Assembly: GCA_031297485.1 (NCBI GenBank)
Contig: JAISYE010000028.1
Location: 1-39,203, forward strand
From: Clostridiales bacterium
GTDB lineage: Bacteria > Bacillota > Clostridia > Lachnospirales > JAISYE01
DNA length: 39,203 bases
Direction of reading: 5' to 3'
Shown here: one piece after another, positions 1 to 39,203 of the stretch
Position numbering within the stretch: the first letter of the stretch is position 1
Layout of the letters: each line of letters starts with the position of its first letter
The notes under the pieces: model-generated
Databases searched by the model: none
The model's input: the letters and a program-made list of their open reading frames with translations, nothing else
What the model was told of the DNA's origin: nothing
Position numbers and translations under genes: made by a program

Positions 1-118
1 GCGCGAAAAGAAATGCGCTTTTCACGCCGGTTGTTGGTTGCTCACACACGAAAACACTGAAAGATTTTTAGAGATAGTCGGGCGAAGCCCGACGCAGATG
101 TTTTCGTGTGTGAGTATA
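1..118. repeat. Left arm of a long inverted repeat flanking the DUF4143 ATPase
   Basis: The reverse complement of this arm matches 1601-1695 base for base. The only difference is a clean 23-nt insertion (73-95) in this copy. The arm contains its own 16-bp inverted repeat (CTCACACACGAAAACA and its complement). It also carries a second copy of the ATPase start codon and first codons at 98-118. Because the window begins inside or at the edge of this arm, its outer limit is unknown. Confidence 0.85.
73..95 (+). repeat. 23-nt hairpin mini-element, copy 1 (insert with empty site at 1601-1695)
   Basis: The insert starts with GATA, has 7-bp arms GTCGGGC/GCCCGAC around a GAA loop, and ends in GC. The right inverted-repeat arm reads straight through the same point (TTTTTAGA joined to AGATG) and lacks the insert. 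Compared with the other copies, both arms changed together (GAGC/GCTC to GGGC/GCCC), which keeps the stem paired. Confidence 0.8.
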
Positions 119-130
119 ACGCATCCAATG

Positions 131-352
131 TAGGGGCGAACCACATTGGCGCAAACTTAAGGCTTGGGAAAGGTCAAAAGATTAAGACCAACGGACAGTT
201 CACCGTTAGGGCTCTGCCCCAAACCCCGCTGGGGGCTTCGCCCCCAGACCCCTTCTTAAGGGCGGCGGGCGCAGCGCTTTTGACGCAGGTACAGCCTTTT
301 TAAAAAAGGGATTGTTTATTTTTTTCTTAAGCTCGCACTTCTGGGGGCGAAC
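131..352 (+). repeat. Modular intergenic repeat (family 1), copy a
   Basis: This roughly 220-bp unit recurs in other gaps of the window. Its modules in order are a GCGCAAACTTAAGG box, an AAGGTCAAAAG box, a hairpin pairing CCAACGG with CCGTTAGG, a GGGG-GC-TTC-GC-CCCC hairpin, CCCTTCTTAAGGG, and a T-rich tail (TTATTTTTTTCTTAAG). I see no gene here; short open frames through it are made of repeat sequence. Confidence 0.75.
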
Positions 353-358
353 CCTAAC

Positions 359-409
359 GGTGATTTGTCCGTTGCGGCGATTTGTCCGTTGCGGTGATTT
401 GTCCGTTGG
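359..409 (+). repeat. 17-bp direct tandem repeat, three units
   Basis: Three back-to-back 17-bp units of the form GGYGATTTGTCCGTTGS. The unit is one arm of the CCAACGGACA...CCGTTAGG hairpin module of family 1, locally multiplied. Related single units lie near 3665-3700 and 3510-3527. Confidence 0.8.
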
Positions 410-424
410 TTTGCCCGCTCGCGC

Positions 425-1621
425 CTATATCAAATTACAGGGGATAAAGCAGTTTTTAGAGTCAATGGGCAGGGGTTCTTCGCACATGCATATAACGCCG
501 CCGCTGCCGCGTGTAATGGCTGCCTTGTCCAGAACGGCGAATTTTTTTACCTCGCGGCTGTCGGGACTAGCGGATTTTTTAATTTCCAAAGGATGGACCA
601 GATTGTTTTCTTCCACAAAGATGTCAATTTCCTTGGCGTTGGAGTCCCGATAATAGCTTAGGTCCGCCTTGGTCTGGGAATAAGCGTAATTTTTTACCAG
701 CGCGCTGACTATGAAATTCTCAAAAAAATGCCCGCTGGCCGCGCCGTTCATAAGTGTTTCCGGCGTCAGCCACATGGCCAGGCGCGCGGCCAGCCCGGTA
801 TCATAAAAATACAGCTTGGGCGCTTTTGCCAGGCGTTTCGGCGTGTTGTTCGCGTAGGGCCGCAGAAGATACACAATGCCTAAACCTGTGAGCAGGCGCA
901 GCCATTCCTTCACGGTCGGCTGCGATACTTCCGCCGTGTCCGCGAGGGTCTTGTAATTGACCTGTTCCGCAATCAGCGCGGCACAGGCAGTCAGAAACCT
1001 CGCGAACCGCAGTGTGTCCGTGACTCCGCCTAGTTCCGCCGCATCCCGCATTAAATAGGTGCTCACGTAGGCGTCGTAATATTCCCACAGCTGCTCGGCG
1101 TCAGCGCCAAGCGCCTGCGGCATCCCGCCCCGCCAGATATGCTCAAACACCCGGATAATATCATTCCGTGGTACCTTGGCCTGCCGCGCTTGCAGGCACT
1201 GCAACGAGAAATCCAGCCGCAGCCGGCTGTCTGTTTCTTCGTCAAAACTGACGCCGGCTTTTTCATTCATGGAAAAACTGTGCAGCTCTAAAATGCTGAT
1301 TCTGCCAGCCAGGGTCTCCCGCACGTTTTTCATAAGAGCGAATTGCTGGGAACCGATAAGCCAAAATTGCCCGGGAACCTCACGCTCGTCGCACAGAATT
1401 TTAATCTGACTGAACAGCTCCGACGCGTATTGCACCTCGTCGATGATGATAGGCGGCTTATAGGTTTGGAAAAATAAAACGGGGTCGCTCTTGGCGAGAT
1501 TACGCGCCATTAGGTTATCCAGCGTAACGTAGGTTCGGTTCTGGCTCTTTGCCAAATGTCTCAGCATGGTGGTCTTGCCTACCTGTCTCGCGCCCGTAAC
1601 TATACTCACACACGAAAACAT
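425..1621 (-). CDS. AAA ATPase with C-terminal DUF4143 domain, N-terminally shortened
   Basis: This 398-residue protein belongs to the AAA_14/DUF4143 group of P-loop ATPases, which are common in accessory regions and have no firmly known role. The Walker A motif (GARQVGKTT) lies at residues 10-18 and the Walker B-like IIIDEVQ near residue 60. A C-terminal nuclease-like stretch (EIDIFVEENNLVHPLEIK) lies near residues 330-350. Most relatives carry about 20 residues before the P-loop. Here the frame opens only nine residues before it, with an in-frame TAG two codons upstream of the ATG. The ATG falls inside the right inverted-repeat arm and inside a 16-bp hairpin, and I see no good ribosome site. 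The gene is probably damaged at its 5' end and may not be expressed. Confidence 0.8.
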   Translation of the reverse strand: MFSCVSIVTGARQVGKTTMLRHLAKSQNRTYVTLDNLMARNLAKSDPVLFFQTYKPPIIIDEVQYASELFSQIKILCDEREVPGQFWLIGSQQFALMKNVRETLAGRISILELHSFSMNEKAGVSFDEETDSRLRLDFSLQCLQARQAKVPRNDIIRVFEHIWRGGMPQALGADAEQLWEYYDAYVSTYLMRDAAELGGVTDTLRFARFLTACAALIAEQVNYKTLADTAEVSQPTVKEWLRLLTGLGIVYLLRPYANNTPKRLAKAPKLYFYDTGLAARLAMWLTPETLMNGAASGHFFENFIVSALVKNYAYSQTKADLSYYRDSNAKEIDIFVEENNLVHPLEIKKSASPDSREVKKFAVLDKAAITRGSGGVICMCEEPLPIDSKNCFIPCNLI

Positions 1622-1695
1622 CTTCTAAAAATCTTTCAGTGTTTTCGTGTGTGAGCAACCAACAACCGGCGTGAAAAGCGCATTTCTTTTCGCGC
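1601..1695. repeat. Right arm of the long inverted repeat
   Basis: Exact 95-bp inverted match to 1-118 minus its 23-nt insert. It contains a perfect 16-bp inverted repeat (1605-1620 and 1640-1655, 19-nt spacer) that encloses the ATPase start codon. The native-looking coding sequence of the ATPase therefore runs straight into a fold-back copy of itself. Confidence 0.85.
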
Positions 1696-1757
1696 CTTAG
1701 TATAGAACAGCCTTAAAAAACGCGCTCATTCGCATGAATTTTCGTTCTAAACTTCTA

Positions 1758-1769
1758 GGAATATATTCC
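1758..1769. promoter_or_regulatory. Candidate operator palindrome upstream of mmsA
   Basis: GGAATATATTCC is a perfect 12-bp palindrome about 90 bp before the mmsA start. Two look-alike half sites follow (AGGATATATT near 1789 and TGGAATATTC near 1822). Spaced similar sites in a promoter region suggest a repressor or activator target, but no regulator gene is adjacent. Confidence 0.3.
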
Positions 1770-1858
1770 ATAACATACCTCTATTTCAGGATATATTAAA
1801 GTATACTTCAATTTTATCCTGGAATATTCATTATGTCAATAAATTGGAGGATTGAAAG

Positions 1859-3370
1859 ATGAGTGATATAAAAAAGCTTAAATATTTTGCGGGCGGCAAG
1901 TGGCTGGAATCTGTGACAGACAAATACATGGATGTTTTTAACCCCAGCACAGGCGGAGTAATAGCCGCAGCGCCCCGCTGCGCCGCGAGCGAGGTGGAAG
2001 CGGCCGTGGGCGCGGCGAAAGACGCTTACGGGGAATGGTCGCAAACGCCGGCGCTGAAGCGCGCGCAGGTTTTGTACAAGTTTAGGGAGCTTCTGAACAG
2101 GGACCTGGACGAGCTGACCTGCCTGGTGGCGCGCGAGCACGGGAAAGTGTGGGAAGAAGCCCGTGGCGACATATTAAAGGTAATCGAGCCGGTGGAGCTT
2201 GCCTGCGGCGTCCCCAGCCTAATGATGGGCGAGTCGCTGATGGACGCCTCCAAGGGCTATGATACGGTGCTGTACAGGGAGCCCCTAGGCGTGTTCGCGG
2301 GAATTGTGCCTTTTAATTTCCCCGGCATGATTCCAATGGGGTGGATGGCGCCTTTGTGTATAGCGACTGGCAACACGCTGGTAATAAAGGCGGCGTCAAT
2401 GACCCCAATGACAGCCATGCGCTGCGCGGAACTGTGGCAGGAGGCGGGGCTGCCCGGCGGCGTGCTTAACATAGTCACATGCGGCAGGGTGGAAGCCGAA
2501 CTTCTCCTGAAGCACCCGGACATAAAGGGCGTGAGTTTTGTTGGGTCTACCGAGGTCGGACTGCATATTTACTCTACGGCGGCCGCAAACGGTAAGAGAG
2601 TCCAGGCCCTTTGCGAGGCGAAAAACCACGCGCTGGTCATGGAGGACGCGGCCCTGGAGCGTTCCGCCAGAGGGATTATCAATTCCGGCTTTGGCTGCGC
2701 GGGGGAACGGTGTATGGCGCTGCCGGTGGTCGTCGCGCAGGAGTCCATAGCGGACAGGCTGGTAGAACTGCTTGCGGAATACGCTCGTGAGCTGGTAGTC
2801 GGGCCGGCGTACCACAAGGCTTCACAGTTGGGGCCGCTGGTCACGGCCAGCCACAGGGACGCTGTGACGAAATGGATTAAAAAAGGCGCCGCCGAGGGGG
2901 CGAAGCTTGTTCTTGACGGACGGGGCGTAACTGTCAAGGGTTTTGAAAAGGGCTTTTACCTTGGCCCCACAATACTGGACCATGTTACGCCGGAGATGAC
3001 AGTGGGCAGCGAAGAAATATTCGGGCCGGTAGTATGTATAAAAAGGGTGCGGAATTTTGAGGAAGGTCTGCGGGTTATGAACGGTAACCGATTTGCCAAT
3101 GGTTCGGTTATTTACACCCAAAGCGGTTATTACAGCCGGGAATTTGCCCGCAGGACCCACGGCGGCATGGTTGGCATTAACGTGGGCATTCCCGTGCCTG
3201 TGGGGTTATTCCCCTTTTCGGGGCACAAGCAATCCTTCTTTGGGGATTTACACACATTGGGCAAGGATGGCGTAAGGTTCTTCACAGATTCCAAGTGCGT
3301 TACCTCTACCTGGTTCGACGAAGATGAAAAGCGAAACACCAAAGTCGGCACATGGGAGGGCGGCAGGTAA
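1859..3370 (+). CDS. mmsA: Methylmalonate-semialdehyde dehydrogenase (CoA-acylating)
   Basis: This 503-residue cytosolic enzyme oxidises methylmalonate or malonate semialdehyde with NAD+ and CoA to propionyl-CoA or acetyl-CoA, in valine or inositol breakdown. It aligns with the aldehyde dehydrogenase superfamily over its whole length. The catalytic Cys is residue 285 in GERCMALP, and PFNFPGMIPMGW and SFVGSTEVG mark the NAD+ site. Where ordinary aldehyde dehydrogenases have a general-base Glu, this one reads CEAKNHALV, the Asn-type change known for the CoA-dependent MmsA/IolA branch. A GGAGG site lies about 10 nt before the ATG. It stands alone: no inositol or valine genes lie beside it, so the pathway cannot be chosen from context. 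Confidence 0.93.
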   Translation: MSDIKKLKYFAGGKWLESVTDKYMDVFNPSTGGVIAAAPRCAASEVEAAVGAAKDAYGEWSQTPALKRAQVLYKFRELLNRDLDELTCLVAREHGKVWEEARGDILKVIEPVELACGVPSLMMGESLMDASKGYDTVLYREPLGVFAGIVPFNFPGMIPMGWMAPLCIATGNTLVIKAASMTPMTAMRCAELWQEAGLPGGVLNIVTCGRVEAELLLKHPDIKGVSFVGSTEVGLHIYSTAAANGKRVQALCEAKNHALVMEDAALERSARGIINSGFGCAGERCMALPVVVAQESIADRLVELLAEYARELVVGPAYHKASQLGPLVTASHRDAVTKWIKKGAAEGAKLVLDGRGVTVKGFEKGFYLGPTILDHVTPEMTVGSEEIFGPVVCIKRVRNFEEGLRVMNGNRFANGSVIYTQSGYYSREFARRTHGGMVGINVGIPVPVGLFPFSGHKQSFFGDLHTLGKDGVRFFTDSKCVTSTWFDEDEKRNTKVGTWEGGR

Positions 3371-3784
3371 ATTTTCGCAGTATTCACAAACATTATGAAT
3401 AAGAACGGTCAAAACCTTAAGACCTTGGTGGTTCTGCCCATAGGCGCGAACTTAAGGAATGAGAAAGGTCAAAACCTTAAAACCAACGGACAGTTCACCG
3501 TTAGGGGCCTAATAATGATTTGTCCGTTGGCCCCAAACCCCATAAGCGCAAACTTAAGAAAAAAATAACTAGTGGTGTATCCGTCGATATTTTAAAGAAG
3601 AAATAAATATTTTCGGCCAGTAGTTTCAAGTGCAAATGTCGCGGGAGTGCGGGTGAACCCTAACGGTGGGTTGTCCGTTGCGGTGATTTGTCCGTTGGTT
3701 CGCCCCTACTATGATTTATGAGCGGATTCACCACTAGTACCTTTTATTAAGAACACTGTACTTGCCGCCCTTAAGAAGGGGTCT

Positions 3785-3806
3785 GCGTCGAGCAAGCTCG
3801 ACTATC
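3785..3806 (-). repeat. 22-nt hairpin mini-element, copy 2
   Basis: In minus orientation it reads GATA, then arms GTCGAGC/GCTCGAC around TT, then GC. It splits the family 1 sequence GGGGTCT|GGGG, which is continuous at 30780-30796, so an empty site exists in this window. Confidence 0.75.
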
Positions 3807-3863
3807 GGGGGCCAACGAACAAACCATCGTTAGGTCCCCAGCGGGGTTTGGGGCAGAGCCCCA

Positions 3864-3905
3864 AGGTCTTAGGTCTTAGGTCTTAGGTCTTAAGTCTTAG
3901 GTCTT
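3864..3905 (+). repeat. 7-bp tandem repeat (AGGTCTT), six units
   Basis: Six consecutive 7-bp units, one with a single change (AAGTCTT). It matches, in opposite orientation, the 8-bp AARACCTT array at 10342-10397, so both are local expansions of the same family 1 box. Confidence 0.9.
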
Positions 3906-4135
3906 TTGACCTTCCCCATTCCTTAAGTTCGCGCCAATGGGACTTGCGGCGGCGTTCATTAATTATTTACATATGCTTCATATTAGCTTCATGCGGGCAG
4001 TGTATCTTTTCCCAAGACAACCGAAAAGAACCCGGCGAACAAGCTAACGGCGCTTTGTCCGTTGGCGGCGCAGCCGCGTTTTCGCAAAGCGAAAATTCTA
4101 AGTGGTTGGCTAAAAAATATTTTGGAGGGAATCGC

Positions 4136-5836
4136 ATGAAAAAATTAATGTGTTGTTTCTGCCTGGTGGCTCTCGCCGCTTCGGCGGCAGCCTGCGGACC
4201 GGGCGCCGGTGGGACCGGAGCTTCCGGTGGGGCCGGAGCCTCCGGTGGGGCCGTAACCGCCGCCCCGCCTGCGGAGGAAGGGGTTTCCGGAAGTATCACG
4301 GTGTCCTGCTTCGACACAGTGACTTATAAGGATGCCCTGGAATCTGCGGCCCAGGCCTTTGAAGCCGTTCATCCAGGTACGGACATAGCGGTGGAAACTT
4401 TTTCAGCTATGCCGGAAATAAAGACGCGCGAAGAAGAAGGCCGGCGTATGGCCGTTATACAAGTGGGCGACCAAACACAGGAGCGCGCGGACTACATCAA
4501 CAGCGTAAATACGGCGCTTATGAGCGGCGAAGGCGCGGATATCCTGGCGATGGACGTACTGCCCTACTATAAATACGCGGATAAGGACCAGATCCTGGAC
4601 TTGTCGGAGTTTATGGAGAGCGACCCCAGCTTTAACGCCGCGGATTACCGGACGAATATTTTGGACGCGGCAAAGTATAAGGGTAAACAGTACATCTTTC
4701 CGGTGAATTACACGTTTAATTATTTCGCCTACGATACCACGCTGCTTAACGAAGCCGCGCGGCAGCGGCTGGACACCGGCGGGCCGTTCACACACTCCGG
4801 GCTGTTGGAGATTGGGCTGGACTCCTTTAACAGCGTAAACGCCGAAAACACCGAAAACCCGATTAAGATGTTCGGTATGACGGACAACGTGTTCTTCCAG
4901 CGGCTTTTGCGTGAAAATTACGAAACCTTCATTAATCTGGATGAAAAAACCGCTGACTTTACCGGCGGCGCCTTTGTGGAAATGCTGGAATCTGTAAAAT
5001 CCTACACAGCCCAGGGATACTTGGGTCAAACCCAGTCACAGGAGGAAATATTTGTAACGGACTCTATGGAAATACGCCAGGAGCGGTTTTTCTTTAAGGC
5101 CTTGGAAGCTGCGCAGCTGCTGCAGTTCTTTAATAACATCCCAGGCCGTATGAATATGGTAGTAACACGCGCGGGCGGCGCCGGCAATACGGACGACGAC
5201 GCGCTGGCAGGCTTGGCCGCGGACGCGGACGGCGGCGCGGCTGTTTCCTTCCCGCAAGCCTATAGCATAAACGCGAATTCTAAGAACAAGGAACTGGCGT
5301 GGGAATTTATTGAATACCTGGCCAGTGACGCGTCCGTATCTTCCCTGAGCATGATGGGTTTGCCAGTAAATAATAACGCCCTCTTTGAATACGCCAAAAG
5401 GAACATTATGGGTACGCTCCCGGTGGACGCGCAATTTGAAGGCGCGCCCCAATCAGGCAGGCAGCAGCTTCAAGGGGAACCGCCTCAAGGCCAGCAGCTT
5501 CAAGGGGAACCACCCCAAGGCCAGCAGCTTCAAGGGGAACCGCCCCAAGGCCAGCAGCTTCAAGGGGAACCGCCCCAAGGCCAGCAAACCCAAAGGGAAC
5601 CGCTTCAAGGGCAGCAAGCCCAAGGGGAGCTTGACGCCGAGCAGCAGGCAGTGTACGACAAGTACATCGCGGTTCTGGAGCATTATTCCGACGGCCTGAA
5701 CAAAGTCCATGTAGCGGACGCGTCCATCGCAGCCCTCATAGACGCGGAGGTTACAAACTTCTTCAGCGGCCAGAAAACCGCCTCCGAAGTCGCGGACACA
5801 CTGCAAAACAGAATCAGCTTGTATCTTAATGAGTAA
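4136..5836 (+). CDS. ABC transporter substrate-binding lipoprotein (sugar type) with a Gln/Pro-rich repeat insert
   Basis: Translation most likely starts at 4136, where TTTGGAGGGAATCGC precedes the ATG. Upstream in-frame codons lack a ribosome site and are repeat-derived. The 566-residue product begins with a lipoprotein signal (MKKLMCCFCLVALAASAAAC), followed at once by an 18-bp-unit linker (GASGGAGASGG). The body resembles family 1 extracellular solute-binding proteins (for example FNYFAYDTTLLNEAA and SFPQAYSINANSKNKELAWE). About residues 442-499 are a ten-residue tandem repeat of the QGEPPQGQQL type, placed before the final helical segment. It should sit on the outer membrane face and feed the two permeases downstream. 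The substrate is unknown. Confidence 0.88.
   Translation: MKKLMCCFCLVALAASAAACGPGAGGTGASGGAGASGGAVTAAPPAEEGVSGSITVSCFDTVTYKDALESAAQAFEAVHPGTDIAVETFSAMPEIKTREEEGRRMAVIQVGDQTQERADYINSVNTALMSGEGADILAMDVLPYYKYADKDQILDLSEFMESDPSFNAADYRTNILDAAKYKGKQYIFPVNYTFNYFAYDTTLLNEAARQRLDTGGPFTHSGLLEIGLDSFNSVNAENTENPIKMFGMTDNVFFQRLLRENYETFINLDEKTADFTGGAFVEMLESVKSYTAQGYLGQTQSQEEIFVTDSMEIRQERFFFKALEAAQLLQFFNNIPGRMNMVVTRAGGAGNTDDDALAGLAADADGGAAVSFPQAYSINANSKNKELAWEFIEYLASDASVSSLSMMGLPVNNNALFEYAKRNIMGTLPVDAQFEGAPQSGRQQLQGEPPQGQQLQGEPPQGQQLQGEPPQGQQLQGEPPQGQQTQREPLQGQQAQGELDAEQQAVYDKYIAVLEHYSDGLNKVHVADASIAALIDAEVTNFFSGQKTASEVADTLQNRISLYLNE
4208..4261 (+). repeat. 18-bp in-frame linker repeat, three units, in the binding protein
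   Basis: Three units of the form GGTGGGRCCGGAGCYTCC, the third one divergent, encode a Gly/Ala/Ser/Thr stretch right after the lipid-anchored Cys. The same unit occurs in three other proteins of the window. Confidence 0.85.
5461..5630 (+). repeat. 30-bp coding tandem repeat, about 5.7 units
   Basis: Units of 30 bp beginning CCAGCAGCTTCAAGGGGAAC repeat at 5491, 5521 and 5551 almost unchanged, with decayed units at both ends. The unit keeps the reading frame and encodes ten residues, so copy-number change would lengthen or shorten the linker without a frameshift. Confidence 0.93.
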
Positions 5837-5842
5837 AGAGTA

Positions 5843-6670
5843 ATGAAAAAGCATGTATTGTTCGTTATACCGAGCCTGGCGGGGTTCATAGTCTTCTTTA
5901 TCCTGCCGTTTCTAATCGCGTTGGGCTATGCGTTTGTAAATAAACCCATCGGCGGAGCCTTTGTCGGCCTAAAGAACTTTATTGACCTGTTTCACAACAA
6001 GTCGTACCTGATAGGCTTGCGGAACACCTTTATCTTTGTGGGCACAAGCGTGCCCTTTAATATCCTGCTGTCGCTTCTGGCGGCGATGCTTATTAATAAA
6101 CTCGCCGGAAAGCGCCGAGAACTGTTTACACTGGTGTTCTTAATCCCATTGGTAATACCCTCAGGCTCCATGATGTTCTTCTGGCGGCTGATGTTCTCCT
6201 CCGGCGGGCATCTTAACGGAATCCTCGCGGCGCTGGGTCAGGCTAGAGTCAAATGGCTGGAGACCAATTGGGTTATCTTGATTATTTTCCTATGGAAAAA
6301 CATGGGGTATAACGTGGTACTGTTCCTCGCCGGGCTTAACAATATCCCAAGGGAATATTACGAAGCCGCGCAGGCCGACGGCGCGAACGCCCTGCAGACC
6401 TTCCGCCATATTACGGCCGTTTGCCTGATGCCAACCTTTCTGCTGGTGCTGATTATGTCCGTCATAAACTCCTTTAAAGTCTTTAAAGAGGTATACCTCC
6501 TGATGGGCAGCTATCCCCATGAAAGCGTCTATACCCTCCAGCACTTCATGAACAATATGTTTTACTCGCTGGACTATCAAAAACTGGCGGCAGCCACCAC
6601 TGTGTTCGTGCTGATTATTACCGCATTTACACAGTTTTTGTTTAAGCTGGAAAGGAAGGTGTCCCAATGA
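5843..6670 (+). CDS. ABC transporter permease, MalF/UgpA type
   Basis: This 275-residue integral membrane protein has about six hydrophobic helices, starting with VLFVIPSLAGFIVFFILPFL. The cytoplasmic coupling loop EYYEAAQADGANALQTFRHI (about residues 170-189) is the EAA motif that contacts the ABC ATPase. It starts six bases after the binding-protein stop and overlaps the next permease by 4 nt, so the three are one operon. No ATP-binding subunit is present in the window. A shared MsmK-type ATPase encoded elsewhere is the usual solution in Gram-positive bacteria, which is inference here. Confidence 0.92.
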   Translation: MKKHVLFVIPSLAGFIVFFILPFLIALGYAFVNKPIGGAFVGLKNFIDLFHNKSYLIGLRNTFIFVGTSVPFNILLSLLAAMLINKLAGKRRELFTLVFLIPLVIPSGSMMFFWRLMFSSGGHLNGILAALGQARVKWLETNWVILIIFLWKNMGYNVVLFLAGLNNIPREYYEAAQADGANALQTFRHITAVCLMPTFLLVLIMSVINSFKVFKEVYLLMGSYPHESVYTLQHFMNNMFYSLDYQKLAAATTVFVLIITAFTQFLFKLERKVSQ

Positions 6671-7575
6671 ACAGGCGCGGCGGAACGGACAAATCCGAAC
6701 GGCGGACCGTCCGCGGCTTAACTTCGCCGAGTGCTTTCCTGGCCTTAATGTCAGTCTTGCTCGCGCTGCCGCTGGCCGTAACCGTTACTAATTCCTTTAT
6801 GACAGAAATGGAAATCAGCCTTCGCTATACCGACAAACTCTCTGTATTTGACATTGCGGAAGGTATCAAAGAAAAATTCACTTCCATAGCGCTCTTGCCC
6901 AACGAGGTTACGCTGGACCAGTACGCCGAAGTGCTTGTAAACCAGCCGTCCTTTATGCTTTTGCTGGTCAATTCCGTAAAAATCACGCTGCCGGTGGTGC
7001 TGGGCGGGCTGGTTGTATCCCTGCTCGGCGCTTACGGGTTCCGCGTTTGGCGGTGGCGCTTCAAGGAAGCCGTCTTCTTCGCCTATATTGTCGTAATGCT
7101 TATGCCCCTGCAGGCCGTGCTTGTGCCCAATTATATAATGGCGGATATTCTTAAAATAAAGGACAGCTCCCTGTATTTGGCCATTATTTTGCCGGGTATT
7201 TTCAGCCCCTTTGGGACGTTTCTGCTGCGGCAAAGCATGAAGGGGCTGCCTGAGGCTAACCTGGAAGCCGCGCGCATAGACGGGGCGGGAGAATGGTATA
7301 TCTTTTGCCGCGTGGTCCTGCCGCAAATGCGCTCCGGTATAGCGGCGTACATGATGCTGACCTTTATAGAGTATTGGAATATCGTGGAGCAAGCCGTGAT
7401 TTTTATAAAGGACTACACTAAGGAGCCGCTGTCCGTCTATCTTTCGAGAATAGCGGACGGCCGGATTTCCCTTGTTTTCGCGGCTTCCTGTGTGTACATG
7501 TTTCCGCCCCTTTGGATGCTGATTGTTGGTCAAAAGGATTTGGAAAAGGGAATAGAATTATCGGGTATAAAGTGA
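6667..7575 (+). CDS. ABC transporter permease, MalG/UgpE type
   Basis: This 302-residue partner permease has an N-terminal helix near residues 20-40 (ALMSVLLALPLAVTVTNSF) and an EAA loop (EANLEAARIDGAGEWYIFCR) about two thirds along. The start codon overlaps the stop of the preceding permease (ATGA), a sign of coupled translation. With 5843-6670 it should form the membrane channel of a carbohydrate-type importer. The stretch between the first two helices is longer than in typical MalG-type proteins and could be an extracellular loop. Confidence 0.92.
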   Translation: MNRRGGTDKSERRTVRGLTSPSAFLALMSVLLALPLAVTVTNSFMTEMEISLRYTDKLSVFDIAEGIKEKFTSIALLPNEVTLDQYAEVLVNQPSFMLLLVNSVKITLPVVLGGLVVSLLGAYGFRVWRWRFKEAVFFAYIVVMLMPLQAVLVPNYIMADILKIKDSSLYLAIILPGIFSPFGTFLLRQSMKGLPEANLEAARIDGAGEWYIFCRVVLPQMRSGIAAYMMLTFIEYWNIVEQAVIFIKDYTKEPLSVYLSRIADGRISLVFAASCVYMFPPLWMLIVGQKDLEKGIELSGIK

Positions 7576-7584
7576 GGGATGGAT

Positions 7585-9168
7585 ATGAAACTAGGCGTCT
7601 TAATAGCGGCGCTGCTGACAGTGCTTATATTCTTTTCAAAGACCATCTATACTTACAACCTGCCTCTGGTGACAGCGACAGCGCCCCTTAACGGGCGTTT
7701 AAACAAAGAGGAAGTAACACGGGGCGTGGCGGAATGGGAGAATATCGTCGAAATATACGCTGAAACAGGCGGGACGGTAGAGAGCGTGGAGGTCAGCGAA
7801 GGCGGCACTGTAACAGAGGGGCAGGCTATAATGACCATGAGCTTTGATGAGGAGGATACGCTGCAGCGGCTTTCGGAGCTGGAGGTCGCGCGCGCAAGGA
7901 ACGCCCTTGAGGTTGAAAATATAAACCTGCGCCTGGCGAATATAGACCGGAAGGTTGAAGAGCTTAACAGCGAGACTTATGAGACGGACAGCGGGGCAGA
8001 GTACGAGCTGCGGCAGTTGGAACTGGACCTGGCAAAAGCGGAGTCGGATTACGAAGCGCTTAAGCGCGACCAGGAGGCCAAGGCCGCCCAGGAGCGCGCG
8101 GACCACGAATATGAGCTGGAGCGCGCGCAGGAAGAACTCGACAAAGCGGAAGAGGAATACGGACGGCTGGAGATTTTGTACAACGCGGGCAGCGCGGCGC
8201 GGCAGGATTTGGAGAACAGCGGGCGGGCGCTCAAAAGTCAGCGGGACACTTGCGCGAAACTGCGGCAAACCCTTGAGGACAAGGAAGCGGAGAGTCTGGA
8301 AAGCCATAGGAAGGCCTTGGAAAATGCGGAATACAATATTGACAATTTAAGGCGTAAGCGCGAAAACACGCGAAAGGTCCTGGACGAGGGCGCGGCGGAC
8401 TGGGAAGAAGCGCGGGCAAAGCAGCTAAAAGACTACGAGTACGAAAAGCAGCAGTTGAGCCAGGAAATAAAGACCAAGGAACTGGACAGACAGGGCTTGG
8501 AGATACAAGAAGCGGCGTACCGTCGGATTTTAAGGAAGTACAGCGACAGCCTGGTTATAACCGGCGGGACCGGAACCTCCGGCGGGGCCGGTTCCGAGCC
8601 GGAGAACAGCACGGTTATAGAGCTTAACGTGAAAGAGGGACAGTATGTAAACGCTAAACAGCTGCTGGCCAGCTTTGGGGTTGGCAGCGCGTTCAAGGTT
8701 GTGTGCCCTGTTTCGCTGGACAATAATTTTACCATAGTGGGGGACAGCTGCGAGCTTTCCAACGCGTCCCGCGTGGTAGAGGGCGTTGTGACGAAAATTA
8801 CGCTGGCGGAGAATCACAAAGAAGTGACAGTGTCCATAAAGTCAGAACCAGAGGTAACGGCGGGCGAGACCTTTGATATCAGCTTTGAGAAGGAGAGCGG
8901 GAAGTCCTATATCCTTGTGGCCAACGGGGCTGTTAACCGGGACAGCGACGGGTATTTTTTGTATCAGATAAAGCGCCGGGAAGGTATAATGGGCAAGGAA
9001 TTTTACACGGCAAAACGGCGGGTGTATATTGGCGATTCGGACGCGGAATACACTGTAATAACCGGCGGCGTGGACTTTTTCGAGCCGGTTGCCCTGCTAA
9101 GCGACAAGCCCTTTTATGAAGACGAGACCATAAAACTAAAGAACGAGAGTGATTTCTTTGTGGATTAG
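7585..9168 (+). CDS. HlyD/MacA-like membrane fusion (adaptor) protein
   Basis: I place the start at 7585, where GAGGG lies seven bases upstream. The ATG two codons earlier sits on top of that site. The protein (527 residues) has one N-terminal membrane helix (VLIAALLTVLIFFSKTIY) and then a biotinyl-lipoyl-like half motif (ETGGTVESVEVSEGGTVTEG). A long charged coiled coil covers about residues 90-310, and the second lipoyl half follows (VIELNVKEGQYVNAKQLL) before a beta domain. An 18-bp-unit linker (GGTGTSGGAG) interrupts the join between the coiled coil and the second half. It overlaps the next gene by 20 nt. Such adaptors normally serve exporters, which is odd next to importer permeases. Confidence 0.85.
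   Translation: MKLGVLIAALLTVLIFFSKTIYTYNLPLVTATAPLNGRLNKEEVTRGVAEWENIVEIYAETGGTVESVEVSEGGTVTEGQAIMTMSFDEEDTLQRLSELEVARARNALEVENINLRLANIDRKVEELNSETYETDSGAEYELRQLELDLAKAESDYEALKRDQEAKAAQERADHEYELERAQEELDKAEEEYGRLEILYNAGSAARQDLENSGRALKSQRDTCAKLRQTLEDKEAESLESHRKALENAEYNIDNLRRKRENTRKVLDEGAADWEEARAKQLKDYEYEKQQLSQEIKTKELDRQGLEIQEAAYRRILRKYSDSLVITGGTGTSGGAGSEPENSTVIELNVKEGQYVNAKQLLASFGVGSAFKVVCPVSLDNNFTIVGDSCELSNASRVVEGVVTKITLAENHKEVTVSIKSEPEVTAGETFDISFEKESGKSYILVANGAVNRDSDGYFLYQIKRREGIMGKEFYTAKRRVYIGDSDAEYTVITGGVDFFEPVALLSDKPFYEDETIKLKNESDFFVD
8563..8598 (+). repeat. 18-bp in-frame linker repeat, two units, in the HlyD-like protein
   Basis: GGCGGGACCGGAACCTCC followed by GGCGGGGCCGGTTCCGAG. The units keep the frame and encode Gly/Thr/Ser/Ala residues between the coiled coil and the second lipoyl half. 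Confidence 0.8.
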
Positions 9169-10288
9169 GGCGAAAATTTTTCCATTTATCCCCGCAGCGC
9201 TGACACTGGCGGTTCTTGGGGCAATCGCCGCGCAAGATTACAGGGGTTACGCGCGTTTATTTTTCGCCGCCCCCCTTGCGGGTCAAAGTCCTGCCGCCGG
9301 GACGGCTGCGGGGCCGGACAGTCCGGCGGGCTGTTCCCAGGAAACGCTGGAGGACATAAACGAAGAAGAATTTCTAATAACCTGCGAGCTTGCTCACGAG
9401 GGTATAATACAGGTGGAAGGCGTTGGATACGAGGTTGCGGTTAAGGGCTGCGGATATACGTACCCGTTTATAATGAGGAGCGGAATACTAAGCGGGGGAT
9501 TTTTTACCGCTAAGGACCAGGAAAACAGTGCTGCTGTTGCGGTTATGAACAAGAAGGCGGCTTTTGACATTTTTGGGGCGGTAAGTGTTGTGGGGAACAC
9601 CTTTACTATGGGCGGGAAGACCTTTGCGGTTGCTGGGGTTATTGACGATACCGGACGCGCAGGCTCCGGCGAGGCGGACCGGAACTTACAGAGGAATTTA
9701 TACGTGCCCATGACCCTTTATCCAGAGGAACGGCCTGACACCTTCATGTGCGCGCTGGAGGGTTCGGTGACTCAGGAGCGTATTACGAGCGTGCTGAAAC
9801 AGGCCGGTGTGGTTGAAACCAAGTACAAGCTGGTCAATCTGGGAGTTCTTGTACAAGTTATACGCGGCAAGTTTTGGATTGCACTTATTATAGGGGCTTA
9901 CGGGCTTGGGCTATGGCTGATTGGCAAATGCTGGGAAGTAATGGCCGGGATTTTAACCGAGCTGCGCCAACTGCGAAAGCAATTCTATCTGAAGGAACTG
10001 CTCCGGCAGAATTTTAACCGGGCCGCGGCCCTGGTACTGCTGGCGCTGCTGACTGCCGCGATTGCCGCCGCGCTGGCGGCGGGCGGCAGGCTTGCGGTGG
10101 AACTGGCCGCGGTTTGGCGCGGATGCGTGAGTCCTCTCTTTGACTTAAATCTGAGTGCTTTCACGGATACTCTCGCGTTTATAAGGGGCTGCGATTTACT
10201 CTCCAATATTTTCTTCGCCGTCTTCGCGGTCGGTACCGCTGGGGCGGTTATACACGGCTTTATTTTTAGGGCAAGGTCAAAAGATTAA
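9149..10288 (+). CDS. MacB/FtsX-like ABC permease without ATPase domain
   Basis: The GTG start lies inside the end of the adaptor gene. The 379-residue protein has the MacB/FtsX plan. An N-terminal helix (FIPAALTLAVLGAIAA) is followed by an extracellular domain with the MacB_PCD signature (NSAAVAVMNKKAAFDIFG through FTMGGKTFAVAGVI). Three more helices lie near residues 235-255, 285-310 and 345-370. MacB itself carries its ATPase at the N-terminus; here the ATPase is missing and none follows. Together with the HlyD-like protein it would make a mechanotransmission or export module. A Gly/Ala/Pro-rich stretch near residues 48-58 (TAAGPDSPAG) resembles the linker insertions of neighbouring genes. 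Confidence 0.8.
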   Translation: MISLWIRAKIFPFIPAALTLAVLGAIAAQDYRGYARLFFAAPLAGQSPAAGTAAGPDSPAGCSQETLEDINEEEFLITCELAHEGIIQVEGVGYEVAVKGCGYTYPFIMRSGILSGGFFTAKDQENSAAVAVMNKKAAFDIFGAVSVVGNTFTMGGKTFAVAGVIDDTGRAGSGEADRNLQRNLYVPMTLYPEERPDTFMCALEGSVTQERITSVLKQAGVVETKYKLVNLGVLVQVIRGKFWIALIIGAYGLGLWLIGKCWEVMAGILTELRQLRKQFYLKELLRQNFNRAAALVLLALLTAAIAAALAAGGRLAVELAAVWRGCVSPLFDLNLSAFTDTLAFIRGCDLLSNIFFAVFAVGTAGAVIHGFIFRARSKD

Positions 10289-10341
10289 GGGCTTGGAGGC
10301 TCTGCCCCATGGGCGTAAGGTTTGGGGAAGGTCAAAAGATT

Positions 10342-10397
10342 AAGACCTTAAGACCTTAAAACCTTAAGACCTTAAAACCTTAAAACCTTAAAACCTT
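10342..10397 (+). repeat. 8-bp tandem repeat (AARACCTT), seven units
   Basis: Seven exact 8-bp units alternate between AAGACCTT and AAAACCTT. In most family 1 copies this box is present only once, so the array is a local expansion and a likely site of length variation. Confidence 0.92.
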
Positions 10398-10589
10398 GGG
10401 GCTCTGCCCCAAACCCCGCTGGGGATTTCATCCCCAGACCCCTTCTCAAGGGCGGCTAATGCGGCGCTTTTGGGGCAGGTACAGCCTTTTTAACAAAAGG
10501 GACTGGTTATTTTTTTCTTAAGCTCGCGCTTTTGGGGCCTAACGATGGTTTGTTCGTTGGCACCAAACCCCGCCGGGGATTTCATCCCC

Positions 10590-10611
10590 GATAGTCGAGC
10601 TTGCTCGACGA
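10590..10611 (+). repeat. 22-nt hairpin mini-element, copy 3
   Basis: GATA, arms GTCGAGC/GCTCGAC around TT, then GA, followed by AG as at the other sites. It sits exactly at a junction where about 45 bases of the family 1 repeat are missing compared with 10430-10475. Confidence 0.7.
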
Positions 10612-10771
10612 AGCGCTTTTGATGCAGGTACAGCCTTTTTAAGAAAAGGGACTGGTTATTTTTTTAAGTTTGCGCCAATGGGACATGGTCCTAATGCCTA
10701 AGGAATGACAGCATATTTAAAACCATGCCTTTCTGAAACGCCAATACGGCTTGAAAGAATTTCTTTGAAAC

Positions 10772-10876
10772 CTAAATAAAAAACTGCGCCACAAACCCCA
10801 AGAGCATTACGACAATAATAATTAACGCAATGGCCGACGCGGCGACGCGTCTTTTTTTGTCCCATTTTTTTCTCAT
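10772..10876 (-). CDS. 34-residue single-pass membrane peptide, coupled to the helicase gene
   Basis: The ATG overlaps the helicase stop (ATGA), and a strong GGGAGG site lies nine bases upstream inside the helicase end. The peptide starts MRKKWDKKRR, a very basic head, followed by one hydrophobic helix (VAASAIALIIIVVMLLGFVA) and ends QFFI. The basic head and single helix suggest an inward-facing N-terminus. It resembles in general form the short DUF4044-type membrane proteins of Bacillota, but I cannot confirm that match. The coding case rests on the overlap, ribosome site and composition. Confidence 0.6.
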   Translation of the reverse strand: MRKKWDKKRRVAASAIALIIIVVMLLGFVAQFFI

Positions 10877-12708
10877 TTGGCTTTCCTCCCATTAGTAATA
10901 AAATCATTTACAAACCGGCTGGGCACCGTTTCTTTCTCATATCTGCTATGTACGACAGATATGTATAAATTCTCTTTGGCGCGGGTAACCGCGACATAAA
11001 ACAGCCTGCGCTCCTCCTCAAGCTCAGCGTCGGAAGCGCAGCGCCCGTGGGGAATGCTGCCCTCAACCACCGACGCCACGAACACATTGTCGAATTCCAA
11101 ACCCTTGGCGCTGTGCATGGTAGTTAGGGTAACGCCCGAGCCCTGCGTCCGCCGCTTTTGCGATTTTGACTCCTCGACCGCCTCGTCCGCATGTTTCAAA
11201 TATTGTTGAATAGTCTCGTAACTCCGCGCGCCTTCCTGTAATTCGTTTAAAACCTCCGTCAGGGGCGCGGGCTTTATTTTTTTGTATTCGGCGTAGTTCC
11301 TTAAATATTCGTTGTACCCCACAGACTCGCGGATATATCTAAACGCGTCGTAGGGGCGCCGGCTGGCAATGGCGTTTAAATAGAACATAAGCTCCTCTAT
11401 TCGGGTAAGCTGCCAGGACTCCATAGGTATGGAGTACAGAGCGTTTAGCAGCCCGCCGCCGGCCTTGCGCGCGTCCGCCAGTATACTCTTGCTGATGTAG
11501 CGGGCCGGCTTGTTTATGATACGCGCCAGTTCGCCGTCTAACTGCCGGTTCAGCGCCAAACGCAGGTAGGCGCATATGTCCTCGGCTATCCAATGGCCGT
11601 AAATAACCGGCATTTCGTCCTTTAACTGGTACGGAATGTTAAGGCCCATAAACATATCCACAAAGGCGCGCGCTTGAATGTTCGTCCGGTAGATAACCGC
11701 CGTGGAATTTACGTCCATGTCCTTTTGTATAAGCTCCTCGCCTATCCGGCTCGCTTCCGCGCTTATGTTGTCGCTTTCAATTATACGCGGCTTGGCGCCG
11801 TCCGCTCTTGTTCCTGTCATCTTTTTCTCATAGCGCGCTTTGTTGCGAGAGATTACCTTGCCGCAAAATCTTATTATAGGGTCAGTCGAACGATAGTTAA
11901 TCGTTAGAGTCACACGTGTGGTTCCTGGGAAATCCTCGGGGAAGTTAAGCATAAACTCCGGACTCGCCCCGCGGAAACCATAGACGCTCTGGTCGTCGTC
12001 CCCTACAGCGAACAGTCCGCCGCTTGCCAGCAGTCTTACGCATTCGTACTGGACGCGGTTTATGTCTTGAAACTCGTCGATTAGGATGTGCTTGTACCGC
12101 GCGCGCCAATGGTCCAGCAGCACGGGGCGCTGGGACAGCAGCTCGTGGCACAGCAGCAGCATATCGTCGAAGTCAATACGGTTTATGACGGCCTTCTGTT
12201 CTTCATAAGCCTTGTACAGTTTAATAAAATCCTCAGCCGGCAGGCTTTTCGAGTTAAAGCGGGTTACGTCTGCCAGGTCGTTTTTAACCAGCGAAATTTC
12301 GGTTGTGACGTTTGAGATAAAGTCCGCGTCCCGGGCCTCGCGCACGCCCATCTTGGCAAGTAAGCCGGTTATGAGTTCCTTGAGTTCGTAATCGTGCAGA
12401 ACCATGCCCGCCTCGTATCCGTACACGCCGCGGATTATTCTGAAGAAAAAGGAATGGAACGTGCCGAAACTTACGCCGGCGGACCCGCCAAGGGATAAAA
12501 ACCTGTTCCGCATCTCCTGCGCGGCCGCTTTTGTGAAAGTTATAACCAGAATATCATTGGGCGGTATTCCGCGGACTTCTGTTAAATTTTTAACGCGGTA
12601 GGCAATGACGGTGGTCTTACCGCTGCCGGGCCCGGCCAGCACAAGCATCGGGCCGCCGGAGTGCCTTACCGCGGAAAGCTGGGCGTCGTTTAGGGTTAAT
12701 ATACTCAT
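10873..12708 (-). CDS. UvrD/PcrA-type superfamily 1 DNA helicase, compact form
   Basis: I set the start at 12708, where AATGGAGGATATA precedes the ATG. Upstream in-frame codons lack a ribosome site. The 611-residue protein carries all SF1A helicase motifs: Walker A (AGPGSGKTT, residues 25-33), DEFQDINRVQ, GDDDQSVYGFRGA, TINYRST, TTMHSAKGLEFDNVFV and EERRLFYVAVTRAKENLYI. It unwinds DNA 3'-5' using ATP in repair or replication restart. It is about 110 residues shorter than typical PcrA and lacks the usual C-terminal tail, so it may be a second, specialised helicase. It is divergent from tyrS and followed by the coupled membrane peptide. Confidence 0.93.
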   Translation of the reverse strand: MSILTLNDAQLSAVRHSGGPMLVLAGPGSGKTTVIAYRVKNLTEVRGIPPNDILVITFTKAAAQEMRNRFLSLGGSAGVSFGTFHSFFFRIIRGVYGYEAGMVLHDYELKELITGLLAKMGVREARDADFISNVTTEISLVKNDLADVTRFNSKSLPAEDFIKLYKAYEEQKAVINRIDFDDMLLLCHELLSQRPVLLDHWRARYKHILIDEFQDINRVQYECVRLLASGGLFAVGDDDQSVYGFRGASPEFMLNFPEDFPGTTRVTLTINYRSTDPIIRFCGKVISRNKARYEKKMTGTRADGAKPRIIESDNISAEASRIGEELIQKDMDVNSTAVIYRTNIQARAFVDMFMGLNIPYQLKDEMPVIYGHWIAEDICAYLRLALNRQLDGELARIINKPARYISKSILADARKAGGGLLNALYSIPMESWQLTRIEELMFYLNAIASRRPYDAFRYIRESVGYNEYLRNYAEYKKIKPAPLTEVLNELQEGARSYETIQQYLKHADEAVEESKSQKRRTQGSGVTLTTMHSAKGLEFDNVFVASVVEGSIPHGRCASDAELEEERRLFYVAVTRAKENLYISVVHSRYEKETVPSRFVNDFITNGRKAK

Positions 12709-12740
12709 TATATCCTCCATTCGATTGGTATACAAGACTA

Positions 12741-12770
12741 TTGACAAGGCTATTATAATAAATTCATAAT
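12741..12770 (+). promoter_or_regulatory. Sigma-A-type promoter for tyrS
   Basis: TTGACA at 12741-12746 and CATAAT at 12765-12770 are 18 bp apart, about 43 bp before the tyrS ATG. The short leader leaves no room for a T-box riboswitch, which many Bacillota tyrS genes have. Confidence 0.55.
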
Positions 12771-12812
12771 GCTGAAGCTACAAAAAATGAAATTTTTTAA
12801 AGGAGAATATGT

Positions 12813-14048
12813 ATGGACAACGTATTTGACACTTTGCGGGAACGCGGCTTTATACAGCAGTGCACCCACGAGCGGGAGATAAGGGAATTGCTTGGTAACG
12901 AGCGGGTAACGTTTTACATTGGGTTTGACCCTACGGCGGACAGCCTGACTATCGGACATTTCCTGACCATAATGGCGATGATGCACCTGCAGCGGGCGGG
13001 CCACAGGCCGATAGCGCTGTTAGGCGGCGGAACGGGTATGGTAGGCGACCCGTCTTTTAAGACGGACATGCGCAAAATGATGACACGTGAAACAATTCAG
13101 CACTACGTGGACAGCTTTAAGAAGCAGATGTCGCGCTACATTGACTTTGGCGAAGGCACCGGAGGCGCGTTGCTGGTGGATAACGCGGACTGGCTGCTGC
13201 GGCTTGAATACATTCCGTTTATAAGGGAATACGGCGTGCATTTTTCCGTGAACAGAATGCTTGCGGCAGAGTGCTACAAGACGCGGATGGAGCAGGGTCT
13301 GACATTTTTCGAGTTTAATTACATGCTGATGCAGTCCTATGACTTTTTGGAGTTATACAGGAGGTACGGCTGTAAACTTCAGCTGGGCGGCAATGACCAG
13401 TGGTCGAATATAATCGGCGGTGTGGAGCTGATACGCAAGATAGAGAACACGCCGGCCTATGGCATGACCTTTACGCTGCTGGAAACCGGCGAAGGCGTTA
13501 AGATGGGCAAGACGGCGGCTGGCGCCGTGTGGCTGGACCCCGCCAGGACTTCGCCCTACGATCTGTTCCAGTACATGCGGAATGTGGACGACCGTGACGT
13601 AAAGAAGCTGCTGAGCCTTCTGACCTTTCTGCCGATGGAGGAAGTGCGCAGGTTGGGCGGTGCTGTCGGCAGCGAGATAAACAAATCAAAGGAAGTGCTG
13701 GCTTACGAGGTAACGAAGACAGTGCACGGTCAGGAAGCGGCGGACGAGGCGCTTACAGCCGCCCGGGCCTTGTTTGCGGACGGGGCGGAGGGCGGTTCCG
13801 TGCCCTCTACAGAGTTTGAGGCCGGAGAGGTTGCCGGCGGGCTGGGCATAATCGAGCTTTTAGAGAAAACAAGACTTATCACATCCCGCAGCGAGGGCCG
13901 CAGGTTAATAGCCCAGGGAGGGCTTAGGCTAAACGGCGCGGCTGTGGAAAATTTCGAGCGCGTTGTAACGCCGGATGAATTTGAGAATCCGCTGATGATA
14001 CAAAAGGGGAAAAAAATATTTCACCGCGTGACAGTTACGAAGCGTTAA
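12813..14048 (+). CDS. tyrS: Tyrosyl-tRNA synthetase
   Basis: This 411-residue class I synthetase charges tRNA-Tyr with tyrosine. The N-terminal signature [17 protein letters not shown] holds the HIGH-like motif, [11 protein letters not shown] follows, and [11 protein letters not shown] marks the tyrosine pocket. The signature loop reads KMGKT near residue 230, a common variant of KMSKS. The C-terminal 60 residues form an S4 RNA-binding domain ([20 protein letters not shown]). An AAAGGAG site lies eight bases before the ATG. The gene is single and ends directly in a family 1 repeat. Confidence 0.97.
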
Positions 14049-14215
14049 GACCTTGGCGCTCTGCCCCAAACCCCGCTGGGGACTTCGCCCCCGATAGTCG
14101 AGCTTGCTCGACCCAGACCCCTTCTTAAAGGCACGCGGGTGCGGCGCTTTTCTGTAGGGGCGGACTGTGTTCGCCCGCTTTCAATAAATGTTTTTTTCTT
14201 AAGCCCGCGCCTATG
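14049..14215 (+). repeat. Modular intergenic repeat (family 1), copy e
   Basis: It begins right after the tyrS stop with GACCTTGGCGCTCTGCCCC, followed by the GGGG-AC-TTC-GC-CCCC stem interrupted by a mini-element. Then come CCCCTTCTTAAAGG and a hairpin TAGGGGCGGAC-TGT-GTTCGCCCGC. It ends in the T-run and TTAAGCCCGCGCC box. Confidence 0.75.
14093..14114 (+). repeat. 22-nt hairpin mini-element, copy 4
   Basis: GATA, arms GTCGAGC/GCTCGAC around TT, then CC, followed by AG. The uninterrupted site (TTCGCCCCC joined to AGACCCC) is present at 15379-15395 and at 237-252. Confidence 0.8.
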
Positions 14216-14270
14216 GGAACAAGTCCGAAGACCTCGATACAATACGGATTTAAACAATCCGCCATGCACG

Positions 14271-15191
14271 TCAAAATAAGCTGTACTCACTAACCCTGCG
14301 TGCCCAGGCGTTAGCGGATAAAATAAGCGCCAGCCCGACACCCATCCTCATAAGCCCCACGGCGGCGGCCAGAGGATACCGCCCCTGCTGCAAGCCGACG
14401 GTATATATATGGGTATCCAGCACCCGGGAATAATCCGAGACCATAGGGTTGCCCAATAAAAAGGAAGGGTCGAACCCGGCCTCCAGCAGCCCGGGCAGCG
14501 CCATTATGGTCAGTACGATAACCGTGGGCAGAATACCCGGCAGGGTTATGTGCCATATGCGCCGGAACCGGCCCGCGCCGTCCACAGTGGCGGCCTCGTA
14601 CAGCTGGGGGTCGATGTTTGTGATCGCCGCTATATAAATAATAGCGCCCCAGCCCATTTCCTTCCAAACGTTTATACCGGCTACCAGGAACCAAAACAGC
14701 CGCGCCTGGGTCAGAAAGAATATCGGCTTGTCAATAACCCCCAAGGAGATAAGCACGCGATTGACCAGCCCGCCGTCCGGTGAAAGCAGTGTGGAAGCTA
14801 TATTGGCGACCACAACAAAACTGATAAAGTGCGGCAGGTACGAAATGGTCTGTATAACCCTGCGCATACGGCGCAGAAACAGCTCGTTAAGCAGCACGGC
14901 GAACAGCACGGGAAACACTGTGCCGCAAATAATGTTAAGGGCGCTTATGGCAAGAGTGTTGCGCATCAGCAGAGGAAAATCCGGCGTCCTTAAAAACTCG
15001 CGGAAATACCGCAGCCCGACAAACGGACTACCCGTCAGCCCCAGGCCGGGGTTATAGTCGAAGAACGCTATCAGCATCCCCCACATTGGCATATAGGCAA
15101 ATACCGCCACGTACACTACCGCCGGCGCCAGCATCGCCAGCAGATACTTTTGCTGGGCCAGCCGCGCCGGCAGAGTTTTCTTCACCGCCAT
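14271..15191 (-). CDS. Orphan ABC permease, LplB/aldouronate type
   Basis: This 306-residue permease is of the LplB group, which takes up oligosaccharides such as aldouronates together with an LplC partner and a large lipoprotein. The N-terminal helix is YLLAMLAPAVVYVAVFAYMP. The coupling loop PQLYEAATVDGAGRFRRIWH (about residues 195-215) is the EAA motif, and the C-terminus ARRVSEYSLF is typical of the family. AAGGAGGTG lies close before the ATG. No partner permease or binding protein is next to it, and family 1 repeats lie on both sides. It may be the remainder of a larger operon broken by repeat-mediated rearrangement. Confidence 0.88.
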   Translation of the reverse strand: MAVKKTLPARLAQQKYLLAMLAPAVVYVAVFAYMPMWGMLIAFFDYNPGLGLTGSPFVGLRYFREFLRTPDFPLLMRNTLAISALNIICGTVFPVLFAVLLNELFLRRMRRVIQTISYLPHFISFVVVANIASTLLSPDGGLVNRVLISLGVIDKPIFFLTQARLFWFLVAGINVWKEMGWGAIIYIAAITNIDPQLYEAATVDGAGRFRRIWHITLPGILPTVIVLTIMALPGLLEAGFDPSFLLGNPMVSDYSRVLDTHIYTVGLQQGRYPLAAAVGLMRMGVGLALILSANAWARRVSEYSLF

Positions 15192-15254
15192 ACAAACACC
15201 TCCTTATTCAGGGGAATTGCCGCGGAGGGCGGACGCTCACGTCCTGCGCCCGCC

Positions 15255-15505
15255 CGAAACAGCCCCATTGGCGCGAACTTAAGGCTTGGGGAAGGTCAAA
15301 AGGTTAAGACCAACGGACAGTTCACCGTTAGGGGCCAACGAACAAAGCATCGTTAGGCCCCAAACCCCGCTGGGGACTTCGCCCCCAGACCCCTTCTTAA
15401 GCGCGGCGGGTACAGCTTTTTTTGATGCGGGTACAGCTTTTTAATGATAGTCGAGCTTGTTCGACTGTAAAAGGGACTGTTTATTTTTTTCTTAAGTTTG
15501 CGCAT
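15255..15505 (+). repeat. Modular intergenic repeat (family 1), copy f
   Basis: A nearly complete copy: GGCGCGAACTTAAGG box, AAGGTCAAAAG, hairpin CCAACGG/CCGTTAGG, directly followed by hairpin GGGGCCAACGA/TCGTTAGGCCCC, then the GGGG-AC-TTC-GC-CCCC stem and the T-run tail. A run of ten C bases at 15509-15518 follows it. Confidence 0.78.
15446..15467 (+). repeat. 22-nt hairpin mini-element, copy 5 (slightly decayed)
   Basis: GATA, arms GTCGAGC and GTTCGAC around TT, then TG. The arms now contain one G-T pair. It splits the CTTTTTAA|AAAAGGG hairpin that is uninterrupted in the copy at 10487-10501. Confidence 0.65.
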
Positions 15506-15550
15506 GTGCCCCCCCCCCTATAACAAATCTCAACGTTCGTGAGTATATAA

Positions 15551-15582
15551 AAAAAATAAAAAAAGGGATGCCTAAGCATCCC
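15551..15582 (-). terminator. Intrinsic terminator of the small RNA
   Basis: On the minus strand the stem GGGATGC/GCATCCC (8-bp GC-rich, loop TTAG) is followed by a run of seven T and further T-rich sequence. Confidence 0.85.
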
Positions 15583-15703
15583 TAACGGCAGCAACTCTGC
15601 CATGAGGCCCGGTTTCCACCGCGCCTTCTCTGTTTATATAGAAACCACCTTAATCATTTTCAAATTCGACCAGCCCCTTTCACATTAAATTTGTTCCTGG
15701 AAC
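15557..15703 (-). ncRNA. Unassigned small RNA (about 147 nt) with own promoter and terminator
   Basis: A strong promoter (15710-15738) points into this stretch, and an intrinsic terminator closes it, with no open frame between. Visible hairpins include GTTCC/GGAAC at the 5' end, GGTTTC/GAAACC around the middle, CGGT-GGAA-ACCG, GGCAG/CTGCC and the terminator stem. I tested the sequence by eye against SRP RNA, tmRNA, RNase P, T-box, TPP, FMN, cobalamin and tetrahydrofolate riboswitches and found no match. A divergent 6S-type RNA remains possible. It lies downstream of queT on the same strand but has its own promoter, so it is probably a free-standing RNA. Confidence 0.6.
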
Positions 15704-15709
15704 ATTTAA

Positions 15710-15738
15710 ACTATACAATACAGACGCGCTTGTGTCAA
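15710..15738 (-). promoter_or_regulatory. Sigma-A promoter of the small RNA
   Basis: On the minus strand TTGACA (15733-15738) and TATAGT (15710-15715) are separated by exactly 17 bp, close to consensus. Transcription would start near 15703. Confidence 0.8.
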
Positions 15739-15766
15739 CAGCAAAATTATACAATTATGTTTGATA

Positions 15767-16261
15767 TTAGGATTTGCTGGCAAGCACTCTGTTAAGCACA
15801 AAAAACTTGAACACCGGATACCCCACAGCCGTAACAACCGCCAGTTCCCCGGCCATGACCAGCAATGGGTTCAGGAACCAAGCGGGCCCAAGGGGCACGT
15901 TTTCAAAAAAATTTATTTCAGCGCCGATAATAGCGCCGTTGACAAGCGCGGGCCACAGGGAAGCGGCAAACAAGTTCTTTGTGCGCCCGATGAGGAACAC
16001 GGCCAGGGCTGTCGCCGCCGTGCCCAGCAGGGCGTCCATCATTCCAAAGGGGGAGGCCAGGTTGGAAATAAAGCAGCCCAGCACAACACCCGTGCCGTAT
16101 ATGGGATCAATAAACGCGGCCAGGTTCAAAATTTCGGCAAGGCGCAATTGAACGGCGTAAAAACTTAATTCTTTAACCACGGGCGCAAGGGTAAGCACAG
16201 TGTAAGCCGCGGCAATCATGCCCGCGACGACTAATTTCTTAACAGCCGTTCTGTTGTTCAT
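15767..16261 (-). CDS. queT: QueT-type ECF transporter substrate-binding (S) component
   Basis: This 164-residue membrane protein of the QueT family is the substrate-binding part of an energy-coupling-factor transporter, thought to take up a queuosine precursor. The family signature VQLRLAEILNLAAFIDPIYG and the following GCFISNLASPFG-DALLGTAATALAVFL are clear, and five to six helices are predicted. The ATG overlaps the trpS stop (ATGA), so it is translationally coupled to trpS. I see no preQ1 riboswitch at its 5' side, which fits its position inside an operon. The shared EcfAAT module is not in the window. Confidence 0.88.
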   Translation of the reverse strand: MNNRTAVKKLVVAGMIAAAYTVLTLAPVVKELSFYAVQLRLAEILNLAAFIDPIYGTGVVLGCFISNLASPFGMMDALLGTAATALAVFLIGRTKNLFAASLWPALVNGAIIGAEINFFENVPLGPAWFLNPLLVMAGELAVVTAVGYPVFKFFVLNRVLASKS

Positions 16262-17247
16262 AACGGAAATCCTATCCTTTCCTTAACCGCTTTAAGGGTT
16301 TTTTCCGCTATTGCCGCGGCCCGCGGGGTGTTTGACGCTATAACCTTGTCCAAGTAGGCGCTGTCCGCGGATATTTCGCGGTACCGGGACTGTATGGCGG
16401 ACAGGGCGGCCGCCACTGTTTCGGCCACCGCGTTTTTAAACGGGCCGTACTTTACGCCCGCAAAGTCTTTTTCGGCTTCCGCTATGGTTTTGTCGGTAAA
16501 AACGCTGTAAATGTCCAGCAGGTTGCTGACACCGGGCTTGGTTTCCGAATAGCGCACCTCGCTTTCGGAATCGGTAACAGCGCGTTTTATTTTCGACGCG
16601 ATGGAATCCGGCGGGTCCAGCATATAAATTACCCCCTGGTCGCCGTCTCCGTCAGACTTGCTCATTTTGCGGGACGGGTCCTGCAGGTTTTTAATCTTCG
16701 CGCCGGATTCCGGTATCAGCGCCTCGGGCACCGTAAACACGTCACCGTACATATTATTGAAACGTATGGCAATATCCCGCGAAAGCTCCAGGTGCTGGCG
16801 CTGGTCCTCGCCGACAGGCACAAACCCCGCGTTGTACAGCAGGATGTCCGCCGCCTGCAATACCGGATAGGTGAACAGCCCCGCGTTTATATTGTCCTGA
16901 TGTTTTTTGGACTTCTCTTTAAATTGCGTCATGCGGCTCAGCTCGCCCATATAGGTATAGCAGTTAAGAATCCAAGCCAGTTCCGCGTGGGCCGGCACGG
17001 CGGACTGGTAATAAAGGACGCTGGCTTCCGGGTCTATCCCAGTGGCGATTAGAAACGCAAGCATGTCGCGGCAGTTTTTCCGCAGTTCCGCCGCGTCGTG
17101 CCTTATGGTTATGGCGTGCATATCCACTATGCTGTACACGCAAAAGTAACGCTCCTGCAATTTTACCCAGTTGCGCAGCGCGCCCACATAGTTGCCCAGC
17201 GACGGCGCGCCGCCGCTGGGTTGTATTCCGCTGAAAAGCGTTTTCAT
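16258..17247 (-). CDS. trpS: Tryptophanyl-tRNA synthetase
   Basis: This 329-residue class I synthetase charges tRNA-Trp. FSGIQPSGGAPSLGNYVGAL at the N-terminus contains the HIGH-like motif. GEDQRQHLELSRDIA marks the catalytic core, and RKMSKSD (about residues 191-197) is the signature loop. AAAGGAG lies seven bases before the ATG. The ribosome site and start were apparently once inside the end of glgB, before a 98-bp element came between them (17271-17368). It overlaps queT by 4 nt. No T-box leader is present. Confidence 0.97.
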   Translation of the reverse strand: MKTLFSGIQPSGGAPSLGNYVGALRNWVKLQERYFCVYSIVDMHAITIRHDAAELRKNCRDMLAFLIATGIDPEASVLYYQSAVPAHAELAWILNCYTYMGELSRMTQFKEKSKKHQDNINAGLFTYPVLQAADILLYNAGFVPVGEDQRQHLELSRDIAIRFNNMYGDVFTVPEALIPESGAKIKNLQDPSRKMSKSDGDGDQGVIYMLDPPDSIASKIKRAVTDSESEVRYSETKPGVSNLLDIYSVFTDKTIAEAEKDFAGVKYGPFKNAVAETVAAALSAIQSRYREISADSAYLDKVIASNTPRAAAIAEKTLKAVKERIGFPL

Positions 17248-17270
17248 AAATTTATCTCCTTTGATGTTAA

Positions 17271-17368
17271 AAGCCTATCCCTTAATAGACAAAAATGCTG
17301 ATTTTGCGCCATTTCTGTGTTTTAAAATCCAGTATTTAAGCCATTCCGCTTTATTTAGGGATAAGCCC
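17271..17368. mobile_element. 98-bp non-coding mini-element related to the IS5-type element, inserted between glgB and trpS
   Basis: The ends, read inward, are AAGCCTATCCCTTAATAG and GGGCTTATCCCTAAATAA. The second differs from the end of the IS5-type element at 29198 (GAGCTTATCCCTAAATAA) by one base. TAA flanks it on both sides (17268-17270 and 17369-17371), the same 3-bp duplication type as at 29195/29669. The insertion supplies the last codons and stop of glgB (GLIPK then TAA). Confidence 0.75.
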
Positions 17369-19636
17369 TAATTGTGCCGCCGGCTTAATAACGCTTATGC
17401 CCAGGGGCGGCACACGGACCGGCAGCGCGAAGGGCTGGCCCTGGCATTCCACCTTCTCGCTGAACAAGGGCCCTGGATTAACAACGCCGCTTCCGCCATA
17501 GATTTCGGCGTCGCTGTTCAATACCTCGCGATATTCCCCTTCAAGAGGCACGCCTGTCTTGTGGTATTCAAGAGGTACAGGCGTAAAATTGCAAATAAAA
17601 ATCGTTAAATCCCCGCCGGAGGTTCCGGCCCCGCCGGAGGTTCCGGTCCCGCCGGAGGTTCCGCTCTCCTGGGCCGGGCCTTTTCGCATGAACGCCACCA
17701 GGCTTCTGTCCGCGTCGTTGCAGTCTATCCACTCAAAGCCATTGCCATTGAAGTCGTCATACCACATGGGCAGGTCGTTCTTGTAAAGATGGTTTAAATC
17801 CTTTACAAAACGCTGCAAATTCCTGTGATGGTCATATTCCAGCAGGAACCAGTCCAGCGCGCGGGCTTCGCTCCATTCGTTAAACTGGCCGAATTCGCCC
17901 CCCATGAACAGCAGCTTCTTGCCGGGATGCCCGTACATAAACCCAAGGGCCAGGCGCAGGTTGGCGAATTTCTGCCATAAATCCCCCGGCATCTTGCCAA
18001 TAAGGGAACCCTTGCCATGCACAACCTCGTCATGGGACAGCACCAGGACAAAATTTTCCGTGTAAGCGTACACCATGCTAAAGGTTAGTAGGTTGTGGTG
18101 GTAGCGCCGGTGTATGGGTTCCTTGGAAATGTAGGTAAGGAAGTCGTTCATCCAGCCCATGTTCCACTTAAGGTTAAAACCAAGGCAGTTGTCGTGGGGC
18201 GGCCGCGATACGCCCGGCCAGGCGGTGGATTCCTCCGCGATCATCATTATGCCGGGCAGTCGCCCCAGCAGTACGGAATTCATGTGCTTCATAAATTCAA
18301 CAGCCTCAATGTTTTCATTGCCGCCGTAGCGGTTGGGAATCCATTGGCCATCTTTCTTGCCGTAGTCCAAGTACAGCATGGATGCGACAGCATCCACCCG
18401 CAGGCCGTCGATGTGGTACTGCTCCACCCAGAAAATAGCGTTGCCGATAAGGAAATTTTTAACCTCGCTGCGCCCGTAATTAAAGATGTATGTTCCCCAA
18501 TCAGGGTGTTCGCCCTGGCGCGGGTCCTCGTGCTCGTACAGGCCCGAGCCGTCAAACCGCCCCAAGCCGTGGCTGTCCTTTGGGAAGTGTGCGGGCACCC
18601 AGTCCAGTATAACCCCTATGCCATTTTGGTGGCAGGTGTCCACAAAGAATTTAAACTCGTCCGGATTCCCGTACCTGCTGGTGGGCGCGTAGTAGCCCGT
18701 TACCTGGTATCCCCAGGAACCGTCGAAGGGGTGTTCCTCAACCGGCAAAAGCTCAATATGGGTGTACCCCATGTCCGCCGCGTAAGGCACAAGTTTTTGG
18801 GCCAGCTCCACATAGGACATAAAACGGTAGTGGTCGTCGTAAACCCTGTCCCAGGAACCCAGATGCGCCTCATAGATGTTTATCGGCCGGTCAAGGGGAT
18901 TGGAGGCGTTACGCTCCGCTATCCATGACTGGTCGTTCCATTTATAGCGGTTCATATTGAACAGCAGCCCCGATGTGCTGGGCCTTAATTCAAAGAACGC
19001 GCCGTAAGGGTCGGACTTTTGCATTAACTGGCCCGCGTGTGTTTGTATTTCAAATTTGTAGCGGTCGAATTCCGCAAGCCCGGGCACAAACAGTTCCCAC
19101 ACACCGGACTGCCCCAGCGAGCGCATCATGTGGCGCCGGCCGTCCCAGGAATTAAAGCTGCCTATTACGCTTACCCTATGGGCGTTAGGCGCCCATACAG
19201 CGAACAGCGCGCCGTATACCCCGTCAACCTCCATAAGGTGGCCGCCCAGTTTGTTGAAAATTTCATAATGCGTGCCCTGCCCAAAGAGGTACAAGTCCAT
19301 TTCAGAGATCTGCGGCAGAAACGAATACGGGTCAAGGGCGGACCACTCGCTGTTATTGTGGCCCGTCATATCCAGCCGGTATGGGAACACCTTAGGCCGG
19401 TCGTTTATGACAACCTCAAAAAAACCGTCGGCGTGAATGCGCTCCATGGGGTATGTCTTTTTTTCGTCGTTTAAATCGGTTACAGTAATGCTCTTCGCCT
19501 GCGGAACAAAGGCGCGCGCCACCAGTTTCGTATTCCTTCCCTTGGTTATTTCGTGCATTCCTAAAATGCGGTGCGGGTCGCTGTGGGCGCAGTTAATCAG
19601 TTGCTGAACTTCGTTCAGGTTTGCCGTGCTAATCAT
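17351..19636 (-). CDS. glgB: 1,4-alpha-glucan branching enzyme
   Basis: This 761-residue GH13 enzyme makes alpha-1,6 branches in glycogen. It has the full bacterial layout: an N-terminal beta domain, a CBM48 (FAVWAPNAHRVSVIGSFNSW, about residues 145-165) and the catalytic barrel with GLRVDAVASMLYLDYG (nucleophile Asp near 413). AEEST (acid Glu near 467) and LSHDEVVHGKGS follow, with a C-terminal beta domain. Residues about 657-674 are an in-frame 18-bp-unit linker (TSGGTGTSGGAG) in a loop before TIFICNFTPVP, where other GlgB proteins have only a few residues. The last residues come from the inserted mini-element. No other glycogen genes are nearby. GGGGAGGA precedes the ATG. Confidence 0.96.
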   Translation of the reverse strand: MISTANLNEVQQLINCAHSDPHRILGMHEITKGRNTKLVARAFVPQAKSITVTDLNDEKKTYPMERIHADGFFEVVINDRPKVFPYRLDMTGHNNSEWSALDPYSFLPQISEMDLYLFGQGTHYEIFNKLGGHLMEVDGVYGALFAVWAPNAHRVSVIGSFNSWDGRRHMMRSLGQSGVWELFVPGLAEFDRYKFEIQTHAGQLMQKSDPYGAFFELRPSTSGLLFNMNRYKWNDQSWIAERNASNPLDRPINIYEAHLGSWDRVYDDHYRFMSYVELAQKLVPYAADMGYTHIELLPVEEHPFDGSWGYQVTGYYAPTSRYGNPDEFKFFVDTCHQNGIGVILDWVPAHFPKDSHGLGRFDGSGLYEHEDPRQGEHPDWGTYIFNYGRSEVKNFLIGNAIFWVEQYHIDGLRVDAVASMLYLDYGKKDGQWIPNRYGGNENIEAVEFMKHMNSVLLGRLPGIMMIAEESTAWPGVSRPPHDNCLGFNLKWNMGWMNDFLTYISKEPIHRRYHHNLLTFSMVYAYTENFVLVLSHDEVVHGKGSLIGKMPGDLWQKFANLRLALGFMYGHPGKKLLFMGGEFGQFNEWSEARALDWFLLEYDHHRNLQRFVKDLNHLYKNDLPMWYDDFNGNGFEWIDCNDADRSLVAFMRKGPAQESGTSGGTGTSGGAGTSGGDLTIFICNFTPVPLEYHKTGVPLEGEYREVLNSDAEIYGGSGVVNPGPLFSEKVECQGQPFALPVRVPPLGISVIKPAAQLGLIPK
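17613..17666 (-). repeat. 18-bp in-frame linker repeat, three units, in glgB
   Basis: Three near-identical 18-bp units (plus strand CCGCCGGAGGTTCCGGYC) lie head to tail and encode GTSGGT/GTSGGA in the glgB frame. Presence in a conserved glycogen enzyme shows that the repeat is an insertion and not part of a naturally low-complexity protein. Confidence 0.88.
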
Positions 19637-19752
19637 TTTTATTCCTCCCCTTAAATATTCATGGAAACGCGGTATAAAACAATTTTAGTGACTGACGCCT
19701 GTTTTTATTCACGCAAATATAATATTCTACTGGATTTATGCCGTCAATCTAT

Positions 19753-19781
19753 TTGTATAAAAAATGTTGGTGTGATACACT
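19753..19781 (+). promoter_or_regulatory. Candidate sigma-A promoter for pepF
   Basis: TTGTAT (19753-19758) and TACACT (19776-19781) are 17 bp apart and end 39 bp before the pepF ATG. Confidence 0.5.
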
Positions 19782-19820
19782 ATAAAAAACAATACACATC
19801 TATTAAGGAGATGATTTTCT

Positions 19821-21587
19821 ATGGAAATGCGCTGGTCGCTGGACGAACTGTATACGGGTTTCGACTCGCCGGAATTCAAGGGGGATTTTGAGGCGTTGAA
19901 GAAAGAGATAAAAGATTTGCGTGATTGGGCGGAGGAACATCTGACAGTTGACGGCAGCCCGGAGGACAAGCTGGAGTATTTTATAAACGCCGGCAATAAG
20001 CTGGAGAAATATTCTATGGTGCTGGAATACGTATATCTTATACTAAGTGTGGATACTATGAACGAAACAGCCGCAAAACTGCGGGGCCAAATTAACGAGG
20101 CCCTGACCGAGCTTGCCATGCCGGACGCGCAGTTTAAAAAATTCGTCGGAAGCCTGCCGGACCTGGACAAAGTTATAAACAGCCAAGGGCGGGAGGCTGC
20201 CCAGCACAAGTTTTATCTTGAAGAAGCCCGGAGGCTAAGCCGGTATATGCTGTCCGAGGAAGGGGAAGCAGTGGTTTCCAAGATGGAGCAGACCGGCTCT
20301 GTCATGTGGAGCCAGCTTCACGAGCAGCTGACATCCACGCTGAATGTTAAAATCGTAATAGACGGTGAGGAAAAATCCCTTCCATTGCCCGTGGTGCGCA
20401 ACTTCGCTTACGATAAGGACGCGGAGCTTCGCAAAAAGGCTTATAACGCGGAACTTAAGGCTTACGAGCAGGTGGATAAGGCTGTGGCCCTTGCCCTGAG
20501 CGGTATAAAGGGCGAGGTTATAACTTTATCGAAATTGCGCGGGTACGAGTCGCCGCTGGAAATGACCCTTCAAAACTCCCGCATGGACCGTGAAATATTG
20601 GACGCGATGTTTGAGGCCATGCGCGAGTCTTTCCCAGCCTTTCGCGGGTATTTGCGGAAAAAGGCTGAAATGTTGGGGCACAAAGGCGGTCTGCCCTTTT
20701 ATGACTTGTTCGCGCCTGTGGGCGAGGTGAATATGACATTCACATATTCGGAAGCCGCCGAGTTTGTTATAAAGAATTTCGGCAGTTTTCATAAGAAACT
20801 GGGGGAATTTGCCGAACGGGCGTTCAACAATAACTGGATAGACGCGGAGCCGCGGGAAGGCAAGTTGGGCGGCGCCTTTTGCGCGAACATTCACGCTATA
20901 GGCCAGAGCAGGATTATGTCGAATTTCGCCGGCGCCTTTAATGACGTATGCACCTTGGCTCATGAGCTGGGCCATGCCTTTCACGGGGACTGCCTGAACA
21001 ACGAAACGGCCCTTAACAGCAATTACCCCATGCCCATAGCGGAAACCGCTTCTACATTCTGTGAAACCCTGATATGCAACGCGGCCCTTAAGATTGCCAC
21101 ACCTCAGGAGGCGCTTGTAATTTTGGAAAATGATATATCCGGCGTAACGCAGACTATTGTGGATATATACAGCCGGTTCCAGTTCGAGGACGAGGTGTTC
21201 CGCCGCAGGGAGCGCGGCCCGTTTTCCGTAAATGAGCTTAAGGCCATTATGCTGAAAGCCCAGTTAGAAGCCTATGGCGACGGTCTTGACCCGGAAGTGC
21301 CGCACCCTTATATGTGGCTGTGCAAGTCCCATTACTACCAGGCTTCCCACAATTATTACAACTTCCCCTATGCCTACGGCCAGCTTTTCGCAATGGGCTT
21401 ATACGCTCAGTATCTTGAGGAGGGCGAGGCGTTTTTCGATAAATATGTGGCCCTGCTGGCGGCTACAGGCAAGGCCAGTTTATACGACATAGGCAGGCAG
21501 GCTGGTATTGATGTGAGAAGCAAGACATTTTGGAAAACTTCATTGAAGGTTGTGGAGGAAAATATTGAAAAGTTTATCGCCATGTAA
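19821..21587 (+). CDS. pepF: Oligoendopeptidase F (M3 family metallopeptidase)
   Basis: This 588-residue cytosolic zinc peptidase cuts short peptides. The zinc site HELGH is at residues 381-385 in CTLAHELGHAFHGD, with the third ligand Glu in AETASTFCE downstream, as in the M3B group. The length is usual for PepF. AAGGAGATG lies ten bases before the ATG. The gene has its own promoter, is divergent from glgB, and is followed by a repeat-filled gap, so it is monocistronic. Confidence 0.95.
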   Translation: MEMRWSLDELYTGFDSPEFKGDFEALKKEIKDLRDWAEEHLTVDGSPEDKLEYFINAGNKLEKYSMVLEYVYLILSVDTMNETAAKLRGQINEALTELAMPDAQFKKFVGSLPDLDKVINSQGREAAQHKFYLEEARRLSRYMLSEEGEAVVSKMEQTGSVMWSQLHEQLTSTLNVKIVIDGEEKSLPLPVVRNFAYDKDAELRKKAYNAELKAYEQVDKAVALALSGIKGEVITLSKLRGYESPLEMTLQNSRMDREILDAMFEAMRESFPAFRGYLRKKAEMLGHKGGLPFYDLFAPVGEVNMTFTYSEAAEFVIKNFGSFHKKLGEFAERAFNNNWIDAEPREGKLGGAFCANIHAIGQSRIMSNFAGAFNDVCTLAHELGHAFHGDCLNNETALNSNYPMPIAETASTFCETLICNAALKIATPQEALVILENDISGVTQTIVDIYSRFQFEDEVFRRRERGPFSVNELKAIMLKAQLEAYGDGLDPEVPHPYMWLCKSHYYQASHNYYNFPYAYGQLFAMGLYAQYLEEGEAFFDKYVALLAATGKASLYDIGRQAGIDVRSKTFWKTSLKVVEENIEKFIAM

Positions 21588-21654
21588 CGCTTCCTAGATT
21601 TCATGGATGACTTGACAGCTATGGGTCTTTTGTATTCAGAGGTGTTTGCTCGCT

Positions 21655-21960
21655 GGGTTCTTTAATAAGTGCGCGCGAAGCGCAGAAGGGGTCTGGAGAC
21701 GAGACCTCATGGGCGCGGGTTTAAGGCTTGGGAAAGTTCAAAAGATTAAGACCTTGGGGCCAACGAACAAACCATCGTTAGGCCCCAAACCCCGCTGGGG
21801 ACTTCATCCCCAGACCCCTTCTTAAGGGCGGCGGGTGCGGCGCTTTTGGCGTTGGTACAGCCTTTTCAAGAAAAGGGTCTGGTTATTTTTTTTAGTTCAC
21901 GCTAATGGGACAAGACTCCGAGATTTAGGGCAGAGCCCCAATGTCTTAAGGTTTTGACCT
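21655..21960 (+). repeat. Modular intergenic repeat (family 1), copy g
   Basis: It includes an inverted fragment (AGAAGGGGTCTGG) at the left. A forward copy follows with AAGGCTTGGG, the hairpin GGGGCCAACGA/TCGTTAGGCCCC, the GGGG-AC-TTC-AT-CCCC stem, CCCTTCTTAAGGG, CCTTTTCAAGAAAAGGG and the T-run. A short inverted tail follows it (about 21915-21960). No gene is seen. Confidence 0.75.
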
Positions 21961-22012
21961 CTGAATAAACACAGGGTCTTTCAGAATTTGGGTGGCAGAG
22001 GGTGCTTAGCTC

Positions 22013-22041
22013 TTGCAATTTTTTTGCCATCCTGTTATGAT
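22013..22041 (+). promoter_or_regulatory. Sigma-A promoter of the yceD-rpmF-plsX-acpP-rnc operon
   Basis: TTGCAA (22013-22018) and TATGAT (22036-22041) are exactly 17 bp apart. Transcription from about 22048 would leave a leader of some 230 nt before yceD. Confidence 0.65.
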
Positions 22042-22047
22042 AAATAG

Positions 22048-22276
22048 GTAAGCGGTTGTCCGAGTCTCGCCAGGGCTGTGGATTTTTAAGGGTGAAGCCG
22101 CCGTTGCGCCGGACGTTCCGGCTCCGGTCGAAAGCGAAGCCTTTTGACGTTATAAAAGTCATTTGAGTTCCCACCCAAATGTGGATTGAAACTAAGCTGC
22201 AAAGTATAATGAGCCGTAAGTAATAAGCGCTGATGGGTATCCGGAAGTTCAGGCCCCGGCGGTGGAGTGGATAGTC
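22048..22276 (+). promoter_or_regulatory. Long untranslated leader of the yceD operon, possibly structured
   Basis: The leader has no convincing open frame. It contains GC-rich pairing segments such as GCCGGACGTTCCGGC and ACTTCCGGATACC-type inverse pieces. It also holds a stretch related to the 18-bp linker repeat (GACGTTCCGGCTCCGG). I recognise no known riboswitch or ribosomal-protein leader. Confidence 0.35.
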
Positions 22277-22786
22277 TTGAGAATAGACCTTACAAATTTC
22301 CCGAAAGTTCCGGGCGGCATGACCGTGTCGTTTACGGAAGAGATGCCCCTGCCGCCGGCATACGCTCCGCTTAACAATCCCGTAACAGTTGAGTTTGACG
22401 GGGCGATATGGGATGAAATGGGGTTTTACGTGTTAAAGGGCACGTTGCGCGCGCGTTTGTGCTATCCATGCGCGCGTTGCCTTACGCCTGTTAATTATGA
22501 TTTAAATTTAACCGGCGTGCGCGAAATATTTTCCGTCGAAGCCGGAATTTCAGGGGATATCAAGCTGAGAATTTCCGACGACATATGGCCGATACGCGGC
22601 AATACGGCGGATTTGCTGCCGGTTGTCGAAACCTTGCTGATTCAGAATATACCGTACAAATTGCTGTGCGGTGAATCTTGTGAGATGTGGAAAGCAGAAC
22701 AGACTAAAGCAGATTTGGGCAGCGAACAGTGCTGTAACGATAATATTACAGGAGGTGGTACAGATGTCCATTTGTCCAAAAGGTAA
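22277..22786 (+). CDS. yceD: DUF177 (YceD) family protein, 23S rRNA accumulation/L32-associated
   Basis: I choose TTG at 22277 because family members begin MRIDLTN-like, and a GGAG site lies ten bases upstream. An in-frame GTG at 22262 would add five residues but has no ribosome site. The 169-residue protein has the DUF177 plan, with a conserved cysteine pair in CYPCARCLTPV near the middle and a C-terminal segment (LCGESCEMW) with two more Cys. YceD proteins are almost always encoded before rpmF and act in ribosome assembly, as here. Its end overlaps the rpmF start by 23 nt. Confidence 0.85.
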   Translation: MRIDLTNFPKVPGGMTVSFTEEMPLPPAYAPLNNPVTVEFDGAIWDEMGFYVLKGTLRARLCYPCARCLTPVNYDLNLTGVREIFSVEAGISGDIKLRISDDIWPIRGNTADLLPVVETLLIQNIPYKLLCGESCEMWKAEQTKADLGSEQCCNDNITGGGTDVHLSKR

Positions 22787-22940
22787 AATTTCCAAGTCGC
22801 GGCGTGATAAACGCAGGGCACAAACCTGGAAAATTTCCCTTCCAAGCCTTGTGCCCTGCGGGAAATGCGGCGCGCTGGCAAAGTCGCACAGAATGTGCAA
22901 GGCCTGCGGCTCGTACAATCGCAAAGTCATTTTTAGTTAA
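22764..22940 (+). CDS. rpmF: 50S ribosomal protein L32
   Basis: The start at 22764 follows a strong GGAGGTGG. The 58-residue protein begins MSICPKGKISKSRRDKRRAQ and has the zinc-ribbon form of L32, with paired CGKC and CKAC motifs about 13 residues apart. Having all four Cys suggests a zinc-dependent version. It is read from the yceD operon, and a palindromic element (22950-23035) follows it before plsX. Confidence 0.95.
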   Translation: MSICPKGKISKSRRDKRRAQTWKISLPSLVPCGKCGALAKSHRMCKACGSYNRKVIFS

Positions 22941-22949
22941 GTATTTTGG

Positions 22950-23035
22950 GGCGTGTTTAAAAATTCCTTAAAGCCTGAAATTTTGAATGAAATCGTTTTA
23001 ATTTTGCGCTGGAATCCAGTTTTCAAACACGTCCT
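22950..23035. repeat. Palindromic element of about 87 bp (family 3), copy A
   Basis: The ends GGCGTGTTTAAAAATTCC and TTTTCAAACACGTCC pair with each other, and inner segments are partly self-complementary. It lies inside the ribosome/lipid operon between rpmF and plsX. Copies B (29043-29127) and C (33756-33843) have the same layout. Confidence 0.8.
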
Positions 23036-23058
23036 AGTATAATAACGGGAGCGGTAAT

Positions 23059-24093
23059 ATGCAACCCATAATAATAGCCCTTGACGCGATGGGCGGCGAT
23101 AACGCGCCGGAGGCGGTTGTACGCGGCGCGTTGCTTGCGCTGGATAAGTGGCCGCAGGTTAAGATTATATTGGTGGGCAATGAAGAACTGATAAACGAAT
23201 GTCTGCTGAAAGTTACGGGAGCAGACGTTCCGCCCGCCCGCCCCAGGACAAAGCCCAACGTTGACAGCGGGCGCTTGGAAATATTGCACGCTTCGGAAGT
23301 GATTACGACTGATGAGCATCCCACGTCAGCCATACGCCAGAAGCGCGATTCGTCCATATTGGTCGGGCTGGGGCTGGTCAAGAACGGACGGGCGCAGGCT
23401 TTCGCTTCCGCAGGCAACACAGGGGCGCTGCTGACCGGCGCGGCGGTGACTATCGGACGTATCCCTGGCATCGAGCGGCCGGCGCTGGCTACGCTGATAC
23501 CAGGTGAACAGAGGCCCTTTTTCCTTATAGACAGCGGCGCAAACGCGGACTGCAAGCCGCAGTACCTGGTCCAGTTCGCGAAAATGGGCGCCGCGTATAT
23601 GGAGCGTGTTATGGAGCTGCCAAACCCTCGGGTAGGGCTTATAAATATAGGGGTGGAAAGCGAGAAGGGTAACGAGCTTTCCAAAGAGGCCCACACGCTG
23701 CTTAAGTCCTGCGGTTTAAATTTCGTGGGCAACGTGGAAGCCCGGGACATACCGGCGAACGCGGCGGATGTGCTGGTCTGCGACGGGTTTGTGGGCAATG
23801 TGGTGTTAAAATATACCGAAGGGCTGTCTAAGACGCTGATGGGCATTATAAAGGCTGAACTGCTCAAGTCCCCGGTTTCCAAGCTTGGCGCGTTGCTGGC
23901 TGCCGGAGCGTTTAAGAGGATTAAGAAACGTTTCGACTACAGCGAGGTGGGCGGAGCGCCGTTTCTGGGCCTTAAGGCGCTGGTTGTAAAGGCGCACGGC
24001 AGTTCGGACGCGCGCGCCATAGCCGGAGCGGTAGGGCAGTGTGTCTTGTTTGTGGAAAGCGGCGCGCTGGAAACAATTAAGGCATCAATATAA
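23059..24093 (+). CDS. plsX: Phosphate acyltransferase PlsX
   Basis: This 344-residue enzyme turns acyl-ACP into acyl phosphate, the first committed step of phospholipid synthesis in most Gram-positive bacteria. The start [17 protein letters not shown] is diagnostic. [28 protein letters not shown] and [16 protein letters not shown] follow in order. GGGAGCGG lies before the ATG. It is followed at 13 bases by acpP, so the acyl-carrier substrate and its acyltransferase are co-expressed. Confidence 0.97.
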
Positions 24094-24106
24094 GGAGATG
24101 ACTGTT

Positions 24107-24334
24107 ATGGAGTTTGAAAAGGTCCGCGCTATTATCGCGGAGCAGATGAGCACAGACGAGGATAAAATTACGATGGAGACCTCATTTGCAGAGGATTTAG
24201 GCGCGGATTCACTTGACGTGTTTCAAATTGTATCAGAACTGGAGGATGCGTTTAACATGGAGTTCGATAATGAGGACGCCGAAAAAATTAAAACTGTCGG
24301 AGACGCGGTAAATTTTATTAAGAGTAAGCTGTAA
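24107..24334 (+). CDS. acpP: Acyl carrier protein
   Basis: The start at 24107 is set by TAAGGAG ten bases upstream. The ATG nine bases earlier is too close to that site. The 75-residue acidic protein carries the phosphopantetheine attachment motif GADSLD with Ser35. It shuttles acyl chains in fatty acid synthesis and supplies PlsX. It lies between plsX and rnc, a common Bacillota order. Confidence 0.96.
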
Positions 24335-24337
24335 GCC

Positions 24338-25036
24338 ATGTATCTTGAACCGGAAGTTACGGCCCCGCTGGAAAAGAGAATTCAATATGTCTTTAAAGAT
24401 TATGACTTATTGATTCAGGCGCTTACTCACAGTTCATACGCCAATGAAAATTCCGAGCCGTTCGACAACGAACGGCTTGAGTTTTTAGGAGACTCTGTTT
24501 TGCAAATTGTTGTCAGTAAAATTTTGTTTCAAAAATTTCCAAAGCTGAGTGAAGGAGACCTGACAAAACTGCGCGCTTCCATAGTATGCGAAGCCAGTCT
24601 TGCTGAGGCAGCCGGTAAAATTGAACTAGGTCGTTTTATGCGTCTTGGAAACGGCGAACTGCAATCGGGCGGAAGTAAGCGCGCGTCCATTATTTCTGAC
24701 GCTATGGAGGCCTTGTTCGCTGCAGTGTATCTGGACGGTGGGTTTGAGGCGGCTGAGTCTGTGATAAAAAGGTTGGTGCGGATAGAGGATTTACTGGAAC
24801 CCTGCGAGTTTATACGCGACTACAAAACCGAGTTGCAGGTGCACTTTCAGGCTGTATCCAAGAGCCTGGTGCTTTACCGTATTGTGCGTGAAAGCGGGCC
24901 GCCCCACGGAAAACAGTTTGTCGCCCAGGCATGCCACGACGGTTCCGTAATAGGCGTGGGTGAGGGCAGGACCAAGAAGGAAGCCGAACAGAACGCCGCC
25001 CGCGCCGCGTTGAAGAAACGCGCCGAAGTTACTTGA
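24338..25036 (+). CDS. rnc: Ribonuclease III
   Basis: This 232-residue double-strand-specific RNase processes rRNA and other structured RNAs. The signature NERLEFLGDSVLQ is at residues 44-56 with the catalytic Asp52, and the second acidic site is in SDAMEALFAAVYLDGG. The C-terminal third is a double-stranded RNA-binding domain (YKTELQVHFQ to KKEAEQNAARAAL). The ATG is three bases after the acpP stop with no clear ribosome site, so translation is probably coupled. Given the many hairpin repeats, its substrates here may include repeat transcripts, which is speculation. Confidence 0.96.
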   Translation: MYLEPEVTAPLEKRIQYVFKDYDLLIQALTHSSYANENSEPFDNERLEFLGDSVLQIVVSKILFQKFPKLSEGDLTKLRASIVCEASLAEAAGKIELGRFMRLGNGELQSGGSKRASIISDAMEALFAAVYLDGGFEAAESVIKRLVRIEDLLEPCEFIRDYKTELQVHFQAVSKSLVLYRIVRESGPPHGKQFVAQACHDGSVIGVGEGRTKKEAEQNAARAALKKRAEVT

Positions 25037-25289
25037 CGCGGAGCGGGCGAAAGCTCTCTCCGCCCGCCGCAAATTCAGTTTCCCGTTGAGCCAGGTGACG
25101 CACTCCAAAGCGCTTAAAGCTATCTCTTGTTGTTTGCCTTGCCGTTAGATAACAACAGGCATTCAAACAGAGAGTATTTATTTGACGCTTTAACTCGCGT
25201 ACTGACCAGCGCGAATTTATACACTCCCGCGCATAAAATAAGCGCGAATCCGCAATATTTATAAGCGTTGAATAATGAGACCCCGATAA

Positions 25290-25362
25290 AGCTCTTAACC
25301 GGATTTGAACCGGTGACCTCATCCTTACCAAGGATGCGCTCTGCCGACTGAGCTATAAGAGC
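25290..25362 (-). tRNA. tRNA-Thr (anticodon GGT)
   Basis: The acceptor stem GCTCTTA/TAAGAGC, D-arm AGCTCAGTCGGCAGAGC, anticodon loop TTGGTAA on a CATCC/GGATG stem, and T-arm CCGGTTCAAATCCGG form a complete 73-nt cloverleaf. The 3' CCA is not encoded. It stands alone with its own promoter. Confidence 0.95.
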
Positions 25363-25375
25363 AACTTCAAGTTGT

Positions 25376-25404
25376 ATTATAATTTTATTTTGCCGTAAAG
25401 TCAA
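25376..25404 (-). promoter_or_regulatory. Sigma-A promoter of tRNA-Thr
   Basis: On the minus strand TTGACT (25399-25404) and TATAAT (25376-25381) are exactly 17 bp apart and end 14 bp before the tRNA. Confidence 0.85.
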
Positions 25405-25496
25405 GCAAAATTCTACAGTAATACAGGAGAAATGCGCCCAATTTTTACCGGACATTGATTCAACTGGTGTAGGGGCGTTTTTGGCCATCAAGCATA

Positions 25497-25586
25497 GGTG
25501 GTGGGCCAAATGAGTTGATGGCAATTTATGACACCGCATAAATTAAGGGGGTACAATCAATCCATCAACGCGTTTAGTTCACCACC
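25497..25586. mobile_element. 90-bp inverted-repeat element (family 4), copy 1
   Basis: The ends GGTGGTGGGCCAAATGAGTT and the reverse complement of the right end (GGTGGTGAACTAAACGCGTT) match at most positions, and the match continues into TGATGG. Flanking octamers are CAAGCATA and CAAGCATT, an 8-bp target duplication with one change. The element has no coding capacity. Copy 2 is at 30355-30443. Confidence 0.8.
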
Positions 25587-25929
25587 CAAGCATTGGATAA
25601 ACCGTATTTCCCACCAACTATTGTACCCACAATCGTAAATGCTTGATTTTAATTATCTTCTTTAAGTCCATCATTCCTGTGGGAACAATTTTATTGTACC
25701 CACACGTATCATAAAGCATATAAAATCTATGTGAGTACAATTTACCTCGGGAAATACAGATAAATCAAGGCTCCCCAAAAATTGATGCGATTCTCCTGCA
25801 GGGTAGGCGAATTAATTAAACACCAAACTTTTTCGCAGGAAATGCGGACGCTTCAACGCGTTTCCGAAAAAGTTTGGTGTATTCATCTTTCGTCATTCCT
25901 TAGGGACGGGCGGACTGCGCCATTTGATT
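25587..25929. other. Non-coding gap with scattered inverted repeats
   Basis: No gene is supported. ATTGTACCCACA (near 25698) and TGTGAGTACAAT (near 25732) form an imperfect inverted pair, and a further ATTGTACCCACA lies near 25620. This suggests a decayed mobile sequence. A strong hairpin is listed separately. Confidence 0.4.
25820..25880. repeat. 61-bp hairpin with perfect 16-bp arms
   Basis: ACACCAAACTTTTTCG (25820-25835) is exactly complementary to 25865-25880, and the inner GAAATGCG/CGCGTTTC extends the pairing. It lies about 50 bp past the end of the exported-protein gene. No T-run follows on the minus strand, so it is not a standard terminator. Confidence 0.8.
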
Positions 25930-26619
25930 TTAGCCCTTGCCGTCAGTTGCTGACAATATCTGTAAAGGATCGCCTGTGGCGGCGCTGAGTATCGCCGAAT
26001 AAGCGCCGATTTCCGAAAAGTCATCCACGTTGACAGGATACAGCCTTACAAACCATACCGCGCCCGAAATGTCCTCATAAGCGGAATAGAATGTGGTGGT
26101 CACGTTGAATCTGTCGAGGGTTTCCGTTGTGAGTGCGTATTTGTCCGCAATCGCCGTAACGGCTGTGGAAGCCGCAAATTTTTTTGTGATATCGCTCTCG
26201 CTCGGTTGACCCTCGACGTAACGATTGGGACGATCACGCTTTGGACCTCCGAATCGCTCTATCGCGGCCTCTGCCGCATCGCCTGCGTACTTGCGGACAG
26301 TACCGTCCGCGCTGTACGTCACGGTGGCTTCCGCCCCGTCCGCCCCGTAGGAGTATTCAACCAAGACGGTGGAGCCGTTCGGCAGCGTTTTCATAACAAC
26401 GGCTTTATTCTCGCCGCCGCTGTCAAGAACGTTTCCCGTTATTTCGCGATCTGTTTTGACATTGCTTACTGTTTCCAGATTCGCGGCTGAAATTGCTGCC
26501 GGACTTCCGATTATTGCAGCCGCGGTTTTGGCGGCGAACGCGGCGTTGCCGAGAATCAACGCGCCGCCGATGACGAAAGTCAGCGCAATCGCCCCGATAA
26601 TTGTGCCTGCCTTTTTCAT
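25930..26619 (-). CDS. Exported or membrane-anchored protein of unknown function, downstream of the two-component genes
   Basis: The start at 26619 is supported by GGGAGGATTTATCAT before the ATG. The 229-residue product has a signal or anchor segment (MKKAGTIIGAIALTFVIGGA). An Ala-rich region follows, then two ordered parts: a beta-rich stretch (TVLVEYSYGADGAEATVTYS) and a C-terminal part (AYEDISGAVWFVRLYPVNVD). The overall form recalls small PepSY-like secreted proteins, but I recognise no clear family. It lies 91 bp after the kinase on the same strand, so it may be the output or the ligand sensor of that system. Confidence 0.65.
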   Translation of the reverse strand: MKKAGTIIGAIALTFVIGGALILGNAAFAAKTAAAIIGSPAAISAANLETVSNVKTDREITGNVLDSGGENKAVVMKTLPNGSTVLVEYSYGADGAEATVTYSADGTVRKYAGDAAEAAIERFGGPKRDRPNRYVEGQPSESDITKKFAASTAVTAIADKYALTTETLDRFNVTTTFYSAYEDISGAVWFVRLYPVNVDDFSEIGAYSAILSAATGDPLQILSATDGKG

Positions 26620-26710
26620 ATGATAAATCCTCCCTGTTAAAAATTGATTTTGTTCCCGCGTGAACAGCTGCATCATAGCACCCGGATATTTCCGAGTAAT
26701 CAAGAAGTTG

Positions 26711-28096
26711 TCACGGGGTTGTAAAATGTATTTTTATTTTCGTCCCGGTTCCAAGTTCGGATTCGATTTCAAGCCGGGCGTTATGCGTTTCACATATCCG
26801 TGCGCATATCGCGAGGCCCAAGCCTGCGCCGCCGTCTGCTCTTGACCGAGATTTATCGGCGCGGTAAAAAGGCTCCGTTATTTTTGAAATCTCTCGCTTT
26901 TCCATGCCTTTCCCGCAATCCGTGACAGCAATAATGGTTTCGTTGTTTTCGGAATAAACCTGGACGTCAATTTTGCCGCCATCCACGGACGCCTTTACCG
27001 CGTTTTCAATCAGATTCTGCAAGAGGGATTCCATAAGCTCCGCATCGCCCATAATGGCAGCGCTGCCTATCTCCTGGCTTAGCGCGATATGCTTCTCCTC
27101 CAGCTGGGTTTTACAGGTTGCGCATACATTTGAGAATATCTTGCCGATGTTAACAGTTTTTTTCTCAATGCTCCCGTGGCTCATGCGCGCCAATTCATTC
27201 AATTTACATGCCATATTTTGTATGCGCCGGCTTTGTCCGATAATATAATTAATGGCTTTTTCGCGTTCTTCCGAGCTGATGTTTCCGATTTTCAGCAATT
27301 CGGCATATCCAACTATTGCGGTTATAGGCGTCCTCGTTTCGTGGGCGAGATTATTGATGAAACGCTCCTTGCTCTCGCTTACGTTTGAAAGTTCTTCAAC
27401 ATGTTTCTGAACCTTGTCGGCCATGACGTTAAAGCTGTGCGCAAATTGCCCGATTTCGTCGCCGCCCGCCACAGGTGCGCGGTTGCCGTAGTCTCCCTGC
27501 GCGATAGATACCGCGGCCGCGTTCAGTACACGAAATGGGCCGGTTAAGCGCACAAGCAAAAACAGCAAAGTAATTGACAATATAAGGCTGATTACTATGC
27601 TAATCACAATGAAGCTGTGCGTCATACTGCTTTTGAAGTCACGCAGAGCGCTTGCGTCCTTCATATAGATCAACCGCAGATTCTCAAGGGGCTGGGGCAA
27701 GTCGTTTCCGATTACGCAATACAGCACATCCTCAACTTCATCGGTACGCGCTTCTTCTCCCTGCGCAGAGGGCGGTGAGAATACGGCGCTGCTGTTAAAT
27801 ACGATATTTCCGTTTTGGTACAGCGCAATATAGCCGCCCTGCCCGGAATAATAGCTTGCATAGGGGGCAACTATGCCTTTAAGGTTGTCTGCGTTAAGTT
27901 CCGTGTAAAGCCCGGAGGAATAATTTATGCGCTCATAAACTGACCGCGCTATGATCCGGTGTTCGGACTGTGCCGCTTGTATGGCGTTCTCCCTGTTCAG
28001 CGAAAAGCTCCGTTCAAGCAGTATATAGCCGAGCGAGTCAAAGGCAATTAGAAAGAGGATGAGTGTTATGAAAAACGCCTTTTGCCAGAATTTCAT
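26711..28096 (-). CDS. Two-component sensor histidine kinase
   Basis: This 461-residue membrane kinase has one N-terminal helix (residues about 7-27), an extracellular sensor region of about 140 residues and a second helix (IVISIVISLILSITLLFLLV). HAMP, the dimerisation domain with phospho-acceptor His252 in NLAHETRTPI, and the ATP-binding domain follow (N box NLIENAVKAS, G1 DCGKGM, G2 GAGLGLAI). The HETRTP box puts it in the HPK1 group. Its ATG overlaps the regulator stop (ATGA). The sensed signal is unknown. Confidence 0.95.
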   Translation of the reverse strand: MKFWQKAFFITLILFLIAFDSLGYILLERSFSLNRENAIQAAQSEHRIIARSVYERINYSSGLYTELNADNLKGIVAPYASYYSGQGGYIALYQNGNIVFNSSAVFSPPSAQGEEARTDEVEDVLYCVIGNDLPQPLENLRLIYMKDASALRDFKSSMTHSFIVISIVISLILSITLLFLLVRLTGPFRVLNAAAVSIAQGDYGNRAPVAGGDEIGQFAHSFNVMADKVQKHVEELSNVSESKERFINNLAHETRTPITAIVGYAELLKIGNISSEEREKAINYIIGQSRRIQNMACKLNELARMSHGSIEKKTVNIGKIFSNVCATCKTQLEEKHIALSQEIGSAAIMGDAELMESLLQNLIENAVKASVDGGKIDVQVYSENNETIIAVTDCGKGMEKREISKITEPFYRADKSRSRADGGAGLGLAICARICETHNARLEIESELGTGTKIKIHFTTP

Positions 28097-28752
28097 CGTG
28101 GAACATCCAAACGGTAGCCGTATTTGAAAACTGTTTTAATGTTTTCCTCCAAGCCGAGTTTTTTACGGAGGCGTTGGATATGAACGTCAACCGTCCGTGT
28201 TTCCCCCATGTAATCAAAGCCCCAAACCAATTCAAGCAGTTTGTCCCGCGTAAGCGCGAGATTTTTGTTTTCAATCAGTATCCGGAGCAAATCAAATTCC
28301 CGCGCCGTAAGCTCGACGTTTTCCCCGCCGCGCAAAACGATATGTTCCTCTTGCCTTACTTCAATATCCCCTAATTGAAAAATCTCCGCGCATTTTCTGC
28401 ACCGCCGTAATACGGCTTCAATTCGAGCTGTAAGTTCAACAGCGGCAAAGGGCTTCATAATATAATCGTCCGCGCCGAGCTTCAATCCGGTTACTCTGTC
28501 CTCCAACCGCTCTTTCGCGGTCAGAAAAATAACGGGAATACCAAGCGGGCGAATGTCCTGCATTATAGAAAATCCGTCCCGCCCGGGAAGCATAACATCA
28601 AGAAGAATAATGTCTGGGCGTTTTCCTAAAACGCAATCCATTACGGTATCGCCGCGGTGCAGGACCTCCGCAGTGTGCCCCGCGAGTTTTATTTGCAGTT
28701 CTATTAAATCGGCTATGGGAATTTCATCTTCCACAATCAAGATTGCCGCCAT
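28093..28752 (-). CDS. OmpR/PhoB-family response regulator
   Basis: The start at 28752 follows TAGGAGGTAGAAAT. An upstream in-frame ATG would add ten residues without a ribosome site. The 219-residue protein has a receiver domain (ILIVEDEIPIADLIE at the start, phospho-acceptor Asp52 in LLDVMLPG, Lys in FLTAKERL). A winged-helix DNA-binding domain follows (LTAREFDLLRILIENKNLAL, VDVHIQRLRKKLG). It is the partner of the kinase that overlaps it. The likely target is its own operon including the exported protein, which is inference. Confidence 0.95.
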   Translation of the reverse strand: MAAILIVEDEIPIADLIELQIKLAGHTAEVLHRGDTVMDCVLGKRPDIILLDVMLPGRDGFSIMQDIRPLGIPVIFLTAKERLEDRVTGLKLGADDYIMKPFAAVELTARIEAVLRRCRKCAEIFQLGDIEVRQEEHIVLRGGENVELTAREFDLLRILIENKNLALTRDKLLELVWGFDYMGETRTVDVHIQRLRKKLGLEENIKTVFKYGYRLDVPR

Positions 28753-28782
28753 ATTTCTACCTCCTAAGCATATTCGTATCAT

Positions 28783-29042
28783 TATGGCATACCGCCATGC
28801 AAAAAGTCATCATAGAGTTGTAAAATCGCTTTAAATTTATGGCAAAAGTAATTGTGTACACTGATTTGACTGGATTGGATGTCACGTTTGTCTCAAGAAA
28901 ACGAAGGCGGATATTGAACGTCTTGGCTTATAGTTTCCTAACGGTGAAGTGTCCCCTTACCGCCCTCTGCTGAAATGTGAGAGAGGTGGACACGCACCAT
29001 AAAATGGGCAACGACGGCCTTGATTTCTCAAAGCCGCCGTTA
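28783..29042. other. Gap without a recognisable gene
   Basis: A short fragment near 28888-28930 reads like the end of a broken coding sequence (CLKKTKADIERLG in one forward frame), but it is too short to assign. The rest shows no repeat family seen elsewhere in the window. Confidence 0.3.
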
Positions 29043-29127
29043 AGTCGTGTTTAAAAATTCCTTAAGCGCGAAATTTCAAATGAAACGCTGCAATTTCGCG
29101 CTTGAATCCAGTTTTCAAATATGCGCT
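29043..29127. repeat. Palindromic element of about 87 bp (family 3), copy B
   Basis: GTCGTGTTTAAAAATTCC at the left and TTTTCAAATATGCGC at the right are its ends. The inner stem GCGCGAAATT/AATTTCGCGC is intact. It is followed directly by a family 2 piece. Confidence 0.8.
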
Positions 29128-29194
29128 AAAAGAAGAAACAAATATTTTTGGCCAGCAGTTGCAGTCGCAAATGCCGCGGTGATGCGGGCGAACC
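29128..29194 (+). repeat. Family 2 repeat piece with uninterrupted (empty) mini-element site
   Basis: TATTTTTGGCCAGCAGTTGC matches 30549-30590 except that the latter carries the 22-nt hairpin insert after GGCC. It ends at the IS5-type element. Confidence 0.7.
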
Positions 29195-29197
29195 TAA

Positions 29198-29668
29198 GAG
29201 CTTATCCCTAAATAAACTCGATTTATCTAAAAGTGATAAAAGCACATGCAAATTGTAACAACCCCATATAAGTGAAAGCATATTTCTCATAACGGACAAG
29301 AATTTTACGAAAGAGATTAAGCCATGAGAAAACTCTTTCCACAACCCAACGACGAGCTTTAAATTCTGGATTGTTTTCAATGTTTTGTTTTTCTTCTCCG
29401 CGAGATACTACATGTGGAATATAACCTCTAAGCACGATAGCTTCAAGCGCTGCTTCACCGTACCTGGGGTCCATTGGCTTTCGTCCCCCTCCAGGCGCTC
29501 GCTTGTATTCTTTTCCTTCTTCTCTTTCTGCTTTTGGTATTAGTCCCTTTACTGCTTCCCAAAATGTTTCTGTTATTTTCCATGATTTTTCTTGTTTCAT
29601 TTTGCTTCTTCCCCTTTTTATTTATTTATCGCCTTTTTGTATAATAAACTTTAATTAGGGATAAGCTC
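29198..29668 (-). mobile_element. Internally deleted IS5-family element, 471 bp
   Basis: The inverted ends GAGCTTATCCCTAAATAAA and GAGCTTATCCCTAATTAAA differ at one position. TAA flanks both sides (29195-29197, 29669-29671), fitting the 3-bp TNA duplications of IS5 subgroups. It carries a single shortened transposase frame (29223-29600). Its insertion provides the stop codon of the sigma factor gene. Confidence 0.87.
29223..29600 (-). pseudogene. IS5-type transposase with the catalytic core deleted in frame
   Basis: The 125 residues join a typical IS5 N-terminus (FWEAVKGLIPKAEREEGKEY, GGGRKPMDPR) straight to a C-terminus (GEAALEAIVLRGYIPHV, KARRWVVERVFSWLNLFRK). Full relatives have about 130 more residues between these parts, holding the first two acidic residues of the DDE triad. 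Only the final Glu of RRWVVER remains, so the product cannot be an active transposase. The frame itself is open and has GGGGAAG before the ATG, so a short DNA-binding protein could still be made. Confidence 0.85.
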
Positions 29669-30203
29669 TAAGTTTTAGCGCTTTGAATAATCTGCTTTTG
29701 ACGGTTCCGGAAGGGAGCCGGAGCGTTAAGGCTATGTCCTGCACGCTCATTTCATTGGTATAGTATAGGATGACCGGGATTCTGAGTTTTTCCGGCAGGG
29801 AGTCAACCAGTCCGCGCACAACGCAGGTTTCCTCATCTGCTAAAAGAGCATCCTCCATACTAATGTTATCACCCGCCACGGATTCGGGAAGCGGCTCTGC
29901 GGGAGCCAATCGGTTGTGGCGGGCATATTTTCGCTTCTGGCTTTTCCAAATGAATATTGAGGTGGAAAAGAGGAAGCCTTGCGGATTTTCGGAACATCTT
30001 ATTTTAGGCAGCTGTTCAAACGCCTTTAAATATGTTTCTTGGAACAAATCCTCCGCATCCTCTTTTGAGTATGTAAGGCTCCGGCAAAACCTGTAAACCG
30101 AACCGCCGTACTCGTCCACCAATGATTCTCCGAAAGTTCCTCCCACGGCGGATATGCCGCCTGGGGTTAATTGAATTGCTTTCATTGTGCACAATGAATC
30201 CAA
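29655..30203 (-). CDS. ECF-type RNA polymerase sigma factor, 3' end replaced by element sequence
   Basis: TTG at 30203 is favoured because GGAGGG lies directly upstream; an ATG six codons later is possible. Region 2 is clear (YGGSVYRFCRSLTYSKEDAE, DLFQETYLKAFEQLPKI). Region 4 (LPEKLRIPVILYYTNEMSVQ, PSGTVKSRLFKAL) binds the -35 element. The last residues LRAYP and the stop come from the inverted end of the IS5-type element. The sequence beyond that element is a family 2 repeat, so the original tail was lost in at least two steps. Region 4 is nearly whole, so activity may remain. No anti-sigma gene is adjacent. Confidence 0.82.
   Translation of the reverse strand: MDSLCTMKAIQLTPGGISAVGGTFGESLVDEYGGSVYRFCRSLTYSKEDAEDLFQETYLKAFEQLPKIRCSENPQGFLFSTSIFIWKSQKRKYARHNRLAPAEPLPESVAGDNISMEDALLADEETCVVRGLVDSLPEKLRIPVILYYTNEMSVQDIALTLRLPSGTVKSRLFKALKLRAYP
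30181..30198. promoter_or_regulatory. 18-bp perfect palindrome at the sigma factor start
   Basis: TTCATTGTGCACAATGAA covers the first codons after the TTG start. It could be an operator or a hairpin affecting start choice. Confidence 0.35.
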
Positions 30204-30354
30204 ATTGCCCTCCTTTCAAAATCCCGTATACCTGTTAATAGTCGCGAGATTTCAAACGGTTCATTTTTTATAAAAAATTTTCGCTTGTTCGCCTATATCG
30301 CGCAGTTCCGCTTAAACACATGTTTATGAAGCGTGGTGTCAGCACTGATATTTT

Positions 30355-30443
30355 GGTGGTGGGCCAAATGAGTTGACAGCAATTTGCGGCGCCGCATAAA
30401 TCAAAGGGTACAATTAATCCATCAACGCATTCAGCCCACCACC
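30355..30443. mobile_element. 89-bp inverted-repeat element (family 4), copy 2
   Basis: The ends are GGTGGTGGGC and GCCCACCACC, with similarity continuing inward (CAAATGAGTTGA and its counterpart). GATATTTT occurs directly on both sides (30347-30354 and 30444-30451), an exact 8-bp target duplication. It shares most of its sequence with 25497-25586. Confidence 0.88.
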
Positions 30444-30511
30444 GATATTTTGATATGTCACGCATATGTAATAAATTCCCCGCATAAGATTATACCGTAT
30501 AGTGTTCATAT

Positions 30512-30855
30512 GTAGTGGTGCATGGTCGATATTTTAGAGGAAAATAAATATTTTTGGCCGATAATTGAGCTTGTTCGGCGCAGCAGTTGCAACTGCAAAT
30601 GCCGCAGCGATGCGGGCGAACACAGTTCGCCCCTACAGAAAAACGCTGCGCCCGCCGCACTTGAAGAAGGTGTCTGGGGACGACTCCCCATAAGCGCGAA
30701 CTTAAGAAAAAAATAAACAGACCCTTTTCTTAAAAAGGCTGTACCTGCATAAAAAAGCGCTGCACTCGCCGCCCTTAAGAAGGGGTCTGGGGACGAGTCC
30801 CCAGCGGGGTTTGGGGCCAACGAACAAACCATCGTTAGGCCCCAAGGTCTTAATC
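30512..30855. repeat. Intergenic repeat cluster (family 2 then inverted family 1, copy h)
   Basis: TAGTGGTG...GATATTTTAGAGG...GGCC is the family 2 start, interrupted by a mini-element at 30560. A hairpin GGGCGAAC-ACA-GTTCGCCC follows. Two inverted family 1 stretches come next, each with a GGGGAC/GTCCCC stem (shortened loop), then AAGAAGGGGTCTGG and GGGGCCAACGA/TCGTTAGGCCCC. No gene is present between the sigma factor and the SpoIID-like gene. Confidence 0.75.
30560..30581 (+). repeat. 22-nt hairpin mini-element, copy 6 (decayed arms)
   Basis: GATA, then ATTGAGC and GTTCGGC around TT, then GC, followed by AG. It lies between GGCC and AGCAGTTGC, which are contiguous at 29150-29160, so insertion of exactly 22 nt is directly visible. 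Confidence 0.8.
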
Positions 30856-30895
30856 TTTTACGGCTCTGTTGAACGAATAAACGGAGGGTAAAGAA

Positions 30896-33508
30896 ATGAA
30901 AGCAATATTGATAGCGGTGCTTGCGGCAATCTCCGCCGCCGGGTGCACCTTGCTCCGCAACGAGCCGCCAAACGAAGCGCTTGTGGCGCCGGACACCGCG
31001 CTGCCCTATGCGGCCGGCCCTCACGCCGCGCCCGAAACTTCCGGTGCGGAACTTCCCGATGTGACCGGAACGCCGGAAACAGCGGCGGGATTTGTGGGAA
31101 ATGATATGCCAGTATCCCGTGGTATGGTGGCAAAGATGCTGACTATGGCGTATTTTGATCTCAATACAATAGAAACACTGGAGCGTGAAATAACCTTTTC
31201 GGACACCGATGTGTGGAAGTGGTACGACTGTTACATAAACGCGGCGTTTATAAACGGGATTATGCGCGGAGACGGCGACGGCTGGTTTATGCCAGACGAG
31301 CCAATCACCTTGGGCCAAGCGCAGCTGCTTTTCGATTCCCTTGGGGCCGGAGCTTCCGGTGGGGCCGGAGCTTCCGGGGAATTAGGCAATAAAATTAAAA
31401 TACAAATAACGGACGCCACACGGGACAAGCCTATATCCTACGCCTTGTGGACACAGTTGTACAAACAGTTTTTTGAAACACTGGCATCCGGAACTTCAGT
31501 CGCCGAACTATTCGGGCTTATGGAAGGAACCTTCATTGTTCTGGCCACTCCAGGCACTAACAAATTGCTGCCTGATTGGAATATGATAACCGATAAAGGC
31601 CCCATGCGTTTTGACGGCCTTAATATGGACGAATATATAGATAAGGCAGTGCGCGTAATCTATAAGGACGGTAATGTGCTGGCGCTTCTGACGGTTGAGA
31701 GCGACGCTCCTGTAATACAAAACGCCTACGTGGTTAAAGCCCTGGCGGGCAGCATTACTGTATTTTCCGGAGGCGCGGAACGCGCCTATAAGTATGAGGG
31801 CGCCGCGCCGGCGGAGGGAACGGTATGCGACATACAAGTGCAGGATGGTCTCGCGCTGGATATTGTAACGCATACAAGCAAGTTCCGCGATATTGTAAAA
31901 CGTTCCGATACTGGGAGCATAGAATTTAAAAATAAGGGCCTGGCCGCATTGGACGATAATTTTAAAATATATTCCATCGTGGCCGGAACTTCCGGAGCAA
32001 CAGGCCCGGTGAAATGGAAGACGCTTTCCGATATAATAATCGGCGTGGATACAGCGGACTTTTTTATAAAAAACGGTAAAGTGTGCGCGGCAGTTATAAC
32101 AGAACAAGCCAGCCCGAAAAAAATCCGCGTGGCTATCAGTACAACGAATTTTACGGGGCTGTATCACACAGAGGTACGCTTGACAGGAACAACGGATTTT
32201 ACCGTTACCGCCTCGTCAGGGCCGGAAGTTCCGGTCCCAGAAGTAAAACGCCGCAAGGCGGGCGAGGAGTTCACGGCGGACCTGCCGGAAGGCGTAACGC
32301 GGCTGTATGTCCAGCCGGTATCGCGTGACGGCGCGATAAAAATCCTTTCCGTCACACGAAGCGGCGGCGCGGATGTGAGTTACCGAGGCGTTGTGGAAAT
32401 CGCGAGAGGTCCCAATGGCTGGTTAATTGTGAACGAGGTTGGCTTGGAGGAATATTTATACGCGGTTGTGCCCAGCGAAATGCCCACGGGGTTCGGTGCG
32501 GAGGCGCTTAAAGTGCAGGCGGTGACAGCCAGAAGCTACGCCTATAATCAATTCTTCGCGAATAACTACCATGAGTACGGCGCGAATGTGGATGATTCGG
32601 TCAGTTGCCAAGTATATAACAATATACCGGAAAACGAAATGTCCAGAAAGGCGGTGGACCAAACCGCAGGGCAGTGCCTGACCTACGAGGGCGAGGTTAT
32701 AAGCGCTAATTTCTTTTCCACTACAGGCGGAAGCCGCGCTAACAGCGGCGAGGTATGGGCCGGTGCCCAAGGGTTTCCAAGCGATACGCCGGAATATCTG
32801 CGTGCGGAAGTTGATAATAGCTTTGGCGATTTAAGCCTGGAAGAAAACGCCGCGCGTTTTTTTAAGAACATGAATGTGCAAGCCTATGACTCGAAATTTA
32901 CATGGTTCAGATGGAATGTTGAAATGACTGCGGAAGAAATAGCGGCGTCAGTAAACGCGAACCTGGCGGAACGTTACGCGGCTTCGCCAAAGCTGATTAA
33001 AACGCTGCAAAGCGACGGGACGTATAGAAGCCGGCCGCTAGAGAGTATCGGTGAGCTTGTGGATATAGAGACAGTACGCCGCGGCGAGGGCGGGAACGTA
33101 ATGCAGTTGAAAATTACAGGCACCCAGGCGACCATACTCGTCAGCACGGAATATAATGTACGGACGCTTATACGTCCGCGGAAACATATCCCAGACGCCG
33201 GCAGTTCCGATCCGGGGCGCGACATTATTATACGGCACGGCGCTGGCAGTTCCGATCCCAACGGCAGTGAAACGGCTAATTACAGCCTTATGCCCAGCGG
33301 GTTCTTTGTTATGGAAAAAATCCTGGACACGGAGGCCGTCGGAAGTTCCGGTGCCAGTGGTATGAAAATTAAATTTTGGGGCGGAGGAAACGGTCATGGG
33401 GTAGGTATGAGCCAGAATGGCGTAAAAGGCATGATTGACGCAGGAATTACGCCGGAGGATATACTGAAATATTACTACCCAGGCACAGAAGTTAAGAAAA
33501 TTTGGTAG
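30896..33508 (+). CDS. Large SLH plus SpoIID-domain lipoprotein (putative peptidoglycan lytic enzyme)
   Basis: The 870-residue product starts with a lipoprotein signal (MKAILIAVLAAISAAGC). An SLH-like repeat covers about residues 75-148 (VSRGMVAKMLTMAYFD, WYDCYINAAFINGIMRGDGD). A long beta-rich middle of unknown family follows, with a SpoIID domain from about residue 500. The SpoIID part has GLEEYLYAVVPSEMPTGFG with the presumed catalytic Glu near 527, then GAEALKVQAVTARSYAY, FFSTTGGSRANSGEVW and the end GGGNGHGVGMSQNGVKGM. SpoIID enzymes trim glycan strands during engulfment, but LytB-type relatives act in vegetative walls. Typical SpoIID is about 340 residues. Several TTCCGG-type linker repeats punctuate the middle. 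GGAGGG precedes the ATG. Confidence 0.88.
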   Translation: MKAILIAVLAAISAAGCTLLRNEPPNEALVAPDTALPYAAGPHAAPETSGAELPDVTGTPETAAGFVGNDMPVSRGMVAKMLTMAYFDLNTIETLEREITFSDTDVWKWYDCYINAAFINGIMRGDGDGWFMPDEPITLGQAQLLFDSLGAGASGGAGASGELGNKIKIQITDATRDKPISYALWTQLYKQFFETLASGTSVAELFGLMEGTFIVLATPGTNKLLPDWNMITDKGPMRFDGLNMDEYIDKAVRVIYKDGNVLALLTVESDAPVIQNAYVVKALAGSITVFSGGAERAYKYEGAAPAEGTVCDIQVQDGLALDIVTHTSKFRDIVKRSDTGSIEFKNKGLAALDDNFKIYSIVAGTSGATGPVKWKTLSDIIIGVDTADFFIKNGKVCAAVITEQASPKKIRVAISTTNFTGLYHTEVRLTGTTDFTVTASSGPEVPVPEVKRRKAGEEFTADLPEGVTRLYVQPVSRDGAIKILSVTRSGGADVSYRGVVEIARGPNGWLIVNEVGLEEYLYAVVPSEMPTGFGAEALKVQAVTARSYAYNQFFANNYHEYGANVDDSVSCQVYNNIPENEMSRKAVDQTAGQCLTYEGEVISANFFSTTGGSRANSGEVWAGAQGFPSDTPEYLRAEVDNSFGDLSLEENAARFFKNMNVQAYDSKFTWFRWNVEMTAEEIAASVNANLAERYAASPKLIKTLQSDGTYRSRPLESIGELVDIETVRRGEGGNVMQLKITGTQATILVSTEYNVRTLIRPRKHIPDAGSSDPGRDIIIRHGAGSSDPNGSETANYSLMPSGFFVMEKILDTEAVGSSGASGMKIKFWGGGNGHGVGMSQNGVKGMIDAGITPEDILKYYYPGTEVKKIW
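31343..31375 (+). repeat. 18-bp in-frame linker repeat in the SpoIID-like gene
   Basis: One full unit GGTGGGGCCGGAGCTTCC preceded by 15 bases of another, encoding Gly/Ala/Ser right after the SLH region. Decayed relatives with GGAACTTCC or GGAAGTTCC cores occur near 31037, 31488, 31982, 32222 and 33341. Confidence 0.8.
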
Positions 33509-33534
33509 GGCGAACTGTGTTCGTCCGTGAATAG

Positions 33535-33564
33535 GGTTTTATCAAAATCATTTTTGATAAAGCC
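33535..33564. terminator. Bidirectional terminator hairpin after the SpoIID-like gene
   Basis: GGTTTTATCAAAA pairs with TTTTGATAAAGCC (13 bp, one G-T pair, tiny loop), flanked by T-rich sequence on the plus side. A shorter hairpin GGGCGAAC-TGT-GTTCGTCC at 33508-33526 precedes it. Confidence 0.65.
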
Positions 33565-33595
33565 TTATTTGTGTTCAGGTCAGTAATTAACCGAA

Positions 33596-35250
33596 GTTAT
33601 GCAATATACCATTGTTCCTGCGATTTATACAGCCGGGCGTATTCGCCGTTTGCGGCCATCAGTTCCGTGTGTGCCTTGTTCAACCAACTTGCCTTGTTTC
33701 ATTACCAAAATCTTGTCCGCCAGTTTCACTGATCCGAGCGATGGGTGACGATTCTAGGACGTGCTTGAAAACTAGATTCCAGCGCGAAATTACAGCGGTT
33801 TCATTCGAAATTTCGCGCTTTTAGGAATTTTGAAACACGCCTTAATAATCAAACTTTCTGCGAACCGGCGCGGACTTACCTTCAGCTTTGGAAAAAATCT
33901 TTGTCCGAAGTATTTGCGTTAATAAAGTCGGCATAAAGATAAGTGCCAGTGAAACCATCAGGAGCGGCTTAATGTGAAATAGGTAACCCGCCATGCAGAA
34001 GAAAGAAGAAATACGGAATATGAAAATTCGGTATAGTTATAAAGTGTAATTATCGTACAATCCGGATAGAAGTTTTGCAATAGTTGTCTTTCCTGCGCCA
34101 TGGACGCCGACAAAAGCATAATGCTTGTTGGCTGACAGCCTGAGGCTGAGATTTTGAGAACCGCAGCATCGGTGTCAGGGTAAGCGAAAGTTACATCCCG
34201 AAACTCAATACACGTTGGCTCGCTTACATGGACGGCGGGTAAATCCGCAGTGCCTGATGTTTCGGAGAGCTGACCAAAAGTGGACAGGTCGCGCAGATAC
34301 TCGCGTTTGTTTGCAAGCTCGCTGGTGATATTAGTAAGTTCCCAAGACATCATCTGAGCCAGCCCGAAAGAAGCCGTCACAAATCCTATGAACATACCGG
34401 CGGTAATCGCGCCGGAGCTAATCGGAGCAAACAGCATGGAAATCAGTACCGTAATCAAACTTGCGCTCTTCATCTTTACAAAACGGCTGCGTTCGGTTTT
34501 GAGATTTATTTTATATGCCACCGCATATTTCTCATAATATCGCTCGTTGAAGTTCGTCTGAATAAGCAAACAGCGCCCGTTCCTCAACAGTGTCCCGCTC
34601 GGTCAGCACGCTTTGAAGATATTGCGCCGTCGGTTATGCTTTCCGGCTTCCTTTGAGGCCGCGTAGTTTGCTTTACCACTCCTGACAGCCAGCCAACATA
34701 ACGGAACTGAAAAAGTGAGAATCAATAATGCCGCCCACCATACTTGCGCTGCCAGCACAGACAGAACAGAGCCGACTCGAACAACCATATCAGCCATCGG
34801 CAATAAAATATCAAAACCTCCATCATATTTGTTCGGCGGGATATTTGCCCGCGCGTTCAATCAAATCCCAAGCCCCGTCGTCTTCCACATACCGGTACTC
34901 CAGCATGGAGCGTTTTCAGCAACAGCGGTACGAAAAACTTCCGTCAGGTTCAAATTCATCTTTGCTCTCACCAGGCCCATAAGGGCAAATGTTATGTACT
35001 GATGGGAGATTAACAGAAGAATCCACACCAATGGCATGGCTATTTGGTTTCTTTCGGCCTGCCCGTTAAAAATATTGACGGCAGTATCAATAAAACTTGC
35101 CGTTGCCAATACTTGCAGAGTGGGTATCAGCGCGTAGATAATTTTATCAATCACCCGCAGAGAAAACAAACCCGGCGAAACAACAAACGGGATTTTGAAA
35201 AAATCCCACAGCTTATACTCGCGGTTCTCTGTTCTATTCTCATCGCGCAA
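33596..35250 (-). pseudogene. Degraded peptide-type ABC exporter gene(s), with deletion, frameshifts and element insertion
   Basis: Read on the minus strand, pieces of an ABC membrane-ATPase fusion appear in order. The first membrane part (KIPFVVSPGLFSLRVIDKII) starts near 35250. A second piece near 34603-34860 is in another frame. More membrane sequence and the nucleotide-domain start (CIEFRDVTFAYPDTDAAVL) lie near 34180. Walker A (GVHGAGKTT) appears only in a shifted frame near 34105. The sequence then breaks to the early membrane part of a second ABC protein (HIKPLLMVSLALIFMPTLLT, 33850-34000) and a family 3 element. Last comes a frameshifted ATPase end (LADKILVMKQGKLVEQGTH). This looks like a former tandem pair of lantibiotic/peptide exporters. 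Confidence 0.85.
33756..33843. repeat. Palindromic element of about 87 bp (family 3), copy C
   Basis: AGGACGTGCTTGAAAAC at the left and TTTTGAAACACGCCTT at the right are the ends. The inner stem GCGCGAAATT/AATTTCGCGC is perfect. It separates two pieces of the ruined ABC exporter. Confidence 0.82.
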
Positions 35251-35333
35251 TCCCCTTATTTTGTGTTATGGAAACGGAAACGATTGCGGCAGCAACCATC
35301 GGCGCATACGCACAGCGCAAATGCAGGCAGCGC

Positions 35334-35966
35334 CTATTTACTCATAAATTCCGCGATAAAGGTCTGTTCGCCCCAATTAAAATTCACATCCAAAACAGCG
35401 GCCAGCTTTTCAACGGGCATAAAGGTCCTGTCGCCAGTTATGGCAGGAATGTCCGAATAGTCAAACACGCTCCAGTCCTCACCTATCATATAGTTTTCCC
35501 TTCCAGGATATAGAACAATTTCCTTGTCGTCTTTTTTAATACGCACTTCACGTAAAATATCATCCCATTCCACCACAAAGCCAAAAGCTTCGGAAACAGC
35601 GCGCACAGGCCCCATAGTGAAACCTTTCGGCGAAGTATAGGGCGCGATTTCCGACATTACGCGCTTGCCGTTTACATAAATAGTGATCTGCCCATTGGTT
35701 TCACTTTCGGGCGCCGCTTCTTCCGCCTGAACTTCCGGTCCAGGCGGCTCTATATAATCTTCGCCGGAATTTCCGGCCTCTGCTGAATTTTCATTTTCGG
35801 GTTCAGTTATGTATTCCGCCTCGTCTGCGGAAGGTTCGGCTTCCGTGCCGTTTTCATAAATTATAAAGGCGGTGTCGCCAAGTTTAGCCGCGGCGGACAC
35901 GAACGCGCAATTAGTAAATATTAACGCTGTAACAACACTTAACAGCACTGTGAATTTTTTAAACAT
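35334..35966 (-). CDS. Exported protein with copper amine oxidase N-terminal-like domain
   Basis: This 210-residue protein has a signal peptide (MFKKFTVLLSVVTALIFTNC through FVSAAA). An acidic Glu/Pro-rich stalk (about residues 40-92) follows, then one stalk-type domain usually annotated as copper amine oxidase N-terminal. That domain reads ITIYVNGKRVMSEIAPYTSP, GPVRAVSEAFGFVVEWDD and DRTFMPVEKLAAVLDVNFNW. In clostridia such domains occur in many cell-surface proteins and do not imply copper or amine oxidation. The stalk contains TTCCGG-type stretches like those of the linker repeats. The role is probably surface binding. Confidence 0.82.
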   Translation of the reverse strand: MFKKFTVLLSVVTALIFTNCAFVSAAAKLGDTAFIIYENGTEAEPSADEAEYITEPENENSAEAGNSGEDYIEPPGPEVQAEEAAPESETNGQITIYVNGKRVMSEIAPYTSPKGFTMGPVRAVSEAFGFVVEWDDILREVRIKKDDKEIVLYPGRENYMIGEDWSVFDYSDIPAITGDRTFMPVEKLAAVLDVNFNWGEQTFIAEFMSK

Positions 35967-36085
35967 GGATACAACCTCCGCATAATATTTTTAAATTTTT
36001 TCCCGTCAAGAATATAGAATATCCTTTGAATATTGTCAATTAGGAATGTATTGCCAAGTATTATGTCGCGCAAAATTTAAGCGTG

Positions 36086-36115
36086 TTGAATATTTTTACA
36101 AAAACTCCATATATT
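36086..36115 (+). promoter_or_regulatory. Candidate promoter of the activase-type operon
   Basis: TTGAAT (36086-36091) and TATATT (36110-36115) are 18 bp apart and end 20 bp before the first gene. The match is moderate. Confidence 0.35.
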
Positions 36116-36135
36116 AAAAGTCGGGTGAATAAGAC

Positions 36136-37086
36136 ATGACAATTGGACTACCGAGAGCGCTGCTGTACTACAGATACAGTCATTTATGGGAAAATTTCTT
36201 TACGGGGCTTGGGTGCGATACGCTTACCAGTCCTGAAACAAACAAAGCCATTGTTGCGGAAGGAGCGCGCTGCTGCGCGAGCGAATGCTGTCTGCCGTCG
36301 AAAATATACATGGGCCATGTGCGCTGGCTGACAGGCAAGTGCGACTATATACTTGTCCCGCGGTTGGAGGGCTTTGGCCCAAGGGATAAAGTATGCGTTA
36401 AGTTTAACGCGCTGTATGATATAGTGCGTAATACATTCAAGGACGCGCCGCTGTTGGATTACGACATAGACCATAAACGGGGCAGGGGCGAATTGGCGGG
36501 CTTTTTGCGAATGGGCGCCAAACTGGGGCGGCCGTTTTTTAAAACGCTGGCGGCGTATAACTCAGCCAGAGGAGCGCGGCAGGCGGAGGAACGCCTGGCG
36601 GCGGAGCGGCAGGACAGTCTGATGCGGGCGCGTCCGGAGGTTACGGTCCCGAAAGTGCTGATAGTCTCCCATCCATACAACACCCATGACAATATGCTGG
36701 GGCGGCCTATTGCCGAGCACATTCGGAGGCTGGGCGCCCAGCCTGTTTTCGCGGACCAGGCCTCAAGCGCCGAATGCGCAAGACTGGCGGGGGAAATTTC
36801 ACCGTCGCTTTATTGGACATTTAACAAGGAACTTGTGGGCGCTATAAAACTTTACGAAAAAAATATCGACGGCGTGGTGTTCGTGACAGCCTTTCCCTGC
36901 GGGCAGGACGCCCTGGTGAACGAGCTTGTCATGGACAAGCTGAAGCACAGCACGCCCATGATAAACATTGTGCTGGACGAAATATGGGGCGACGCCGGCA
37001 TTCAAACCAGAATAGAAAGTTTCATGGATATTATAGACGCAAGAAGGCTGAAATATGAGAACAATATCATTCCCGCGCATGGCTAA
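36136..37086 (+). CDS. DUF2229-type protein of the 2-hydroxyacyl-CoA dehydratase/activase system
   Basis: This 316-residue protein is like the DUF2229 domain found in large acyl-CoA dehydratase activase-related proteins. The start TIGLPRALLYYRYSHLWENF is typical. A Cys cluster (GARCCASECCLPSK, about residues 43-56) and the following GHVRWL fit the family and suggest an iron-sulfur site. A second half (VLIVSHPYNTHDNMLGRPIA) looks like the typical nucleotide-like fold repeat. The next gene overlaps by 32 nt. In many genomes this domain, the HgdB-like domain and the activase are fused in one protein of well over 1000 residues; here they are separate genes. The substrate is unknown. Confidence 0.85.
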   Translation: MTIGLPRALLYYRYSHLWENFFTGLGCDTLTSPETNKAIVAEGARCCASECCLPSKIYMGHVRWLTGKCDYILVPRLEGFGPRDKVCVKFNALYDIVRNTFKDAPLLDYDIDHKRGRGELAGFLRMGAKLGRPFFKTLAAYNSARGARQAEERLAAERQDSLMRARPEVTVPKVLIVSHPYNTHDNMLGRPIAEHIRRLGAQPVFADQASSAECARLAGEISPSLYWTFNKELVGAIKLYEKNIDGVVFVTAFPCGQDALVNELVMDKLKHSTPMINIVLDEIWGDAGIQTRIESFMDIIDARRLKYENNIIPAHG

Positions 37087-38125
37087 TTACCACGTGCCTA
37101 TAGAATTCCTGCTTAAATCGCTGCTGCCGGGCGAACGGGTGCTGCCCGCACCGCCGGTAACGAGGAAGACCCTGGAGCTTGGCAGCCGCTACAGTCCGGA
37201 CTTTGCCTGCGCGCCCTTCAAATATACCTTGGGTAGTTTTCTGGAGGCCCTGCAGGAAGGGGCGGACGTGCTTGTCCAAACCGCGGGAGGGTGCAGGCTT
37301 GGCTATTACTCTGAAGTGCAGCGGCAAATACTGTGGGGGCTTGGCTATAAGTTCGAGCTTGTAAATTTGGGCGGAAACGAATTTGGCCCTTTGGGTATGT
37401 ACCGAGCTTGTAAAAAATTAGGGTGTACTGTCGGATATGGCAGGGCGGCATATTATTTCGCGCTGGCATTCCGCATGACAGCTATATTGGACGAGCTCGA
37501 GGGATATATACGCGAAAACCTGGTTTTCGAAAGGCCGCCGGGCAGATTTGAATCTTTGCACGGAGAATTTTTAAACGAGCTGAAAAACGTCACGGGCTTT
37601 GAAAGTCTGCGGGTAATTGGCGGAAAATACAGACGCCTAATCAATTCTGTCGAATTAACACAGCCGGAGGAATATCTGCGCGTGGGGCTGGTTGGGGAGC
37701 TTTATTCCCTTATGGAGCCGTTCTGCAATTTTTATATGGAGAAGGAACTCGCGAAATTTAACATCGCCTTAAAGCGGTTAATAAACGTGACATACCTGCT
37801 ATTCGACAAAAAAAGACTGGCTTCAAGGACACTGAAGGAAGCGCGGCCGTTTTTAAAATATGAAATAGGCGCGGATGGCACTGACAGTGTGGCTTACATG
37901 AAATTGCTGGCCGAGCGCGGGTATGACGGCATAATACATCTTAAGCCCTTTGGATGCACGCCGGAAGTAAACGCCATGCCGATTTTGCAGAACATAAGCG
38001 CAGAGTATAAAATACCTGTGCTGTATTTCAGCTTTGATTCCCAGACAAGCGAGACAGGGATAAATACAAGGCTGGAAGCGTTCCGGGATATGCTGGAGAT
38101 GAGGAGGAAGCTGAGGGCGAAGTGA
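37055..38125 (+). CDS. HgdB-like 2-hydroxyacyl-CoA dehydratase subunit homologue
   Basis: AGAAGG before the ATG at 37055 supports this start, inside the end of the previous gene. The 356-residue protein has family motifs with candidate cluster Cys residues: FACAPFKYTLGSFLEALQEG, QTAGGCRLGYYSEVQRQIL and HLKPFGCTPEVNAMPILQ. Such subunits bind a [4Fe-4S] or double-cubane cluster and receive one very low-potential electron from the activase. A canonical dehydratase has two different subunits plus CoA-substrate genes, which are not seen here. It may therefore be a reductase of the double-cubane type or an unknown reaction. It overlaps the activase gene by one base. Confidence 0.85.
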   Translation: MRTISFPRMANYHVPIEFLLKSLLPGERVLPAPPVTRKTLELGSRYSPDFACAPFKYTLGSFLEALQEGADVLVQTAGGCRLGYYSEVQRQILWGLGYKFELVNLGGNEFGPLGMYRACKKLGCTVGYGRAAYYFALAFRMTAILDELEGYIRENLVFERPPGRFESLHGEFLNELKNVTGFESLRVIGGKYRRLINSVELTQPEEYLRVGLVGELYSLMEPFCNFYMEKELAKFNIALKRLINVTYLLFDKKRLASRTLKEARPFLKYEIGADGTDSVAYMKLLAERGYDGIIHLKPFGCTPEVNAMPILQNISAEYKIPVLYFSFDSQTSETGINTRLEAFRDMLEMRRKLRAK

Positions 38126-39069
38126 TGACGGGATACTTGGGAATAGACATCGGCTCGATTTCTACAAAGGGAGTAATAATAGACGATGCGGGCGGCATAA
38201 TCGCGCGGGAATACCGTTTTACGCAAGCGGACCCCATAGCCGCCGTCAAGGGCGCGATCACGGCATTGGGGCGGCAGGCGGTCGGAATTGAGGTGCTGGC
38301 CGCGGGCACGACGGGTTCCGCCCGGAAACTGATAGGCGTTATGCTGGAGGCGGATGTGGTAAAGAACGAGATAACGGCTCACGCAGTCGGTACATTGTCG
38401 ATTTTCCCTGATGTCAGCACAATATTTGAAATAGGCGGGCAGGATTCTAAAATCATCATTATAAATGAAGGAATTGTGGTGGACTATGCTATGAATACCC
38501 TATGCGCGGCGGGCACAGGCGCGTTTTTGTCGTCCCAGGCCGCGCGGCTGGGCATAAGCGTTGAGGCCCTTGGGGAACTGGCCCTTAAATCACAAAGCCC
38601 GACGAAAATTGCCGCCCGCTGCACGGTGTTCGCGGAATCCGACCTTGTGCACAAGGCGCAGATAGGGCACAAAAAGGAGGATATCGCCGCGGGGCTTTGC
38701 GCAGCTGTTGCGGCTAATTATTTGGGCAACGTGGGCAAGGGTAAGCGCATAAAGCCGCCGATTGTCTTTCAAGGAGGAGTAAGCCGCAATGTAGGCGTTA
38801 TACGCGCCTTTGAGGCGGCAGTGGGGGAGGAAATACATGTTAACGCCGACGCTCACTTGATGGGCGCATATGGAGCAGCCCTTCTGGCCAGGAGCGCGCC
38901 GGCTAGGCGGAAGAGGTTTGATTTCGCGGTGGCGGGGATGAGTTTCAGCACAAAAGGGACGGAGTGCGGCCAGTGTCCGAACGGCTGCGAAATAATCCGC
39001 TTTTACCGGAACGGCGAGCTGCTGGACGCCTGGGGCAACCGGTGCGAGCGCGGGCGGGCCGTTCTATGA
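38125..39069 (+). CDS. BadF/BadG/BcrA/BcrD/HgdC-type ATP-dependent activase
   Basis: I place the start at ATG 38125, overlapping the previous stop (TGATG). A GTG one codon earlier is less likely. The 314-residue protein is an ASKHA-fold ATPase that drives an electron onto its partner at the cost of ATP. It has GIDIGSISTKGVII (phosphate loop 1) and IGGQDSKIIII. Cys127 in LCAAGTGAFL and Cys166 in ARCTVFAESDL hold the cluster shared between two monomers. QGGVSRNVGVIRAFE follows. The numbering of the two Cys agrees with what I recall for HgdC. A C-terminal tail with four Cys (CGQCPNGC, then C after about 20 residues) is not part of HgdC and may hold an additional cluster. Confidence 0.9.
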   Translation: MTGYLGIDIGSISTKGVIIDDAGGIIAREYRFTQADPIAAVKGAITALGRQAVGIEVLAAGTTGSARKLIGVMLEADVVKNEITAHAVGTLSIFPDVSTIFEIGGQDSKIIIINEGIVVDYAMNTLCAAGTGAFLSSQAARLGISVEALGELALKSQSPTKIAARCTVFAESDLVHKAQIGHKKEDIAAGLCAAVAANYLGNVGKGKRIKPPIVFQGGVSRNVGVIRAFEAAVGEEIHVNADAHLMGAYGAALLARSAPARRKRFDFAVAGMSFSTKGTECGQCPNGCEIIRFYRNGELLDAWGNRCERGRAVL

Positions 39070-39150
39070 ACATGAAAACTGGGGCAGCCACGAAAGGTAA
39101 ACAGCCTCAACAAATGGCTGAATAAAGCCATTTTCACCTTATCAGCACTG

Positions 39151-39198
39151 AAATTAGCGCGAAAAATAAATTTTGTTTGACATTTTTCGCACTAATTT
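39151..39198. repeat. Inverted repeat after the activase gene
   Basis: AAATTAGCGCGAAAAAT (39151-39167) pairs with 39182-39198 at 16 of 17 positions across a 14-nt spacer. It could be a terminator-like hairpin or the end of another element; the window stops five bases later. Confidence 0.6.
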
Positions 39199-39203
39199 TG
39201 CCT

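Follow-up and report, generated by a model that had tools for sequence, protein, structure and literature searches.

We propose that this Clostridiales genome encodes a lineage-restricted regulatory small RNA of about 145 nt on the minus strand, driven by its own vegetative promoter in the 3′ region of trpS-queT and ended by the operon terminator. We assign this reading a probability of roughly 0.55. The sequence signals, the predicted fold, the lack of a match to any described RNA family and an hfq gene in the genome are observed; transcription of the RNA, its action by pairing, any part played by Hfq and all targets are inferred. Counting in its favor are the RNA's own promoter and terminator, a two-hairpin module, the lack of an Rfam family or of an open reading frame (ORF) with a convincing ribosome site, its unique sequence and an encoded Hfq. 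Counting against it are the lack of homologs in the genomes searched, two exact copies of the promoter within ORFs, a 5′ part that folds no better than its shuffles and the lack of convincing pairing with the start regions of neighboring genes. The features of the locus are collected in Table 1; "the window" refers to the whole 39-kb stretch of DNA that was analyzed.

Table 1. Features of the trpS-queT 3′ region and the candidate RNA, in order along the minus strand.
Feature	Position	Strand	Basis or remark
Class I W/Y tRNA synthetase, taken as trpS	16258-17247	minus	overlaps queT by 4 nt
queT (PF06177), upstream gene	15767-16261	minus	profile PF06177
Sigma-A-type promoter-like site TTGACA-17-TATAGT	15738-15710	minus	11/12 match to consensus
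Imperfect DNA dyad TTTAAATGTTCCAGGAACAAATTTAA at the putative transcription start	15684-15709	minus	sequence and fold
Putative small RNA, ~145-148 nt	15558-15705	minus	promoter and terminator; transcription predicted
Weakly folded purine-rich stretch (AAAGGGG, AAGGUGG), possible pairing region	15632-15691	minus	fold, unpaired probabilities
Hairpin AGGC-G-CGGU-[GGAA]-ACCG-G-GCCU, GNRA-type loop	15605-15626	minus	predicted fold
Hairpin AUGGCAG-[AGUUG]-CUGCCGU	15585-15603	minus	predicted fold
Intrinsic terminator, probably also ending trpS-queT	15557-15583	minus	only terminator-like site listed behind queT

Promoter and terminator of the candidate RNA

An earlier note on this DNA had described a near-consensus promoter, and we find it as stated, with a 17-bp spacer and 11 of 12 consensus positions. 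The site lies 28 nt past the end of queT, and thus inside the 3′ region of a protein operon, where its sequence predicts that it may be used. When the 211-nt 3′ region of queT was dinucleotide-shuffled 20,000 times, a match of this quality arose in 0.37% of cases. Because five 11/12 sites occur across the whole window, the look-elsewhere effect is real and the promoter alone is not rare; what gives it weight is the strong terminator that follows closely on this strand. The stronger argument comes from the genome as a whole, which has 192 sites of the TTGACA-N17-TATAAT type with at most one mismatch, compared to 17 in a reversed control; given this approximately 11-fold enrichment, the greater part of them probably do act as promoters. 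The majority of the perfect copies in the genome stand ahead of an ORF or a known RNA. The exact TTGACA-17-TATAGT form has three copies in the genome and none in the control, small numbers in both cases, and the two further copies are both within long ORFs. On this sequence evidence, the promoter of the candidate RNA is probably, though not certainly, real.

Other promoter-like sites were noted as well. Just upstream of TTGACA-17-TATAGT, and overlapping the end of queT, is a second one on the minus strand (TTGCCA-18-CATAAT, 10/12, 15783-15754). A tRNA gene in the window (25290-25404, minus strand) has a TTGACT-17-TATAAT box just upstream, providing an in-window example of a stable-RNA promoter, and a SAM riboswitch (L041, 1374-1477) lies downstream of a perfect consensus promoter.

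The strong terminator, which together with the promoter had been said to enclose about 147 nt, was likewise confirmed. It has an 8-bp stem at 15583-15564 of the minus strand (AGGGATGC-TTAG-GCATCCCT) followed by the T run TTTTTTATTT, and the enclosed RNA comes to about 145 nt. Promoter and terminator are about 125 nt apart and both are on the minus strand, to which we assign the element, the earlier note having given no strand; this strand also carries glgB, trpS, queT and, downstream, the gene for an ABC permease. In the 6S RNA gene of the same genome, the box TTGCCA-17-TATAAT ends at 9402, 9 nt ahead of the model start at 9393, and by analogy with this spacing the inferred +1 is A15705 or G15703. 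Judged from these signals, both ends of the RNA are credible.

Besides the RNA's own terminator, no minus-strand terminator-like site is found between queT and 15583. The RNA therefore sits in the trpS-queT 3′ region and probably shares its terminator with the operon, whose transcripts would read through. Its description as a stand-alone RNA thus holds for its own promoter and terminator, but not for its position within an operon 3′ region or for the terminator, which is probably shared. The lack of another terminator behind queT also suits the main rival explanation, in which this DNA is simply the 3′ UTR and terminator of trpS-queT, the promoter match is due to chance or yields only a by-product, and no functional RNA is made. 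The five 11/12 matches in the window and the placement of two of the three exact TATAGT sites in coding sequence point the same way, as does the lack of conservation in the genomes searched. However, with this promoter type so enriched across the genome, chance is the less likely source of the match, and a terminator needs less than the roughly 180 nt of unique sequence found here, which includes two additional strong hairpins. We regard a plain 3′ UTR as unlikely, if by no means far-fetched.

Predicted fold and coding potential

From 5′ to 3′, the predicted fold comprises a 5-bp hairpin, some 65 nt of purine-rich, weakly folded sequence, the GGAA-loop hairpin, a 7-bp hairpin and the terminator. 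The whole RNA folds modestly better than its shuffles (z −2.4 to −2.6), with z = −1.4 once the terminator is removed. The 47-nt two-hairpin 3′ module has z = −3.8 and beats all 500 shuffles, and the 5′ 74 nt fold no better than chance (z = +0.7). The excess in the whole RNA is thus due to the 3′ hairpins and the terminator, and the structural evidence is confined to the 3′ module; the 5′ half, lacking any structural excess, speaks for a plain 3′ UTR. At the putative transcription start, the RNA form of the DNA dyad is predicted to be the 5-bp hairpin UGUUC-CAG-GAACA, for which protection of the 5′ end or an operator are possible readings. As the operator of a regulon the palindrome was rejected, since it is not enriched in the genome. 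A plus-strand covariance match at 15529-15626 (22.5 bits) was also dismissed, as it reflects the self-complementarity of the hairpins.

The claim that the RNA has no open frame is essentially correct, as no ORF with a convincing ribosome site was found. A 40-codon frame begins within the RNA (15603) and runs through the terminator without an evident Shine-Dalgarno sequence. The main other coding candidate is a 9-codon TTG frame at 15663-15634, which would make the RNA a tiny mRNA for the peptide MKMIKVVSI, either alone or as a dual-function RNA. Its putative ribosome site, AAAGGGG, stands 10 nt ahead of the TTG. With only nine codons, a TTG start and no homolog found for a coding test, we consider this reading very doubtful.

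Search for relatives

By blastn, the candidate RNA is single copy in its own genome and has no relative in 96 related genomes; searches of its own genome, these relatives, phages and plasmids returned only the RNA itself or chance matches of 26-34 bases. A single-sequence covariance model of the full RNA recovered only the query in samples of 196 genomes from the order and 391 from the class, in searches with stricter filters that may lose weak relatives. With a model of the 3′ module, one other match appeared among 392 genomes (G175, E 0.04), which is expected by chance across that many genomes and appears to lie in coding sequence. Exact copies of the tetraloop hairpin were sought in 84,980 species genomes, with 13 matches, which come from unrelated phyla and are identical over those 20-22 bases only; we attribute them to chance.

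The queT protein has no close relative in the same collection of 84,980 species genomes, and its best match within the order is 54% identical. The genomes searched included no other member of the same family, so that little can be concluded about function from the lack of homologs. This lack does preclude a covariation test.

Known RNA families

No Rfam family reached its gathering score in the region, and a lax search (E ≤ 10) gave best E values of 1.6 and above, none of them convincing. With no family reaching E = 1, the Rfam check agrees with the earlier view that this is no standard RNA. That note had also proposed an undescribed regulatory RNA or a divergent 6S RNA. The first of these is still the best reading, given the credible ends and the absence of an Rfam family, with its regulatory role the presumptive part. 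The second did not hold. The candidate resembles 6S RNA (RF00013) in size, in having its own promoter and in its promoter-terminator layout, and two 6S genes are described for some Firmicutes (PMC7726162), which we counted in favor of a divergent or second 6S RNA that would bind RNA polymerase. However, a canonical 6S RNA is already encoded on another contig (G000:C47:9203-9393, 54.2 bits), and the region contains no 6S covariance match at E ≤ 10. The candidate is predicted to fold as a row of separate hairpins without a closing rod or central bubble, and its ends form no 6S-like rod. We give this possibility almost no credence.

A role in sequestering CsrA, as for RNAs of the Rsm/Csr type, also appears highly improbable. 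The genome has two CsrA matches, and the candidate carries GGA both in the loop of a hairpin (GGUGGAAACC) and within CAGGAAC. Csr/Rsm decoy RNAs normally carry several GGA motifs; although the candidate shares with them a loop GGA and an encoded CsrA, it has too few GGA hairpins, with only one motif clearly in a loop of the predicted fold. The CsrA matches are at G000:C2:528-680 and G000:C79:1659-1814, and the first lies inside a 189-codon open frame that is longer than a normal CsrA and is perhaps a fusion.

Genomic surroundings

Several relatives (among L004-L009) have a trpS-length frame adjoining queT. In these relatives, the next gene after queT is often a short one with weak zinc-ribbon matches (L005 1980-2405, L004 341-748, L009 775-1209). 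In the window no such gene was seen behind queT; the candidate RNA occupies that position, and no remnant of the gene was detectable.

Unlike the RNA, which is unique sequence, the intergenic stretch that follows it (about 15263-15503) consists of a dense mosaic of interspersed repeats. These repeats (e.g., CCCCAAACCCCGCTGGGGACTTCGCCCCCAGACCCCTTCTTAA) are about 70-100% identical and have copies at many of the other loci examined in this genome; what they form looks like a large REP/MITE-like family. The other repeat sites in the window (141-303, 3437-3541, 10304-10675, 14063-14151, 21705-21866 and 30639-30845) are all intergenic.

The position of the element also raises the possibility of a cis-acting leader or attenuator, in which the terminator would serve as a switch for the ABC permease gene downstream (14271-15191). 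The element is on the same strand, and its terminator is upstream of a transporter gene. However, the permease start codon is about 370 nt away from the terminator, across DNA made up mostly of interspersed repeats, and another promoter-like site (10/12, 15471-15444) lies past the terminator. Additionally, the predicted structure offers no competing antiterminator fold, and no riboswitch or T-box match was found at E = 10. We judge such a leader quite improbable.

Proposed action and place among known systems

In the small regulatory RNA that we favor, transcription would start at its own vegetative promoter in the trpS-queT 3′ region and end at the operon terminator. Target mRNAs would be paired by the 5′ part, which is weakly folded, while stability and a possible Hfq site would come from the 3′ hairpin pair together with the terminator and its U tail. 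Hfq is encoded in the genome (106 bits), and in this model base pairing would be the mode of action, with Hfq possibly involved. Among the starts of the 27 ORFs in the window, no pairing match stands after multiple testing. We regard as improbable a further reading in which the RNA belongs to an undescribed structured class of a deep, sparsely sampled lineage. Behind a pairing region, both 3′ hairpins (the first with the GGAA tetraloop) and the terminator would form its conserved core, and it would be functionally tied to trpS-queT through tryptophan charging or queuosine-precursor supply. None of the papers searched joins queT, trpS and a small RNA.

Small RNAs with their own promoters at the 3′ ends of mRNAs are known in Gram-negative bacteria and have been reported in Gram-positive ones (PMC9438474). 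The reviewed examples include a small RNA promoter at the end of dapB, MicL, and ArgX of the Gram-positive Lactococcus, which is transcribed from the 3′ end of a gene (PMC9438474). The candidate shares with them a promoter located in or downstream of a protein gene's 3′ end, a terminator apparently common to the mRNA and a short RNA. It differs in lying downstream of trpS-queT, its expression and Hfq binding are putative, and the likeness is one of layout. The candidate is thus an ordinary kind of element and by itself brings no new mechanism. Should it prove to be expressed, a poorly sampled lineage would gain one more orphan small RNA, and the small RNAs known at mRNA 3′ ends would gain an example from beyond the well-studied enterobacteria.
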